Source of the DNA: Saprospiraceae bacterium
GTDB taxonomy: Bacteria; Bacteroidota; Bacteroidia; Chitinophagales; Saprospiraceae
Length of the DNA: 64,000 nt
Assembly: GCA_029262995.1 (NCBI GenBank)
Contig: JAJCYH010000011.1
Span: 1 to 64,000, forward strand
Direction of reading: 5' to 3'
A program made the translations under genes and the position numbers. Within the stretch, counting starts at the first letter, position 1; the number at the start of each line of letters is the position of its first letter. Below the pieces are notes generated by a model. The model did not search any database. It saw nothing but the letters and a program-made list of their open reading frames with translations, and had not been told where the DNA came from. Shown in pieces: positions 1-64,000 of the stretch.

Positions 1-166
1 ATTGAACAGTACAGAAGAAACTGTTGATTTATTATGGAACGGAACATGGACCGATTCAGATGGTCAAGGCGACGAAGTAATTACAGGTGTGTATGTATAC
101 CTTATTGAGCTGGAAGTGTCTGGACGAAAGGTGGTTGAAGCTGGTGATATAACTGTATTACGATAG
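1..166 (+). CDS. C-terminal fragment of a T9SS cargo protein (gliding-motility-associated C-terminal domain)
   Basis: Only the last 54 codons are inside the window, read from base 2 and ending at TAG 164-166. The fragment contains LWNGTW, then GVYVYLIEL, and ends with GDITVLR. This is the layout of the Bacteroidota type B sorting domain (CHU_C/gliding-motility-associated C-terminal family): a W-x-G turn, a G-x-Y-x-Y strand and a final G-x-I-T-V-x-R strand. In characterised members this domain directs export through the type IX secretion system. The function of the upstream part cannot be seen. The gene is cut by the window edge, not visibly broken. Confidence 0.75.
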   Translation, partial: LNSTEETVDLLWNGTWTDSDGQGDEVITGVYVYLIELEVSGRKVVEAGDITVLR

Positions 167-190
167 TCTTTTGTTGTAATATAAAGTAAA

Positions 191-224
191 ACTGAAGCCC
201 TTGAAAAACATTTCGGTTTTTTTT
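191..224 (+). terminator. weak candidate terminator after the T9SS cargo gene
   Basis: ACTGAA (191-196) can pair with TTCGGT (212-217), including one G-T wobble, and is followed by eight T (217-224). The loop is long (15 nt) and the stem short, so this is a weak call. It lies between two convergent genes and overlaps the stop codon of cmk. Confidence 0.3.
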
Positions 225-897
225 AATGGATTAAATCCAAAGCTAGCTTTTTAACTAGATCCAATTGTTCTTCTTTGCTCATATAACTGTTGTCAATTAA
301 TATGGCATCTTCAGTTTGCATTAAAGGACTATCTTTTCTTGAGCTATCGATATGATCTCTATGTTTAAGGTTGGATTTGATTTCGTCAATGTCAACTTCA
401 ATGCTTTTTTGATTTAATTCTAAATATCGTCTCTCAGCTCTTACATCAATGTTAGCAGTGACAAAAAGTTTTAATTCTGCATCTGGGAAAACTACAGTTG
501 AAATATCTCGACCATCCATAACGACAGCTTTATTTTTTCCTAATGACTGCTGTAGATCTACAAGTTTTTTTCTGACTCTGGAGATGGCTGCAACTTCTGA
601 AACAATATTGGAAACATCCATTTGCTTAATCCTCTCGGTTACATCTTTACCATTTAATTTGATTATAAAATTTCCGCTTGGATATTCAATCTCAATATTA
701 ATATTATCAAGTGCTGATATTACTTGATTATTATCACTTATGTCAATTTTGTTTTCGAGAACAAACAAGGAAACAGCCCTATACATAGCTCCTGAATCAA
801 TATAAACATAACCCAGTGCTCTTGCCAGTTCTTTTGCTAAGGTTGATTTTCCACATGAAGAGTGACCATCTATTGCAATATTTATCTTTCTGTTCAA
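223..897 (-). CDS. cmk: cytidylate kinase
   Basis: Transfers phosphate from ATP to CMP/dCMP, a cytosolic step in pyrimidine nucleotide salvage. The 224 residues match the usual length of bacterial Cmk. The P-loop GHSSCGKST is at residues 11-19, followed by YIDSGAMYRAV, the nucleoside-monophosphate binding segment of this family. MDGRDIST lies mid-protein and an Arg-rich lid (RAERRYLEL) follows. The start ATG is 12 nt downstream of the predicted transcription start of a good Bacteroidota promoter, which supports it. The gene is monocistronic and convergent with the T9SS cargo gene. Nothing about it is unusual. Confidence 0.95.
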   Translation of the reverse strand: MNRKINIAIDGHSSCGKSTLAKELARALGYVYIDSGAMYRAVSLFVLENKIDISDNNQVISALDNINIEIEYPSGNFIIKLNGKDVTERIKQMDVSNIVSEVAAISRVRKKLVDLQQSLGKNKAVVMDGRDISTVVFPDAELKLFVTANIDVRAERRYLELNQKSIEVDIDEIKSNLKHRDHIDSSRKDSPLMQTEDAILIDNSYMSKEEQLDLVKKLALDLIH

Positions 898-915
898 TGT
901 AAATTTTTAAAAAGA

Positions 916-944
916 CAAAACTATATAATTTAAATTAAACCCAA
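916..944 (-). promoter_or_regulatory. promoter of cmk (TTG-N18-TAnnTTTG)
   Basis: Read on the minus strand, TTG (944-942) is followed after 18 nt by TAGTTTTG (923-916), a perfect match to the Bacteroidota -7 element TAnnTTTG with a -33 TTG at the expected distance. The predicted transcript start is near 909, giving a leader of about 12 nt before the ATG at 897. Confidence 0.6.
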
Positions 945-1021
945 TAGTCGGCTAAATGAGTGAATTATTGAATTGAATAAAGGAATTAATGCTTAATTTA
1001 GCCGCATAAAAAAATTCACCA

Positions 1022-1354
1022 ATGGACAATTTTATTATAGAAGAATTTGAAAATTATAAAGTCTTTTTATATAGCAAGGCTGTAGATAGAATCGAGTACA
1101 AAGTGCAGATTAAAATTCCTTCGGGAATAATCCTGTTGTGGTTTATTAAAGGGGAGCTAGAGCCCAATCATGTAGAAGAAATAAAAGGTCATAGAGTTCT
1201 AAATTGCTATTTTAGAGCCGAACGATATCCTGATTTTATTGATATTTTAAGAAATGAGAAGCCATTATTTTTCTATTACAATAAAGAAGATACAACATGC
1301 TACATTACAACCTCTGATGAACCAGTAGGAGAAGGAGAGCATGAAGAAGATTAA
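1022..1354 (+). CDS. small hypothetical protein
   Basis: Unrecognised cytosolic protein of 110 residues with no signal peptide or membrane segment. It appears to be a small alpha/beta protein: alternating strands (FENYKVFLYS, YKVQIKIPSG, IILLWFIKGE) and a helix around residues 75-85 (YPDFIDILRNEK), then a Glu-rich tail (EGEHEED). It lies alone between the divergently transcribed cmk and the desaturase. A near-consensus -7 element (TAATTTAG, 994-1001) lies 20 nt upstream of the ATG. I believe it is a real gene because the frame is fully open, starts at ATG and fills the gap, but I can assign no function. Confidence 0.6.
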   Translation: MDNFIIEEFENYKVFLYSKAVDRIEYKVQIKIPSGIILLWFIKGELEPNHVEEIKGHRVLNCYFRAERYPDFIDILRNEKPLFFYYNKEDTTCYITTSDEPVGEGEHEED

Positions 1355-1509
1355 AGAGAAGTACTAAGGCTTTTCTTATATAAAAATTAGGTCAACACTT
1401 TGGAGTTATTACTATTTACTAAACTATTGGTTTATAAATAGCTTTCTTGTTTCTTCGGTAAGCTTAAACAGAAGCGTTTATTAGTCGAGTAAGTAAGTAT
1501 TATTATAAG

Positions 1510-1517
1510 TAACTTTG
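1510..1517 (+). promoter_or_regulatory. -7 promoter element of the desaturase gene
   Basis: TAACTTTG followed by C is a perfect TAnnTTTG element. The predicted transcript start is near 1524, leaving a leader of about 10 nt to the ATG at 1534. This argues against the in-frame TTG at 1525 as start codon. No clear -33 TTG is visible. Confidence 0.55.
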
Positions 1518-1533
1518 CAAAAATTTGATCAAA

Positions 1534-2562
1534 ATGACAAACGATACTTTGGATTTCACCTATTCTAACAGTGAAGAACCTCATATTCAACGCACCAAAG
1601 CAATCATTAAGAAATATCCTCAGATTAAAGATTTGATGGGTAGATATCCTAAGACCTTTATCTATGCATTAGCCATAGTTATTGCTCAATTAGGAATAGC
1701 ATATTATGTGAAGGACCAATCCTGGTGGATGGTATTGATTGTTGCCTACGCAATAGGTGCATTTGCCAATCATGCATTGTTTGTTTTGATACATGAATTT
1801 TCACACAACATGGTATTCAAATCTAAGATCCCAAACCTTCTTGGAGGAATTATGTGTGATATACCAAATGCCTTTCCAAGTTCAGTGTCATTTAGAAAAT
1901 ACCATCTGAAGCACCATGCCTTTCAAGGTCATTATGACATCGATGCAGATCTTGCCAGTAAATGGGAGGCTAAGCTCATAGGGTCTAAATTTATTGGCAA
2001 ATCATTGTGGTTATTACTATTTCCTCTTTTTCAAGCACTAAGACCTCCAAGATTAAAAGAAATTCAGTTTCAAAGTATTTGGGTGTGGATCAATTTAGTT
2101 ACTGTTTTAGCTGTTGATATTGCAATTTTAATATTAATAGGTCCAATGGCTCTTTTGTATTTGGTAGCCTCATTTTTCTTTTCTGTTGGACTCCACCCCT
2201 TAGGGGCAAGATGGGTTCAAGAACATTATCTAGTAGCTCCTCCACAAGAAACTTATAGTTATTATGGTCCTCTTAATAAATTGTCATTTAATGTAGGTTA
2301 CCATAATGAGCATCATGATTTTTCATTCGTTCCTTGGGTTAATTTGCCTAAAATCAGATCTATTGCTCCTGATTTTTACAATAATTTAGTATATCATGAA
2401 TCTTGGACTAAATTATGGCTGAGGTTTATATTTGATAACGAATTATCTTTGTTTTCACGCGTATTAAGAAGCGATAAAGGGGGTTTAAGCGTCTCTTCCT
2501 CGTCTGAAAAAGATTTCTTTAGCGGAATGGAGAACAAAGAATCAAATATGACAATTAGATGA
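1534..2562 (+). CDS. DES1-like sphingolipid delta-4 (dihydroceramide) desaturase
   Basis: Integral-membrane fatty-acid-desaturase-family enzyme of 342 residues from the ATG at 1534. The three histidine boxes are HEFSH (87-91), HLKHH (124-128) and HNEHH (257-261), with hydrophobic segments around 41-60, 63-86, 152-166 and 181-220. Beyond the generic family, the protein tracks human DEGS1 from end to end as I recall it: an N-terminal block containing KYPxIKxLM and QLGxxYxVKD, and the C-terminal ETYSYYGPLN plus FNVGYHNEHHDF, which are nearly identical. The expected reaction is introduction of the 4,5-trans double bond into a dihydroceramide. Many Bacteroidota make saturated dihydroceramides, so a substrate is plausible. 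The last 25 residues are a Ser/Lys-rich extension absent from DEGS1. Substrate specificity is inference. The gene is monocistronic. Confidence 0.85.
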   Translation: MTNDTLDFTYSNSEEPHIQRTKAIIKKYPQIKDLMGRYPKTFIYALAIVIAQLGIAYYVKDQSWWMVLIVAYAIGAFANHALFVLIHEFSHNMVFKSKIPNLLGGIMCDIPNAFPSSVSFRKYHLKHHAFQGHYDIDADLASKWEAKLIGSKFIGKSLWLLLFPLFQALRPPRLKEIQFQSIWVWINLVTVLAVDIAILILIGPMALLYLVASFFFSVGLHPLGARWVQEHYLVAPPQETYSYYGPLNKLSFNVGYHNEHHDFSFVPWVNLPKIRSIAPDFYNNLVYHESWTKLWLRFIFDNELSLFSRVLRSDKGGLSVSSSSEKDFFSGMENKESNMTIR

Positions 2563-2595
2563 CACATACTTTTCATGAGTAAAGCCTAATGGCAT

Positions 2596-2603
2596 TAATT
2601 TTG
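2596..2603 (+). promoter_or_regulatory. -7 promoter element of the large secreted protein
   Basis: TAATTTTG is a perfect TAnnTTTG element 14 nt upstream of the ATG at 2618, so the leader would be very short. No matching -33 TTG is evident. Confidence 0.4.
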
Positions 2604-2617
2604 ACGCATCTTTAATT

Positions 2618-5464
2618 ATGGATGTGTATAAAGTTTCAATGTATATTTTTATTTTCTTGGTTGGATTGGTATCCAAACTTGAAAACTTTCAAAAATCACA
2701 TAACAGTGATATATCTGACTTAACGAAGGAATATAGGCAAAAAAGCCTAATGGGAAGCCCAAGTGCGGCAACTACTTATCAAACCATTTCTCCTGGTGCT
2801 ATAATTGTTGATATGGGTATTGTCCCTCAAACAGAGGCGAATGGTTTAAAGCCATACGGGATGATTTTTGACCTTATCAAGAATTATGACGTTCAGATTC
2901 TCTGGATTATAGACCCTAATAAAGTAACAAATAAGAATACAGGAATAGAAGGAACTGATTTAGTTTATAATGGTCAATCATTTAAAGGTGGACCTTTTAT
3001 TATACAGTCCGAATTTATATCTACTGCAGTTCAAATTGCTATTGATTCTTGGGTGGCAAAAGGGGTGCAGGTCGTAACAACAAATCAAGAATTAACTGTT
3101 CCAGTCGAAGTAACATTGACCACTGTACCGAACTGGACACTGGATTTTGCCAATGGACATAGATTATTTTCGGGTTTTATAGCAGCAGAGATCCCAGAGT
3201 TCAATGACCCAGGAGGGACAGATGCTAATTATGTATTTAAATCTCCTGATGAATTAGATTGCTGTGATTACATGTATGCCATGCCGCACGCAGATCCTGT
3301 ATGGTCAACACATAATAACTTGAATAACTGGGTGATGCCCAAATCTCAGGGAGGTTGCAGAGGATGGATTTATGGGGCATGTCATGCGATAAGTGCCTTG
3401 GAAAACATTTTCGATGACCAAACACCTGACGTAACTGTGCAAACTAACTTTTTATGTAACAAAACAGGCAATGCCAATTTGGCTAACAGCCCTTGGGCTG
3501 ATAATTCCCTCATATTATGGACGGGCCACGGTGATGGAGATGGAACATATGATTATAACAACTCTAGCTATACAGATCCATTTATGCAGTTTATGGGAAT
3601 AACAGACGGGGCATTAGAAAATGGATCAGAACAAATATTTATGCCTCATAATGGTACTTCATGGAGAAATTCTACAACGGTTTCTATCTATGACGCTAAC
3701 CAATCAGATGTAGGCGTAATTTCTCCAGGACCAGCTGCAAAAATGGCCTATGGTCCTGCTTATGGTAATGGTGATTATGCCGACTACTCAGCAGGTAATG
3801 GTTGGGTAATGTATCTTGGCGGACATGAGATATCAGGAACAGAAGAACAATTTGTGGCTGCTTACAGAGCATTTTTTAATTTTTCGTTTATGTCTGCTTT
3901 TGACAGGGGAGCAACGATCTCTTATACCTTTTCTACGCCTCCTTCTATGCAAGAACAAAGTACTATATCCTTATCCGCCTCTGCAACAGGCTCTTTAGGA
4001 CCTTATACCTTTGAATGGTCTGCTAACCCAGATGTCGGGTATTTTACCAATAACCCTCAAACGGCATCATCAGGTCAGACGGTTACAGTAACTTATACCG
4101 CTCCTGCTACAAATTCCCCTTTGGATGTAATAATTACATTATCAGTAAGAGATCAATGTAATATAGTCGCTAAAGAAAGTTCTGTTGTAACGATATTGCC
4201 ACCTGAACAACCACCACTATGTGAAGATTTAATTGTGTATTTGGCACCTAACCAGGAATCAGTAATAGATCTGACTACAATAACCTCTGATGTAAATGAA
4301 AACTTGTTTCCTTCGGGAATTGTGATTACAGGCAATCCAGGTAATGGATCAGTCGTTAGAGATGTAAATGCAGTAGCAACATACACACCAGTATTTAACT
4401 TTATTGGAACGGATAGTTATATCTATACTGCTACGGATCAAGCTTCAAATTCTTGTTCTGGTACCATTACCTTAATCGTAGAGTGTCCCAGTGATGTAGA
4501 GAATAACCAAATCTTTGGAACCGTGTTTAATGATGTAAACCAAAATGGAATATTAGATGCAGGTGACACAGGATTTAATGGAGGAGCAACAATTACTCTG
4601 TTTCGGGATGATTCACCAACGGATGGAATTCCAGATGGTCCAGCTGAACAAACTACGACTACAAATCTATTAGGAGGGTATAACTTTGTTGTTAGTGATT
4701 CCTACTCTCAAACGGTTAGTGCAAGATTTTATTTAGGTAGTAGTTTAGATGATGCAAGAGAGAAAAATAGTGGTAGGGTAGAGAATAATAGGAATGAACA
4801 TAATTTTACTGATAATGGAGACAACGAATGGAATGGATTTATTTTTAGAAATGTGACTATCCCCAGTGGAGCAATCATCAGTAGTGCTAATATTACTTTC
4901 ACCGCCCACAAGACCAACTCTGGGAATAATGCGAATATGCGATTTTATGGTGAAGACAATACTTCAAATCCTACTGCATTTAACTCTTGTGGCAGTTGTT
5001 ATGGAATAACTTCCAGACCGGTTACTGCTAATTACTTGGACTGGAATGGCTTACCTGTATTTATAGAAAATAGCACATATCAATCCCCAGATATTAAGAA
5101 CATTGTTCAAGAGATTGTAACGGACAGAGCTGGATTATCCAATGGTGGTATTGCTATTATTACACAGGCAATAGGACCTTCTTATGATCAAAGAAAGGTA
5201 AGGGCATATGATAATATTCCAGTTGATGCTCCATACCTTGACGTGGTGTATACAATAATTCCAGCAGGGCAGAGTTTTAATTATATCGTAGATTTCGATG
5301 ACTCTGCATTACCACCGAATTATGTATTAACCACTCCTACTGAGATTACTGTTGAATTTAACGCACTAGGAACAGCGGATTGTCAGAATAATTTTGGCTA
5401 CTTCGTGCCCTCTGGTTGTGGGATAATTTATACCAATCCTTTTTTGGGCTACAATAGAAAGTAG
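2618..5464 (+). CDS. large secreted multidomain protein (PKD-like, SdrB-like and DNRLRE-like domains)
   Basis: Predicted extracellular or surface protein of 948 residues with a weak N-terminal hydrophobic segment (YIFIFLVGLV). Residues about 60-425 form a large domain I do not recognise by name. It has two Cys-containing stretches (DELDCCDYMY, GGCRGWIYGACHAI) and a WTGHGDGDGTYDY segment. A PKD/Ig-like domain follows at about 445-525 and a cadherin-like Ig domain at about 530-622. An SdrB-type domain (GTVFNDVNQNGILDAGDTG) starts near 626. It is interrupted at about 694-880 by a DNRLRE/TGF-propeptide-like beta-sandwich, then resumes to the end. The C-terminus lacks a recognisable T9SS sorting domain, which is odd for such a cargo-like protein. 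Expressed from its own promoter. Function unknown; adhesion or glycan binding is a guess. Confidence 0.7.
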   Translation: MDVYKVSMYIFIFLVGLVSKLENFQKSHNSDISDLTKEYRQKSLMGSPSAATTYQTISPGAIIVDMGIVPQTEANGLKPYGMIFDLIKNYDVQILWIIDPNKVTNKNTGIEGTDLVYNGQSFKGGPFIIQSEFISTAVQIAIDSWVAKGVQVVTTNQELTVPVEVTLTTVPNWTLDFANGHRLFSGFIAAEIPEFNDPGGTDANYVFKSPDELDCCDYMYAMPHADPVWSTHNNLNNWVMPKSQGGCRGWIYGACHAISALENIFDDQTPDVTVQTNFLCNKTGNANLANSPWADNSLILWTGHGDGDGTYDYNNSSYTDPFMQFMGITDGALENGSEQIFMPHNGTSWRNSTTVSIYDANQSDVGVISPGPAAKMAYGPAYGNGDYADYSAGNGWVMYLGGHEISGTEEQFVAAYRAFFNFSFMSAFDRGATISYTFSTPPSMQEQSTISLSASATGSLGPYTFEWSANPDVGYFTNNPQTASSGQTVTVTYTAPATNSPLDVIITLSVRDQCNIVAKESSVVTILPPEQPPLCEDLIVYLAPNQESVIDLTTITSDVNENLFPSGIVITGNPGNGSVVRDVNAVATYTPVFNFIGTDSYIYTATDQASNSCSGTITLIVECPSDVENNQIFGTVFNDVNQNGILDAGDTGFNGGATITLFRDDSPTDGIPDGPAEQTTTTNLLGGYNFVVSDSYSQTVSARFYLGSSLDDAREKNSGRVENNRNEHNFTDNGDNEWNGFIFRNVTIPSGAIISSANITFTAHKTNSGNNANMRFYGEDNTSNPTAFNSCGSCYGITSRPVTANYLDWNGLPVFIENSTYQSPDIKNIVQEIVTDRAGLSNGGIAIITQAIGPSYDQRKVRAYDNIPVDAPYLDVVYTIIPAGQSFNYIVDFDDSALPPNYVLTTPTEITVEFNALGTADCQNNFGYFVPSGCGIIYTNPFLGYNRK

Positions 5465-5482
5465 TTTACCTGCTGCTGATTT

Positions 5483-6076
5483 TTATTTAGAGGATTTTTT
5501 TCTCATATTGATAAAAAGTTCGGTTCCACTCCTTGGCTTGATTGAATTATAACAGTTTTCCAATACTTCAATATTAAAATAAGGATCGAATAATTCTTCA
5601 TAAATATCTTTTGAACCACCAAATGGAGGACCAGAATCAGATAAAGGAAAATTAAAAAGTATACCCACTAGCTTGCCTTTTTGCTTGAGTAGATCGTGCA
5701 TTTTTGCAACGTATTTTTCTCTTAATTTTGGCGCAAGCGCACAAAAGAAAGTTTGCTCCAGAATCAAATCATATCTTCTGTTATGTTCGAAAAAATCCTG
5801 ACAAAAAATATGATTTTCAGGAAACAAAGGACAACGTGATTTGAAATTTGATATGGCTTTTGAAGAGAAATCAAGGAAATAAGTGTTTCGAAATCCATTG
5901 CTAATCAGGTATTCTACTTCATAGGCATTTCCAGCACCTGGAATCAGGATGCTTAGATTTTTATCATTAAGTTGATCGATATATGCCCTTAAGGGTTGGC
6001 TTATACCACCTATGTCCCATCCCATTTCATTAGAGAGGTATCTGTTATCCCAATATTTTTTATCCAGTTTAGACAA
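5483..6076 (-). CDS. TPMT-family SAM-dependent methyltransferase
   Basis: Cytosolic methyltransferase of 197 residues. YWDNRY and GWDIGGIS near the N-terminus are typical of the thiopurine methyltransferase (TPMT) family. The SAM-binding motif I is ILIPGAGNAYEVEYL (43-57), and YFLDFSSKAI (66-75) supplies the acidic ribose contact. The LEQTFFCAL and PPFGGS segments further on also match the family. Bacterial members act on small thiol, selenium, tellurium or halide acceptors; the substrate here cannot be told. It is the last gene of a minus-strand group of three, 2 nt after miaE, and converges on the secreted-protein gene with an 18-nt gap. Confidence 0.82.
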   Translation of the reverse strand: MSKLDKKYWDNRYLSNEMGWDIGGISQPLRAYIDQLNDKNLSILIPGAGNAYEVEYLISNGFRNTYFLDFSSKAISNFKSRCPLFPENHIFCQDFFEHNRRYDLILEQTFFCALAPKLREKYVAKMHDLLKQKGKLVGILFNFPLSDSGPPFGGSKDIYEELFDPYFNIEVLENCYNSIKPRSGTELFINMRKKSSK

Positions 6077-6078
6077 TT

Positions 6079-6663
6079 TTAGTGCATTCGATCCCCCCTT
6101 AAAGAAAGAGTGGCCATTATCCGAACTTCCTCATCTAGGTATTCCTGCCACCTAATTTTTACTTTTTCGGCGTCGCCATAATGATAAGCAAGGTCCAAAA
6201 ACATTCTGTAATGTCCAGCTTCCGATACCATAAAACCATGATAAAACTCTTTAAGAGAATCATCAGATATATCTAGGGATAGCAATCTAAATCGTTCACA
6301 AGATCTAGCTTCTATTAATGCACAAATCAATAGCCTTTCTACGAGTTTGTTCTCCCTTGACCCACCTTTTTCCTGAAATTGAAGCAACATATTGACGTAT
6401 TCATCTTTTCGTTGAAATCCTAACTGTAATCCTCGTTTATCCATTTCTTTGATTACCATTCTAAAATGTCCCCATTCTTCGGTGACGATGGGACTTACTT
6501 GATTGATTAGTTCTTGACGGTCGGGAAAACTTTGAATAAGAGATATGCAAGCTGTTGCAGCCTTAAGTTCACAATAGGCATGATCTGTTAGAATATCTTC
6601 TAGTTTTATTTCGACAATATTCACCCATCTTGGATCCGTTGGAAGTTTTAATCCTAGCATCAT
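6079..6663 (-). CDS. miaE: tRNA-(ms2io6A)-hydroxylase, diiron
   Basis: Hydroxylates the isopentenyl side chain of 2-methylthio-N6-isopentenyladenosine at tRNA position 37. The 194-residue ferritin-like helical bundle carries carboxylate/histidine iron ligands in the expected order: Glu32 (AYCELKAA), Glu62/63 with His66 (EEWGHF), Glu118 and Glu123 (IEARSCERF), and Glu148 with His151 (SEAGHY). The ATG overlaps the stop of the upstream secreted hypothetical by 4 nt (6660-6663), indicating translational coupling. The length is in the range of the shorter bacterial MiaE proteins. The activity needs MiaA and MiaB, which lie outside this window. Confidence 0.9.
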   Translation of the reverse strand: MMLGLKLPTDPRWVNIVEIKLEDILTDHAYCELKAATACISLIQSFPDRQELINQVSPIVTEEWGHFRMVIKEMDKRGLQLGFQRKDEYVNMLLQFQEKGGSRENKLVERLLICALIEARSCERFRLLSLDISDDSLKEFYHGFMVSEAGHYRMFLDLAYHYGDAEKVKIRWQEYLDEEVRIMATLSLRGDRMH

Positions 6664-7301
6664 TTATTGTTTAAACACTGCAATTGGTTTTGAATCAAAT
6701 CAAGATTATGAACCTCATATTCCTGATAGCCTTCTCCCCACATAATGCCAATTTTAGTTATAAAGTTCTTTTGTAACAATTTTCTATCAGATTTGTCAAT
6801 GGGCAATATACATTTGTAGTTGGTTTTCTCTTCGGACCTGTTCACCTTTCCTTTGTCTCTTTCTATATTTTCAAGATAAATATGATTTCCATTGTCCAAA
6901 TATATTTTCATTTGTGTATTTCGGGCTATATTGCCGTAGCTTCGTTTAGCGTTTATTGAATTGATTTGAATGGAGATTATTAGGAATAGGGATTTATCCA
7001 CTTGATACAAATGTGCTGATGCCTCCATTAGATTTTTTCTCTTGGACCATTTACTAAAGTCGGGTGTTGTATAGAGAAACAATGGTTTATCTTTAAACGC
7101 AATCACGTCTTGTTGGTCTTTTGAAGTCTCCAAGGTTTTTGCACAATCAAAAGATTCTCCTTTTATATTGGATTTGATTTTTGATAAACCAAGTTGGTAT
7201 GAAGGAAAGTTTTCTTGTCCCATTAATGAATTGTTGCCAATACTGGTAAAGATTAAATACAGAAATGCTTTTAATATGAATAACTTTATGTTGTATATCA
7301 T
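6660..7301 (-). CDS. secreted hypothetical protein
   Basis: Protein of 213 residues with an N-terminal signal-like segment (Lys6 then LFILKAFLYLIFTSIG, possible cleavage near MGQ-EN at 28-31). The mature part has two Cys (in FDCAKTL and NYKCILP) and a third in the C-terminal LQCLNNK, so a periplasmic disulfide is possible. The strand-rich middle (LFLIISIQINSI, QMKIYLDNGNHIYLENI) suggests a beta domain. I do not recognise the family. It is the first gene of the group with miaE and the methyltransferase; the 4-nt overlap with miaE suggests co-expression, not shared function. Its promoter is called at 7351-7383. Confidence 0.6.
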   Translation of the reverse strand: MIYNIKLFILKAFLYLIFTSIGNNSLMGQENFPSYQLGLSKIKSNIKGESFDCAKTLETSKDQQDVIAFKDKPLFLYTTPDFSKWSKRKNLMEASAHLYQVDKSLFLIISIQINSINAKRSYGNIARNTQMKIYLDNGNHIYLENIERDKGKVNRSEEKTNYKCILPIDKSDRKLLQKNFITKIGIMWGEGYQEYEVHNLDLIQNQLQCLNNK

Positions 7302-7350
7302 TTATTTTGTATAATAATTTTTAGAACATATAGAAATTATTCGACTAAGA

Positions 7351-7383
7351 CAAATATACTTTGTACACTTAATCAATTTCAAA
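7351..7383 (-). promoter_or_regulatory. promoter for the secreted hypothetical/miaE group
   Basis: On the minus strand, TTTG (7383-7380) is followed after 21 nt by TATATTTG (7358-7351), a perfect -7 element. The predicted transcript start is near 7344, about 43 nt before the start codon at 7301. The -33 box lies in the left arm of an inverted repeat (7376-7411). Confidence 0.5.
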
Positions 7384-7411
7384 CTTAAATCATTTAATTT
7401 CCGTTTGAAAT
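7376..7411. repeat. inverted repeat between divergent genes
   Basis: ATTTCAAAC (7376-7384) and GTTTGAAAT (7403-7411) are perfect 9-base inverted arms separated by 18 nt. The repeat lies in the 134-base gap between the divergent secreted hypothetical and prolyl oligopeptidase genes. Each arm carries a TTTG on one strand. It could be an operator or a transcript hairpin. The AT-rich background makes chance possible. Confidence 0.45.
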
Positions 7412-7435
7412 AATTTAATAAATAAATTAAACATA

Positions 7436-9580
7436 ATGAGCAAGTTAAGTATTATCCTGACAGTATTAATTTTTGTAGGATGTAACTCGGATAAGAGCAT
7501 AAAAATGAAGTCAAATATAGAATTGAATTATCCAGAAACAAGAAAGGATAGCTCGGTTGTAGATGATTACCATAGCACAAAAGTCCAAGACCCATACCGA
7601 TGGTTGGAGAATGATACTGCACAAGACGTAGAGAAATGGGTTATAGAGCAGAACAAAGTAACTGAATCATATCTTTCCCAAATAGAATATAGAGATAAGA
7701 TAAAAGATAGATATACCGAATTGTTTAATTATGTAAAACTAGGTTCTCCTTACAAGATTGGTGATAATTACTTTTTTTCTAAAAATGATGGACTCCAGAA
7801 TCAAGCCGTTATTTATATACAAAAGGGGTTGGAAGGCACTCCAGAAGTGTTTTTAGATCCTAATGCTATGTCAAAGGAAGGTACAGTAGCAATTAATATG
7901 ATCGGTTTTTCATCTGATGATAAGTTTGTTGCCTATTCAAAGCAAAATGCAGGAAGTGATTGGCAGGAGATTCACATTATGAATATTGAAACAAAAGAAA
8001 AATTGACCGATGTACTCAAGTGGGTCAAATTCTCGGGAGCCAATTGGTATAAAGATGGCTTTTTCTATAGCAGATATCCTGAGCCTTCAGATGGAACGGA
8101 ACTGTCTGCAACCAATGATTTTCATTCCGTATATTATCATAAGCTTGGTGATGATCAAAGCAAAGACAAGTTGATTTACAACAATCCAGACAACCCTAGA
8201 CTTTATAACTTTACAAGCATTATGGAAGATGACCGATTCTTGATTCTATATGTTTCTACAGGAACTGATGGCTATGAAACTTATTATAAAGATCTTAACG
8301 ATCCTAAAAGTGAGTTCGTAGCTTTATTTACTGGTTTTGATAATAAGAGTAGAGTCGTTGACAATGTTGGAGATTCCTTTTTGATAACGACAGATATTGA
8401 TGCTCCTAAATACAGATTGATTTCTGTTAACAGCAAAAAACCTTCAAAAGACAATTGGAAGGAAATTATTCCAGAATCGAAGCATTTACTCCAAGGTGTA
8501 TCTACAGGTGGTGGCAAATTATGGGCGAGTTATCTTGTTAATGCAACGACAAGAGTATTTAGATATAATTATGATGGATCAAATAAGAGATCTATTGAAC
8601 TTCCTGGTTTGGGTAGCAGTTCAGGCTTTGGTGGTCGTGAAGATGATACACACTTCTTTTATTCATTTTCTTCTTTTGTTCAACCCAATACAATCTATAA
8701 ATATGATATTGCTTCAGGTGAGTCAGAAGAATTTTTCGAATCTGATCTTAAATTTAACCCCGATGATTATGTAGAGAGACAGGTGTTTTATAAGAGTAAA
8801 GATGGAACAGAAATTCCAATGTTTATTGTACATAAAAAAGACTTGATATTATCTGGAAATAATCCAACATACCTTTATGCTTATGGTGGATTTAATGTTA
8901 ACATGACTCCTTCTTTCAGTACTTCAAGAATGATACTTTTAGAAAATGGAGGAGTGTTTGCAATGCCAAACCTTAGAGGAGGAGGCGAATTTGGTGAGGA
9001 ATGGCATAAAGCTGGGATGCTACTAAATAAACAAAATGTATTTGATGACTTTATTGCAGCAGCTGAATATCTTATAGACTTAAAATATACTTCATCGGAA
9101 AAGTTGGCCATAGCAGGGGGATCAAATGGTGGATTACTTGTTGGTGCCTGTATGACTCAACGACCAGATTTATTCGCTGTTGCATTTCCAGCAGTAGGTG
9201 TTATGGATATGTTGCGCTATCATAAATTTACGGTAGGATGGGGCTGGGTGCCAGAATATGGTTCAAGTGATAGCCTTGAACATTTTGAAAATCTATTGAG
9301 TTACTCTCCCCTTCATAACTTAAAAGAAGGCACTGCTTATCCAGCAACAATGGTGACAACTGCAGATCATGATGACAGAGTAGTACCTGCTCATTCGTTT
9401 AAGTTTGGAGCAAGACTCCAGGAATGTCACTCTGGTGATGCGCCAGTTATCTTACGTATAGAAACTGACGCAGGACATGGAGCAGGGAAGCCTACTTCTA
9501 AAATTATTGAAGAACAGACAGATATATGGTCATTTTTCTTTTACAATACCAATAGCCCTGTATCTTATATTGAAGGTTAA
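7436..9580 (+). CDS. prolyl oligopeptidase family serine peptidase (S9A), lipoprotein
   Basis: Cleaves short peptides after proline. The 714 residues match family length. The N-terminus (SIILTVLIFVGC) has a lipobox with Cys16, so the enzyme should be membrane-anchored in the periplasm or outer membrane. YPETRKDSSVVDDYH and DPYRWLEN mark the start of the S9A beta-propeller. The C-terminal alpha/beta hydrolase domain has GGSNGG with nucleophile Ser563, HDDRVVPAHS with the acid residue at 646-647, and AGHGAG with His681. The Cys and Lys-rich spacing before the propeller are typical of Bacteroidota POP lipoproteins. It is 23 nt upstream of cdaA and probably cotranscribed, although the two are functionally unrelated. 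Confidence 0.92.
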   Translation: MSKLSIILTVLIFVGCNSDKSIKMKSNIELNYPETRKDSSVVDDYHSTKVQDPYRWLENDTAQDVEKWVIEQNKVTESYLSQIEYRDKIKDRYTELFNYVKLGSPYKIGDNYFFSKNDGLQNQAVIYIQKGLEGTPEVFLDPNAMSKEGTVAINMIGFSSDDKFVAYSKQNAGSDWQEIHIMNIETKEKLTDVLKWVKFSGANWYKDGFFYSRYPEPSDGTELSATNDFHSVYYHKLGDDQSKDKLIYNNPDNPRLYNFTSIMEDDRFLILYVSTGTDGYETYYKDLNDPKSEFVALFTGFDNKSRVVDNVGDSFLITTDIDAPKYRLISVNSKKPSKDNWKEIIPESKHLLQGVSTGGGKLWASYLVNATTRVFRYNYDGSNKRSIELPGLGSSSGFGGREDDTHFFYSFSSFVQPNTIYKYDIASGESEEFFESDLKFNPDDYVERQVFYKSKDGTEIPMFIVHKKDLILSGNNPTYLYAYGGFNVNMTPSFSTSRMILLENGGVFAMPNLRGGGEFGEEWHKAGMLLNKQNVFDDFIAAAEYLIDLKYTSSEKLAIAGGSNGGLLVGACMTQRPDLFAVAFPAVGVMDMLRYHKFTVGWGWVPEYGSSDSLEHFENLLSYSPLHNLKEGTAYPATMVTTADHDDRVVPAHSFKFGARLQECHSGDAPVILRIETDAGHGAGKPTSKIIEEQTDIWSFFFYNTNSPVSYIEG

Positions 9581-9603
9581 TTTTTTAAAAATAAAATTAC
9601 CAA

Positions 9604-10404
9604 GTGAGTACATTATTTACTTTTGGCAACTTAGACATTCGAGTACTTGATATATTAGATATCATCATTGCGGCATATCTTATATACTTTATATATAAAT
9701 ATGTGAAAGGTACTGCCGCAGTTAACATTTTTGTGGGGATAGTACTATTTCTTTTGCTTTTGATTGGAGTTACCCAACTGAAGATGCGTCTGTTAACTTT
9801 AATGCTTGGATCAATAGCTGGGATTGGTCTAATAGGTTTGATTGTAATTTTTCAGCCTGAAATTAGGCGCGTTTTACTGATGATAGGAAATAATACCGTT
9901 AAGGGAAGATTTAATTTCCTAGAGAGTTTTTTCAAATTTACAGGCATAAAGAATAAAGCTTTCATTGATAGAGTTTGTGGAAATGTGATTGAAGCTATTG
10001 AACATTTGAGTCAAACAAAAACGGGCGCTATCTTGGTGTTTACAAAGTCTGATTTACCATCTCTCGTAAATACAGGATTTTTTATTGATTCTGAATTGAA
10101 TTCTATATTGCTGGAAGCTATATTTTACAAAAATGCTCCACTACATGATGGCGCCGTAATTATTCAAAACAATCGTATCGTTGCGGCAAGTTGTATTCTC
10201 CCTGTTTCTTCAAGCAATGAAATTCCAAAGGAAATGGGTCTAAGACATAGAGCCGCTTTGGGCGTTGCCGAAAACAATGAGGTGCTAGTGGTTATTGTAT
10301 CTGAAGAAAATGGAGGAATATCGTATGCCACAGACAGAAAGCTCTATTACAACGTATCTAAGGAAGAATTTAAAATTCGACTTGAAAAGTATTACATGTC
10401 ATAG
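9604..10404 (+). CDS. cdaA: diadenylate cyclase CdaA (c-di-AMP synthase)
   Basis: Condenses two ATP into cyclic di-AMP, a second messenger for osmotic and cell-wall homeostasis. It starts at GTG 9604; no upstream in-frame start is better. Three hydrophobic helices fill the first about 85 residues (LDIIIAAYLIYFIY, IFVGIVLFLLLLIGV, GLIGLIVIFQPEIRR), followed by the DAC/DisA_N catalytic domain. The catalytic motifs are DGA at 182-184 and RHR at 214-216, both intact. Length 266 is standard for CdaA. In many Bacteroidota cdaA follows folP; here it follows a peptidase, and folP is 46 kb away. Confidence 0.95.
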   Translation: MSTLFTFGNLDIRVLDILDIIIAAYLIYFIYKYVKGTAAVNIFVGIVLFLLLLIGVTQLKMRLLTLMLGSIAGIGLIGLIVIFQPEIRRVLLMIGNNTVKGRFNFLESFFKFTGIKNKAFIDRVCGNVIEAIEHLSQTKTGAILVFTKSDLPSLVNTGFFIDSELNSILLEAIFYKNAPLHDGAVIIQNNRIVAASCILPVSSSNEIPKEMGLRHRAALGVAENNEVLVVIVSEENGGISYATDRKLYYNVSKEEFKIRLEKYYMS

Positions 10405-10465
10405 CTTTTTGTGAAACATAGTCAATAAAAAATTAACAAAAATTAGCTATTACTGTTTATACATA

Positions 10466-10473
10466 TAAATTTG
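10466..10473 (+). promoter_or_regulatory. -7 promoter element of the M20 peptidase/fkp/trmD operon
   Basis: TAAATTTG followed by C is a perfect TAnnTTTG element 18 nt upstream of the ATG at 10492. It marks the 5' end of a three-gene unit with very tight spacing. Confidence 0.55.
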
Positions 10474-10491
10474 CAGTAATTCAAAATTGAT

Positions 10492-11889
10492 ATGGAATCT
10501 ACGTTAAAGTATATTAAAAAAAACAAAAAAAGGTTTTTAAACGAACTTCTTGAATTTTTAACCATTCCTTCTGTTAGCGCAGATCCTGCATACAAAAAAA
10601 GTGTGAAAGAGGCTGCTCAGTTCTTGGAAGCAAAAATGAAAGAAGCAGGATTGGATAAGGTTAAAATTTACCCTACCAAAGGTCACCCAATTGTTTTTGG
10701 TCAAAAAATAATTGATGCAGCATTGCCAACTATATTAGTATATGGGCATTATGATGTGCAACCACCGGATCCTATCGATTTATGGGAAAGTGGTCCATTC
10801 AAACCAGTTGTTAAGAAAACCAAGCTTCATCCTGAGGGCGCAATTTTTGCTAGAGGTGCCTGTGATGATAAAGGTCAGGCCTATATGCATGTGAAAGCTT
10901 TTGAAGCAATGGTGGAAACCGGCAATTTAGCCTGTAATGTGAAATTTATGATGGAAGGCGAAGAAGAGGTTGGATCTGTTCACCTTGAAAGCTTTTGTAG
11001 AAAATATCAAAAGATGCTTAAGTCTGATGTTGTTCTAATATCAGATACATCAATCATCGCTAATGATGTGCCTTCAGTAACTGTTGGATTACGTGGGTTG
11101 AGCTATTTAGAAGTGGAGATAACTGGTCCCAATAGAGATTTACACTCAGGGGTTTATGGAGGCGCAGTAGCAAACCCAGCAAATGTGCTGTGTGATATGA
11201 TTTCTAAACTTGTGGATAATGATGGGCATATTAACATTCCAGGATTCTATAAAGATGTTGTTGAGCTTTCAGCCGAAGAAAGAAAATCAATGAATAAAGC
11301 ACCTTTTAGTATTAAAAAATATAAAGAGCACTTAGACATAGAAGCAATAAACGGAGAGAAAGGCTACACTACTCTGGAAAGAAGTTCAATAAGACCAAGT
11401 CTTGATGTAAATGGAATATGGGGAGGATATACGGGTGAAGGAGCAAAGACCGTATTGCCCTCAAAAGCATACGCTAAAATCAGTATGCGCTTAGTGCCAA
11501 ATCAAAATCCAGAAAAAATTACTGCTTTGTTTGCTAAATACTTCAACAAACTAGCGCCTAAAGGTGTAAGTGTAAAAGTTACACCACATCATGGAGGAAT
11601 GCCTGCAGTTACACCTACAGACACCGATGAATACAGGGCTGCTCATCTGGCTATGAAAGCAAGCTTTGGGAAGAATCCAATCCCGCAAAGGGGTGGAGGC
11701 AGTATACCTATTGTTGCAATGTTTGAGGATGTCTTTAATGTTAAATCTGTATTGATGGGATTTGGATTAGATTCAGATAATATACATTCTCCAAATGAGC
11801 ATTATGGATTGTTCAATTATTATAAAGGAATAGAAACAATCCCTTACTATTTTCATTATTATAAAGAACTAAAAAATAAAAACCTATGA
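10492..11889 (+). CDS. M20 family metallopeptidase (dipeptidase)
   Basis: Zinc-dependent exopeptidase of the M20/CPG2 dipeptidase type, 465 residues, with no signal peptide. The metal and catalytic residues appear in order: LVYGHYDVQPPD (zinc His and Asp), RGACDDKGQ (bridging Asp), MEGEEEVGS (catalytic Glu and zinc Glu), ISDTS, and a C-terminal IHSPNEH. A lid/dimerisation domain occupies the middle. Length and motifs fit cytosolic nonspecific dipeptidases. It begins a likely operon: its stop codon overlaps the start of the FKBP gene by 4 nt. Confidence 0.92.
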   Translation: MESTLKYIKKNKKRFLNELLEFLTIPSVSADPAYKKSVKEAAQFLEAKMKEAGLDKVKIYPTKGHPIVFGQKIIDAALPTILVYGHYDVQPPDPIDLWESGPFKPVVKKTKLHPEGAIFARGACDDKGQAYMHVKAFEAMVETGNLACNVKFMMEGEEEVGSVHLESFCRKYQKMLKSDVVLISDTSIIANDVPSVTVGLRGLSYLEVEITGPNRDLHSGVYGGAVANPANVLCDMISKLVDNDGHINIPGFYKDVVELSAEERKSMNKAPFSIKKYKEHLDIEAINGEKGYTTLERSSIRPSLDVNGIWGGYTGEGAKTVLPSKAYAKISMRLVPNQNPEKITALFAKYFNKLAPKGVSVKVTPHHGGMPAVTPTDTDEYRAAHLAMKASFGKNPIPQRGGGSIPIVAMFEDVFNVKSVLMGFGLDSDNIHSPNEHYGLFNYYKGIETIPYYFHYYKELKNKNL

Positions 11890-12527
11890 GATATCTTATA
11901 ATTCTCTCATTATTGATCACACAAAATGCAATAGCGCAAATGGATACAGTTAGTTACAGTGTAGGAATGGTAGTCGCAAAAAACCTTAAATCGCAGGGAA
12001 TGTCTGAATTAGATATCAGCTCTTTCACTCAAGCATTTGAAGATGTTTTTAATGGTGTTGAACTTAAATTATCATTCAATGAAGCAACAGAACAATTTCA
12101 AAATTATATGGGCTCGCTCCAAAAAGCAGTAGGCGAGAAAACAAAAAGCGAGGGCTTAGCTTTTTTGGAGGAAAATGGAAAGAGACCTTCGGTAGTTACT
12201 CTTTCATCGGGCCTACAATATGAAGTTATTACAGCTTCTAGTGATACTCAAAAGCCTGCTTTATATGACAAAGTAAAAGTGCATTACCATGGAACGCTTA
12301 TTAATGGAACTGTCTTTGACTCTTCTGTTGAACGTAATGAACCTATCTCTTTCCCTCTAAATGGTGTAATTCAAGGTTGGCAAGAAGGGCTTCAGTTGAT
12401 GTCAGTTGGTTCTAAGTATAAGCTTTACATTCCTTATCACCTGGCTTATGGAGAAAGAGGGGCAGGAGAAGTCATCAAACCATATTCATCACTTGTATTC
12501 GAGGTTGAGCTTCTTGGGATTGAGTAA
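11886..12527 (+). CDS. FKBP-type peptidyl-prolyl cis-trans isomerase, exported
   Basis: Catalyses cis-trans isomerisation of X-Pro bonds during protein folding. It is 213 residues long with a signal peptide (YLIILSLLITQNAIAQ). An FkpA/MIP-type N-terminal dimerisation region is at about 20-105 (SYSVGMVVAKNLKSQGM). The FKBP domain at about 110-213 contains VKVHYHGTLINGTVFDSS, GVIQGWQEGLQLM and IPYHLAYGERGAG, all with expected active-site aromatics. It should be periplasmic. The ATG overlaps the M20 peptidase stop by 4 nt and trmD begins 6 nt later. Confidence 0.93.
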   Translation: MRYLIILSLLITQNAIAQMDTVSYSVGMVVAKNLKSQGMSELDISSFTQAFEDVFNGVELKLSFNEATEQFQNYMGSLQKAVGEKTKSEGLAFLEENGKRPSVVTLSSGLQYEVITASSDTQKPALYDKVKVHYHGTLINGTVFDSSVERNEPISFPLNGVIQGWQEGLQLMSVGSKYKLYIPYHLAYGERGAGEVIKPYSSLVFEVELLGIE

Positions 12528-12533
12528 AGGATA

Positions 12534-13223
12534 ATGGTATTTGATATCATATCTGCAGTTCCTGAATTACTGGAAAGCCCATTTAGTCATTCTATACTTA
12601 AGCGTGCGGTTAAAAACAATTTAATCACCATTAATATCATAGACATACGGCAATATGGAATAGGTCCTCACAAACAAATTGATGACTATCAATATGGTGG
12701 CGGAGCAGGTATGGTACTTATGGCTGAACCATTGAAGAATTGTATCGAAGATTTATTAGCTTCTCATAAATATGATGAGATTATATTCATGACGCCTGAT
12801 GGAGATACTTTCAATCAGCAGCAAGCCAATCAGCTTTCGTTGTCGGATCGTTTGATGATAATCTTAGGCCATTATAAAGGCATTGATCAACGCATTAGAG
12901 ATAAATACATCACTAAGGAGATATCAATAGGTGATTATGTCCTTTCTGGAGGAGAATTACCTGCCGCTGTTATAGTGGATTCTATCTCAAGACTTATTCC
13001 AGGTGTTTTAAACGATGCTACTTCGGCATTGACAGATAGTCATCAAGACAACTTACTCGCTCCACCTGTTTATACACGTCCATCAGTGATAGATGATATG
13101 GAAGTTCCTGAAGTATTATTAAGTGGTAATGACAAAAGGATTGAAGAGTGGCGTTATCAACAATCGCTATTGAAAACTAAGATGAAAAGACCAGATTTGT
13201 ACGATAAGAACAAAGAGTCTTAA
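12534..13223 (+). CDS. trmD: tRNA (guanine37-N1)-methyltransferase
   Basis: Methylates G37 of tRNAs reading CNN codons, preventing +1 frameshifts. The 229 residues match the normal length. The SPOUT trefoil knot is visible: DDYQYGGGAGMVLM, then LGHYKGIDQR and ISIGDYVLSGGELPA, which contact SAM and tRNA. It is the last gene of the M20 peptidase-FKBP-trmD unit. Its stop codon shares the tetranucleotide TTAA (13220-13223) with the stop codon of the convergent UbiA-like gene. Confidence 0.96.
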   Translation: MVFDIISAVPELLESPFSHSILKRAVKNNLITINIIDIRQYGIGPHKQIDDYQYGGGAGMVLMAEPLKNCIEDLLASHKYDEIIFMTPDGDTFNQQQANQLSLSDRLMIILGHYKGIDQRIRDKYITKEISIGDYVLSGGELPAAVIVDSISRLIPGVLNDATSALTDSHQDNLLAPPVYTRPSVIDDMEVPEVLLSGNDKRIEEWRYQQSLLKTKMKRPDLYDKNKES

Positions 13224-14083
13224 GAAAGGCTATAAGCCATGATAATTAAAAGGGAGCGGATAGTGATTGTGCTATCAAGAAGTCCAGAAAAATACAAATC
13301 CGAAGATTTGTTCCATGCAATCTTGATAAACAGATAGCTTATCAAAATCATTGCAATCAATAGCATATAGCCAAGGTAATCGAGGTTCGTGCATTTTGCT
13401 ATGCCCATCCACAAGGCAAAATCAATAAGAAGTAACATTTGCGTAAGCTTAAAACTTTTTTCTTTTCCTATTGAATAGGGAATGGTTTTAACATGCATAT
13501 GTGTATCGACTTCTAGGTCCCTGACATCAAAAGGAATAGTTATTAAAGTGATATAAATTAATTTCTCTAAAAACAGAAGAACTACAATCAAATCATTGTT
13601 TTTCAATTCCTGATTTGAATATATCGGAATCATGGCTATTGAAGCCCAAACTATCCCAATCAATAATATTTTGATGTAGGGAAAATCTCTTAACCTCTTT
13701 CCGTTGTTGAACAATGGAAGAATATAAAACATGCTTATTATACCAGGAATCAATAAAAGCTTGAGATAAATCAGTGGTATAATACAACTTATATATAATA
13801 GAATTAGGAATGAAATTAAAGCAATAGAGATTATTCCCTTTTTTAAATTTTGGATAATAACAAACCTGCCTTCTGTAAACCTTAATGATAGTTTTTTAAT
13901 GCCAATAATACGATGTATAGAATAGGTTAGCATGGTTGCGCAAAAAACCAAAAGTGGAAATTTGAAATTAACGCTTTGCCTAAAAATATAGTTTGCCTCC
14001 AAAACAAATAAGGCTGCTGCAATAGAAATATTTAAACTGCTATAAATGAAAATTTGGAGTAGTTTGTTTCCAAATTTTTTCAC
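13220..14083 (-). CDS. UbiA-like prenyltransferase-family membrane protein
   Basis: Polytopic membrane protein of 287 residues with about eight hydrophobic helices. The second aspartate motif of the UbiA family is clear (DVRDLEVD, 186-193, followed by KTIPYSIG), and FYILPLFNNGKRLRDF after helix four is also family-like. The first aspartate motif (NDxxD type), expected near residues 53-61, is replaced by TYSIHRIIG, so metal-diphosphate binding as in MenA/UbiA is doubtful. Such variants occur in Bacteroidota as far as I recall, but their substrate is unknown to me. It is 3 nt downstream of the M42 peptidase gene and likely cotranscribed with it. Confidence 0.7.
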   Translation of the reverse strand: MKKFGNKLLQIFIYSSLNISIAAALFVLEANYIFRQSVNFKFPLLVFCATMLTYSIHRIIGIKKLSLRFTEGRFVIIQNLKKGIISIALISFLILLYISCIIPLIYLKLLLIPGIISMFYILPLFNNGKRLRDFPYIKILLIGIVWASIAMIPIYSNQELKNNDLIVVLLFLEKLIYITLITIPFDVRDLEVDTHMHVKTIPYSIGKEKSFKLTQMLLLIDFALWMGIAKCTNLDYLGYMLLIAMILISYLFIKIAWNKSSDLYFSGLLDSTITIRSLLIIMAYSLS

Positions 14084-14086
14084 GCT

Positions 14087-15166
14087 TTAAAAGTACTTGA
14101 AACTATGACCATTCTGTATTGCCAATAAAGATTGATAGATCAAAGCAGTTACACTTTCAATATCTTCTTTATGAGCCATTTCAACTGTTGTGTGCATATA
14201 TTTTAACGGTAAGGAAATTAAAGCTGCAGGCACTCCTGAACTAGAATAAGCGAAAGCATCTGTATCTGTTCCTGTGGACCTGGAAGCTGCAGACCTTTGA
14301 TAAGGAATTTCGTTTTTCTCAGCCGTTTCTATAATAAGTTGTAATAGTTTATTGTGTACTGCTGGAGCATAAGTGAGAACAGGTCCTTTACCACCTTTCA
14401 GATCACCTTGTTCTTTTGCCTTCATCATTGGAGAAGATGTGTCATGAGTTACATCAGTAATTATAGCTACATTTGGCTTTATATGATTAGCGATCATTTC
14501 AGCCCCTCTTAGTCCAATTTCTTCCTGTACCGAATTTACAATATAAAGGGAATAAGGAAGTTCTATTTTGTTGTTATGAATCAGTCTTGCAACCTCTGCA
14601 ATACAAAAGCCACCCATTTTATTATCCAAAGCTTTCCCTACGTAATATTTGTCATTTAAGCTTGACAATTCATCATCGAAAGTGATGACACAACCCACAT
14701 GAATACCTAAGCTTTCAACTTCTTCTTTATCACTGGCCCCTACATCAATAAAAATATTATCAACTTTAGGAGCAAGGTTTAGGTCTTTACCTTTTCTGAC
14801 ATGAATTGCAGGCCATCCAAAAACACCTTTAACAATGCCATTAGAAGTGTGAATATTTACTTTTTTAGAAGGAGCAATAATATGATCGGAACCTCCATTT
14901 CTTATGACACTAATGTATCCATCATCTGAAACGTAATTAACATACCATGCTATTTCATCTGCATGCGCTTCAATAACTACTTTAAAGTCTTTGCCAGGAT
15001 TAATAATCCCATAAGCTGTACCATAGTCGTCTAAATAGGTTTGATCAACATATTGCTTGATGTACTCCAACCATATTTTTTGACCCTCAGCTTCAAATCC
15101 TGTAGGTGATGTTGCATTCAGGTATTGGTACATGAATTTTTCAGATGCCTTGGTAATTACTTTCAT
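14087..15166 (-). CDS. M42 family metallopeptidase (glutamyl/deblocking aminopeptidase type)
   Basis: Cytosolic dinuclear zinc aminopeptidase of 359 residues, normally assembling into dodecameric shells. The motifs are EAHADEIAW (zinc His), LDNKMGGF (bridging Asp), VQEEIGLRGAE (catalytic and zinc Glu), a DVTHD segment, and SLPLKYMHTTVE near the C-terminus (last zinc His). The early segment YLNATSPTGFE is the typical M42 N-terminus. It lies between pyrE (10 nt upstream) and the UbiA-like gene in a minus-strand unit. Confidence 0.93.
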   Translation of the reverse strand: MKVITKASEKFMYQYLNATSPTGFEAEGQKIWLEYIKQYVDQTYLDDYGTAYGIINPGKDFKVVIEAHADEIAWYVNYVSDDGYISVIRNGGSDHIIAPSKKVNIHTSNGIVKGVFGWPAIHVRKGKDLNLAPKVDNIFIDVGASDKEEVESLGIHVGCVITFDDELSSLNDKYYVGKALDNKMGGFCIAEVARLIHNNKIELPYSLYIVNSVQEEIGLRGAEMIANHIKPNVAIITDVTHDTSSPMMKAKEQGDLKGGKGPVLTYAPAVHNKLLQLIIETAEKNEIPYQRSAASRSTGTDTDAFAYSSSGVPAALISLPLKYMHTTVEMAHKEDIESVTALIYQSLLAIQNGHSFKYF

Positions 15167-15176
15167 TTGATTTTAA

Positions 15177-15815
15177 TTAATTAAACTTATCTGCCCAGTT
15201 AACAGGATCTTCGCTCCAATTGTCGAGGATAAGTTTTTCCTCCTCGGTAATGTAGTTAATTCTAAATGCCTCCTGGATTAGATTTCTATAATTGCTTAAA
15301 GTATCCATTGGGATTTCCTTCTTTGTAAAGATATCTTTTGAACTTTGAAATCCATAACTAAAGATGGCTAAAACGCCAATGATCTTCGATCCTGTTTCTA
15401 GAATCGCCTCACAAGCAGCCATACTGCTTTTTCCAGTTGAAATTAAGTCTTCAATAACCAAAACATTAGAGTTTTCAGGAAGATAACCTTCAATCATGTT
15501 TTGCATACCGTGACCTTTAGCTTTCGATCTAACATAGATAAATGGTTTATCCAACTTTTCTGCAAGCAAAGCACCATGCGCTATTCCAGCAGTGGCAACG
15601 CCAGCGACAACATCAAAAGAATTAAAAATACTTGATTTTTCGACTAAGGAATCGATAACCAATTTCCTTATTTTTGGATAAGAAAGCAAAATTCTGTTAT
15701 CACAATATATTGGAGATTTTAGACCAGAAGCCCAAGTAAATGGATTTTTTGGTTGTAGTTTTATGGCTTTTATCTCTAAGAGTTTGTTAGCTATTTCAGA
15801 TGCAGTAGTTATCAT
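15177..15815 (-). CDS. pyrE: orotate phosphoribosyltransferase
   Basis: Converts orotate and PRPP to OMP in de novo pyrimidine synthesis. It is 212 residues long. The PRPP-binding motif VLVIEDLISTGKS is at 118-130 and the flexible loop VRSKAKGHGMQNMIEG at about 96-110. ASGLKSPIYCDNR (29-41) matches the N-terminal substrate region. A perfect -7 element at 15833-15840 gives a leader of about 10 nt. It is the first gene of the pyrE, M42, UbiA-like unit and divergent from the NUDIX gene, whose start codon lies inside this promoter. Confidence 0.96.
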   Translation of the reverse strand: MITTASEIANKLLEIKAIKLQPKNPFTWASGLKSPIYCDNRILLSYPKIRKLVIDSLVEKSSIFNSFDVVAGVATAGIAHGALLAEKLDKPFIYVRSKAKGHGMQNMIEGYLPENSNVLVIEDLISTGKSSMAACEAILETGSKIIGVLAIFSYGFQSSKDIFTKKEIPMDTLSNYRNLIQEAFRINYITEEEKLILDNWSEDPVNWADKFN

Positions 15816-15832
15816 TTAAATTTTTAAAAAGT

Positions 15833-15840
15833 CAAATGTA
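15833..15840 (-). promoter_or_regulatory. -7 promoter element of pyrE, overlapping the NUDIX start codon
   Basis: The minus strand reads TACATTTG, a perfect TAnnTTTG element 18 nt upstream of the pyrE ATG. Bases 15836-15838 are also the ATG of the divergent NUDIX gene, so the two 5' ends are interlocked. Confidence 0.5.
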
Positions 15841-16474
15841 CAAAATTAACATAAACAGTAATACTCTCTTTTTAATTGGTTCAGAAGAGTTGATGGATTA
15901 TAAAAAAAAGGACTTTGGATTAATAGCTCCTTATTCGGGAAAGACAAAGATGTTACTTTCTTATATTGATATGCTAGAGAAAACCAATAGAATTAATACT
16001 CTAGCAATTCATTATCCTAATCTAAAAGAATTAAAAGACGATTTTGAATCTTTAATGAAAGTGATCAGGGCAAGTGGTGGCGTTGTAGTTGATGAAAAAG
16101 ACAAAGTTCTAATGATATTTAGACGAGGATCATGGGATTTACCAAAGGGTAAAATTGATGAAGGAGAAAAGAAAAAGACAGCTGCAATAAGAGAAGTAAT
16201 AGAGGAGACAGGAGTTAATAATCCGATCATAATAAAAAAGCTTAAAAAGACACGTCATGTCTACCGACTTAAAAATGGGACAAGAGCATTAAAACTAACG
16301 TATTGGTACCTCATGAGTGCTCAAAACCAGAAACTAACCCCTCAAACATCTGAAGATATTGTAGAAGCAAAATGGGCAAACCCACAGTCTATGTTGACTA
16401 AGAATTTGCCCATGTATGATAATATCTTTGACGTATTATCGGAATCTGGTCATCTTAAAACATCAGAGGTCTAA
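15836..16474 (+). CDS. NUDIX hydrolase
   Basis: Hydrolyses a nucleoside-diphosphate-linked substrate that cannot be specified. It is 212 residues long; the first about 75 residues are a separate alpha/beta stretch found in a Bacteroidota NUDIX subgroup. The NUDIX domain begins at GGVVVDEKDKVLMIFRR. The NUDIX box runs from Gly105 to about Val127 with the full G-x5-E-x7-R-E-x2-E-E-x-G pattern (Glu110/111, Arg119-Glu120, Glu123-Glu124). WDLPKGKIDEGE is diagnostic. The start is inferred from frame and length; it lies within the pyrE promoter. Its 3' end overlaps the convergent metalloprotease gene by 12 nt. Confidence 0.9.
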   Translation: MYKININSNTLFLIGSEELMDYKKKDFGLIAPYSGKTKMLLSYIDMLEKTNRINTLAIHYPNLKELKDDFESLMKVIRASGGVVVDEKDKVLMIFRRGSWDLPKGKIDEGEKKKTAAIREVIEETGVNNPIIIKKLKKTRHVYRLKNGTRALKLTYWYLMSAQNQKLTPQTSEDIVEAKWANPQSMLTKNLPMYDNIFDVLSESGHLKTSEV

Positions 16475-18883
16475 GATCTTTTTTATACTGTTTTTAAGCG
16501 CTAAAACATGGATGTTACTTTCATCCACAGCTTCAAATCTTTTGTGCAACTTATGCAAACTTGCAAGCGCATGACTACTTAATTCAGTATGCATTCCAGC
16601 AGTATCTGCAGATTTAAGAATTGCTTTTAATTTTGCAATATACATTCTATGTAAATTCCGCCTTAATATGCCAGCGTTCTCATCCTCGATATCAGAATAG
16701 ATATTAGCTTCTATACTACCAAAGAATTCTGATAATTTATAGGCTTTATTTCCATTGAGTAATTCGTTTTCAATCATTCGATTGCACCTGTCTTCTCTCA
16801 TCATCAAAGCAAGCGCATAATTTTGGGCACGACTAACCGGTTCAATTGTCTCATCATTTGAAATCCTCGTCATAATTTCAATATCAATAAGCCAATTTGG
16901 TGTGTTTAAAACATTATCAATGATAAATTGAGTAGCTTTTTTTTGTTTAGATTTAGGAACATGCACATAAGCTGCATCACCTTGATCAGCCGTTTTATGA
17001 TATTCATAGACGCCTCCAATATTATTGGCTACATGCCCAATATATCTTCTGAATTGACCATTCAATTGAGAATACATTTCGTCTAGTTGTGCATAATTTT
17101 TTCCTTCTTCATAGGACCATTCTCTTAATTGAGGTAATATTCTCTTTAAGTTTTTGACACCTAAAGTACTGGCATACACCGCATCATCACCGATGTCTTC
17201 TGTTTGTGAGGAAGGGTCAATAACTCGTCCTTGCTGTCTTCCATATCGGTAAATAGGATCATTAGCTCGTTCTTTTACCCATACATTTGTGATTTTCGCA
17301 TCTTCTTCTGGGTCTGTAACATCCCTGTTTAATTTATAACCATAAAGAATTGACCATTTATCATAAGGACCAATATTTGGTAATAATGCCACATCACCAT
17401 CTTCTGGTTGAGCTACATAATTGAATCTTGCATAATCCATGATAGAAGGTGCTGTACCCATTTTTTGCGTAAAGCTTGGAGACCTTAAAGAATCAACTGG
17501 ATAAGCAACTGAAGAACCCATATTATGCGGTAATCCTAAAGTATGGCCTACCTCATGAGAAGAGACAAATTGAATTAATCTTCCCATTACCTCATCACTA
17601 AATTTTACAGATCGTGCATCTTTGTTTATCGCACCCGTCTGGATCAGAAACCAATTTCTAAGTGTACTAAGGATATTGTGATACCAGATAATGTCACTTT
17701 CCAGAATTTCACCTGTTCTTGGATCATGAACATGAGGTCCCATTGCATTTTGAATATCTGTAGATACATATCTTATCACAGAATACCTTACATCTTCAGG
17801 CGACCAATCAGGATCTTCTTCTTTTGTTGGTGGATCTTTGGCAAATATCGCATTTTTAAAGCCTGCTTGTTCAAATGCAATTTGCCATGCATCGACACCC
17901 TTTTTAAGCCAAGGCCTCCATTTTTCTGGCGTTGCTGGATCAATATAATAAACAATTGGTTTTACAGGTTCAACCAATTCTCCTCTTTCATAAGCATCCC
18001 AGTCAGAAGGCTCAAGTCTCCATCTTGCAATATATCGCTTATTATCAGCACGTTGAGCATCGGAGCTATAGTCTGTCTGGCTAACTGAAAAATAACCGAC
18101 ACGATCATCATAATATCTTTTCATCCAAGGGTTCTCAGGAAGCAATATGATGGATTGGTTCAGTTCGACAGAAAGAGTACCCGTTACTCTATTGTCAGGC
18201 AAACTGGTTCCAGTATAAGTCATTACATGTTTGACTTCAATATTTTTCGGAAAGGATTTAATGTTATTTATAAAACTTTTATCCTTTGCTAAACTTCTGA
18301 TACCAAATGATTTTCTTTGGAATGAGCTTAATGCTCCAATCATTTCAACATCAGTTTCAAAGAGGGGATTAATTTTTATAACGACATGACTAGAGTCCTT
18401 GCTGTAAGCGGCAACATCAAAGACACTGATTATAGGTTCGAAATTGTTGTTCTTTACCGAGTTATAAATCGGGTCTTCAAAGTCAGCGACACTATTGTAG
18501 GAAACAGATCTCAACATGACTCTGTTACCATTGTGTTGCCATCTAATAACTTGCTGAGGTCTTGATTTGACACCGGCTCCACCAAAATTTAAGTTTTTAA
18601 CAAAACCAGAAATTCTAGTAACGATTAACATTTCTTTCTCCATTAGTTCTTTTGGGATCTCGAAAAAGAAATCATTGTCAATTTGGTGGGTAATAATTAG
18701 TCCGGAATCTGTAACTGCTTCTTTGGTTATGACTTCCGAATACTTTTTAATCTTGTCCTTTTTCTTGCTATCTTTCTTTTTGTCTGTTTTGGTTTCAGGT
18801 TTTTTTCTCTGAAATATCTGCGCCTCAGAATTATAGGAAAAAAGAAATAGAAAAATAAAGCTTAATAGGGTTATTCGTTTCAT
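16463..18883 (-). CDS. secreted zinc-dependent metalloprotease (DUF5117/DUF5118/DUF4953 type)
   Basis: Exported metalloprotease of 806 residues with a signal peptide (ITLLSFIFLFLFSYNSEAQ). A Lys-rich linker follows (about 25-50). The zinc site is HEVGHTLGLPHN with the first His at residue 443, an extended metzincin-like HExxHxxGxxH. The sequence DIQNAMGPHVHDPRTGEI upstream and PSIMDYARFNYVAQPEDGD downstream are characteristic of this Bacteroidota family of DUF5117-containing proteins; the Met in SIMDY would be the Met-turn. Monocistronic, it converges on the NUDIX gene with a 12-nt overlap. Its role is probably extracytoplasmic protein degradation; substrates are unknown. Confidence 0.88.
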   Translation of the reverse strand: MKRITLLSFIFLFLFSYNSEAQIFQRKKPETKTDKKKDSKKKDKIKKYSEVITKEAVTDSGLIITHQIDNDFFFEIPKELMEKEMLIVTRISGFVKNLNFGGAGVKSRPQQVIRWQHNGNRVMLRSVSYNSVADFEDPIYNSVKNNNFEPIISVFDVAAYSKDSSHVVIKINPLFETDVEMIGALSSFQRKSFGIRSLAKDKSFINNIKSFPKNIEVKHVMTYTGTSLPDNRVTGTLSVELNQSIILLPENPWMKRYYDDRVGYFSVSQTDYSSDAQRADNKRYIARWRLEPSDWDAYERGELVEPVKPIVYYIDPATPEKWRPWLKKGVDAWQIAFEQAGFKNAIFAKDPPTKEEDPDWSPEDVRYSVIRYVSTDIQNAMGPHVHDPRTGEILESDIIWYHNILSTLRNWFLIQTGAINKDARSVKFSDEVMGRLIQFVSSHEVGHTLGLPHNMGSSVAYPVDSLRSPSFTQKMGTAPSIMDYARFNYVAQPEDGDVALLPNIGPYDKWSILYGYKLNRDVTDPEEDAKITNVWVKERANDPIYRYGRQQGRVIDPSSQTEDIGDDAVYASTLGVKNLKRILPQLREWSYEEGKNYAQLDEMYSQLNGQFRRYIGHVANNIGGVYEYHKTADQGDAAYVHVPKSKQKKATQFIIDNVLNTPNWLIDIEIMTRISNDETIEPVSRAQNYALALMMREDRCNRMIENELLNGNKAYKLSEFFGSIEANIYSDIEDENAGILRRNLHRMYIAKLKAILKSADTAGMHTELSSHALASLHKLHKRFEAVDESNIHVLALKNSIKKILDL

Positions 18884-19047
18884 TGATAAAATTTAAGTTC
18901 GCAAAATACAAATGTTTGTTACAAAAAAAAGTGCAATTACGAAATTTGCCACTCAGTTAAATTGTAAATCTGATATTTTGGAATGTTAATTTTCTCTCAT
19001 ATAACATTTTTTTTTCATATAATTGATTTGCTTTGCTTAATTGTCAG

Positions 19048-19084
19048 TAAAATATTCTTTCTTTGTATCGAATAGAATATTTTA
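19048..19084. repeat. perfect 11-base inverted repeat upstream of nusB
   Basis: TAAAATATTCT (19048-19058) and AGAATATTTTA (19074-19084) are perfect inverted arms with a 15-nt spacer, 27 nt upstream of the nusB ATG. The spacer contains TTTCTTTG when read with the end of the left arm (19058-19065), one mismatch from a -7 element. TTTG at 19032-19035 lies 22 nt before it. The repeat could thus be an operator straddling the promoter, or a leader hairpin. No T-run follows, so it is not a standard terminator. Confidence 0.55.
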
Positions 19085-19111
19085 TGGCGAAGCATAAAAA
19101 TGTTTGTGTAA

Positions 19112-20047
19112 ATGCTAAGTAGAAGAAGCGTCCGAGTAAAAGTAATGCAGTTATTATATACCCAAGACCGGGATGAAAGTATCACGATCAATCATCTCAT
19201 AAAGTCTTATCATCCGTATATTGACCTGAGTTATGAACTTTTCCTTTTCAGTCTGTATGTAATAGAGCAAATTTGTAATTGCTCCACTGAAGATATGATT
19301 AAACGTCATGCTAAACATCTTCCCTTAGATTACGATAAGAAATTTACAGACAAGCTGGTAACCAATCCTATTATCAGTTCCATTAAAACCAATAGTTACC
19401 TTCAAAAGAATTTTGAGAAAAAGAAGTTTGAGTCAAAGATTAACAAGGATTACCCTATTAAAATTTATGATGCTTTCGCAAAAAGTGAGGCGTATAAAAA
19501 CTTCATTCTTGAAGAAAACGACAGCCAGTCTTTAAAAGAACTTTTACTTGAAATGTATAGATTCTGTCGTCAGGATGAATATTTTAATGAAGTTTTGGAA
19601 GATTCTTATTACAATTGGTTGGATGACAAATCCCTAATAGTAGGCGCGGTTAAAAAATATATCAAAGGCCTTCCTTCTGATAATGAGAAAATGTTTGAAG
19701 AATTTATTCCAGACAGTGAAACCGTTGATGAATTCGGTTCTGAACTCCTCAAAAAGTCTTTGAATAAAAAAGAAGAATTCATGGAAATCATCATTCCGGT
19801 ACTTGAAAACTGGGATCATGAAAGGTTAGCCATAGTTGATACAATACTATTAAGAATGGCCTTGTGCGAAATGATGGATTTTCCGACAATACCATCAAAA
19901 GTTACACTTAATGAATATGTTGAACTTGCCAAACAGTACAGCACAGCCAAAAGCAAGGAATTTATCAATGGAATTCTTGACAAATTGATGAAAAACATCG
20001 AAGGAGAAATTGAGGCAAAATCTGGATCAGAAGAAGAATCTACTTAA
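19112..20047 (+). CDS. nusB: NusB family transcription antitermination protein (long Bacteroidota form)
   Basis: Binds boxA RNA with NusE/S10 and supports rRNA antitermination. It is 311 residues against about 140 in Escherichia coli, but long NusB proteins are normal in Bacteroidota. SRRSVRVKVMQLLYTQ at the start matches the NusB N-terminal helix. The conserved C-terminal half (about 220-295) contains ENWDHERLAIVDTILLRMAL, EMMDFPTIPSKVTLNEYVEL and STAKSKEFINGILDKL. The middle about 120 residues are a lineage-specific helical insertion. A perfect inverted repeat lies just upstream and could regulate it. Confidence 0.92.
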   Translation: MLSRRSVRVKVMQLLYTQDRDESITINHLIKSYHPYIDLSYELFLFSLYVIEQICNCSTEDMIKRHAKHLPLDYDKKFTDKLVTNPIISSIKTNSYLQKNFEKKKFESKINKDYPIKIYDAFAKSEAYKNFILEENDSQSLKELLLEMYRFCRQDEYFNEVLEDSYYNWLDDKSLIVGAVKKYIKGLPSDNEKMFEEFIPDSETVDEFGSELLKKSLNKKEEFMEIIIPVLENWDHERLAIVDTILLRMALCEMMDFPTIPSKVTLNEYVELAKQYSTAKSKEFINGILDKLMKNIEGEIEAKSGSEEEST

Positions 20048-20231
20048 AAATTACGATTATCCAGAACTAAATACGCATTTACGACGTTTTATAAAAAAAC
20101 ATCATACAAATATTTGATATTTATATATATTGTTATGATCTTTTGTTGTAATTAGAGTTACTGTTAGAGTCTACCCCAAAATGAGTTAGTAGAATCCGTA
20201 AGGAATTTATCTTAACAAAAATTTTATTCCC

Positions 20232-20846
20232 ATGAAATTCTTCCCCAAATTTGGCTTATTATTAAGTCTTGTCTTGACTACCCATCTTGGCATTTCACAG
20301 TCTGCTGTAATATTGATTAATGAAAAACCAACACGTGTGGTTTTAAAGAACGGTGATATTGCTGAGGTTAAAAACCTTGTACCTAGATATATGGATGGTT
20401 ATAAAAGGTCTCCTAAAGATGATTTTATCAAATTGCCATTTGAATTTCTAAATGATAATAGGGCTATGGCTTCAAGTACAAGTGATACTCCAGTAATTGA
20501 GGAGTTTATCGTCTCTGAAAGTGTTAACAATGAGAATTATGAGGAGGACATAACAGATTCTGAAGACAAAGCAGTTTACTTTGATTTTGATTCTGCTATT
20601 CTAACAGCTGAAGCACTAGAAGCAATTAAGAGTTATTCGACTGAAATAAAGGAGAATAAGATTCAGTCTATTCTGCTTAAATCATGGTATAAGAGTGGTG
20701 ATTCTAATAGCTATGAATTAATCAATAACAGATTGACGGCATGTAGGCAATATTTAGAAGCCAATGGTGTTCCATCAAACTTGATATTGACTTCAACAGT
20801 AGGTTCAAACAGAGAATCTAGGTTCGTTTCAATCTTAATTAACTAG
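20232..20846 (+). CDS. OmpA-like C-terminal domain exported protein
   Basis: Exported protein of 204 residues with a signal peptide (FGLLLSLVLTTHLGISQS). The N-terminal half is low in recognisable features and ends in an acidic linker (ENYEEDITDSEDK). The C-terminal about 90 residues resemble a divergent OmpA/MotB peptidoglycan-binding domain: VYFDFDSAILTAEALEAIKS, a strand ILLKSWYKSGD, NNRLTACRQYLEANGVPSN and a final VSILIN. The usual peptidoglycan-binding Asp and Arg pattern is only partly kept. It is separated from nusB by 184 bases and from guaA by 75. It probably sits in the periplasm; the function is inferred from domain type only. Confidence 0.65.
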   Translation: MKFFPKFGLLLSLVLTTHLGISQSAVILINEKPTRVVLKNGDIAEVKNLVPRYMDGYKRSPKDDFIKLPFEFLNDNRAMASSTSDTPVIEEFIVSESVNNENYEEDITDSEDKAVYFDFDSAILTAEALEAIKSYSTEIKENKIQSILLKSWYKSGDSNSYELINNRLTACRQYLEANGVPSNLILTSTVGSNRESRFVSILIN

Positions 20847-20906
20847 AATCATTTTAAGTAGATTTTTACTTGAGACTTAGTTTACCATTATCTGAGTGAG
20901 GTTGGT

Positions 20907-20914
20907 TATATTTG
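20907..20914 (+). promoter_or_regulatory. -7 promoter element of guaA
   Basis: TATATTTG is a perfect TAnnTTTG element ending 7 nt before the guaA ATG at 20922, which predicts an extremely short or absent leader. No good -33 TTG is seen. Confidence 0.4.
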
Positions 20915-20921
20915 TTGCCCA

Positions 20922-22460
20922 ATGGAAAAGATAATAATTCTCGATTTCGGGTCCCAATACACCCAACTTATAGCCAGACGTTTGAGGGAACTAAACGTTT
21001 ATTCTGAAATTCATCCTTTCAACTGGGATATTGATGTGAGTGACGATTCAGTGCGTGCTTATATTTTATCTGGTAGTCCTTGTTCAGTGAATGATCCAGA
21101 TCATTTTGAACTTGATGTCAAAGCTCTTTTGAATCATAGACCTGTATTAGGCATTTGTTATGGAGCTCAGTTGGCAGCCTCTCAACTAGGAGGTAAAGTA
21201 GAGAGATCTTCCAAAAGAGAATATGGCAAAGCACTTGTAAACTTGAATTCTGATGACCAATTGTTTGCTGGCATCAATTCTAGTTCTCAGGTTTGGATGT
21301 CTCATGCGGATACAATCTTAGAGCTTCCTAAAGTCTTTGAGTTGCTCGCCAGTACAGAAAGCATTCCAATTGCTGCATTCCGCTCAAAGGAAAAGATATT
21401 TAAAAATAGCTTTCACGGCTTACAATTCCATCCAGAAGTTACACATTCTCTTGATGGTGAAGCCATTTTGGATAATTTCATTGTTCATATTGCCAGCTGT
21501 TCTAAAGAATGGAATCCTGATTCTTTTATTGAATCCAGTATAAAAGATATTCAAGACCAAGTAGGTGATGAAAAAGTAATTCTTGGATTATCAGGAGGCG
21601 TAGACTCTACAGTAGCTGCTATATTGCTTCACAAAGCAATTGGAAAGAATCTTACCGGAATTTTTGTCAATAATGGATTACTCCGAAAAAATGAATTTGA
21701 TGAGGTGTTAAAGGATTACGAAGTACTGGGTCTAAATGTGATAGGCATTGATGTAAAAGAAGAATTCATAAGCGAACTCATTGGCATTTCTGATCCTGAA
21801 GAAAAAAGGAAAATCATTGGTAGAGTGTTTATTGAGGTTTTTGATAAAGTGGCACACAGTCTTCCAGATGTTAAATGGCTTGCTCAAGGCACAATTTATC
21901 CAGATGTCATTGAATCCGTTTCTGTAAAAGGTCCTTCAGCAACGATCAAATCTCACCATAATGTAGGCGGATTGCCTGATATATTAAATCTAAAACTTTT
22001 GGAACCCCTCCGGTCATTATTTAAAGATGAAGTGAGAGCCGTTGGTCGTAATCTTGGAATCCCAAATAGTTTTATTGATAGACACCCTTTTCCTGGTCCC
22101 GGTATGGCGATTAGGGTTTTAGGAGAAATAACAAAAGAGAAACTATTGCTTAACCAAGAAGCTGACCATATTTATATAAGCAAACTAAAGTCTAGTGGAT
22201 GGTATGATAAAGTTTGGCAGGCAGGCACAATTTTATTACCCGTCAAATCCGTTGGAGTAATGGGCGATGAAAGAACATATGAGTTTACCATTGCCCTCAG
22301 AGCGGTGGATTCTAATGATGGAATGACAGCGGAATGGAGTAAATTGCCATATGAGTTATTGGCAGATATATCTAATGAAATTATTAATCAAGTGAAAGGA
22401 ATCAATAGAGTAGTATATGATATCAGCACCAAGCCTCCTGCAACAATTGAATGGGAATAA
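20922..22460 (+). CDS. guaA: GMP synthase (glutamine-hydrolysing)
   Basis: Amidates XMP to GMP using glutamine and ATP. The 512 residues match full-length two-domain GuaA. The class I glutamine amidotransferase triad is Cys79 (GICYGAQL), His170 and Glu172 (LQFHPEV). The ATP-pyrophosphatase P-loop SGGVDS is at 224-229. The C-terminal dimerisation region contains [15 protein letters not shown] and ends KPPATIEWE, as in other GuaA. It heads a plus-strand series of closely packed genes; the lipoprotein gene starts 1 nt after the stop codon. Confidence 0.97.
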
Positions 22461-22461
22461 T

Positions 22462-23796
22462 ATGATAAGATATATTGCTCTAGTCTTATTTTGCTCTTTT
22501 ATGCTAGCTTGCTCTGGCACTAAACCGAAATCTACAAATCCAAGAAAGCCTATTGAAGATATTCCAGTTGTAGATAGTGAAGATGAAGACATTGCTACAG
22601 AAATTGATACCATTTACTGGACCGAAATAGACAGAACGATTGACTATGAATCAGCAATCGAAGAACTGATCATGGAAAAGAAGGATGTTTACAATATTAA
22701 ATTGTTGTTCCCATTTGAAATTTCAAAAAACGATAACAGAGATATCAATAAGCCCGAAACCAAATTAGGCAGAATGACTCATTATTACGCAGGTGTTTTA
22801 ATGGCTCTTGATCAACTGGATAAAGAAGGTATAAGCTTAAATATAGAAACCTACGATGCTGAATCTGGAAGATTTGAAGACAAACTTCAATCTTGTAAAG
22901 ACTCCGATGTTATCATAGGACCAAGAAATTCTGATCAATTGTCAGTTGTAGCAAATTTTGGGAAAGTCAACGAAATTGCGGTAGTCTCTCCTTGGAAAAC
23001 TGGCTCTAAAATTTCTCAAGATAATCCCTTTTTTATCCAGATGAAAACCGGCCTGAAAGATCACTTCTATAAAATTGTCGAGCATGCAAAAGATGCTTTT
23101 AATAATGAGAATATTTATATTATAGGGAGAAAAAATCGAAGGGAAGATGAAATTTATATTCAAATAATGCAATCTATGTCTGCTGCTATTGATGGAAAGG
23201 AAGAAGATGATGTGTTAAATGTTTATTATATCGATGAAGATTCTCTGGCAATAGGGAGAACAGTGTTTGATCCTATATTTGCAAAAGGTCAAAAGAATTG
23301 TTTTATATTACCTAATTGGTCTTTTTCAACTGATGAGGACTTTGTTTATAATGTCACCCGAAAATTAAGCGGGGAAAAAGGTCTAGAAGATGTAACCCTA
23401 TACGGAATGCCAATTCTTTATGAGTCTGAGAAAATTAAATTCGAGCTATACCGGAATTTGAAAATGAGAGTATGTAGATCAAGTTTTGTCGACAGAGAAT
23501 CTCCTATTGTGAATGCGTTCAGACAGTCATACTTTATGAGATATAAAGATTTTCCAAGTGATGAGGCATTCGAAGCATATGACATGATGATTTTTATTGG
23601 AAGAAACCTGTTCAATTACGGCAGAAAATTTCAATATTTTCTCGATCGATATGAATCAAGTTTGTTGCAAACGAAATTTGAAATTGAAAGAGTGTATGAT
23701 GAAGATCAAGGAGATTCATTTCAGGATATACAATATTTTCAGAATAAGCATTTGTATATTCTAAGATTTGAGAATGATAGGTTTGTAGCAAATTAA
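22462..23796 (+). CDS. lipoprotein with a type 1 periplasmic-binding-protein fold
   Basis: Predicted 444-residue lipoprotein. The ATG at 22462, directly after guaA, gives a proper lipoprotein signal (ALVLFCSFMLAC, Cys17); a longer frame from 22417 overlaps guaA and would bury it. After an acidic linker the segment IKLLFPFEISKND and the following GVLMALDQLDKEGISLNIETYDAE resemble the first lobe of ABC-type/leucine-binding periplasmic proteins, with SDVIIGPRNSDQLSVVANF and IAVVSPW matching the second. Related proteins, often with LysM domains, sit next to guaA in other Bacteroidota as far as I recall; no LysM repeat is visible here. No transporter genes are adjacent, so a role in uptake is not supported. 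Confidence 0.75.
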   Translation: MIRYIALVLFCSFMLACSGTKPKSTNPRKPIEDIPVVDSEDEDIATEIDTIYWTEIDRTIDYESAIEELIMEKKDVYNIKLLFPFEISKNDNRDINKPETKLGRMTHYYAGVLMALDQLDKEGISLNIETYDAESGRFEDKLQSCKDSDVIIGPRNSDQLSVVANFGKVNEIAVVSPWKTGSKISQDNPFFIQMKTGLKDHFYKIVEHAKDAFNNENIYIIGRKNRREDEIYIQIMQSMSAAIDGKEEDDVLNVYYIDEDSLAIGRTVFDPIFAKGQKNCFILPNWSFSTDEDFVYNVTRKLSGEKGLEDVTLYGMPILYESEKIKFELYRNLKMRVCRSSFVDRESPIVNAFRQSYFMRYKDFPSDEAFEAYDMMIFIGRNLFNYGRKFQYFLDRYESSLLQTKFEIERVYDEDQGDSFQDIQYFQNKHLYILRFENDRFVAN

Positions 23797-23803
23797 TCTA
23801 GCT

Positions 23804-24427
23804 ATGTCATTAATTACAGATAATCGAAAAGATAAATTTGAAAGAGTAGCTGCATTCCGTCAGAACATGACTGTAATTCTTGAAAATGTTCACGACCCTC
23901 ATAATATAGGTGCTGTTTTAAGATCATGTGATGCAGTTGGTATAGATGAAATCTTTGTGCTCTATTCTGACCTTAAATATGACTTCGAAAAACTAGAATA
24001 CCTAAACAGTAGTTCAACAGGTGTTAGGAAATGGATGCAAGTACATTGCTTTAGAGATATAAAACAATGCTTTGAAAGCGTTAAGAAACGATACAATAAA
24101 GTTCTTGCTACACATTTGAATAATGAAGCAACCTCAATATATGACAATGACCTTACTGAAAAAATTGCTTTCTTGTTTGGTAATGAACGCGATGGCTTAA
24201 CTAATGAGGCATTGGAAATGGCTGATGGAAATATAAAAATACCTCAATTTGGAATGGCCCAAAGTTTAAATATTTCTGTTGCATGTGCCATAACTATATA
24301 TGAAGCACAGAGACAACGCAATGCATCCGGTCTTTATAAAAACACATTAAAAGATAATGACAGTTGGAGGAATTCAATATATAAACGTTTTGTAGACAAA
24401 CAGGAAGAGAGTTATAGGAAATCCTGA
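23804..24427 (+). CDS. TrmH-family RNA 2'-O-methyltransferase
   Basis: SPOUT-class methyltransferase of 207 residues acting on a ribose in tRNA or rRNA. The family motifs are VHDPHNIGAVLRSCDAVG (motif 1, with the catalytic Arg), FLFGNERDGLTNEALEMAD (motif 2) and IPQFGMAQSLNISVACAI (motif 3). The short N-terminal region and position-18-like motifs suggest tRNA Gm18 methylase (TrmH) as the most likely activity, but rRNA targets cannot be excluded. It starts 8 nt after the lipoprotein gene and is likely cotranscribed with guaA. Confidence 0.88.
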   Translation: MSLITDNRKDKFERVAAFRQNMTVILENVHDPHNIGAVLRSCDAVGIDEIFVLYSDLKYDFEKLEYLNSSSTGVRKWMQVHCFRDIKQCFESVKKRYNKVLATHLNNEATSIYDNDLTEKIAFLFGNERDGLTNEALEMADGNIKIPQFGMAQSLNISVACAITIYEAQRQRNASGLYKNTLKDNDSWRNSIYKRFVDKQEESYRKS

Positions 24428-24444
24428 TCAATAAAGATTCAATC

Positions 24445-24801
24445 ATGGATATAGAATATTTTCGAAATTATTGTCTTTCAAAAAAAGCCGTTGAGGAATG
24501 TCTTCCCTTTGATGAGGTAACTCTTGTATTCAAAGTAATGGGTAAAATTTTTGCGATTCTTCCTCTAAATGACGAAGTGGCTAAAGTTAATTTGAAAGCA
24601 GACCCTGAAAGGAGTATGGAGTTAAGAGAGCAACACTTTCAAATTATTCCAGGATTCCATATGAATAAGAAACATTGGAATACAGTATCAATCGACGATG
24701 GACTAGACGATAAATTAATTCTTGAACTGGTAGACCATTCCTATGAATTAATCGTAAACAAGCTTCCAAAAAAGCTTCAGGAAGAATATCATCAATTATA
24801 A
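24445..24801 (+). CDS. MmcQ/YjbR family protein
   Basis: Small cytosolic protein of 118 residues of the MmcQ/YjbR family, which has a CyaY-like fold; some structures suggest DNA binding, but the function is not established. The signature is a start of YFRNYCLSKKAVEECLPF, VFKVMGKIFAIL, VNLKADPERSMELREQ and PGFHMNKKHWNTVSID. It lies 17 nt after the TrmH-like gene and ends 1 nt before the TTG start of the FAD oxidoreductase. Confidence 0.88.
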   Translation: MDIEYFRNYCLSKKAVEECLPFDEVTLVFKVMGKIFAILPLNDEVAKVNLKADPERSMELREQHFQIIPGFHMNKKHWNTVSIDDGLDDKLILELVDHSYELIVNKLPKKLQEEYHQL

Positions 24802-24802
24802 A

Positions 24803-25861
24803 TTGAAAGATTCTAAGCAAATATTAATTGTTGGACAAGGCTTGGCAGGCACGATTCTGTCTTCTTATTGCTTTAAGAACGATATTCAGCATAAAGTACT
24901 TGATAATAATCATTTTGCTGCGGCTACTCATGCTGCCGCAGGATTAATTAATCCAATAACGGGAAGAGCATATGTTAAGTCTTGGATGATCGAAGATTTG
25001 ATTGCTGAAGCTAAATTGTGTTACAAATATCTAGAAAACTTGCTTTCAATAAAACTTCTGAATGAGTCAGTTATCTTGCGAAGTCTTAATACTTCTGAAC
25101 AAATTAATAAATGGAATGAATCAACAGGAAGGGAAGGTTATGATTCTTTTCTAGATGAAGACTTACAAGAGTTTGATTATAACTCAGTTCTAAATGCCTC
25201 GAATAGGTTTGGTGTGATCAAACAAGCTTTCCAAGTGGATGTGAATCAATTAATCAATGTTTACAAAGTTTTTTTACGTGAAAGACATATGCTCATTTCT
25301 GATCTTTTTAACTTTGATTTGCTTAATTCCGATGATGGTGGCTGGACATATGAAAATGAACATTATTCAAGAATAATATTTTGTGAAGGATTTCAGATTT
25401 GTAATAACAGATACTTTAAGAATCTCCCAATGCAACCTGCCAAAGGAGAGTCTTTGGAAATCGAAATAAAGAATTTCAGCACCCAGCAAATCTTGAGGGA
25501 TGAGATTTTCTTGGTTCCATTGCAATCGGGGCGATTCTGGTCCGGAGGTACTTATTTATGGCAATACGAAGACCATCTTCCAAGCGATTCCTGGAAAACA
25601 GAATGGAAATCTAAGCTACAGCATTTGATTAGAAGTGACTTTGAAATTCACCAGCATAGAGCTGGCATAAGACCTTGTGTAAAGGGAAGAAAACCATTGA
25701 TAGGAGAGCATAAAGTACAGAAGGGTTTATTTGTATTTAATGGATTGGGTACCAAGGGGACTTCTCTTTCTCCTTTTTGGGCAAAACATCTCATTGAAGA
25801 TCATTTGATCAATAAACAATCCATCAATCCATTGGTAAACATTGACAGATTCGAATATTAA
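24803..25861 (+). CDS. FAD-dependent oxidoreductase (DAO family)
   Basis: Protein of 352 residues with an N-terminal dinucleotide-binding fold: ILIVGQGLAGTILS, GxGxxG at 11-16. The family-like HAAAGLINPITGRAYVKSW follows, and near the C-terminus HRAGIRPCVKGRKPLIGEH and FVFNGLGTKGTSLSPF complete the FAD site. Members include D-amino-acid oxidases and TrmC/MnmC-type enzymes; the substrate here is unknown. The start is TTG at 24803, because the Gly-rich loop lies only 10 residues in and no ATG precedes it. One nt separates it from the MmcQ gene, so coupling is likely. Confidence 0.85.
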   Translation: MKDSKQILIVGQGLAGTILSSYCFKNDIQHKVLDNNHFAAATHAAAGLINPITGRAYVKSWMIEDLIAEAKLCYKYLENLLSIKLLNESVILRSLNTSEQINKWNESTGREGYDSFLDEDLQEFDYNSVLNASNRFGVIKQAFQVDVNQLINVYKVFLRERHMLISDLFNFDLLNSDDGGWTYENEHYSRIIFCEGFQICNNRYFKNLPMQPAKGESLEIEIKNFSTQQILRDEIFLVPLQSGRFWSGGTYLWQYEDHLPSDSWKTEWKSKLQHLIRSDFEIHQHRAGIRPCVKGRKPLIGEHKVQKGLFVFNGLGTKGTSLSPFWAKHLIEDHLINKQSINPLVNIDRFEY

Positions 25862-25911
25862 CATTTATTTATCTATTTAATTAGGATTTCATTCGTCTTA
25901 ATGGCGTTGTA

Positions 25912-28900
25912 ATGTTTAAGTTAAGGAATATGAACAATATTATTATAATGATATGCTTTCTTCTTTCTATAGGAAGCTTTGCCAAAAGTCCAAATGGTGA
26001 TTATAAAGCATTATGGTCTGAATTAAGCAAATTTGAAAGTGAAGGCTTATATAAATCGGCTTATGAAATAGCTGATAATATATACTCCAAAGCCAAAGAC
26101 GATGGAAGAGATGACCAATTGATAAAGGCTATTATTTTTAAAGCAAAATTGGCTAGAAAATTTGAGGACCAAGATCCTGCAAGTGTTATTTTAAAGTTTG
26201 AAAATGAGTTACATCAGTTAAATTCAGAATCTGGAAAATCAATATTTCATACAATGTTGGGAGAGCTTTATCATCGGTATGCTCTATCCAACTTACATCG
26301 CTTTTCAGGGAGAACGCCTGAAGTACAGGATAGCTTATTTTTGGCTTATGGCTCATTGCAGGCTATTCAGAACGCCTCTATCTCTCATTTTCAGAAATCT
26401 GTAGACATCATTACAGATAAAGGTCTTGATGATTTTCAATTGCTGTTTAATGATATAGATAGCACAGAACTATTGGATATTAAGGCGGAAAGTCTAGAGG
26501 AATTTATTTTGTATCGCTCTCTTCAACACTTTACAAGCAGTATTGCATTTGTGTCAATCCCAAAGGGTAGGTATGTTTTTAATAATGAAAATCTATTTGC
26601 TAGTGACGATATTTTTGTTTCAGTCGATGTCGGATTCAATACTAAGGAAGACTTTAGATTAATAGCTTTGGAATTATTCCAAAGACTGGCAAATAACAAG
26701 AAACTGAATATTGAAAAAAGGCGTGCTATAGCCTCAAAAAGAATTGATTTTGTTTACGGTCAATTTGAATCGTCTGCTAAAGATGAGTTATACCTTGATG
26801 CTCAAAAAAGAATTACCGAATTGAATGGAGATTCCAAAAGCATTGAGTTGGCTTTCATCAAACTTATTGATTACTATCTGAATAATGCAGAATCAAGGAG
26901 AGCTATAGAAAGGAAGGATAATTATTATATGGAAGCATTTCGTTGGATTCAGAAATATAAAGCCAGATTTAAAAATCCTATTCTAGGAAAAACGGTAGAT
27001 CAACAAAGGCAAAGATTAAATTCTTTTTCCTTGGATATTGAAATGGAAAAGGTCATTCCTTCAGGAATTGATTTTTTAGCTTTCGCAAAATATAGAAACG
27101 TCCCTAAATTGCATTTCAAGCTATACAAGTTAAATGAGAGTGAATACACCTCATTTTTATATGCTGGAAGGCAAGATGAAAAGTTGACAATTATTGATGG
27201 AAAAGAGGAATTTAGAATCTGGTCAATTGACCTTCCCGCCTATAGTGACTTTAATTCTCATTCACTTGAGTTTCCGGTTGAATCACTCGATTTTGGTTAC
27301 TATATTCTAGCCTCTTCCAGTAATAGCCTATTGAAAGTTGATGATTCTCAACCAATGATAATCAACGCATTTCAGGTTTCAAATCTAAGTTATTCAGTGG
27401 AAAATATTTTAAATGGCATAGTTGGTAGGGTACTGGACAGGAATACAGGTAAGACAATTGAAGGTGCTAAAATTGATGTATATGAGCATAAATACAATGC
27501 ACGTAATTATAAAAGTGAATGGCAAAAGATAGATGAATTAAGGGCTGACAATTTTGGAGTATTTAAATACAATAGCAACCAAAATAACTTTTCTTTTAAA
27601 ATATCAAAAGAAAATGATTATCTAGATCTTAGGGAGAGACATTATCAGTATTCTGTGGCTCAAAATAGAAGGTATATAAGTGCCCAATTATTTACAGACA
27701 GAAGTATATACCGTCCTGGACAAATAATACATTTTAAAGGACTTGTCTATTCTCAGGAACAGTCAGCTAGAATTCCTCGACTAGAAACTGGGACAGAATT
27801 AAAGCTTTTGTTTAGAGATGTAAACTATCAAATTGTTAATGAATACAATTTGACAAGTAATGAATATGGAAGTTTTGAAGGAAGATTTAAAATACCAAAT
27901 ACAGGATTGAATGGTTCATATACAATTGAAATCACTATTCCTGGAAACAGCTATCACCACAATGTTCAAGTAGAGGAATATCGTCGACCAAAAATTAAAG
28001 CAAAGTTTGATAAAATTACAAAGAGTTATATCCTAGGTGATACCATCACTATTACAGGCCTTGTAAACACTTATACTGGTTTGAACTTAGAAGGGGTATC
28101 TGTAGATTATAGGATTGTTAAAAGCGAATTTATTTATCCTTACTTTAACAGAGGGATATCTCCTTATTATAGTCAAGAGGAAATTATCGCCTATGGAAAT
28201 TCTATTTCGGATAAGGATGGAAAGTTTTCCTTTGATTTTCCTACAGAATTAAACTCAAACAGTTCAAGATCTTTTTATCAGATTGAATGTGAGATTACGG
28301 ATCTTACAGGTGAATCTTTGACGATAAATAAGGATATAAACCTTAGTGAGGAATATTTTTCGATTGATTTAAAGCTGCCTGAATTCTCTTTTGAAAAACA
28401 GTTGGATTCTGTAAAATTAAGTGGAAGTAACCTTGAAGGTGAATTGCTGGAATTGGATTATAACATATCTGTATTCGAAATCAAAGATGGAACAAAATTT
28501 AGCAGAGAGAAATACTGGGGAATGCCAGATCAATTTATTTTGAGTGTCCAAGAATATAGCAACAGATTTCCTTGGGATAAAAGAAGTAAGATAGAAGATT
28601 CTAATAATCTAAAACCAGGTAAGAAGTGCATGGAATTCCAAGTTAAGGGCAAATTGTTAAATATTTATAAATTCAATTCATTAAGGAGAGGTGCATATAA
28701 AATAGTAGTAGAGGCAAAAGATAATGCTGGTAATATAAAACAAGAGGAACGAACTCTATACATCTCCAATCTCAATAAGTTGGCACTAACCGAAAAGGCT
28801 CTATGGTTACCGACAGTTAGATCAAAGTACGAAGTTGGAGAAGATCTTAAAGTTGAATTAAACACTCCTTTTAAGAATGCGATAATTTATTATCAGATTT

Positions 28901-31869
28901 CGCATAACAATAAAATGATCAAAAGCGGAGAACTAGAAGGAAAGAACAAAAAACTACAATTCATAATAGAGGAAAAGCACCGTGGTGGTTTATACCTATC
29001 ATTTTATATGGTACATCATAATAGAGCGTACCAAGAACAATACACTGTTAATGTACCGTGGTCGAACCGAAATCTTGACATCTATGTTAAGAACTTTAGA
29101 GATAAGACGATGCCAGGGACGGATGAAGAAATTGAGTTGGTGGTTACTCAAAAGGGGCAAGCCTTAACCGATGTTGAGTTGACAGCAAGTATGTATGACG
29201 CTAGCTTAGATATTATCATACCCCATAGATGGCAGGACAAGTTTTTCCCAAACTATAATAACTCTTACCGACCATTGGTATTTGGTTATGGAAGATCTTT
29301 GAAATATAATTTTGGTCGAGGTGCCGGAATATCTTATGAAACTAACTACAGAGCTTATACACCAACGTTAAGGTGGTATGGATTTCAGCAGATTACTTTT
29401 GTGGGGTATAAAAGTATGATGGACGGCGGCACTGTAATGAAATCTGCTAGTCGTCTAAATAATGAAGCTGAGGGTAACCCTCAGCTTCAGAATTTTGAAG
29501 AAGTACCAGAAGAAGAAACAATTTTAGGTGACCAATCACAAAACCTAAATACTAAACAGTCCAATCTTAATATCGCTATAAGAGAAAACTTAAGTGAGTT
29601 GGTGCTTTTCTATCCCCAACTTAAACCCGATAAGGACGGGGCATTTAAAATTTCTTATAAAATGAATGATGCACTCACAAAATGGAAGTTAATGTTGTTT
29701 GCACATGATAAATCATTTAGTACAAGTTACTATGAAACATTTGTGACAACTTATAAGCCCATAATGGTGCAACCATTCTTGCCTCGATTTGTCATCCAAG
29801 GAGATCAGATTGTAATGACTGCAAGGATTACCAATACTACGGATAAACATCAGGTAGTTGATACCAGATTAACAGTTCAAGATTCAAAAACCAAAGAAAC
29901 CATAACTGATAAATTTCTATTACTAGGAACAAACGCAATTGAGCAAACTTTAGCAGGCGGAGAGAGTGTCGTTTTAAGCTGGACGCTTGATATTTTGGAA
30001 AGCCAGATTAATCCACTTGATATAACTATTACTTCAATAACGGATGAATTTTCTGATGGAGAAATCAGTAGGTTGCCAGTATTGAGCAAAAGGATTTTCC
30101 TAACAGAAAGTTTACCGCTATTTAGCAATTCCAATGAACAAAGAGAATTTTATTTCAAAGCGCTTGATAAACTGAATGAAGATAATAGTATAGAGAGTTT
30201 CCAGTATGTACTTAATTATCAATCTGATCCAAGTTGGATTATCTTAAAGTCTCTTCCATTTTTATTGAATGATAAACCAAAGGCTACTACTCAGATTTTT
30301 GATGCCTTATATGCGACGATAGTTGGGAGAGAAATTATAGGGAAATCTCCAAATCTTCGAGCTAAGTTAGAAGAATGGAGCCAGGAAGTTTCTAAGGATT
30401 TTGAATTGAATTCACTGTTGAATTCTGACAATATAGAGCAAACGCCTTGGTTAAGAGATGGTCTTGAAGAGAAGGAGAGAATGAAAAATTTGGTATTTCT
30501 CCTAGATGATAATCAAGTGGATTATCGTATTAATGAATGGATAAATCTGTTAAAAGAAAGACAATTGTCGAATGGAGGACTGTCGTGGATGTCTGGTGGT
30601 AGAGACAATTGGTATATAAGCCAATATGTATTGGAAGGAATTGCAAGGATGAAACTTATGGACTTGTCAGACCAAACGGTCTATAAAGATGACTTTGTAC
30701 GGAATCTAATCACGTATATTGATAAGGAATTTATTGATTACTACTCGAAGCATAAAATTGAAGACCAAGGAATTAACGCTATGGTTGCACATTATTTATT
30801 TGTTCGATCCTATTTTGATTTGTTTCCAAAGGGAGAGGAGTTACAGGTGGCGATAGACCATTATATGTCATCGTATAAAAACAATTGGCTTAAAGGGAAT
30901 ACATATCTGCAGTCTCTCTTGGGTATCATTTATGTAAAAAGTGGTGACATGTCGATAGCAAATGCTATTAAATCTTCCTTATTAGAACGCTTGATCAGGG
31001 ATGAGGAAGTCGGTTTTTATTTGAACGATCAAGCTGGATATTATTGGTATCAACTTGATGTAGAAAAGCAGTCTACTTTAATAGAATTCTTCAAACTTGT
31101 CCAAAGTGAAAAATCTACAATTGATGGATTAAAGCTTTGGCTATTAAAAAACAGACAGCTTAATTCGTGGAAAACGAGTAAAGCCACTGCAGCAGCAATT
31201 TATAGTTTTTATGATCTTGATAATCCTATTGGTAACAAGAAGGGAGAATTAATCATCCGATTGCCTAATGCGAATGAGTACATTGTGTTAAAGAATGACT
31301 CTCATGTTAAGAGAGTGTGGATCAGTAAAGACTCCATGGCTAAGATGAACATTATACAAGTCGATAACCAAACAACAAATTCCTCTTGGGGTTCTGTCAG
31401 TTGGCAATTTTTTCAGGATTTGGACGAAGTAGATTCCTTTAAAGAAGCAGGTCTCAAAATCAATAAAGAAATTTTCAAACTTGACTTTGATGATGCAGGG
31501 GAATCAATGAAGGTTTTAAAAGATACTAAACTAAAAAAAGGAGATAGACTGAGAGTGAAAATGGAAATATATGCTGACAGACCAATGGAGTTTATCCAAT
31601 TGAAGGATATGCGGGGCAGTGGAACGGAAGCATTAAATATAATTTCTAGACATCATTGGCAAGATGGTCTTTCATACTATGAAAACACGAAGGATGATGC
31701 AAGCTATTTCTTCATAGAATATTTGCCAAAAGGCAGATTTGTATTTGAATATGATATTGTAGTGAGTCACGCTGGAAATTTCTCTGGCGGAATTGCTAGT
31801 ATCAACAGTATGTATGCGCCTGAATTTATAAGTCATAGTAAAGCACAAAAATTGAAGGTTGAAAATTAA
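25912..31869 (+). CDS. alpha-2-macroglobulin family protein lacking the thioester cysteine
   Basis: Very large exported protein of 1985 residues with signal peptide (NIIIMICFLLSIGSFAKS). The N-terminal about 400 residues are helical. MG domains follow, including the diagnostic ISAQLFTDRSIYRPGQIIHFKG (MG2/bait-region side). LSELVLFYPQLKPDKDG and ALTKWKLMLFAHDKS belong to the A2M core, and GGLSWMSGGRDNWYISQYV lies in the terpenoid-like alpha/alpha toroid. The position of the thioester CxEQ motif is KATTQ (1457-1461): Cys replaced by Ala1458, Gln1461 kept. It should be periplasmic or surface-located, where bacterial A2Ms are thought to trap proteases. It has its own 50-base upstream gap; no pbpC partner is nearby. 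Confidence 0.9.
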   Translation: MFKLRNMNNIIIMICFLLSIGSFAKSPNGDYKALWSELSKFESEGLYKSAYEIADNIYSKAKDDGRDDQLIKAIIFKAKLARKFEDQDPASVILKFENELHQLNSESGKSIFHTMLGELYHRYALSNLHRFSGRTPEVQDSLFLAYGSLQAIQNASISHFQKSVDIITDKGLDDFQLLFNDIDSTELLDIKAESLEEFILYRSLQHFTSSIAFVSIPKGRYVFNNENLFASDDIFVSVDVGFNTKEDFRLIALELFQRLANNKKLNIEKRRAIASKRIDFVYGQFESSAKDELYLDAQKRITELNGDSKSIELAFIKLIDYYLNNAESRRAIERKDNYYMEAFRWIQKYKARFKNPILGKTVDQQRQRLNSFSLDIEMEKVIPSGIDFLAFAKYRNVPKLHFKLYKLNESEYTSFLYAGRQDEKLTIIDGKEEFRIWSIDLPAYSDFNSHSLEFPVESLDFGYYILASSSNSLLKVDDSQPMIINAFQVSNLSYSVENILNGIVGRVLDRNTGKTIEGAKIDVYEHKYNARNYKSEWQKIDELRADNFGVFKYNSNQNNFSFKISKENDYLDLRERHYQYSVAQNRRYISAQLFTDRSIYRPGQIIHFKGLVYSQEQSARIPRLETGTELKLLFRDVNYQIVNEYNLTSNEYGSFEGRFKIPNTGLNGSYTIEITIPGNSYHHNVQVEEYRRPKIKAKFDKITKSYILGDTITITGLVNTYTGLNLEGVSVDYRIVKSEFIYPYFNRGISPYYSQEEIIAYGNSISDKDGKFSFDFPTELNSNSSRSFYQIECEITDLTGESLTINKDINLSEEYFSIDLKLPEFSFEKQLDSVKLSGSNLEGELLELDYNISVFEIKDGTKFSREKYWGMPDQFILSVQEYSNRFPWDKRSKIEDSNNLKPGKKCMEFQVKGKLLNIYKFNSLRRGAYKIVVEAKDNAGNIKQEERTLYISNLNKLALTEKALWLPTVRSKYEVGEDLKVELNTPFKNAIIYYQISHNNKMIKSGELEGKNKKLQFIIEEKHRGGLYLSFYMVHHNRAYQEQYTVNVPWSNRNLDIYVKNFRDKTMPGTDEEIELVVTQKGQALTDVELTASMYDASLDIIIPHRWQDKFFPNYNNSYRPLVFGYGRSLKYNFGRGAGISYETNYRAYTPTLRWYGFQQITFVGYKSMMDGGTVMKSASRLNNEAEGNPQLQNFEEVPEEETILGDQSQNLNTKQSNLNIAIRENLSELVLFYPQLKPDKDGAFKISYKMNDALTKWKLMLFAHDKSFSTSYYETFVTTYKPIMVQPFLPRFVIQGDQIVMTARITNTTDKHQVVDTRLTVQDSKTKETITDKFLLLGTNAIEQTLAGGESVVLSWTLDILESQINPLDITITSITDEFSDGEISRLPVLSKRIFLTESLPLFSNSNEQREFYFKALDKLNEDNSIESFQYVLNYQSDPSWIILKSLPFLLNDKPKATTQIFDALYATIVGREIIGKSPNLRAKLEEWSQEVSKDFELNSLLNSDNIEQTPWLRDGLEEKERMKNLVFLLDDNQVDYRINEWINLLKERQLSNGGLSWMSGGRDNWYISQYVLEGIARMKLMDLSDQTVYKDDFVRNLITYIDKEFIDYYSKHKIEDQGINAMVAHYLFVRSYFDLFPKGEELQVAIDHYMSSYKNNWLKGNTYLQSLLGIIYVKSGDMSIANAIKSSLLERLIRDEEVGFYLNDQAGYYWYQLDVEKQSTLIEFFKLVQSEKSTIDGLKLWLLKNRQLNSWKTSKATAAAIYSFYDLDNPIGNKKGELIIRLPNANEYIVLKNDSHVKRVWISKDSMAKMNIIQVDNQTTNSSWGSVSWQFFQDLDEVDSFKEAGLKINKEIFKLDFDDAGESMKVLKDTKLKKGDRLRVKMEIYADRPMEFIQLKDMRGSGTEALNIISRHHWQDGLSYYENTKDDASYFFIEYLPKGRFVFEYDIVVSHAGNFSGGIASINSMYAPEFISHSKAQKLKVEN

Positions 31870-31894
31870 CCCTTATAAGACATTATAGAATTTA

Positions 31895-31921
31895 TTAACA
31901 ATTTGGTTTATCAGTTGTTAA
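31895..31921. repeat. small inverted repeat upstream of menA
   Basis: TTAACAA (31895-31901) and TTGTTAA (31915-31921) are perfect 7-base arms around a 13-nt loop, between the A2M gene and menA. No T-run follows. It could be a weak hairpin or operator, or chance in AT-rich sequence. Confidence 0.25.
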
Positions 31922-31951
31922 ATTAGCGTTTTAAGAAGCTAAACATTCAAA

Positions 31952-32848
31952 TTGAGTACAACAGCTAAGCATTGGATTTCTGCGATGAGGTTAAGAACCT
32001 TACCGCTTACACTTGCATGCATAGGCATGGGAAGTTTTTTAGCGGCTTCGGTAGATTTGTTTTCACCGGTAATTTTGTTCTGGAGTTTAGTAACAGCGGG
32101 GAGTCTTCAGATTTTATCAAATCTTGCAAATGATTATGGAGATTCCATACATGGCGCTGATCATGCCTTAAGAGAAGGACCTAAACGTGAAGTTCAGGAG
32201 GGACATATTTCACAAGGACAGATGAAATATGCAATGTACCTTATTTCCGTTATTAGTTTGATTTCTGGAATAAAACTACTAATGGCATCTCAGTTAAGTT
32301 TGCCAATGTTTTTCTTATTTTTTGGAATTGGTATATTATCAATTATAGCGGCACTTCTCTATACTATTGGAAAATTACCCTATGGTTATATCGGGTTAGG
32401 CGATTTATCTGTTTTTATCTTTTTTGGTTTATTAGGTGTGGTTGGCACTTTCTATTTACACACAGGATACTGGAATTCAGAAATTCTACTTCCCGCAAGT
32501 GCCTGTGGATTAATGGCAGTAGCTGTTCTAAATATCAATAATATTAGAGATATTAAATCCGATACTTTAGCTGGTAAAAGATCGATTCCAGTTAGGCTTG
32601 GACGTGAAGGAGCAGTTAAGTACCATATGATTATTTTGGTGCTGGCATTTTTGTGTGCACTTTTTTATATACTGTTAAATTATAAGGGTATACGGCAATT
32701 TGCTTTTCTAGTGATTATACCATTGATGATTAAAAATTACATTGCGGTCAAATCTAAAGCTGATTCTATGCAACTGGATCCTTATTTAAAGCAAATGGCA
32801 ATAACAACATTGTTGTTCGTTATAATCTATGGCTTTTCTATTCAATAG
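31952..32848 (+). CDS. menA: 1,4-dihydroxy-2-naphthoate polyprenyltransferase
   Basis: Attaches the polyprenyl tail in menaquinone synthesis, in the inner membrane. It is 298 residues with about eight membrane helices. Both aspartate motifs are intact: NDYGDSIHGAD at 60-70 and NNIRDIKSDTLAGKRS in the second half, followed by IPVRLGREGA. The start is TTG 31952; starting at the ATG 11 codons later would cut into WISAMRLRTLPLT, the conserved first segment of MenA. It follows the A2M gene by 82 bases. Menaquinone is the normal quinone of Bacteroidota, so the assignment fits. Confidence 0.93.
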   Translation: MSTTAKHWISAMRLRTLPLTLACIGMGSFLAASVDLFSPVILFWSLVTAGSLQILSNLANDYGDSIHGADHALREGPKREVQEGHISQGQMKYAMYLISVISLISGIKLLMASQLSLPMFFLFFGIGILSIIAALLYTIGKLPYGYIGLGDLSVFIFFGLLGVVGTFYLHTGYWNSEILLPASACGLMAVAVLNINNIRDIKSDTLAGKRSIPVRLGREGAVKYHMIILVLAFLCALFYILLNYKGIRQFAFLVIIPLMIKNYIAVKSKADSMQLDPYLKQMAITTLLFVIIYGFSIQ

Positions 32849-32864
32849 ATTCATTGGTATTTAA

Positions 32865-32885
32865 TTATCGACTTTTTATCGATAA
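32865..32885. repeat. inverted repeat between menA and the DUF697-SHOCT gene
   Basis: TTATCGA (32865-32871) and TCGATAA (32879-32885) are perfect arms around a 7-nt T-rich loop. No T-run follows on either strand, so a terminator is unlikely. It lies about 30 nt upstream of a perfect -7 element and could be an operator. Confidence 0.35.
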
Positions 32886-32913
32886 AGACTAAGATTTGAA
32901 ACTTGTTTGATTA

Positions 32914-32921
32914 TATATTTG
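32914..32921 (+). promoter_or_regulatory. -7 promoter element of the DUF697-SHOCT gene
   Basis: TATATTTG is a perfect TAnnTTTG element; TTTG at 32895-32898 may be the -33 box, although the 15-nt gap is short. The transcript would begin near 32928, which excludes the longer frame from 32907 and supports the ATG at 32949. Confidence 0.5.
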
Positions 32922-32948
32922 GTTACACTATTACAATCAAAAAGAATT

Positions 32949-33599
32949 ATGACAGAGACATCAACTGACCAGGCTAAAAGCAAGCATGCGAATTCTATAA
33001 TCAAGAATCATATGATATGGGCAATGGGAGCTGGATTCATACCAGTTCCAATTGCTGACTTTTTTGCTGTTACTGCAATAAATCTTGATATGATCAGGCA
33101 GTTAAGCAAAGTATATGAGATAAATTTTAAAGAAACCGAGGGCAAGGCTGTAATAACTGCATTAACAGGAACCAGTCTTGCAAGATTGGGTGCTCGAGCA
33201 GTTAAATTTATTCCAGGCATCGGCTCTGTTTTGGGGGGCGTTACGCTTGCCGTTCTTTCAGGTGCATCAACTTATGCATTAGGTGAGGTATTTAAAAAGC
33301 ATTTTGAAACAGGTGGAACATTTTTGGATTTTGATCCTGCTCGTTTGAAAAAATACTATGACGAGAAATTTGAAAAGGGTAAAAAAATGGCTCGTGAAAT
33401 GGAAAAGGATGTCAGAGAGAATTTCAAAAAAGCAGAAACCAAAGCGAAAGAGACAGAAGACAAAACAACAGCTACTGCTGAGACGAGTGCAGATGTTTTG
33501 CAACAGCTAAAAAGCCTTAATGAATTAAAGAAGGAAGGCGCAATTACTGAAGCAGAATATGAAGTGTTAAAAAGTAAATTGTTTGATGCAAAGCTTTAA
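32949..33599 (+). CDS. DUF697-type membrane protein with C-terminal SHOCT domain
   Basis: Protein of 216 residues. Residues about 15-115 match the DUF697/YcjF-like pattern: ANSIIKNHMIWAMGAGFIPV, DFFAVTAINLDMIRQLSKVY, and a Gly-rich pair of hydrophobic helices (FIPGIGSVLGGVTLAVLSGA). A highly charged coiled segment is at 130-180 (Lys/Glu/Ala-rich, Thr-rich end). Residues 183-212 are a SHOCT-like short C-terminal helix pair (LQQLKSLNELKKEGAIT, EAEYEVLKSKL), a small oligomerisation module common in bacterial membrane proteins. The start was moved to ATG 32949 on promoter grounds. The function is unknown; envelope stress is a guess from related families. Confidence 0.78.
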   Translation: MTETSTDQAKSKHANSIIKNHMIWAMGAGFIPVPIADFFAVTAINLDMIRQLSKVYEINFKETEGKAVITALTGTSLARLGARAVKFIPGIGSVLGGVTLAVLSGASTYALGEVFKKHFETGGTFLDFDPARLKKYYDEKFEKGKKMAREMEKDVRENFKKAETKAKETEDKTTATAETSADVLQQLKSLNELKKEGAITEAEYEVLKSKLFDAKL

Positions 33600-33638
33600 G
33601 CCATTAGAAAGGAAGGTTTTTTCTTTTGTGATTTATGA

Positions 33639-34640
33639 TCAAAAGGGTAATCTGGCTTCTGCAGTAACACCTTGATCACAAAAATCCTTGTCAAGATATT
33701 TGAAATAGGCTGTGATTCCTATCATTGCGGCATTATCTCTACAGAATTCAAAATCGGGAATGAAGGCATTCCAAGACCTTGCTTTAGCTTCTTCATTAAA
33801 TCTGTCCCTTAGCCCTGAATTAGCAGACACACCACCTGCTATGGCTATATTGATGATTTTGGTTTCTTCAGATGCTTTGATAAGTTTTCTTATTAGTGTT
33901 TCAATAATGGTGTCTTGAACAGACCTGCAAATGTTTACCAATTCATTCTCGATGAAGTTAGGATCTTCTTTTAATTTTTTTCTTAAGAAATAAAGGATTG
34001 ATGTTTTTAATCCAGAAAAACTAAAATCATAATTGTCCATGTCAGCAATAGGGAACTCATATTTTGCGATGCCTTGCTTTGCTAATTTGTCTATCTCTGG
34101 ACCTGCGGGGTAATCAAGGCCTAACATTTTTCCGGTTTTATCAAAGGCTTCTCCGGCTGCATCGTCAACAGTCTGACCTAAGATTTCCATTTCATTATAG
34201 GAATCAAGTTTGATTATTTGCGTATGACCTCCAGACACGGTAAGACATAGGAAGGGGTATTCAGGGTATGGCTTTTCAGCAAAATGTGCTAAGACATGTG
34301 CATGCATGTGATGCACTTCTATGAGAGGTATATTTAGGCTCAAGGCCAATGTTTTGGCAAATGTAACGCCAACGATCAAACTGCCTAAAAGCCCTGGTCC
34401 TCTTGTGAAAGCAACAGCGGAAAGATCAGAAACAGATATTCCAGCCTTTTTTAAGGCAGCATCTACTACAGGAACGATATGAATTTGATGTTCTCTTGAG
34501 GCTAATTCCGGAACTACACCACCATATTCGGCATGAGCAGTTTGTACAGAGACGATATTGCTCAAAACCCTTCCATCTTGAATAATGGAAGCAGACGTAT
34601 CGTCACAAGAAGATTCTATGGCTAAAATGAAAACTGACAC
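33639..34640 (-). CDS. tsaD: tRNA N6-threonylcarbamoyladenosine synthase subunit TsaD
   Basis: Transfers the threonylcarbamoyl group to A37 of ANN-decoding tRNAs, with TsaB and TsaE. I choose GTG 34640, giving VSVFILAIESSCDDTSAS, which lines up with the usual TsaD start; in-frame ATGs at 34658 and 34673 would add 6 or 11 residues, and the latter lies inside the -7 element. The ASKHA fold motifs are IESSCDDTSA, HHMHAHVLAHF (metal-binding His pair), LTVSGGHTQI and IAGGVSANSGLRDRF. About 333 residues, normal length. It is divergent from the pilin-like gene and convergent with the DUF697-SHOCT gene. Confidence 0.95.
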   Translation of the reverse strand: MSVFILAIESSCDDTSASIIQDGRVLSNIVSVQTAHAEYGGVVPELASREHQIHIVPVVDAALKKAGISVSDLSAVAFTRGPGLLGSLIVGVTFAKTLALSLNIPLIEVHHMHAHVLAHFAEKPYPEYPFLCLTVSGGHTQIIKLDSYNEMEILGQTVDDAAGEAFDKTGKMLGLDYPAGPEIDKLAKQGIAKYEFPIADMDNYDFSFSGLKTSILYFLRKKLKEDPNFIENELVNICRSVQDTIIETLIRKLIKASEETKIINIAIAGGVSANSGLRDRFNEEAKARSWNAFIPDFEFCRDNAAMIGITAYFKYLDKDFCDQGVTAEARLPF

Positions 34641-34670
34641 AAAAAGGCTTTTTAACATAAAAAAACAGCA

Positions 34671-34678
34671 CAAATCTA
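34671..34678 (-). promoter_or_regulatory. -7 promoter element of tsaD
   Basis: The minus strand reads TAGATTTG, a perfect TAnnTTTG element followed by TGC. The predicted transcript start is near 34664, so an ATG at 34673 cannot be used and the start is at 34658 or 34640. Confidence 0.5.
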
Positions 34679-34740
34679 AATCTTACACAACAATTTGAAT
34701 GAAATACGCATCTATTATTAGTTAGTACGCAAGGGATTTT

Positions 34741-34762
34741 TATTTTTGTTACTAATATTAGT
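34741..34762 (+). promoter_or_regulatory. -7 promoter element with an overlapping palindrome upstream of the pilin-like gene
   Basis: TATTTTTG (34741-34748) is a perfect TAnnTTTG element. It is followed two bases later by ACTAATATTAGT (34751-34762), a perfect 12-base palindrome covering the predicted transcript start near 34755. The leader to the ATG at 34793 is about 38 nt. The palindrome is a possible operator. Confidence 0.45.
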
Positions 34763-34792
34763 TTTATTAATCAAGCAAACCAAGCAACACTA

Positions 34793-35374
34793 ATGAAAAA
34801 CATACTAAGCATTGTCCTTGTTTTAATCATTGTTTTTTTGGCATATGCTCTAATTCAGGGCATCAAAGAGCCCATTGCTTTTGAAAAAGTAAAAAAGGAG
34901 CGTCGTAATGCAGTCATTGAACAATTAGAGGATATTAGAACAGCGCAAGAAATTTACCGAGATATTACTGGAAAGTTTGCTGCGAGTTTTGATTCTCTAA
35001 AATATGTGCTGACGAACGACAGCCTTACAATTGAAAAAATTGTTGGTGATCCAGATGATCCAAAAGGGGAAGAATATAAGCGAACCATTATTAAGAAACC
35101 TGCAATTGATACAGTTCAAAAACTAGGTATCGTATTGGAGGGCCTTGAAAATATTCCATATGGGGAAGGCAAAATATTCACCATAGCTGCAGATACAATA
35201 ACTTACCAGTCTACATTGGTATATGTATGTGAAGTAGGAACGAGATGGAAGGATTTTATGGGACCATATGCTTCCAGAAAATTCTCTAAATTTGATAATT
35301 CATATGACCCTGACAAATTGCTTAAATTCGGAGATATGAATGCACCAAACTTATCAGGAAATTGGGACAGATAA
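34793..35374 (+). CDS. membrane-anchored hypothetical protein with pilin-like layout
   Basis: Protein of 193 residues. It has an N-terminal hydrophobic helix (ILSIVLVLIIVFLAYALI) and then a charged amphipathic helix (EKVKKERRNAVIEQL, EDIRTAQEIYRDITGKFAAS) that resembles the stalk helix of type II pseudopilins, where IR-x-AQ-x-x-Y and GKF/Y are common. No prepilin peptidase site (Gly before Phe/Met with Glu5) is present. The C-terminal half is strand-rich. It is the first gene of a unit with DUF3822 and rsmD, overlapping DUF3822 by 13 nt. I believe similar proteins occur at this locus in other Bacteroidota. The function is unknown. Confidence 0.65.
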   Translation: MKNILSIVLVLIIVFLAYALIQGIKEPIAFEKVKKERRNAVIEQLEDIRTAQEIYRDITGKFAASFDSLKYVLTNDSLTIEKIVGDPDDPKGEEYKRTIIKKPAIDTVQKLGIVLEGLENIPYGEGKIFTIAADTITYQSTLVYVCEVGTRWKDFMGPYASRKFSKFDNSYDPDKLLKFGDMNAPNLSGNWDR

Positions 35375-36159
35375 GTCAGGCATTTGATCATATTGTAGAC
35401 AATAAAGAAATCAAAGAGCTGTCTGTTGTTTTGTACGCAGACAGTTTTTTTTGTGGATTTTGGACAGGTTTGGGAGAGCTATTGAAATGCGAGTTTTTAT
35501 CTGTTTCTGACTTTAATAGCAGATTTTCTGAATGGAAAAATGAGTTTCCTGGCATATCCGTCAATGTGGTTTCTACTACGATGCCTTATGTACATATTGC
35601 AGAGGATATGTATAATTCAAAGCATTTTGAACAATTCTTTAAAGGCATGTATGACCTCAGAAAGTGTAAGCGGAAACTAAAGGAATTGGATTATTTTGTT
35701 TCCGAGCCAATATATACGCTACACTATTTAGATAAAAAACTAATTGAAAGCTTGAAAGAAATAGGAATCCCATTTAAGATTAGTCATATATCTACTTCGA
35801 TGTCCAATTATCTTTCAATACATAATTGCAATTTGATTGTATACATACAAGACAATAAACTACATATCGCGTCACATAAGCAAGACAACTTTATTTTTTA
35901 CAATCAGTTTATATGCGCTGATGTTAATGATTATCTTTATTTTATTCTTCTTGTATTGCAATCCTTTGAAATAGACTATCAAGATGAAGAAATTCACCTT
36001 GGAGGAGAAATAGACAGAACCTCAAAGCTATACACACGCCTTAGATCTCATTTACCCACACTTATGGTCATCGATGATCTGTTTAGTACTCGAGAATCGC
36101 TAGAAAGCCCTAAGCAAGTATATTTTGATTTGTATCTCAGTCAGTCATGCGTATCATAG
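35362..36159 (+). CDS. DUF3822 family protein (actin-like ATPase fold)
   Basis: Protein of 265 residues of the Bacteroidota DUF3822 family, whose solved member shows an actin-like ATPase fold; the biological role is not known. Recognisable segments include ELSVVLYADSFFCGF near the start, the central LHIASHKQDNFIFYNQF, and LYFILLVLQSFEIDYQDEEIHLGGE toward the end. It starts at TTG 35362, inside the upstream gene, because no ATG occurs before conserved sequence. The stop overlaps the rsmD start by 13 nt. Linkage to rsmD is a recurring arrangement in the phylum and is part of the evidence. Confidence 0.82.
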   Translation: MGQISQAFDHIVDNKEIKELSVVLYADSFFCGFWTGLGELLKCEFLSVSDFNSRFSEWKNEFPGISVNVVSTTMPYVHIAEDMYNSKHFEQFFKGMYDLRKCKRKLKELDYFVSEPIYTLHYLDKKLIESLKEIGIPFKISHISTSMSNYLSIHNCNLIVYIQDNKLHIASHKQDNFIFYNQFICADVNDYLYFILLVLQSFEIDYQDEEIHLGGEIDRTSKLYTRLRSHLPTLMVIDDLFSTRESLESPKQVYFDLYLSQSCVS

Positions 36160-36686
36160 GAGGAGAATTTAGAGGTTTCAGGTTTGTGCCACCAGCTAAG
36201 AATTGGCCTACTCGGCCTACTACCGATATTTCCAAAGAAGCTTTATACAATATATTAGAGAATAAAGTAAATTTTGAGGATGTCAAGTTTCTTGATTTAT
36301 TTGGAGGTACAGGGAATCATTGTTATGAATGTATTTCAAGAGGCTGTGAATCTGCTACCTATGTTGACAGCTATCCTGGTTGTGTGGCTTTTGTAAAACA
36401 AATGGCTGTCAAACTCCAAATCCAAGATAAGATTCATATTTATAGGATGGATGTATTCCGGTTCATCAAAAAATGTGAAGATAAATTCGATTATATTTTT
36501 GCAGGTCCTCCTTACCCATTAAAAACGATAGCGGATATTCCTGATTTGATTTTAGGCAAAGGCATTTTATCGCAAAATGGTCTCTTGGTATTGGAACATA
36601 ATCCAAATGTAGATTTGTCTTCCCATAAAAATCTTGTTGATCAAAGGAATTATGGACAAACAATCTTTAGTTTCTTCAAAGCCTGA
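36147..36686 (+). CDS. rsmD: RsmD-family 16S rRNA (guanine966-N2) methyltransferase with a GPPY motif
   Basis: Expected to methylate G966 of 16S rRNA in the assembled 30S subunit. The 179 residues have the RsmD start MRIIGGEFRG and RPTTDISKEALYNIL. SAM motif I is FLDLFGGTGNHCYECISRG (48-66). The catalytic motif IV, normally (D/N)PP(Y/F), reads GPPY at 120-123 (codon GGT at 36504-36506), so the acidic residue that positions the target amine is missing. The protein otherwise looks intact. It overlaps the DUF3822 gene by 13 nt. Confidence 0.87.
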   Translation: MRIIGGEFRGFRFVPPAKNWPTRPTTDISKEALYNILENKVNFEDVKFLDLFGGTGNHCYECISRGCESATYVDSYPGCVAFVKQMAVKLQIQDKIHIYRMDVFRFIKKCEDKFDYIFAGPPYPLKTIADIPDLILGKGILSQNGLLVLEHNPNVDLSSHKNLVDQRNYGQTIFSFFKA

Positions 36687-36701
36687 TTGATTATTAAACC
36701 C

Positions 36702-36709
36702 TATTTTCG
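36702..36709 (+). promoter_or_regulatory. probable -7 promoter element of argS
   Basis: TATTTTCG followed by C has one mismatch to TAnnTTTG. The predicted transcript start near 36716 would leave almost no leader to the ATG at 36718 and about 11 nt to the ATG at 36727, favouring the second. Confidence 0.35.
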
Positions 36710-36726
36710 CAGTTCAAATGTGTTTA

Positions 36727-38571
36727 ATGACAGTTCTGGATAAAATCATAGAATCGATACATCATTCAATAACTCAAGTTTATTCCATAAATATTGATAG
36801 CGATAGCATTTCAATAGCACCTACAAAAAAGGAATTCGAAGGAGATTATACTTACGTCGTTTTTCCTCTTGTAAGGGAGCTTAAACAAAGCCCTGAGGCA
36901 ATTGCAAACAAGTTGGGAGAGTATTTAAAGACAGACTCTGAGTGGGTTGATGGATTTAATGTTGTCAAAGGATTTTTAAACCTTGAATTGTCAAACAGTT
37001 TTTGGAACATTAGCTTTGCAGCTATAGCAGAAGAATCATATGCAACCAGGAAAAAGCAAGGCAAAAGAATGATGGTGGAATTTTCATCACCGAACACTAA
37101 TAAACCACTCCATCTGGGGCATATAAGAAATATCCTACTCGGCTGGTCAATTTCGAAAATTGCAGAGAACAGGGGTTATGAGGTTATCAAAACCCAAGTA
37201 ATCAATGATAGAGGTATTGCGGTGTGTAAAAGTATGATGGCCTGGAAATTGTTTGCTGATGGAGCCAGTCCAGAATCTACTGGAACAAAAGGAGATCGCT
37301 TTGTTGGAAATTATTATGTACAATATGACAAAGCACTTCAAGAGGAGTACCATAATTGGCAAGCTGATGAAGGAAGAAAAGTCTTTGATATAGAGGCTAA
37401 AGAGGGAGAGAGTTTAGAACTGTTTTTTAAGCGCTTTAAGAATCAATATTTTAATGAATATAGCAAGTTGGGAAAAGCCACTAAAGAAATGCTATTAGAT
37501 TGGGAACGGGGAGAAGAGAAAACGATAGCACTGTGGAAAAAGATGAACGGATGGGTGTATGAAGGTTTTGATCGCACATACGATTTGCTTGGTGTTGGTT
37601 TTGATAAAGTTAATTACGAATCTGAAACCTATCTGCTTGGCAAGGAAACAGTTCAGAATGGAGTAGAGAAAGGAATTTTTTATAAATTGGATGATGGCAG
37701 TATTTGGATAGACCTTGAAGATGTCGGGATGGATAAGAAAATTGTTCTACGTTCTGATGGTACTTCAGTATATATCACTCAAGACCTGGGAACCGCCCAA
37801 ATGCGCTATAAAGAATTTGGAATCGACAGTATGGTTTATGTTGTTGGAGATGAGCAGGACTATCACTTTAAGGTGCTATTCGAAATACTAAAAAGGATGA
37901 ATGAGCCATACGCAGATCAACTGCATCATTTGTCTTATGGAATGGTGGATTTGCCTTCTGGCAAAATGAAAAGCCGAGAAGGTACAGTTGTTGATGCTGA
38001 CGACTTGATAATGGAGGTTATATCAGAAGCGAAAAATTCTTCTTTGGAAAGGGGAGGCGTATCGCATTTGGAAGAAAGTCAGCAGGAGGAATTATTTCAA
38101 ATGGTAGGGCTGGCAGCATTGAAATACTTTATTATTAAAGTTAATCCTAGGAAGAGAATGGTGTTTGATCCAAAGGAGTCTGTAGATATGCAAGGAACCA
38201 CTGGTCCATATATTCAGAATGCCTATGTTAGAATACAATCCATTTTGCGTAAAGCAGAAAAATCGGGATTTACAACTCTTGATGATTTAGAGGATATTGA
38301 ACCAAATGCGCAAGAGAAGGAATTGATGGTTTTAATGCTTGGCTTACCAGAAATTCTGGATGACGCTCTGCAAAGTTATGACCCTTCGGTTGTAGCCAAC
38401 TATTCTTTTGCTTTAGCAAAAGCATTTCACAGATATTACCATGAAAATGTAATTTTTGATAAGGATAACCCTAAGCGAAGTTCTTACAGGATTGAATTGT
38501 CTAAGAATTTAGCCAGAATATTAAAAAAATCTATGTTGTTATTGGGTATTAACATGCCAGAATATATGTAA
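36727..38571 (+). CDS. argS: arginyl-tRNA synthetase
   Basis: Charges tRNA-Arg. It has 614 residues from the ATG at 36727; an ATG three codons upstream is also possible. The N-terminal Add-1 domain is at about 1-110. The class I HIGH motif is HLGHI within FSSPNTNKPLHLGHIRNIL. The KMSK-like motif is GKMKSREG. The DALR anticodon-binding domain starts near residue 490 (TTGPYIQNAYVRIQSILRKA) and ends with ARILKKSMLLLGINMPEYM. The family often lacks a canonical KMSKS, so GKMKSREG is normal. glnS follows 17 nt later. Confidence 0.96.
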   Translation: MTVLDKIIESIHHSITQVYSINIDSDSISIAPTKKEFEGDYTYVVFPLVRELKQSPEAIANKLGEYLKTDSEWVDGFNVVKGFLNLELSNSFWNISFAAIAEESYATRKKQGKRMMVEFSSPNTNKPLHLGHIRNILLGWSISKIAENRGYEVIKTQVINDRGIAVCKSMMAWKLFADGASPESTGTKGDRFVGNYYVQYDKALQEEYHNWQADEGRKVFDIEAKEGESLELFFKRFKNQYFNEYSKLGKATKEMLLDWERGEEKTIALWKKMNGWVYEGFDRTYDLLGVGFDKVNYESETYLLGKETVQNGVEKGIFYKLDDGSIWIDLEDVGMDKKIVLRSDGTSVYITQDLGTAQMRYKEFGIDSMVYVVGDEQDYHFKVLFEILKRMNEPYADQLHHLSYGMVDLPSGKMKSREGTVVDADDLIMEVISEAKNSSLERGGVSHLEESQQEELFQMVGLAALKYFIIKVNPRKRMVFDPKESVDMQGTTGPYIQNAYVRIQSILRKAEKSGFTTLDDLEDIEPNAQEKELMVLMLGLPEILDDALQSYDPSVVANYSFALAKAFHRYYHENVIFDKDNPKRSSYRIELSKNLARILKKSMLLLGINMPEYM

Positions 38572-38588
38572 TCATAAATATTATCAAA

Positions 38589-40256
38589 TTGGAACGAGAG
38601 AGTAATAATTTTATCGAAGAAATAATTGAAAAGGATTTAAGTGAAGGAAAATATGATGGTCGCATTCATACCCGTTTTCCTCCTGAACCCAATGGTTATT
38701 TACACATAGGTCACGCTAAGGCGATTTGGATTAATTTTGAAATAGCCAAAAAATATGGAGGTAAAACAAATCTTCGTTTTGATGATACCAATCCAGTTAC
38801 TGAAGATCTGGAGTATGTAGAATCTATTAAAAGCGATATTAAATGGTTAGGATACCAATGGAATGATAGTGTTCGCTTTACTTCTAACTATTTTGATCAA
38901 TTATATGAATATGCTGAGATATTAATTAATAAGGGATTGGCTTATGTGGATGAATCTACTGCTGATCAGATAGCTGAAATGAAAGGCACTCCGACAAGAC
39001 CAGGAGTTAATAGTCCGTATAGAGGCCGTTCTGTAGATGAGAACTTGGATTTGTTCAGGAGAATGAAAGCAGGAGAATTTCCGGATGCAGCAATGGTATT
39101 GAGAGCTAAGATTGATATGACCTCAAACAATATGTTGCTTAGAGATCCTCTTTTGTACAGAATTAAGCATGTAAACCATCATAATACCGGTGACAAATGG
39201 TGTATTTACCCAATGTATGACTTTGCTCATGGACAATCAGATTCTATTGAAGGCATAACGCACAGTCTTTGCTCATTGGAATTCATACATCATCGACCAT
39301 TGTACGAATGGCTTATTGAAAATATTGATATATTCCCGTCACGGCAGATCGAGTTTGCTAGAATGAATGTTGAGTACATGATAACCTCAAAGCGAAACTT
39401 GCTTCGTCTGATAAATGAACATTATGTCAAGGGTTGGGATGATCCAAGAATGTCTACTCTGACAGGATTAAAAAGAAGAGGGTACAGGCCAGAAAGTATC
39501 AGAAGATTTTGTGAAGTATCAGGCGTAGCCAAAAGAGATAATTTGATGGAGATGCAGTTGCTTGAGGCAATTTTAAGAGAGGATTTAAATAAAATTTCCA
39601 CTAGAGTAATGGTGGTTACTGATCCCATAAAGCTTGTTATTCAGAATTACCCAGAAGGAAGGAATGAGCTTTTGCCTAGTGTTAATAATCCAGAAGATGC
39701 AAACTCAGGTGTTCATAATATGAGCTTTTCAAGAGAAATTTATATTGAACGAGAGGATTTCATGATTGATCCACCTAAAAAATACTTTCGATTATTTCCA
39801 GAAGGAATGGTAAGGCTAAAGGGGGCCTATATCATTAAGGCCGAGAATTATATATGCGATGCCGATGGAAAGCTTACTGAGATTCACTGTAGTTATTTTG
39901 AGAACAGTAAAAGCGGTCAAGATAATTCTGGATTGAAGGTAAAAGGAACCATTCATTGGGTAGATGTCAGTAGTGCATTGGATATCGAGTTAAGGATTTA
40001 TGATAGACTTTTTACCGATCCAAGCCCACTTGCTCATGAAGGGAAGGATTTAATAGATTTTTATAATCCCAATTCATTGCAAGTGAATAATTTAGCTAAG
40101 GGAGAGGCTTACCTAAATGAAGTAAAAGAAGATGAAGCTTTGCAATTTATGAGAAAGGGATACTTCATCAAGGATAAGGACTCAAGCGATAGAAAAATGG
40201 TATTTAATATGACGGTTGCTTTAAGAGACTCTTGGGCAAAGGCGAATAAACCTTAA
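38589..40256 (+). CDS. glnS: glutaminyl-tRNA synthetase
   Basis: Charges tRNA-Gln directly. It is 555 residues starting at TTG 38589. FPPEPNGYLHIGHAKAIW (30-47) contains the HIGH motif. The Rossmann segment LRFDDTNP and YDFAHGQSDSIEGITHSL match GlnRS and not the nondiscriminating GluRS. The KMSKS position reads ITSKR (265-269) in place of the usual VMSKR. Two beta-barrel anticodon domains occupy the C-terminal half. It lies 17 nt after argS, probably in one transcript with it and the flippase gene downstream. Confidence 0.96.
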   Translation: MERESNNFIEEIIEKDLSEGKYDGRIHTRFPPEPNGYLHIGHAKAIWINFEIAKKYGGKTNLRFDDTNPVTEDLEYVESIKSDIKWLGYQWNDSVRFTSNYFDQLYEYAEILINKGLAYVDESTADQIAEMKGTPTRPGVNSPYRGRSVDENLDLFRRMKAGEFPDAAMVLRAKIDMTSNNMLLRDPLLYRIKHVNHHNTGDKWCIYPMYDFAHGQSDSIEGITHSLCSLEFIHHRPLYEWLIENIDIFPSRQIEFARMNVEYMITSKRNLLRLINEHYVKGWDDPRMSTLTGLKRRGYRPESIRRFCEVSGVAKRDNLMEMQLLEAILREDLNKISTRVMVVTDPIKLVIQNYPEGRNELLPSVNNPEDANSGVHNMSFSREIYIEREDFMIDPPKKYFRLFPEGMVRLKGAYIIKAENYICDADGKLTEIHCSYFENSKSGQDNSGLKVKGTIHWVDVSSALDIELRIYDRLFTDPSPLAHEGKDLIDFYNPNSLQVNNLAKGEAYLNEVKEDEALQFMRKGYFIKDKDSSDRKMVFNMTVALRDSWAKANKP

Positions 40257-40320
40257 GTATTAACTTTATTGTCTTCCTTTGATGCTTAAGGACTGGTTAA
40301 ATAAATCTTCAAAATATTGA

Positions 40321-41826
40321 ATGGGTATAATTAAGAGGCAAAGCACGAAAACTTTAATCGTAAATCTAATAGGATCGATTATTGGAGCAATCGCTGTTTT
40401 GTTTATCTATTCTTCAAATGATGAAATATATGGCTATGCCAACTGGCTTTATAGCACTGCTACCTTGTTGATACCACTTGCCAGCCTAGGCGTATTGTCC
40501 TTGGTTTTAAAATACTACCCAGCCTATCAGGAATCAGATCGTAGTAGATTTAATGGTTTTCTTAGTTTGATCAGTCTATTACTCGGAGGTTCCTTTATCC
40601 TATTTTTATTGATTTGGAAGTTCTTAACACCAGTTTTTTATAAACTGTTGAAGAGCAATAATATGAATTATGAGCTTTTTCAAGATTATGAAATATACCT
40701 GCTTATACTACTTTTTCTATTTATTCTTCTTCGTTTTCTAACCAATCAATCAGCCAACCGCTTAAGGATTGTTATGCCAAATTTGATTCAACAGTTTGGT
40801 TATAAACTGTTCTTGCCACTTTGGGTATTGGCATATGCGTTTTATGGATTTGGACAAGTAGCATTCTCTTGGGGGATCATTTTGTTTTTTGCTGCGGCCA
40901 GCTTGACTCTGATCATCTACCTTGTGTATCTCAAAGCCTTAAATTTTGGAAAAATATCAAAGCCATCAAAGGATTTTAGTTATAAGGAAATGACTAGCTA
41001 TTCTGTTTTTGGGATATTAAATCAAATAGGTACCGGTCTGTCGATGAGAGTGGATTCAGTTATGATTCCAATTATGTTGGGCTCAACTGCTCTAAACAGT
41101 TATTATGTAAAAGCATATTTTATAGCCAATTTTATTGAAATGCCTACTAGGGCAATTAATCAAATAGCCAGCCCAATCATTTCAAAGGCATGGCAGAAAA
41201 ATGACTTACAAGAAATTTCTTCTGTTTACAAAAAGGCATCTTCAAATCTTTTACTTGTTGGCTTCTTTATTTTTTTAGGCTTATGGTATTGTTTAGATGA
41301 TTTGGTTTCTATTTCTTCGGACCCAAAGAGTTTCCCTCATGTAAGAACCATTTTTTTATTGATAGGGGCGGCAAAATTAATAGATATGGTGACGAGTGTA
41401 AATACACATATCATTACATTTTCCAAACTTTTCAAATACAATTTGATATTTATTTTGTTTTTAGGAAGTTTTAATTTGCTTTTAAATTTGAAGCTGATTG
41501 TAAGCCATGGTATAGTTGGAGCAGCTATGGCAAGTGCAATTGCTATGTTGTTATACAATGTAATTAAACTGATTTTTATCTGGCGCAAATACAGTTTGTT
41601 GCCCTTTACTTTAGGTAATCTTAAAAGTTTAACTTTATCATCCGTGCTTTTTGCATTGTATTTCTTTATTGATTTCAGTTTTCATCCTGTCGTGAATATT
41701 TTGCTTAAAGCCAGTTTTGTGAGTATAATATATTTGCCAATTGCCTATTTTTGGAAAATTAGTGAGGAGGCAAATGAAACTATAGATTCGTATATTAAAC
41801 ATTTAGTAAAAAAGAATGGAATTTAA
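40321..41826 (+). CDS. polysaccharide flippase (Wzx/MATE-like)
   Basis: Polytopic inner-membrane protein of 501 residues with 12-14 hydrophobic helices. The first helix segment (KTLIVNLIGSIIGAIAVLFIY) and the two-halves layout fit the oligosaccharide/lipopolysaccharide flippase superfamily. The mid-protein segment YSVFGILNQIGTGLSMRVDSVMI is a typical start of the second half. No glycosyltransferases are adjacent, so the substrate is unknown. It overlaps the enoyl-CoA hydratase start by 11 nt. Other MOP-superfamily functions, such as lipid II flipping, remain possible. Confidence 0.83.
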   Translation: MGIIKRQSTKTLIVNLIGSIIGAIAVLFIYSSNDEIYGYANWLYSTATLLIPLASLGVLSLVLKYYPAYQESDRSRFNGFLSLISLLLGGSFILFLLIWKFLTPVFYKLLKSNNMNYELFQDYEIYLLILLFLFILLRFLTNQSANRLRIVMPNLIQQFGYKLFLPLWVLAYAFYGFGQVAFSWGIILFFAAASLTLIIYLVYLKALNFGKISKPSKDFSYKEMTSYSVFGILNQIGTGLSMRVDSVMIPIMLGSTALNSYYVKAYFIANFIEMPTRAINQIASPIISKAWQKNDLQEISSVYKKASSNLLLVGFFIFLGLWYCLDDLVSISSDPKSFPHVRTIFLLIGAAKLIDMVTSVNTHIITFSKLFKYNLIFILFLGSFNLLLNLKLIVSHGIVGAAMASAIAMLLYNVIKLIFIWRKYSLLPFTLGNLKSLTLSSVLFALYFFIDFSFHPVVNILLKASFVSIIYLPIAYFWKISEEANETIDSYIKHLVKKNGI

Positions 41827-42604
41827 AACATTACTGCTTGATATTTCAGAAGGTGTCGCTACGGTTACGATAAACAGACCTAATGCATTAAATGCTATTA
41901 ATGATGATGTGATGACAGAATTAGGTGTAGTCTTTAAAGATGTTTTGGACTATTCTAGTTTGAAAGGTGTCATCATTACTGGCAGTGGGCAAAAGGCATT
42001 TGTTGCCGGTGCTGATATTACACAATTCCAAAACTTGGATAAGAAAGCAGGTTATCGTATATCAAAGAAGGGACATGATGTATATGATAGAATTGAAAAG
42101 TTTCCTATTCCTGTTATTGCAGCAATAAATGGATTTTCATTGGGAGGTGGTAATGAATTGGCAATGTGCTGTCATATTCGCATTGCTGCCAAACATGCAA
42201 AATTTGGTCAGCCAGAAGTAAATCTAGGTCTTATACCTGGATATGGAGGAACGCAAAGATTGATACAGTACATCGGTAAAGGAAGAGCAATGGAACTTTT
42301 GCTAACAGCTGATATTATCGATGCAGAAAAGGCTCTTGACTATGGATTAATTACCCATGTAACTGAAGCAGAAGATTTATTACCTAGTGCTAAAGCTTTA
42401 ATCGAGAGAATATCTCAGAAAGGACCTAAGGCAATAGCTAGAACAATTGAGTTGGTTAATGCTTTTTTTGATAAAAATGTCAATGGGTTTATGAAAGAAG
42501 CAGATCATTTTGGAGAAGCTATTGGCTCGGAAGAGAGTACTGAAGGCGTAAATGCATTCCTTGAAAAAAGGAGAGCAGATTTCCGTCATCAACAAAGTAA
42601 ATAA
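41816..42604 (+). CDS. enoyl-CoA hydratase/isomerase family (crotonase)
   Basis: Crotonase-fold enzyme of 262 residues, most likely hydrating enoyl-CoA (fatty-acid or amino-acid breakdown). Oxyanion-hole segments are AFVAGADITQF and INGFSLGGGNELAM. The two catalytic-position glutamates are present, in GGGNELAM and in QPEVNLGLIPGYGGTQRL. The C-terminus EGVNAFLEKRRADF is typical. The ATG lies inside the flippase gene (11-nt overlap), implying coupling. It converges on the propeller/OmpA gene with a 17-nt gap and no visible terminator. Confidence 0.92.
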   Translation: MEFKTLLLDISEGVATVTINRPNALNAINDDVMTELGVVFKDVLDYSSLKGVIITGSGQKAFVAGADITQFQNLDKKAGYRISKKGHDVYDRIEKFPIPVIAAINGFSLGGGNELAMCCHIRIAAKHAKFGQPEVNLGLIPGYGGTQRLIQYIGKGRAMELLLTADIIDAEKALDYGLITHVTEAEDLLPSAKALIERISQKGPKAIARTIELVNAFFDKNVNGFMKEADHFGEAIGSEESTEGVNAFLEKRRADFRHQQSK

Positions 42605-42621
42605 ATTAAACAAAGTCCTTG

Positions 42622-44424
42622 TCAGGAGTCTACTCTAAGTATTTTGATTTCTACCCGCTGATTCTTCTTTCTGCCAGATAATGAATTATTGGACACGATA
42701 GGATTTCTCTTACCGTAACCTTTAAAGTTGATTCTATCTTTCTCTATACCTTTATTATAAAGAAAATCTGCTACCGCTTTGGCTCGTGCGGTGGATAGTC
42801 TATCGCAATAGTCATCTGGAGGTATGTTATTAGTATGTCCTCCAATTTCAATAACCACCTTTTGATTGTTTGCCATAAATTCATTGATTTCTTCTAAAAC
42901 TTCAAAGGATAGGTCGGTTATAGTGCTACTATCTGCTTGAAAGAAGAGATTGTCTAATTGTAATGTTTGACCAACTTTAATTTTTGCGATGTCAAGGTCG
43001 GGTAAAATTTTTGGTTTTGGAATCTTTACCGTTTCTGTAATTGAACATCCATTGGCGTCTGTTATGGTAACATAGGAAAAGCCATAGTTTAATTTTTGGG
43101 CCTTAAATCCTTTTTCACCATTGCCCCAAAGAATGTCATAAGGTGGGGTACCTCCAAAAGGGTCTATTTCCGCTAAGCCATCTTTTTTCCCCTGTGCAGA
43201 GATGCCTTCAATTTTTATGACTTTATTAGTGATTTGCCTAGGCTCATCTATTTTAATGGCTGCTGTTTTCCTTGTCCCAAAGTCATCCTCAACAGTTACT
43301 TTATAATTTCCAGAATTAAGATTTTTCGGATTGCTTTCTCCTTTTAGTCTTACTCTTTCCCAATAATATTTGTATGGGGCTTGACCACCGCTCACTTCAA
43401 CTTTGATTGATCCATCCATTGCACCAGTACAAGAGATAGGATTTTCAAGGATCGTTGTAATCACCATCTGATTGATGGTAACGGAATCTTTGTAAATTCT
43501 AAATAGTCCTGCGTTTTCCGTTCCCAACCATAATGCGCCGGTATTATCACTTGCTAGAGAAATACATTTACTGGCAACAAGCCCTATACTTTCGCCATAT
43601 TGGTCCAGTCTATCTTTATAAGGATTATATCTTGTTAGAATATCAGAAGCTACATAAAGATTATCATCCATATCTAATGCAAGATCATTCACGGTACCAA
43701 CAAACAATCCTTTTTTTAGGCCTTGAGGTTGAAACCTAGTTCTACCGTAGTCTTCGAATACAAGGTGTAGTTCTTTGTCACTAAGTAGCCATAAGCCATC
43801 TACACTTTCTGTTACGGCAATAAAGTTTTCTTTAGGAAAATCAGTCTTGCTCCAGTCTTTATCGCTTTTGATTTCATTTACTCCTGCTGCAGTCCCTATC
43901 CATAGGTTATCAAGGGTTTTGAAAACTTTTACAAAATTTATTTGATTTGACTTAAGTTTAGAGTTAGCGGTTGTATAGACTTTAAGTTCTTTTTCAGAAC
44001 TGATACTGTAAACATGAAGTCCCAGATTGGTTGCTACCCATAGTTTACCCTTGTAAATTTCAATATCATTAATCTTGATATCAGGAGTCTTAAGATGACA
44101 AAATACTTCATCATTCAAGTATATTTTGTTGTTCTTAAAAGCAGAATAGACATCACCTTTTCTTGATACTTTAACGGCAACAGCTAAATGCTCCTTCAAA
44201 ACAGTTGCAATCGTTGATGATCTGTTGTTAAAGCTGCTTACACCATCCTTACCAGCAAACCATACCATGTCATCTTTAACATAAATGTCTTCAATTCTGT
44301 CGTTGGATGAAAAAGCCTCAACGCGCTCGAGTACAAGATCCACTTTAGAATGCTGAGTCTCCTGTGCGAACACAGAACAGCATAAAATCATCATTATTGG
44401 GATAGAAAATATCTTCATTGTCAA
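42622..44424 (-). CDS. propeller / SprB-repeat / OmpA-domain fusion protein
   Basis: Exported protein of 600 residues with signal peptide (FSIPIMMILCCSVFAQ). Residues about 25-310 carry two-component-regulator-type propeller repeats (WFAGKDGVSSF, WVATNLGLHVY, WIGTAAGVNEI, WLGTENAGLFRI). Two SprB-type repeats follow at about 330-475 (GAMDGSIKVEVSGGQAPYKY and DPFGGTPPYDILWGNG). An OmpA peptidoglycan-binding domain is at about 485-597, with IEIGGHTNN, RLSTARAKAVADFL and SGRKKNQRVEI. The OmpA end would anchor the protein to peptidoglycan; the propeller may bind ligands. No kinase is fused, so it is not itself a hybrid sensor. Confidence 0.85.
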   Translation of the reverse strand: MTMKIFSIPIMMILCCSVFAQETQHSKVDLVLERVEAFSSNDRIEDIYVKDDMVWFAGKDGVSSFNNRSSTIATVLKEHLAVAVKVSRKGDVYSAFKNNKIYLNDEVFCHLKTPDIKINDIEIYKGKLWVATNLGLHVYSISSEKELKVYTTANSKLKSNQINFVKVFKTLDNLWIGTAAGVNEIKSDKDWSKTDFPKENFIAVTESVDGLWLLSDKELHLVFEDYGRTRFQPQGLKKGLFVGTVNDLALDMDDNLYVASDILTRYNPYKDRLDQYGESIGLVASKCISLASDNTGALWLGTENAGLFRIYKDSVTINQMVITTILENPISCTGAMDGSIKVEVSGGQAPYKYYWERVRLKGESNPKNLNSGNYKVTVEDDFGTRKTAAIKIDEPRQITNKVIKIEGISAQGKKDGLAEIDPFGGTPPYDILWGNGEKGFKAQKLNYGFSYVTITDANGCSITETVKIPKPKILPDLDIAKIKVGQTLQLDNLFFQADSSTITDLSFEVLEEINEFMANNQKVVIEIGGHTNNIPPDDYCDRLSTARAKAVADFLYNKGIEKDRINFKGYGKRNPIVSNNSLSGRKKNQRVEIKILRVDS

Positions 44425-44523
44425 TAGTAAAATGTTAAACCTATACGGTAGAATTGGCTTTCTAATTGTGTAAGAGATGAGTTTAATGCGAAATTAATTA
44501 TTCATTAACAAAGATCAAATTCT

Positions 44524-45189
44524 TTAAAGACTGTTTTCAAAAAAGAAATTTCCTTTTTCGAGTGTCTTATGAAGTTCAGGTAAGGTATTAAATACCATGT
44601 CAGCTTCATTTAATTTGTCTTTATCCCCGATTCCAAAGCAGATGCAATTAATATTTTTTGCTGCTTGGATGCCTAATGGGCTATCTTCGATGATTATCAC
44701 TTCGTCTGGATTAAACCCTAAAGCTGAAATCGTATTTGAGAAAATGGCAGGATCGGGCTTGGTTAACTGAATATCATTGGCATCCATAATTATGTCAAAG
44801 GACTCAGACATTCCAATATGATCCAAGATAATCCTTGCATTTTTACTTGCTGAAGCCACGGCACATTTAATATTCTTATGCGCAAGGTAATCTAATATTT
44901 CTTTGGCTCCTGGCAGCAAAAGCTCCAAAGACATTAACTGAATTTCTTTTTTATACTCTAAGTCCTTTTCCTGAATGTACTTGTTTTTCTCGCTTTCGCT
45001 GGCGATGATTTTTCCTGAGTTCAAGACTACGTTTAGAGACTTATCCCTACTTGCACCTCTTAGTTGGGAAGTAATTGACTCTTCAATCTCAAATCCAAGC
45101 CTACGAGCTATGATTTGCCATGTTTTAAAGTGCAATGGCATAGTATCTACAAGAACGCCATCAAAATCAAATATTATGGCTTTAATCAT
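44524..45189 (-). CDS. HAD-family hydrolase, beta-phosphoglucomutase-like
   Basis: Cytosolic HAD-superfamily protein of 221 residues, subgroup IA. Motif I is FDFDGVLVDT with nucleophile Asp8 and acid/base Asp10. The cap domain contains RLGFEIEESITSQLRGASRD. Motif II/III are CAVASASKN and the Lys in QLTKPDPAIF, and motif IV is IIEDSPLGIQAA. These closely resemble beta-phosphoglucomutase (PgmB). No maltose phosphorylase is nearby, so a general sugar-phosphate phosphatase is equally possible. It overlaps the upstream 441-residue hypothetical gene by 8 nt. Confidence 0.88.
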   Translation of the reverse strand: MIKAIIFDFDGVLVDTMPLHFKTWQIIARRLGFEIEESITSQLRGASRDKSLNVVLNSGKIIASESEKNKYIQEKDLEYKKEIQLMSLELLLPGAKEILDYLAHKNIKCAVASASKNARIILDHIGMSESFDIIMDANDIQLTKPDPAIFSNTISALGFNPDEVIIIEDSPLGIQAAKNINCICFGIGDKDKLNEADMVFNTLPELHKTLEKGNFFFENSL

Positions 45190-46507
45190 CTTCGGTTAGT
45201 GATATTCTATGATTATATTTCTCATAAATGTGGGAATGCAATTTTTCATAGATTTGATATTCATCTATAGCTGAAAGATGAAGCTGCACCTTGTGAAGAT
45301 ATTCTCTAGTTTTGATACCGATGTGATCGGAAATATAATTTGAAGTAATAATTATATATAGTTTTTGAACCTCCTTTTTTAAATCTCGAGCGATCAATAA
45401 TTTATCATAGTATTTAAGCCATTCAATATCATTTCGATTAGCCAACTGTTCTATGAGAAGCTCATTCCTGCTTGATTTTGCGTAAAGCTCAATTTTTAGA
45501 TGAAAAGGAAGGGATGAAATCCATTTTTTGATAAAATCATAATGAATATTAAGATAAGATTCAGGCAATGCATCCACAATCAATTTCAGGTCAATTAAAT
45601 TCAGCTCTACTTTAATTAAATCGTTCAGTTGACTGCTAAGGTTTTCATAATCAGCTTTTTCAACATGTTTAAGAACATTTAATATCTCTCTGTTGTACTT
45701 GAACTCAACATCTTTGTTATTGATGTAGAAATCAACAAATTCAAATTTTCCTTCATAAATAAGAGACCTAACGGAGTTGAATATCTTGTCATGATTGAAA
45801 TTATGTAATACCAGCTTGGCCAATTCAGGGAATGGATAACTCAACTGAATAACCGTCTTGATTAGAGGAGTTATCTCATCCTTTCCTTTAGCTTTGGCAA
45901 ACAGCTCTTCAATGTAATTTGACTTTTCTTCTTTAATAAGGATGTTTCTAGAGTTAAGCAATTCCAGAATATTGCCGTCATTAGGTATAAAGTATGATTT
46001 GGCAGGTAGTTCTTTTAATTCACTTTCTATTTTTTGCCTGAATGCTGGTGCCAATTCTTCAATCAAAATTAGATCTAAGCCGACAAGAAATTGCCTTCTG
46101 CACAATTCAATAGAATTGTCCTTGATCAGATATCGATTCTGTAGATATGCAATTTTATCAAGCGATTCTTTGATCAAATAATAAGCTTCTTTGAAGTCAT
46201 TAGTACTCAGCAAGTCGTTCATTTGTAGCACAAAATCTTTAAAAATGATAGAAATCATTTTCTTTTGACTAGGTCCAATTTTGTTATGAGCATTTTTCGG
46301 CTTGATAACCTCTTCCAATACACGTTTGTATTTTTTGCTTTCATCATGACTTGTTCTTATCCTTGAAATAAAATGTGACTTGAACGCCATTTCAAAGGTT
46401 CGGTCATGAGATGCATAGTGCAAAATGAAAGATTTAATACTATTTGCATCCAAATCGTCAATGATCTCTTTAAGCTGTAATCTTAGTTGTCTGTTGTTAT
46501 TTTTCAA
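45182..46507 (-). CDS. helical-repeat hypothetical protein
   Basis: Unrecognised cytosolic protein of 441 residues, no signal peptide. It is almost entirely alpha-helical and Lys/Glu/Leu-rich, with repeated helix pairs in the second half (for example LNDLIKVELNLIDLKLIVDA, NRNDIEWLKYYDKLLIARDL, KEVQKLYIIITSNYISDHIG), suggesting a TPR/HEAT-like superhelix. The N-terminal SIKSFILHYASHDRTFEMAF recalls the segment that follows SWIM zinc fingers in some proteins, but no zinc finger is present. It overlaps the HAD gene by 8 nt. It might be a protein-interaction scaffold; this is inference only. Confidence 0.6.
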   Translation of the reverse strand: MKNNNRQLRLQLKEIIDDLDANSIKSFILHYASHDRTFEMAFKSHFISRIRTSHDESKKYKRVLEEVIKPKNAHNKIGPSQKKMISIIFKDFVLQMNDLLSTNDFKEAYYLIKESLDKIAYLQNRYLIKDNSIELCRRQFLVGLDLILIEELAPAFRQKIESELKELPAKSYFIPNDGNILELLNSRNILIKEEKSNYIEELFAKAKGKDEITPLIKTVIQLSYPFPELAKLVLHNFNHDKIFNSVRSLIYEGKFEFVDFYINNKDVEFKYNREILNVLKHVEKADYENLSSQLNDLIKVELNLIDLKLIVDALPESYLNIHYDFIKKWISSLPFHLKIELYAKSSRNELLIEQLANRNDIEWLKYYDKLLIARDLKKEVQKLYIIITSNYISDHIGIKTREYLHKVQLHLSAIDEYQIYEKLHSHIYEKYNHRISLTEDD

Positions 46508-46630
46508 ATTTCGAAATAATCACAAATAATTGAATGTAAACCATCAAAGATAGCTCCATTAATTTAGCAATGAAAGTATTAAGGATGAACTGTCAAATAA
46601 TTACTAACTTGCTTTTATCACAGCTTTAAG

Positions 46631-47131
46631 ATGAAAGAGTTAATTATAGTCCGACATGCCAAATCATCATGGGATCATGCGAATTTGAAGGATATTGATA
46701 GACCTTTGAATAAACGAGGACATAGGGATGCACCATATATGGCATCTTTTCTAAGAAATCAAGGTATCAAACCGTCTCATTTGATCAGTAGTCCAGCAGT
46801 AAGAGCCTTTCGTACTGCTGAATACTTTTACGAGGAATTTGCTTCTGAAGATTTACAAATCTGGAAGGAAACAGATTTATATTTTGGTACTGAGGAAGAC
46901 TGGCTTGATATTATTCAAAATTTGGACCCACGTATTGAAATACCAGTATTTTTTAGTCACAATCCTACTTTAACTCACTTTGTTAATCGATTTACTAACA
47001 ATTGGATTGATAATGTTCCAACTTGCGGTGTAGTACACTTGCAATCATCTTCAGAAAAATGGAGTGATCTATTTTTTGATAATACCATTATTCGTGATAC
47101 ATTTTTCCCTAAAGAAGTGAAAGGAAAATAA
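46631..47131 (+). CDS. SixA-like histidine phosphatase
   Basis: Histidine-phosphatase-superfamily protein of 166 residues. The catalytic RHA motif is IIVRHAKSSW (Arg8, His9), followed by DIDRPLNKRGHRDAP. The second histidine is in FSHNPTLTHFVN. This pattern matches SixA, which dephosphorylates histidines in HPt-type proteins in Escherichia coli. Whether the two-component pair 400 bp downstream is a target is speculation. Its stop codon overlaps the next gene's ATG by one base (TAATG). Confidence 0.9.
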   Translation: MKELIIVRHAKSSWDHANLKDIDRPLNKRGHRDAPYMASFLRNQGIKPSHLISSPAVRAFRTAEYFYEEFASEDLQIWKETDLYFGTEEDWLDIIQNLDPRIEIPVFFSHNPTLTHFVNRFTNNWIDNVPTCGVVHLQSSSEKWSDLFFDNTIIRDTFFPKEVKGK

Positions 47132-47481
47132 TGAATAAACAATGCGCTACAATATTAATGCTATTGCTTTTCTTGACTGCCTGTAATAGTAGTTCGGAAA
47201 ATAAAAGATATACATACTCAAAGGAAAAGTTGATTGCCGTAATCTCTGATATGTATATCGCCTCAGAGGCTCTAAAGAAAATAGACCCAGCATTAAAAGA
47301 CAGTATGAATGAAATTTTTAAGGATCAAATTTCAAAAATTCATCAAGTAGATTTTAATCTAGTCGAGACTGACTTGGAGAGGTTGACAAATGACCCTGAG
47401 TATTATACTGTTTTGCACAAAAGTATAAGGGATACTCTAGTAGCTCAAGAAGCAACAATTAATGCTATGAAGTATGATTAG
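47131..47481 (+). CDS. DUF4296-like lipoprotein
   Basis: Small lipoprotein of 116 residues with lipobox LLLFLTAC (Cys18). The segment YSKEKLIAVISDMYIASEAL followed by a helical domain to the end resembles DUF4296, a Bacteroidota family of unknown function. It starts on the last base of the SixA-like stop codon, implying translational coupling. It should be anchored in the inner or outer membrane. Confidence 0.75.
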   Translation: MNKQCATILMLLLFLTACNSSSENKRYTYSKEKLIAVISDMYIASEALKKIDPALKDSMNEIFKDQISKIHQVDFNLVETDLERLTNDPEYYTVLHKSIRDTLVAQEATINAMKYD

Positions 47482-47564
47482 TTGATGTAAACTTAACAAA
47501 ATCATAATATCGCAAATACTGATTTATGTTTCAGATAGTATTCTTTTTACTTCAAATAATTGAA

Positions 47565-48251
47565 ATGGAATCAAAGGCAAGGATATTAATCATTGAAGAC
47601 GAAGAAGATATAGTAGAATTTTTGGAGTATAATCTTCAAAAAGAAGGATTTGAATTGGAAAAAGCCTATAACGGAGAAGAGGGTTATATCAAAGCCAAGG
47701 CATTTAAACCAGATCTTATTTTGTTGGATATTATGATGCCTAAAATGGATGGTATAGAGTTGTGCGAAAAGTTGAGGCAAGAATCTGAATTTAAAAATAC
47801 TATCATAGCTTTTTTAACAGCCCGATCAGAATCATTTACTCAGATTTCTGCTTTGGATGCCGGTGGAGATGATTTTATCAATAAGCCGATTAAACCTAAT
47901 GTATTAAAAAGTAGAGTAAATGCTTTACTACGAAGACACCCTAAATTTAACCAGCAGAATTCTGCTAAGGTATTGACCTTTGGGGAATTAATCATAAACT
48001 TGGAATCTTTTACAATAGAGAAAGAAGGCAAAACGCTTTCTTTGGCTAAAAAAGAATTTGAATTGTTAGCCCTTTTGACTTCAAAGCCAGGCAAAGTTTT
48101 TAAAAGAGCAGAAATCCTACAAAAAGTTTGGGGGAATGATGTTATAGTCGGAGACCGTACCATTGATGTGCATGTAAGAAAACTACGAGAGAAAATTGGC
48201 AATGTTTTCATCCAGACCATAAAAGGTGTCGGTTATAAATTCAATGATTGA
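47565..48251 (+). CDS. OmpR/PhoB-family response regulator
   Basis: DNA-binding response regulator of 228 residues from the ATG at 47565 (MESKARILIIEDEED); a start 13 codons upstream would add a hydrophobic stretch alien to the family. The receiver domain has phosphoacceptor Asp55 (LILLDIMMPKMDG) and acidic pocket EDEED at 11-15. The DNA-binding winged helix at about 130-225 contains FELLALLTSKPGKVFKR and GDRTIDVHVRKLREKIG. It is followed after 51 nt by the sensor kinase, its natural partner. The pair resembles PhoB/PhoR but the stimulus is not shown by the sequence. Confidence 0.93.
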   Translation: MESKARILIIEDEEDIVEFLEYNLQKEGFELEKAYNGEEGYIKAKAFKPDLILLDIMMPKMDGIELCEKLRQESEFKNTIIAFLTARSESFTQISALDAGGDDFINKPIKPNVLKSRVNALLRRHPKFNQQNSAKVLTFGELIINLESFTIEKEGKTLSLAKKEFELLALLTSKPGKVFKRAEILQKVWGNDVIVGDRTIDVHVRKLREKIGNVFIQTIKGVGYKFND

Positions 48252-48302
48252 CACTAATTGTTGATCAGGATTACTGTATTTTAGACCTTCATAATAATTG
48301 AT

Positions 48303-49355
48303 TTGTTTAAAAATTTAACGATACGACAGGTCTCCATTATTATATCTTCAGTGATATGGCTTATTCATTTGCTGCTGTTGTTTATAATAGTATTTGGAGT
48401 TCAAAAAGTCAAACTAGGGTTTATACCATTGCTTGGATATGGAATTATTAGTTTCATACTAAGTTACCTTGTTATTCAAATTATTTTAGGAAAATTCATA
48501 TTCAGAAGGATCAAACTGGTTTATAAGTTTATCAGTGCATCAAAGGATAGTTTGCAGGAGATAAGTGAACATGACAAGATGAATACAACTTTGGAAGATG
48601 TACAGAGCCAGGTTGAAAAATGGGCAGTTGAAAGAGAGCAAGAAATCTCTTCACTAAAGTCATTAGAGAATTATAGAAAAAAATTCGTTGGTGATATTTC
48701 TCATGAACTCAAGACGCCATTATTTAGTATACAAGGATACCTACATACCTTACTTGATGGAGGCATGTATGATGAAGAAATCAATCGAAAGTATTTGGAA
48801 AAGGCTGCCAATAATACCGAAAGACTACAACTAATTGTGGAAGATCTTGAAATGATAAACAAACTTGAATCTGAGTCAGAAGAACTACTGATTAAAAAGT
48901 TTGACCTAAAAGAACTTGTATTGGAGGTATTCAGCGATCTTGATATCTTGGCCAAAGAAAGGTCAATTACAATGTGTATCAAACCAGGTGCCGATAAGGC
49001 ATTCACCGTGATAGCTGATCGCGAAAAGATAAGACAAGTGTTGATAAACCTGTTGTCTAATTCAATAAAATATAACAACGAGGGAGGGAAGACTAAAGTC
49101 AGCTTTTATGATATGGAAGAAGTGGTATTGACAGAAGTTTCTGATAATGGGATTGGCATAGAAGAAATTCATTTAAAACATGTCTTTGACAGGTTTTACC
49201 GTGCAGATAAAAGTAGAGCAAGAAACATAGGCGGCTCTGGGCTTGGGTTATCCATTGTTAAACATATCGTTGAAGCACACAAACAAAAAATTACAGTTAG
49301 GTCTACTCCCAGTTCAGGATCTACATTTGGATTTACTCTGAAGAAGTTTGCTTAA
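48303..49355 (+). CDS. sensor histidine kinase (PhoR-like layout)
   Basis: Membrane kinase of 350 residues starting at TTG 48303. Two helices at about 10-32 and 38-62 are joined by a short loop, so there is no sizeable periplasmic sensor domain. The HisKA domain has phosphoacceptor His134 (DISHELKTPL). The ATPase boxes are INLLSNSIKYNN (N), VSDNGIGIEE (G1), FDRFYRADKSR (F) and GGSGLGLSIV (G2). It is partner of the response regulator just upstream. Its stop codon shares the TTAA at 49352-49355 with that of the convergent M23 peptidase gene. Confidence 0.93.
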   Translation: MFKNLTIRQVSIIISSVIWLIHLLLLFIIVFGVQKVKLGFIPLLGYGIISFILSYLVIQIILGKFIFRRIKLVYKFISASKDSLQEISEHDKMNTTLEDVQSQVEKWAVEREQEISSLKSLENYRKKFVGDISHELKTPLFSIQGYLHTLLDGGMYDEEINRKYLEKAANNTERLQLIVEDLEMINKLESESEELLIKKFDLKELVLEVFSDLDILAKERSITMCIKPGADKAFTVIADREKIRQVLINLLSNSIKYNNEGGKTKVSFYDMEEVVLTEVSDNGIGIEEIHLKHVFDRFYRADKSRARNIGGSGLGLSIVKHIVEAHKQKITVRSTPSSGSTFGFTLKKFA

Positions 49356-50644
49356 GGCTTCTTTTCTTCCATTGCCAGTTGCTTGGAACCGAAAGACGGA
49401 TCATTAGGATAATCTATTTGGCTTAATTTGTCCACCAATGCATCCCGTTGCTGAAAGAAATCAGGCATTTGATCTTCAGGAAGTGGATCTTTTGGTGGAA
49501 AGTTTTCTTTCAAATGGTTGATTTGAATTCCATTTTTCCAAAATCGAAAACAAACATGAGGTCCGGTTGCTAATCCAGTTGAACCAACTTGACCAATAAC
49601 TTGACCTTGTTTTACCTTAACTCCTTTTTTGATCCCTGGAGCGAATCGGTACATATGTAAATATTGTGTTTTGTAGACATTGTCATGTCTGATTTTCACA
49701 TACTTTCCATTATTCTTGGTATACCCTGCGATTTCAATAAAACCGTCAGCAACTGCATATATTGGAGTACCTGTAGGTGCTGCATAATCAGTTCCAAGGT
49801 GAGGTATTCGCCTTTTCTTTATTGGATGAAACCTTCTAGGATTAAAAAGTGAAGAAATCCTTGAATGTTTTAATGGGGCTCTTAAAAAAGACCTTACAGT
49901 TGGCTGACCTTCCATGTCGTAAAATCCTGAATAATTGTCATTTTCAAAATATACAGCAATTTTCTCACCGTCACTATCCTTGTAAGAAGCGGCAAGAATT
50001 TCTCCATTATCAACAGCTACACCATCAATATATTTCCTTTCATAAAGCAATTTAAATTGATCCCCTTTTTGGGTGTGGTAAAAATCAACACCTGAAGCCA
50101 GAGCGTCTTCCATTTTGTCTATCAAGTCAAAGCCAATGCCTGAGTTTTTCATTGCCATCCATAAAGAAGATTCAATAACACCTGAGGTTTGTTCTTCACA
50201 TATATCATATTTCTTTCTGACTACCTTAACATCAACTTTGTCTTTTAAATCATATTTGACGTAAGTCAGTTTATTAGGTTCATAAATAAGACATGTCGGA
50301 GAGCTGCAAGAATCTTCACGGATAAGGGTAAATGGTTTTTTGGCTCTGAATCTTCTGATGCTAAATACATCTTCGGAAACCTTGTCCAACTTTAATATAG
50401 AATCCCATTCTATGCCTTCGTAGATCAATAACTCACCAATGCTTTCATTAGGCTTTAAACTATAGGATTCAAACACATGTTCTTGTAAATCAAAACCAAA
50501 GAGTTTTTCAGGAATTGCTACGGAAGCGATTGTTTCTACTGGGATTTCTTCTTTATTGAATAACTTGTTGTATACAAATAAAGTAGTAACAACAAGCCAA
50601 AGAAAAATAATAAAGTTTACGGAAAAAGATTGCTTTTTTATCAA
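49352..50644 (-). CDS. M23 family metallopeptidase (LytM-type endopeptidase)
   Basis: Probable peptidoglycan cross-link endopeptidase of 430 residues with an N-terminal membrane anchor (NFIIFLWLVVTTLFVY). The middle part resembles the OapA/LysM-like and Csd3-type regions found before M23 domains. The LytM domain at about 285-400 contains HLGTDYAAPTGTPIYAVADG (zinc His and Asp), YLHMYRFAPG (catalytic His) and TGPHVCFRFWKNG. The last motif is usually HxH; here it is HVC, so the third zinc ligand would be Cys unless another residue serves. It may act in cell elongation or division. Confidence 0.9.
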   Translation of the reverse strand: MIKKQSFSVNFIIFLWLVVTTLFVYNKLFNKEEIPVETIASVAIPEKLFGFDLQEHVFESYSLKPNESIGELLIYEGIEWDSILKLDKVSEDVFSIRRFRAKKPFTLIREDSCSSPTCLIYEPNKLTYVKYDLKDKVDVKVVRKKYDICEEQTSGVIESSLWMAMKNSGIGFDLIDKMEDALASGVDFYHTQKGDQFKLLYERKYIDGVAVDNGEILAASYKDSDGEKIAVYFENDNYSGFYDMEGQPTVRSFLRAPLKHSRISSLFNPRRFHPIKKRRIPHLGTDYAAPTGTPIYAVADGFIEIAGYTKNNGKYVKIRHDNVYKTQYLHMYRFAPGIKKGVKVKQGQVIGQVGSTGLATGPHVCFRFWKNGIQINHLKENFPPKDPLPEDQMPDFFQQRDALVDKLSQIDYPNDPSFGSKQLAMEEKKP

Positions 50645-53460
<2,816 letters not shown>

Positions 53461-53516
53461 TAAGTTAGTAATTAATGTTCTTGTCTAAATTGATAAAACA
53501 TTAACTTGTAATTAAT

Positions 53517-53552
53517 AAAAAAGGATGATTCAATGTTGAGTCATCCTTTTTT
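53517..53552. terminator. strong bidirectional terminator between katG and the TonB receptor gene
   Basis: AAAAAAGGATGATTCAA and its near-perfect complement TTGAGTCATCCTTTTTT form a long hairpin with a tiny loop (the core GGATGA/TCATCC is perfect, one T-G wobble further in). A run of A precedes and a run of T follows, so it works on both strands, as expected between these convergent genes. Confidence 0.9.
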
Positions 53553-53613
53553 ATTGTTCAGGTTTTAAATATTAAAGATAAGTTGGACTCTTTTTTATGT
53601 TAATTGTATGCAA

Positions 53614-55920
53614 TTAGCTTTCCCACTTATATTTTACACGTATTCCTACATCAATTCCTGTTTCATCAGCAAAATACCTTAGTCGATTCAAGTAGTCCCG
53701 ATAAGAATTGTTTAAAATATTATTGGCAAACAAACCTAGTTCAAGGGTTCGCTTTGAAAGTTTAAAACTGGTTCCAGCTTTAAATCCGATTAAGAAGTAA
53801 GCATCAGGTGCTTCAATATAATCCTGACTTATGGATATTCTTGATTGTTTGAAACTATATTGGCCAGAAAAGTGGATATAGGAGTTGCTTAATTTCTTGC
53901 CATTGTTAAATGCGTATTGAATTTCGACCTGTGTATTATCAGAAGGTATGTTGACCAAATAGTTTTTTTGAATTTTATCCTGCGCTCTTATATATGCATA
54001 TTTGCCAACAAGTTTCATATGCCTATTCATTTGTAATGAAAGCAAAAGGTCAGAACCCCAAATTCGAGCATTTGTTTGTTTGAATTTAAACAATGGGAAT
54101 GCTCCTCGTATAGTCAATCGAAATTCATCTTCGGCTTGCAAGTAAATGTAGTTTCCGATTTCTTGATAGTAAGCCAAAAACTGTACAAATATTTTGTCTT
54201 TGAAATTCCAGTCAGAACTGCTTATTATTTTAAACGAACGTTCCTGCTTTAAGTCTCTATCTCCTTCTTCAATGCCACTAACACCTTGATGAAGACCAAA
54301 GCTGTATAATTCGTTGATTTCTGGTGATCGCATGGTATGCGCTATATTTAAGGCACTTTTGAAAGACTTTGAAATTCTTTTTATTAAGCCACCTGAAAGG
54401 GAATAGTTGATAAAATCGTTTGTTTTGGTTTCAATTGTAGGTGGAATACTGTTATTTATATTTTTTACGATAAAATGTTTATAATCAAGTCTAGTTCCTA
54501 ATTCATACGACCATCCCTGTATTTGTATTTGAAAGATCACAAACATTGCTGGATTGAAGGATCTATAATTGGGAATTAAAGGAAGAATGCCAGTGCTGAC
54601 ATCATTTACATTGTCCATAAATTGAAATTGGAGACCTGTATTTATTGTCCATAAATTGTTTAAATCAGCAATAATTTTACTTTCAAGAAAATGAGAATAT
54701 TGCTTTAGACTTAAGGAAGGCTTAGCGGACCGATTGTTTCTTCTAATATCAAACTCTCTTCTTAAGTTTAATTGACCTCCATATTTAAATTTAAAAACGG
54801 TATTATCATTGAGAAAATATTTGCTTTCAATCTTAACAAGATGATGATTTACCGTCTGCTTTGGAGGAGCAATGGAGTCAGAAAAATTGTCTTCAGTGAA
54901 AAATGGGATTTGTCTCTGAAAGGCTGATTCAAGATCCGTCAAGTTAGAAACCTGTGAGCCTCTAAGTATACCTAAGTTTGCATTAAAACTAGACAAAAGC
55001 AATTGATGGTGCCACAGATTACCCTTATTTCTTTCAAGTAGTATAAATGCATTCTGTTCTCTTCGTCCTGTGTTCTTTAAATAATAATCAGGACTTTTCT
55101 GATCTCCGGAGTGCTTTAAAGATCCTCCAATTCTCCATGAGGCAAGCTTTGATTTTTTCTCTACGGTACCACTTAATGTATTGCCTCTTCCGTTCTGATT
55201 GTAAATGTAATTTATTGTCCCTTGAATATTGGGGTCATTACTCACCGGATTTGATTCTACAAGAACAACACTTCCAAGATTATTACCCATATAGCTTAAG
55301 GCTGATGCTCCTTTTACGACGGAGATATGGTGTGCATTAGAGGCATCTATTTCAGGGGCGTGATCATTGCCCCATTGCTGCCCTGATTGGCTAATCCCAT
55401 TATTCAGAATTGTAAGCCTATTTCCATATAAACCATGAACAATAGGTTTGGCGCTTGTCGTGCCATTCCTTAGCATGCTTACGCCTACAATTCTTGCACT
55501 TAATTCTGCCAAGCTTTTATAGGACTCTGATTCTATTTCTCTCTTTGAGATTGTCGAACTTGCATTTGTTCCACTTTCATCAGAGTGACCATGAACAACT
55601 ACTTCATCCAATAATTCAAAGTGATGTTCTAGGAACAAATCAATTATCGTATCATTTTTCAGTTCGATAAATATGTGCTCTGGACTACAAGCTAAATGGC
55701 TTAAACTTAGGTGTAGGTCACCAGGGCACACATTATCTATTTTGAAAAAACCCAAAGAATCTGCAATGTAGGCATCGTTTGATCCTTCAGACATGATTAA
55801 GGCATATTCCAAAGGAGATTTAGTTGCTCTGTCTAAAACTCTTCCAGAAATTGAAATATCACATTGCCCATGAATGACTAGACATTGCAAGAGTAAAATG
55901 CAAGAAATAAAAAGCCTCAT
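53614..55920 (-). CDS. TonB-dependent outer-membrane receptor, zinc/metal type
   Basis: Outer-membrane uptake channel of 768 residues with a signal peptide (FISCILLLQCLVIHGQC). A carboxypeptidase-regulatory-like domain at about 20-95 (ISGRVLDRATKSPLEYALI) is followed by the plug at about 115-225 (IVHGLYGNRLTILNNGISQS, QQWGNDHAPEID and VVKGASALSYMG) and a 22-strand barrel ending at VRVKYKWES. The plug segments resemble the ZnuD-like zinc receptors and their Bacteroidota relatives. VVVHGHSDESG near the front adds His. It is the third gene of a locus with a lipoprotein (3-nt gap) and a His/Cys-rich small protein. Zinc as substrate is inference; copper, iron and haem remain possible. Confidence 0.85.
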   Translation of the reverse strand: MRLFISCILLLQCLVIHGQCDISISGRVLDRATKSPLEYALIMSEGSNDAYIADSLGFFKIDNVCPGDLHLSLSHLACSPEHIFIELKNDTIIDLFLEHHFELLDEVVVHGHSDESGTNASSTISKREIESESYKSLAELSARIVGVSMLRNGTTSAKPIVHGLYGNRLTILNNGISQSGQQWGNDHAPEIDASNAHHISVVKGASALSYMGNNLGSVVLVESNPVSNDPNIQGTINYIYNQNGRGNTLSGTVEKKSKLASWRIGGSLKHSGDQKSPDYYLKNTGRREQNAFILLERNKGNLWHHQLLLSSFNANLGILRGSQVSNLTDLESAFQRQIPFFTEDNFSDSIAPPKQTVNHHLVKIESKYFLNDNTVFKFKYGGQLNLRREFDIRRNNRSAKPSLSLKQYSHFLESKIIADLNNLWTINTGLQFQFMDNVNDVSTGILPLIPNYRSFNPAMFVIFQIQIQGWSYELGTRLDYKHFIVKNINNSIPPTIETKTNDFINYSLSGGLIKRISKSFKSALNIAHTMRSPEINELYSFGLHQGVSGIEEGDRDLKQERSFKIISSSDWNFKDKIFVQFLAYYQEIGNYIYLQAEDEFRLTIRGAFPLFKFKQTNARIWGSDLLLSLQMNRHMKLVGKYAYIRAQDKIQKNYLVNIPSDNTQVEIQYAFNNGKKLSNSYIHFSGQYSFKQSRISISQDYIEAPDAYFLIGFKAGTSFKLSKRTLELGLFANNILNNSYRDYLNRLRYFADETGIDVGIRVKYKWES

Positions 55921-55923
55921 CTT

Positions 55924-56481
55924 TTAATCTTCAATTTCCAATACAAATTCAACTTGTATATCTGTTTCTCCGCCAGCATTTGTTATCTCACCTTGAGAAA
56001 CACCTGAGGCAAATTTATCTAGTAAATGTTTCAATGTAATTTGCAAGCTTCCAATACCTGGATTATTTGTCGTAATCTTTGTATTAATGCCTATTGGATT
56101 TGTATTACTGTCTTGATCTAAATATTCGATTGTAAGATCTGTATTCATAGTAAAGTAAAAGAATTGATGATCTTCTGCCTCGGCTCTGACTTCATCAGTT
56201 ATGTTTTCGGTTGTAGTACCCGATTCATTTAGTATTTCTATTTCAGCAAGATAGACCGTATTACTTTTGAGCTTTGAAATAGTTATAATAGGGGATATTC
56301 CACCATCCCCATCAAGATCAATGAAACTAAATACTTTTACTCCACTGTTGTCAGATGGGTTAAGAGTCAGAATTACTGTGGTGATTAATTCTTCTTGATT
56401 TTGAATTATTGGTTCTTGATCATTACAAGAAATTGTTAATATTGAGGTCAATATTATTATTGATAATGAATAAACTTTCAT
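55924..56481 (-). CDS. lipoprotein partner of the metal receptor
   Basis: Lipoprotein of 185 residues with lipobox ILTISC (Cys19). The mature part has Asp-rich VFSFIDLDGDGGISPII, resembling a calcium/metal-loop, then a pattern of strand YLAEIEILNES, TENITDEV and AEDHQFFYFTMN. As I recall, proteins of this type (sometimes labelled type 1 periplasmic-binding-fold proteins) lie next to such receptors in many Bacteroidota. It is 3 nt upstream of the receptor gene on the same strand, so cotranscribed. It may bind the substrate at the cell surface; this is inference. Confidence 0.72.
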   Translation of the reverse strand: MKVYSLSIIILTSILTISCNDQEPIIQNQEELITTVILTLNPSDNSGVKVFSFIDLDGDGGISPIITISKLKSNTVYLAEIEILNESGTTTENITDEVRAEAEDHQFFYFTMNTDLTIEYLDQDSNTNPIGINTKITTNNPGIGSLQITLKHLLDKFASGVSQGEITNAGGETDIQVEFVLEIED

Positions 56482-56547
56482 AGCTTTTCATATATTAATT
56501 TCAGCTAGTAGCTGAAGGTTTAAAAATATTAATTTAGGGAGATTGGA

Positions 56548-56841
56548 TTAAAGACGATGAGGGGGAGCTCTTTCGGAATCGCTTCCTTTTAGAATTTTTT
56601 TATAAAAAGAATGATGATCATGAAATGCATTAATGAATATTGAATAATATACTCGATTAAGTAATTCAGTTTTTTCAGGTAGATTACTCCTTAACTTAAA
56701 ATTGAAAATCAAGCAGTCAGAATGTGTTTTGTCTGTATTGTGTAAGTGCTTTTCTCCATTTTCGGCAAGGCAATCAGTAGATCCGTGATATTCTAATAAA
56801 TAATGTATTGACTGCCCTATATAGACATTAAAAATGATCAT
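56548..56841 (-). CDS. His/Cys-rich small protein ending in RAPP, first gene of the metal locus
   Basis: At least 97 residues from ATG 56841. The conserved-looking pattern is CLAENGEKHLHN, then HSDCLIFNF, a variable middle, FHDHHSFY and the terminal ERAPPHRL. Flavobacterial proteins with the same C-H-x-H-DC-x-x-F layout and an RGPP/RAPP tail sit upstream of metal-type TonB receptors, as far as I recall. The frame stays open to 56904 and adds a membrane-helix-like stretch (KNISLKIIAFSIA) before the ATG, so the true start is probably a non-ATG codon upstream and the protein is membrane-anchored or exported. A metal-sensing or metal-carrying role is inference. Confidence 0.65.
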   Translation of the reverse strand: MIIFNVYIGQSIHYLLEYHGSTDCLAENGEKHLHNTDKTHSDCLIFNFKLRSNLPEKTELLNRVYYSIFINAFHDHHSFYKKILKGSDSERAPPHRL

Positions 56842-56916
56842 CGCTATACTAAAAGCAATTATCTTTAGAGATATGTTTTTGATGGCGTTTATTGGATATA
56901 GCTTTTACGGATGAAT

Positions 56917-56924
56917 CAAAAATA
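56917..56924 (-). promoter_or_regulatory. -7 promoter element of the metal-uptake locus
   Basis: The minus strand reads TATTTTTG, a perfect TAnnTTTG element. The predicted transcript start is near 56910. This fits a coding start somewhere in 56842-56904 with a short leader, and gives a 69-nt leader if the ATG at 56841 is used. No -33 TTG is seen. Confidence 0.45.
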
Positions 56925-56993
56925 CTTTATTATTCTCATACTTGCTGCTTTAATAAACGTTATTTGTGCGTTATAGTTTTCTTCATTTATTAA

Positions 56994-57839
56994 ATGATTA
57001 GAATGGACTCCTTAGTATTAGGTGGTAGATTAATCTCATTACACGAGCCTTTAATAATGGGTGTTATCAATATTACACCAGATTCATTTTACAAGAATTC
57101 ACGTTTTTCTGATTTAGGAAGGATAGTTGAACGCGTTGGTGAAATGATTATTGAGGGTGCTGATATTATAGATTTTGGTGCTTTTTCATCCCGCCCAGGC
57201 GCAGATATGATTTCTGTTGAGGAAGAACTAGACAGGTTAGGACCTTCTATGGAGGAGGTGTTTAAAGTTTATCCAGACATAAATATAAGTTTGGATACTT
57301 ACCGTTCAGAGGTTTTGAATCCATTGTTTTCATTAGGATCATTTATTATAAATGATATTACAGCATTTTCATTAGACGCCAAGGTTCTTGATTTTGCGGT
57401 TCAACATAATTTACCTTATGTATTAATGCATATGAAGGGATTACCCATAAATATGCAAGACGATCCTTCATACACGGATGTATGCTTGGAAGTGATCAAT
57501 TTTATGGCGTTAAAATTGCATCAGATTAAATCACGCGATCATCATCAAGTAATTATTGATCCAGGGTTTGGATTTGGAAAGAGCATAGCTCATAATTACC
57601 AGTTATTAGGAGGTTTAAATGCATTTAAAATTTTTGATTTGCCGTTAATGGTTGGAATTAGTCGGAAGTCTATGATATGTAAGACTTTAGAGATAAGTCC
57701 TGAACAAGCACTTAATGGTACGACGGCTTTGCATATGATAGCATTACAAAATGGAGCTAAAATATTAAGAGTTCATGACGTGAAAGAGGCTCGTGAATGC
57801 GTTTCATTATGGAATTTATTGCAAGCAGCTGTTAAATAA
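56994..57839 (+). CDS. folP: dihydropteroate synthase
   Basis: Joins p-aminobenzoate to 6-hydroxymethyl-dihydropterin diphosphate in folate synthesis, the target of sulfonamides. It is 281 residues; the ATG at 57003 is an equally good start. The two signature loops are present: MGVINITPDSFY (loop 1) and DFGAFSSRPGAD (loop 2). The pterin-binding IIDPGFGFGKS and late VGISRKSMI are intact; ILRVHDVKEA ends the barrel. It is divergent from the metal locus and followed after 74 bases by the TamB-like gene. Unlike in many Bacteroidota it is not followed by cdaA. Confidence 0.95.
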   Translation: MIRMDSLVLGGRLISLHEPLIMGVINITPDSFYKNSRFSDLGRIVERVGEMIIEGADIIDFGAFSSRPGADMISVEEELDRLGPSMEEVFKVYPDINISLDTYRSEVLNPLFSLGSFIINDITAFSLDAKVLDFAVQHNLPYVLMHMKGLPINMQDDPSYTDVCLEVINFMALKLHQIKSRDHHQVIIDPGFGFGKSIAHNYQLLGGLNAFKIFDLPLMVGISRKSMICKTLEISPEQALNGTTALHMIALQNGAKILRVHDVKEARECVSLWNLLQAAVK

Positions 57840-57913
57840 TAATTAAACTTGTAGTTCAATATTATAAATTGACATTTATCTAGTTATATATTTTGGAAAG
57901 CGAATAAAATAAT

Positions 57914-60900
57914 TTGGAAGAAAAGCGTGAAAGTGTAGTATTAAAAAGAAAGCTTAATCCAACTGTAAAAGGTTTGATTAGGCTAGCTATATTTCTGTTA
58001 TTATTTGTCCTAAGTCTACCGCTATTAATTCACATTGGACCTTTACAAAAGCTTATACTAAATCAATTTAGTAAATCACTTTCTTCAAAAACAGAAAGTA
58101 AAATCAAAATTGGGAAAATTGATTTTTCGATTTTCAAAGGATTGATTTTAAAAGAATTATATGTTTCTAATGCCAATAGTCCCCTAGATACTCTCGTCTA
58201 TATCGGAGAATTCTCAACTTCATTGGAAGAGAATATTTTAAGTTTATGGAACAACAAAGTATATATCAACGATCTAAACCTTTTTGAGGCTAAAGTCAAT
58301 ATTGTTAAGAATAAAGGCGATGAAGAAAGTAATCTGGAATACTTTATTTCTCAGTTGTCAAACAAAAAAGAGAGCCCGAACCAAAAGCCAACTGTACCTA
58401 TTGAACTGAACCTTAAGAACATTAACTTAAGAAACCTTAGGTTAAGTATTGACGACTATTCTAAAAGATCTACTTTTTTGGCAACATTAAAAGAAGGTCA
58501 TATTGGAGTGGATCATTTTAATTTTGAAAGAGACAGTTTTGTTTTTAGAAGCATTTCTTTGCTTCGTCCAGAATGTACAATGATAGAGGTTAACCAGAGT
58601 CATCTCTTCAAACAAAACAGGGAAGATATAGTGCAAGACAGCATTTCTAAAAAACCAAATTCAGATTTTTTCTTAAATATTGCCATACTTGAAGTTAATG
58701 AAGGTGCTTTTCAAAGGATAAAAAGTGATTCTCTTGTCAACAAAGAATTAAAAAACACACTAGATGTTGATGATCTTGACATTGTAGATTTGGACCTCTT
58801 TAGTACAGACCTTGTTATGACTAGTGCATGCAATATTGAAGCCAGTATAAAAAGCTTGGCCTTAAAAGAGCACAATGGTTTAGTGCTAGAAAATGCTAAA
58901 GTAGATAGCTTTAGGATTCTTCCAAATGAAATATTGCTAGGAAGCTTTGAACTGGATACTGAGCACAGTCAAATTAAAGATTTCCTTTCTTTTAAGTTTG
59001 ACAGTTTCAATGATTTTAAGTCGTTCGCAAAGAAGATACACATTGAAAGTGATATGTCAGGGTCTGAAATTGCTCTTTCGGATTTAAGTTATTTTTTGCC
59101 AGGTATTGTGGACAGTAAATTTATCAAAAGAAATAAAGATCGTAAAGTAAGTATTACCGGCTCCTTTAATGGTACTGTTGATCACTTGGAGGCTGATAAC
59201 CTGTTTATGACAGTTGATAACCTTATTGAATTTACTGGCTCTTTTACAAGTTCTAATCTGACTAATCCACAAACTGCACTCGTAAGTATATATGTTAATG
59301 AGTTAAAAACATCTTTGAACAATATAAGAAGAATAGTTCCAGAATTTAACTTGCCAGATCAATTTTACAAACTGGATCCTGTAAGTTTTACTGGTGACAT
59401 AGAAGGATTTTTTAAGGACTTTGTAATTTATGGCAATCTCAAAAGTAGGCTTGGGAATGTAGAATTGGACACAAGGTTAAATACCAAGGCAGGTGTGAAT
59501 AATGCAGAATATAGCGGAGAGTTAGCATTGAATAATTTTAATGTTAAAGAGTGGACAGGAAATGAAGATTTTGGTTTTGCTACGCTTAGCGCAAAAATTG
59601 AGAATGGTAGGGGATTAACCTTGGAAAATGTCAAAACAGATTTGGTGGCTAGACTAGAAAAGTTTGAGTTTAGAGATTATGCTTATTCGAATATTAGTCT
59701 TGAGGGCGTTTTAGAGAAAAACCTTTTTGATGGTAAATTTTCCGCTAAAGGACCTAATGTGGATATGGATTTCGAAGGACAGCTGATTATTAAGGATAAT
59801 TATTTTAAATCTGATTTCTTGGCAGTGATTAATAAAATTAACCCCAAGGCTATAAATCTTTCAGATGACTATTCCTTGGTAACTGGTGATTTTAATATAA
59901 GCATAGAAGGTAAAACTTTAAATGAATTTTCTGGTTCTGCTGAATTAAATAACTTGGCAGTCGTATTTAAGAATAAGACTTTTGATTTTAATGAAGTTTA
60001 TTTTTCTTCAGCTCCATTGTCTAATGAGAGACGTAACCTATTATTGACATCTGATATCATTAACGCTTCAGTTGATGGTAAATTTGACTTTGGTCAATTG
60101 GGTGCTTCCTTTACTAATTATATCGTGGAACATCATCCTAACTGGGCTAAAAAATTTAAAATTAACACGCAAGATAAAAGGACCAATAAGATTCAGGATT
60201 TTGTTTATAAAATTGAAGTTTTTGATACTAAAGATTATTTAGAATTATTAAAAGCTAACGAGTTAAGGTTTAGGGGAGTAACATTTGAAGGGGCGATAAA
60301 TCTTCCTGATAATACTTTTTCAAGTAATATTTCAATTGATTCTTCATTTTATAAGGACTATGAATTCAGTGCTTTTGGATTATCATTAACGAATAGCAAG
60401 AAGATATCAAAGTTGATTTTGGATCTTGACAAGATAGCAACCCAAGGGAAGTATTATGAGCCATTAAACATCAGAAGTGAAGTTAATGGAGATGATGTCA
60501 AACTGGAAATAAAAACAAAAAACGTACTAGACTCAATTGGTTATGTTGATTTGACCTTGAATATCAAACCTATAGACGATATGATACAAATAAATGTAGG
60601 CAATAAGAACCTGCAAATGTTTAGCGCCGATTGGGAAATTGATGCAAGTAATGAGATTATTTACGGAACAGATTATTTAAGTATTAAAGACTTTGTTTTA
60701 TCAGACGGTTATAGATCATTGTTTATACAGGATTATAAAAAATCTGGAATGGAGTTTACTCTTGAGAATTTTGATTTCCTTTTAGTTAATGGTTTGATTA
60801 ATTACGATAAAATCGACTTTGCCGGTGAGAGCAAAATATATGCACGTGTTGCTAATGTATTCACTAAGCCGAAGATAGTTGCTGATATTAGAATTCCAGA

Positions 60901-62791
60901 GTTTACACTCAATGACGTAGATTATGGTTCATTATCCGTGAGATTGGACGATGATGGAGACATGGCATATGCAAGCCTAAACTTGAATAGGGTTGAAGAT
61001 GATCTACGCGTATTGGTGAATGCAGAATACAATAAGCTTACCAAAGGAGTATCAGGTAGTGTCGAAATGCGGAATATGGTGATGAAGATATTTGAATTTA
61101 TCATTGATGATGGAATTTCAAAGACAGATGGTATTGCAAATCTTGATGTTGAAGTTTCAGGTACTATAGATGATATTAAGCTTAATGGAACAGCTAATGT
61201 TATAGGTGGTCAAACCCGTATAGATTATATAGGTTCATTGATTGACTTAGGAACCGAAACTTTTCCGGTTACAGATAACTTTATAGATTTGACTGGCGTT
61301 AGTCTCTTTGATAAATTTGGTAATCAAGCTACAATGACTGGTGGCTTACATCATGACCTATTTACCGATTTTAGGACTGATCTTAATATGCAGGCGAATA
61401 GATTTCTGGCTCTTGATACAGATAAAACCGATAATCCAATGTATTACGGAATTGGGATAGGTCCGATTTCTATAGATTTTGCTGGCCCATTTTCAAGTAC
61501 TGATATATCAATATCTGCAACAACAGGGTCTGGAACTGTATTAAATATACCAATTGAGGATAGTTATTACAATATTGATCAAAGCTTCATAAAATTTGTT
61601 CCTAGAGAAGATGTTTTAAACCCTAAAGAAGATGATGAAAGCCAAGCCATGGTCAAACTGGAGGGGGTAGATGTCGACATGAACCTGAGCATCACTAACG
61701 ATGCTCAAGTAAACATAATCTTTGATGAAAGGCTAAACGATGTCATTAAGGGTGTTGGGAATGGAGACCTTCGAATTACTATTGCTAGAGATGGAAAGTT
61801 TAATATTTATGGAGAGTATGAAGTAGATCGTGGAGACTACTTATTTACCGCATGGGGTATAGTGGCTAAGCCATTTAAGGTACGTAGGGGAGGATTGATT
61901 ACGTGGACAGGTGATCCCATAAATGCCAATCTAAACATTGAAGCCGATTATGATGATCTCAGAGCCCCCGTGAATATTTTGTTGGCAGAATACCTTGTTA
62001 CCAATAATGTTAGCTTGGAACAAGAGGCAAAAAAACGTACAAGAATTGATCTAACCCTTAAAGTAGGAGGAACACTTTATAATCCAATCGTAAATTTTGA
62101 CATTGCCTTTCCTGAATTGCAAGGAGAGTTAAGAACCTATGCGGACAGCAAGATGATAACTTTACGTGAAAATGAAGCAGATTTAAATGAGCAGGTAGCT
62201 GGGCTGATTATGTTCAGAAGTTTTCTTCCAAGCAGTACATTAGGAAATGTATTTACTACGTCAAACAGTTTTGTAGAGACAACATATAATACCTTAAGTG
62301 AGTTTGTTTCAAACCAATTGTCCTATCTCTTATCTGGATTTTTACAAGAGGCACTGACGGATAATGGATTTATATCAGGAATTGATTTTGAAATTGGTTT
62401 TAGTAAAAATGCAAACCTTCTTGAAGGGGCACCTCAATCGGATAATTATCTTCCTGATGAAATTGAAGTACATTTCAAGCCAAGATTTCAAAACGATAAA
62501 TGGGGTTTTGACTATGGAACAAGTTTTGTTAACTCCAATGGAAGAGCCGCAAATCCTATTGCAAATTATATCATTCATGATTTTGTTTTGGAGTACTACC
62601 TTACTGCCGATAGACGTCTGAAACTTAGAGCATATGGGAAATGGGATAAAGATGAAGTTGTCTTTCAGAATGAGCAGAAATATGGTCTTGGAATAAATTA
62701 TAGAAAGGAGTTTGGTTCGATTACCAATTTCAAAAAATCATTGAAAGCGGATATGGCTAAGCTTAAACCTGATGAAAAGATAAATGAATAG
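57914..62791 (+). CDS. translocation/assembly module TamB-like protein (DUF490/AsmA-like)
   Basis: Giant envelope protein of 1625 residues starting at TTG 57914, with one N-terminal membrane helix (GLIRLAIFLLLFVLSLPLLI) and a very long beta-rich periplasmic region. Early AsmA-like segments (KIGKIDFSIFKGLILKELYV) and the C-terminal DUF490 domain (for example GKFNIYGEYEVDRGDYLFTA, LKVGGTLYNPIVNFDIAFP, LSYLLSGFLQEAL) are typical of TamB. TamB-like proteins span the periplasm as a hydrophobic groove for phospholipid transport or assist outer-membrane protein assembly. The usual TamA-type (Omp85) partner gene is not adjacent. Its stop lies 4 nt from the convergent aroC stop. Confidence 0.9.
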   Translation: MEEKRESVVLKRKLNPTVKGLIRLAIFLLLFVLSLPLLIHIGPLQKLILNQFSKSLSSKTESKIKIGKIDFSIFKGLILKELYVSNANSPLDTLVYIGEFSTSLEENILSLWNNKVYINDLNLFEAKVNIVKNKGDEESNLEYFISQLSNKKESPNQKPTVPIELNLKNINLRNLRLSIDDYSKRSTFLATLKEGHIGVDHFNFERDSFVFRSISLLRPECTMIEVNQSHLFKQNREDIVQDSISKKPNSDFFLNIAILEVNEGAFQRIKSDSLVNKELKNTLDVDDLDIVDLDLFSTDLVMTSACNIEASIKSLALKEHNGLVLENAKVDSFRILPNEILLGSFELDTEHSQIKDFLSFKFDSFNDFKSFAKKIHIESDMSGSEIALSDLSYFLPGIVDSKFIKRNKDRKVSITGSFNGTVDHLEADNLFMTVDNLIEFTGSFTSSNLTNPQTALVSIYVNELKTSLNNIRRIVPEFNLPDQFYKLDPVSFTGDIEGFFKDFVIYGNLKSRLGNVELDTRLNTKAGVNNAEYSGELALNNFNVKEWTGNEDFGFATLSAKIENGRGLTLENVKTDLVARLEKFEFRDYAYSNISLEGVLEKNLFDGKFSAKGPNVDMDFEGQLIIKDNYFKSDFLAVINKINPKAINLSDDYSLVTGDFNISIEGKTLNEFSGSAELNNLAVVFKNKTFDFNEVYFSSAPLSNERRNLLLTSDIINASVDGKFDFGQLGASFTNYIVEHHPNWAKKFKINTQDKRTNKIQDFVYKIEVFDTKDYLELLKANELRFRGVTFEGAINLPDNTFSSNISIDSSFYKDYEFSAFGLSLTNSKKISKLILDLDKIATQGKYYEPLNIRSEVNGDDVKLEIKTKNVLDSIGYVDLTLNIKPIDDMIQINVGNKNLQMFSADWEIDASNEIIYGTDYLSIKDFVLSDGYRSLFIQDYKKSGMEFTLENFDFLLVNGLINYDKIDFAGESKIYARVANVFTKPKIVADIRIPEFTLNDVDYGSLSVRLDDDGDMAYASLNLNRVEDDLRVLVNAEYNKLTKGVSGSVEMRNMVMKIFEFIIDDGISKTDGIANLDVEVSGTIDDIKLNGTANVIGGQTRIDYIGSLIDLGTETFPVTDNFIDLTGVSLFDKFGNQATMTGGLHHDLFTDFRTDLNMQANRFLALDTDKTDNPMYYGIGIGPISIDFAGPFSSTDISISATTGSGTVLNIPIEDSYYNIDQSFIKFVPREDVLNPKEDDESQAMVKLEGVDVDMNLSITNDAQVNIIFDERLNDVIKGVGNGDLRITIARDGKFNIYGEYEVDRGDYLFTAWGIVAKPFKVRRGGLITWTGDPINANLNIEADYDDLRAPVNILLAEYLVTNNVSLEQEAKKRTRIDLTLKVGGTLYNPIVNFDIAFPELQGELRTYADSKMITLRENEADLNEQVAGLIMFRSFLPSSTLGNVFTTSNSFVETTYNTLSEFVSNQLSYLLSGFLQEALTDNGFISGIDFEIGFSKNANLLEGAPQSDNYLPDEIEVHFKPRFQNDKWGFDYGTSFVNSNGRAANPIANYIIHDFVLEYYLTADRRLKLRAYGKWDKDEVVFQNEQKYGLGINYRKEFGSITNFKKSLKADMAKLKPDEKINE

Positions 62792-62795
62792 TCTC

Positions 62796-63872
62796 TTATT
62801 TGTAGATTTTGTTTCTTAGTAAATGATCTACTATGACAATGGAAGCCATCGCCTCTACAATAGGCACTGCTCGTGGTACCACACATGGATCATGTCTTCC
62901 TTTTCCCGAGACTACAGAAGCTTTACCACTACGGTCAACTGATTTTTGATCTTTCATAATTGTCGCAACCGGTTTGAATGCTGTTCTGAAATAAATCGGC
63001 ATACCATTACTAATCCCTCCTTGAATCCCTCCAGAGTAATTTGTTTTTGTTTTCAAGCCGTCACCATCCTTGATCCACAAGTCATTGTGTTCCGAACCTT
63101 TCATTGTAATCGCACTAAATCCACTTCCATATTCAAAAGCCTTTACAGCATTAATACTTAATATGGCTTTACCTAAATCGGCATGTAATTTATCAAAGAC
63201 AGGTTCGCCTAATCCAGAAGGGCAATTGTTGATTCTGCATGAAATTACACCACCAATAGTATCTCCCTGTTGCTTTATGTCAAGAATATATTCTTCCATT
63301 TTAACTGCAGTAGCTTCATCGGGACATCTTACTGTATTGGATTCTGTCTTGCTAAAATCTAATTGCTCTATATCTGTTTTCAGTATGATTGGCCCTACCT
63401 GAGTGACAGCTGCATTAACAGAAATTCCGTATTGCTTAAGAATACATTTTGCAACAGCTCCAGCAGCAACTCTAGCGGCGGTTTCTCTAGCTGAAGATCT
63501 GCCACCTCCTCTAAAATCACGAATGCCATATTTGAATTGATAAGTCATGTCAGCATGTGATGGTCTTAATTTATTTTCTAGGTGATCGTAATCTTTTGAC
63601 TTTTGATCTTTGTTTGGAATTAAGATCATTATAGGTGTACCAGTGGATTTGCCTTCAAATACGCCTGATAATATGCTGCAGTTATCTTCTTCCTTTCTTT
63701 GGGTTGTAATATTTGATTGTCCTGGTTTTCTTCGGCTCAATTCATTTTGTACGAAATCAAGTTCAATTTCTACCGATGGAGGGCAGCCATCAATAATTAC
63801 ACCTATTGCTGGTCCGTGAGATTCGCCAAATGTTGTTACTCTAAAGCATTGTCCAATACTGTTGCCTGCCAT
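62796..63872 (-). CDS. aroC: chorismate synthase
   Basis: Converts 5-enolpyruvylshikimate-3-phosphate to chorismate using reduced FMN, the last common step to aromatic amino acids and menaquinone. The 358 residues match the family. The signatures are [18 protein letters not shown] at the start, [17 protein letters not shown], and [20 protein letters not shown] in the middle. [10 protein letters not shown] and [11 protein letters not shown] further on complete the active site. Its probable promoter is at 63904-63932. Convergent with the TamB-like gene at a 4-nt gap. Confidence 0.96.
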
Positions 63873-64000
63873 GTTATCTCTCTTAATCTAGAACAAGATA
63901 AGTCAAATATTCATATTATCATTTTGCGCAAAGCAAAGATGCATTACCAGAATAAAGTGACATCTCCATAGTCCCTGACCAATCTACAATCCAATTCGTA
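63873..64000. other. upstream region of aroC and possible gene tail at the window edge
   Basis: The first part is the aroC leader and promoter. On the minus strand two frames stay open to the window edge, ending at TGA (63921-63919; 26 codons, ending NASLLCAK) and at TAA (63946-63944; 18 codons, ending DVTLFW). One may be the 3' end of an upstream gene, but neither tail is recognisable and they are too short to choose between. Confidence 0.3.
63904..63932 (-). promoter_or_regulatory. probable promoter of aroC
   Basis: The minus strand reads TTTG (63932-63929), 17 nt, then AATATTTG (63911-63904), one mismatch from TAnnTTTG. The predicted transcript start is near 63897, leaving about 25 nt to the aroC ATG. 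Confidence 0.4.

What the first reader, a model, noticed from the sequence alone, without database searches (positions are those of the whole stretch)
1534..2562. Bacterial homologue of eukaryotic sphingolipid delta-4 desaturase DES1
The sequence shows the three His boxes and, beyond them, near-identity to human DEGS1 as I recall it at ETYSYYGPLN and FNVGYHNEHHDF, plus the N-terminal KYPxIKxLM and QLGxxYxVKD blocks (the Lipid_DES region), which ordinary bacterial desaturases lack. Bacteroidota are among the few bacteria making sphingolipids, but those described are mostly saturated dihydroceramides. A DES1-type enzyme here implies delta-4-unsaturated (sphingosine-like) ceramides in a bacterium, through transfer from or to eukaryotes or deep shared ancestry.
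Basis: partly seen in the sequence, partly recalled or inferred. Interest (0 to 1): 0.78.

Follow-up and report, generated by a model that had tools for sequence, protein, structure and literature searches.

The report
Bacterial ceramide desaturase resembling human DES1
A bacterium carries a gene related to the enzyme that gives human ceramide its double bond, in a genome that also holds a set of bacterial ceramide-making genes, so it probably makes unsaturated, sphingosine-like ceramides.

Summary
In detail: 1534-2562 (+) encodes 342 aa with Lipid_DES (PF08557, 51.5 bits, cut-off 23), FA_desaturase (95.3 bits), three His boxes and the quoted motifs. Its genome has serine palmitoyltransferase (SPT) in one cluster with a GNAT acyltransferase, a CerR-like reductase and inositol-phosphoceramide-type genes, and no cysteate acyltransferase of sulfonolipid synthesis. 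The family is common: 40 of 395 sampled genomes of the phylum, at least 581 loci in one collection. In 199 genomes of the window's family, 24 of 32 with PF08557 also have SPT, against 28 of 167 without. In two relatives the gene lies between CerS- and CerR-like genes in an SPT operon; in three others within or beside inositol-ceramide genes. Best reading: a bacterial dihydroceramide delta-4 desaturase; substrate form and double-bond position are inferred. The window gene itself is unlinked. It is not specially close to the animal enzyme (39% to human DEGS1, recalled); a second bacterial type (43-49%) is closer. Direction of any transfer is open; C4-hydroxylation is the main rival. My ten paper searches listed nothing on a bacterial enzyme of this family.

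The parts
1534..2562 (+). CDS of the DES-like membrane desaturase, 342 aa (alternative TTG start at 1525)
   Evidence: family alignments
1552..1650 (+). Lipid_DES N-terminal domain (PF08557), residues 7-39
   Evidence: 51.5 and 55.4 bits, cut-off 23
1720..2397 (+). FA_desaturase domain (PF00487), residues 63-288
1792..1806 (+). His box 1, HEFSH (residues 87-91)
1903..1917 (+). His box 2, HLKHH (residues 124-128)
2248..2277 (+). ETYSYYGPLN block (residues 239-248)
   Evidence: largely invariant in alignments
2287..2322 (+). FNVGYHNEHHDF block (residues 252-263) with His box 3 HNEHH at 2302-2316

Best explanation
The gene encodes a membrane di-iron desaturase that acts on the sphingoid backbone of ceramides made by the bacterium's own SPT - N-acyltransferase - CerR-like pathway. 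It removes two hydrogens between C4 and C5 with O2 and two electrons, turning dihydroceramide (or a keto or inositol-phospho form of it) into a delta-4-unsaturated, sphingosine-type ceramide. Shown here: family membership, His boxes, a predicted fold like that of membrane di-iron enzymes, the ceramide-type gene set in the genome, absence of the cysteate acyltransferase, co-occurrence with SPT, and operon membership of relatives. Inferred: that the GNAT and epimerase genes are CerS and CerR, the substrate form, the C4-C5 position and trans geometry, the head group (probably phospho-inositol), and the electron donor, which is probably not cytochrome b5.
For: PF08557 plus PF00487. Own genome: SPT by NF047600, 703 bits; best solved match SPT 3a2b/8guh, 533 bits, against 255 for cysteate acyltransferase 28eh (3a2b is the S. 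multivorum enzyme). It lies on one strand with a GNAT acyltransferase, an epimerase-fold reductase, myo-inositol-1-phosphate synthase, PgpA, DUF4833, a phosphoinositol-dihydroceramide-synthase-like protein (260 bits, under the 480 cut-off) and a PI-phosphate-synthase-like protein (285 bits, under the 350 cut-off). At the position where cysteate enzymes have Lys281 and SPT has Ala (PMC9304779, passages) own SPT reads Ala (RSLIFSAS) and the cysteate-type enzyme of G150 reads Lys (RSQIFAKS) (position counted by eye on the 7u7h alignment). No cysteate acyltransferase in this genome at E<=1e-90. Relatives: L168 has SPT, CerS-like, DES, CerR-like, PgpA-like on one strand with 4-nt overlaps, a 3-nt gap and a 14-nt overlap; L167 has the same order with overlaps of 4 to 62 nt (start codons chosen by script); L169 has PI-phosphate-synthase-like, DES, FA_hydroxylase, PIDHCS-like, SPT, CerS-like, CerR-like, MIPS on one strand; L181 and L185 have PI-phosphate-synthase-like, DUF4833, DES; L095, a record titled Kiritimatiellae, has CerS-like, CerR-like, DES in a row. 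Co-occurrence in 199 family genomes 24/32 against 28/167, Fisher p=2e-10; by genus 16/21 against 15/91, p=3e-7. Fold: mean pLDDT 82.2, Foldseek probability 1.00 to AlkB (E 3e-3) and to giant-virus desaturases (best E 2e-5).
Against: No lipid data. The window gene is not linked to the ceramide cluster (contig C11 against C4). Only 3 of the 24 family genomes with both genes have them on one contig, and pathway-like genes lie in the flanks of 2 of 80 named loci (flanks up to 8 kb, shorter at contig ends). 8 of 32 family genomes with PF08557 have no SPT at E<=1e-170. In the class sample 6 of 15 lack it, and in the phylum sample only 9 of 40 pass the NF047600 cut-off; the other 25, outside the class, have SPT-like proteins of 477-526 bits, but so do many genomes there without PF08557, so nothing follows from them. 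The GHFI type is weakly tied to SPT (6 of 11, p=0.04). The Fisher tests take no account of relatedness; 5 of the 9 double-positive genomes of the class sample are one genus. No cytochrome b5 in the genome.
Confidence: 0.72

Rival explanations
1. The enzyme works on the same ceramide backbone but hydroxylates C4, giving phytoceramide, like the second activity of DES2.
For: DES1 and DES2 share family and His boxes (recalled), so sequence family cannot separate the outcomes; operon evidence fits either.
Against: No feature seen here favours hydroxylation. The separate FA_hydroxylase (PF04116) in the operons of L168 and L169 shows that a hydroxylation step may have its own gene, though probably for the acyl chain.
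Confidence: 0.13
2. The family acts on the capnoid base of sulfonolipids as well as, or instead of, ceramides.
For: All 6 class-sample genomes with PF08557 but no SPT have the cysteate-type acyltransferase; its G150 copy matches 28eh, named cysteate-C-fatty acyltransferase, at 593 bits and 7u7h at 595, against 240 for SPT. Algoriphagus RIF-2 is said to have a 4-ene capnoid base (recalled; the paper tried is not held).
Against: That acyltransferase is in 90 of 98 class-sample genomes, so its presence says little, and it is absent from this genome.
Confidence: 0.05
3. It is an ordinary acyl-lipid desaturase of phospholipid chains that keeps a Lipid_DES-like N terminus.
For: PF00487 is shared with fatty acid desaturases; 8 of 32 family genomes with PF08557 lack SPT; the window gene is unlinked.
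Against: Place inside SPT operons in relatives, association with SPT, two other PF00487 desaturases in the genome, DES blocks invariant or nearly so across relatives.
Confidence: 0.08
4. Eukaryotic contamination or a recent transfer from a eukaryote.
For: Blocks identical to human DEGS1 as recalled.
Against: G+C 0.348 against 0.346 for the window; one open frame; two genus-mates carry it near the same miaE-like and prolyl-oligopeptidase-like genes (names by eye, loci L174 and L175); nearest named relatives are Saprospiraceae MAGs at 76-81%.
Confidence: 0.01

Closest known systems
Eukaryotic sphingolipid delta-4 desaturase DES1 (human DEGS1), Pfam PF08557 + PF00487
   Same: Both domains, three His boxes, ETYSYYGPLN and FNVGYHNEHHDF blocks.
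   Different: 39% identical over 316 aa to DEGS1 as recalled; HPLGARWVQEHY where the recalled human sequence has HPISGHFIAEHY; partner genes look bacterial, and no cytochrome b5 was found in the genome.
Bacterial ceramide pathway Spt - bCerS - CerR (Caulobacter; PMC11087976, passages read)
   Same: SPT, an acyltransferase and an epimerase-fold reductase clustered in this genome.
   Different: Adds an O2-dependent desaturase, in some relatives inside the operon; 'desaturase' does not occur in that paper's main text. The Caulobacter proteins were not compared directly.
Inositol-phosphoceramide genes (NCBIfam NF052609 and NF052561)
   Same: Homologues lie next to SPT here.
   Different: Scores are below the curated cut-offs; no DES was looked for in any named Bacteroides except the one control genome, which has none.
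GHFI-motif bacterial DES type (L002-L005, L138-L144, L146, L147, L150)
   Same: PF08557 and the same blocks.
   Different: 43-49% to the recalled human enzyme (these 14 are its best 14 of 119), weaker tie to SPT, groups with it in the tree; 41-43% to the window protein for L002-L005.

Membership tests
Sphingolipid delta-4 desaturase (DES) family | Lipid_DES N-terminal domain PF08557 over its cut-off | tested here: met
   51.5 bits, cut-off 23
Sphingolipid delta-4 desaturase (DES) family | FA_desaturase domain with three His boxes | tested here: met
   95.3 bits, cut-off 29.7; HEFSH, HLKHH, HNEHH
Sphingolipid delta-4 desaturase (DES) family | Membrane di-iron desaturase/hydroxylase fold | tested here: met
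   Model pLDDT 82.2, pTM 0.83. Foldseek: AlkB 8sbb_A E 3e-3, probability 1.00, TM 0.53; two better-ranked chains of FtsHi motor complexes are not named by the listing; giant-virus desaturases, best E 2e-5. Modest scores, one direction.
Sphingolipid delta-4 desaturase (DES) family | Sphingoid-base pathway in the same organism | tested here: met
   SPT 703 bits with CerS/CerR-like neighbours
Sphingolipid delta-4 desaturase (DES) family | Genetic linkage to ceramide genes | tested here: inconclusive
   Met in relatives L167, L168, L169, L181, L185, L095; not met for the window gene and for most loci seen (2 of 80 named loci)
Sphingolipid delta-4 desaturase (DES) family | Groups with known DES enzymes, apart from ordinary desaturases | tested here: inconclusive
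   Recalled DEGS1 groups with the bacterial GHFI type, 99/85; one recalled eukaryotic row, outgroup unusable
Sphingolipid delta-4 desaturase (DES) family | Forms a C4-C5 trans double bond | not testable with these tools
   Needs expression and LC-MS/MS
Eukaryotic DES1 system | Cytochrome b5 partner (usual electron donor, recalled; a partner, not a feature of the enzyme itself) | tested here: not met
   0 PF00173 matches in the genome; genome 97.7% complete
Sulfonolipid-pathway desaturase | Cysteate acyltransferase in the same genome | tested here: not met
   No match at E<=1e-90 in G000; present in 90 of 98 class-sample genomes

The most novel reading that the evidence does not exclude
Free-living Bacteroidota and several other bacterial phyla make delta-4-unsaturated, sphingosine-type ceramides with a dedicated desaturase, in some lineages built into an SPT-CerS-CerR operon, and the eukaryotic DES1 descends from (or gave rise to) the bacterial GHFI-motif type, so that a step thought of as eukaryotic is shared with bacteria.
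Probability: 0.25. Interest if true: 0.85.

Novelty: new variant of a known kind. Interest (0 to 1): 0.62.

Why it matters
The double bond at C4 separates ceramide from dihydroceramide, which in animals differ in signalling (established knowledge). If bacteria make the unsaturated form with their own enzyme, lipids read as eukaryotic markers in environmental samples may be bacterial, and bacterial operons become a handle for making sphingosine-type ceramides. It also allows a direct test of where the eukaryotic DES1 came from. The scan includes records titled as strains, Chitinophaga japonensis, C. filiformis and Mucilaginibacter conchicola, in which the lipids could be measured.

Tried and rejected
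Sulfonolipid substrate for the window gene: rejected because no cysteate acyltransferase was found in the genome. Viral or plasmid carriage: no relative in viral contigs (29 pattern matches, none confirmed), phage records or plasmids. Eukaryotic contamination: rejected on G+C, synteny and relatives. Solved-structure relatives by sequence: 6 matches, all SARM1 entries at E 0.8-0.9, taken as chance. NCBIfam gives three matches far below cut-off, PHROGs none.

SPT-like proteins of 477-526 bits outside the class were kept out of the SPT counts because they miss the NF047600 cut-off, although of three loci inspected L132 and L133 have a GNAT-like and an epimerase-like neighbour and L131 the GNAT-like one only (Pfam run for L132 alone). 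Promoter scan: 8 found, 9.5 expected from shuffles. A TAnnTTTG site at 1510 is not informative (97 in the window on both strands; motif recalled). The operon FA_hydroxylases have no blastp match (E<=1e-3) among the ORFs of the five PF04116 loci of this genome.

Rows dropped before counts: the 119 DES proteins were picked by a script that required HNEHH-type boxes and SYYG, so the shared boxes are by construction; HVEHH proteins such as those of L158/L181, L161 and L169 were left out of the 119 and of the tree; 146 picked proteins became 119 after removal of repeats; rows under 280 aa and near-copies (78% or more) were left out of the tree, leaving 62. A first motif count missed two proteins; the recount gives 104 GARW type and 15 GHFI type, L180 (GHFIH) among them. 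Locus L201 (G387) gave no DES ORF with my ORF picker and was not looked into.

Papers: the ten searches listed no paper on a bacterial enzyme of this family, judged by titles and starts of abstracts. Lists were partial: 20 of 69, 20 of 25, 20 of 24, 20 of 16,044, 25 of 105. Only open-licence PMC papers were searchable.

Full report
What is there. The ORF at 1534-2562 (+) gives 342 aa. It matches Pfam Lipid_DES (PF08557, 51.5 bits, cut-off 23, residues 7-39) and FA_desaturase (PF00487, 95.3 bits, residues 63-288). AlphaFold2 on an alignment of 21 sequences gives mean pLDDT 82.2. Foldseek ranks two chains of FtsHi motor complexes first, which the listing does not name further, then AlkB alkane monooxygenase (E 3e-3 and 9e-3, probability 1.00); in the viral library it finds giant-virus desaturases (best E 2e-5). 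Scores are modest but point to the membrane di-iron desaturase/hydroxylase fold.

Where it is. The window begins a 364,620-base contig of a 3.77 Mb genome in 32 contigs, 97.7% complete. The nearest named relatives are Saprospiraceae MAGs at 76-81% identity. Both genus-mates (L175, L174) carry the gene near the same miaE-like and prolyl-oligopeptidase-like genes, in the same relative order and orientation as in the window (names by eye), and its G+C (0.348) equals the window mean (0.346). It is a settled bacterial gene. Its neighbours in the window (a cytidylate-kinase-like gene, a small protein, a large secreted-type protein; by eye) are not lipid genes.

How common. PF08557 is in 40 of 395 genomes drawn from the phylum and in 0 of 14 control genomes, and in 32 of 199 genomes of the window's family.

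The pathway in this genome. Eleven PF00155 matches were found. One, on contig C4, is SPT: NF047600 703 bits against a cut-off of 640, and 533 bits to SPT structures 3a2b and 8guh against 255 to cysteate acyltransferase 28eh. Another is glycine C-acetyltransferase; the other nine were not searched further. The SPT cluster (L136) reads, on one strand: PI-phosphate-synthase-like, DUF4833, phosphoinositol-dihydroceramide-synthase-like, SPT, GNAT acyltransferase, epimerase-fold reductase, myo-inositol-1-phosphate synthase, PgpA. CerS and CerR are my assignments by fold family and position. The final lipid may be an inositol-phosphoceramide.

The sulfonolipid branch. A second enzyme of this superfamily, taken from G150, matches 28eh (named cysteate-C-fatty acyltransferase, 593 bits) and 7u7h (595 bits), against 240 for SPT. 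It is in 76 of 80 and 14 of 18, that is 90 of 98, genomes of the class sample. It is missing in G000 and seven others, and all eight have SPT over the cut-off. So in this genome the sphingoid-type base expected is the SPT-derived one. At the residue that PMC9304779 (passages) gives as Lys281 in cysteate enzymes and Ala in SPT, own SPT has Ala (position counted by eye).

Co-occurrence. In the family sample of 199, SPT (NF047600, E<=1e-170) is in 52, of which 49 pass the curated cut-off. With PF08557: 24 of 32; without: 28 of 167; p=2e-10. By genus: 16 of 21 against 15 of 91; p=3e-7. In the class sample of 98: 9 of 15 against 9 of 83; p=9e-5 (counts). In the whole phylum sample 9 of 40 genomes with PF08557 pass the cut-off and 18 of 395 in all; the 25 PF08557 genomes outside the class have SPT-like proteins of 477-526 bits, as do many genomes there without PF08557, so they decide nothing. 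These are Fisher tests without a tree, and 5 of the 9 in the class sample are one genus. I split the 32 family genomes by type: the 11 that I put in the GHFI type (L138-L147 and L150; L145 is a partial frame assigned by its score) give 6 with SPT, p=0.04; the other 21 (the window's GARW type) give 18, p=2e-9. G544 has both types and is counted with the latter; a few of these 21 were not read for the motif.

Linkage. On L168 the order on one strand is FA_hydroxylase 6882-7508, SPT 7560-8789, CerS-like 8786-9916, DES 9920-10927, CerR-like 10924-11916, PgpA-like 11903-12382; L167 has the same order on the other strand. L169 has PI-phosphate-synthase-like, DES, FA_hydroxylase, PIDHCS-like, SPT, CerS-like, CerR-like, MIPS on one strand. 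L181 and L185 have PI-phosphate-synthase-like, DUF4833, DES near contig ends. L095, titled Kiritimatiellae, has CerS-like, CerR-like and DES in a row, with two short frames before them that look like pieces of a fatty acid hydroxylase (by eye). L105, titled Chitinophagaceae, has inositol-ceramide-type genes 2.6 kb beyond DES on the other strand. Against this, only 3 of the 24 family genomes with both genes have them on one contig, 2 of 80 named loci show pathway-like genes in the flanks, most of the further stretches fetched show none, and the window gene is unlinked. Linkage is a minority state, but it recurs in different lineages.

Types and the eukaryotic question. Of 119 different DES proteins collected (chosen by the boxes), 104 have a G[AG]RW[IV]Q motif and 15 a GHFI motif (which corrects). 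In the tree of 62 bacterial rows, one recalled human row and two other desaturases of this genome, the window protein lies among Saprospiraceae GARW rows, and the recalled human DEGS1 groups with the ten bacterial GHFI rows (99/85). The bootstrap had not settled, the outgroups have extreme branches, and one recalled sequence stands for all eukaryotes, so this is a lead. It suggests that the window gene is not the bacterial sequence closest to the animal enzyme.

Mechanism. Most likely the enzyme desaturates C4-C5 of the sphingoid backbone of dihydroceramide, before or after head-group transfer. No cytochrome b5 was found in the genome, so electrons probably come by another carrier. C4-hydroxylation cannot be excluded. 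The FA_hydroxylase of the operons may 2-hydroxylate the acyl chain (inference).

What is in print. Ten searches of open PMC text listed no paper on a bacterial enzyme of this family, going by titles and starts of abstracts in lists that were often partial. The passages I saw of PMC11765627, PMC10626005, PMC13161914, PMC10191378, PMC7237790 and PMC11087976 mention none. PMC7237790 mentions a RIF-1/RIF-2 mixture without structures in those passages; the RIF-2 structure is recalled. Closed papers were not searchable, so absence is weak evidence.

Verdict. A real and common bacterial branch of the DES family, as far as I could search uncharacterised, with good genetic evidence for work on ceramides. 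The product remains to be shown.

Noticed in passing
L138-L147, L150 and L002-L005: A second bacterial DES type with a GHFIS motif (L145 partial, assigned by score), nearer to the recalled human enzyme and less tied to SPT; L180 is a long-branched GHFIH variant in a genome (G544) that also has another DES.
   Followed up: partly
L168:6882-7508, L167:10149-10838, L169:9479-10141: A small protein beside SPT or DES in the operons; the L168 and L169 copies match PF04116 FA_hydroxylase, the L167 one looks alike by eye; possibly a ceramide acyl 2-hydroxylase.
   Followed up: partly
class sample of 98 genomes: Each of the 98 genomes has SPT or the cysteate-type acyltransferase: 90 have the latter, 18 SPT, 10 both, and the 8 without the latter all have SPT.
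   Followed up: partly
L131, L132, L133: SPT-like proteins of about 480-500 bits to NF047600, under its cut-off, occur in many genomes of other classes of the phylum; in L132 and L133 they have GNAT-like and epimerase-like neighbours, so they may be another SPT form.
   Followed up: partly
L169:10198-11235, L181:7000-8028, L161: DES proteins near the inositol-ceramide genes have HVEHH in place of HNEHH in the third His box.
   Followed up: no
L095: Record titled Kiritimatiellae with CerS-like, CerR-like and DES genes in a row among transposase-like frames; the hydroxylase-like gene before them is in two pieces (by eye).
   Followed up: no
G000: L122, L124: Two further PF00487 desaturases in the genome without PF08557; not classified.
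   Followed up: no
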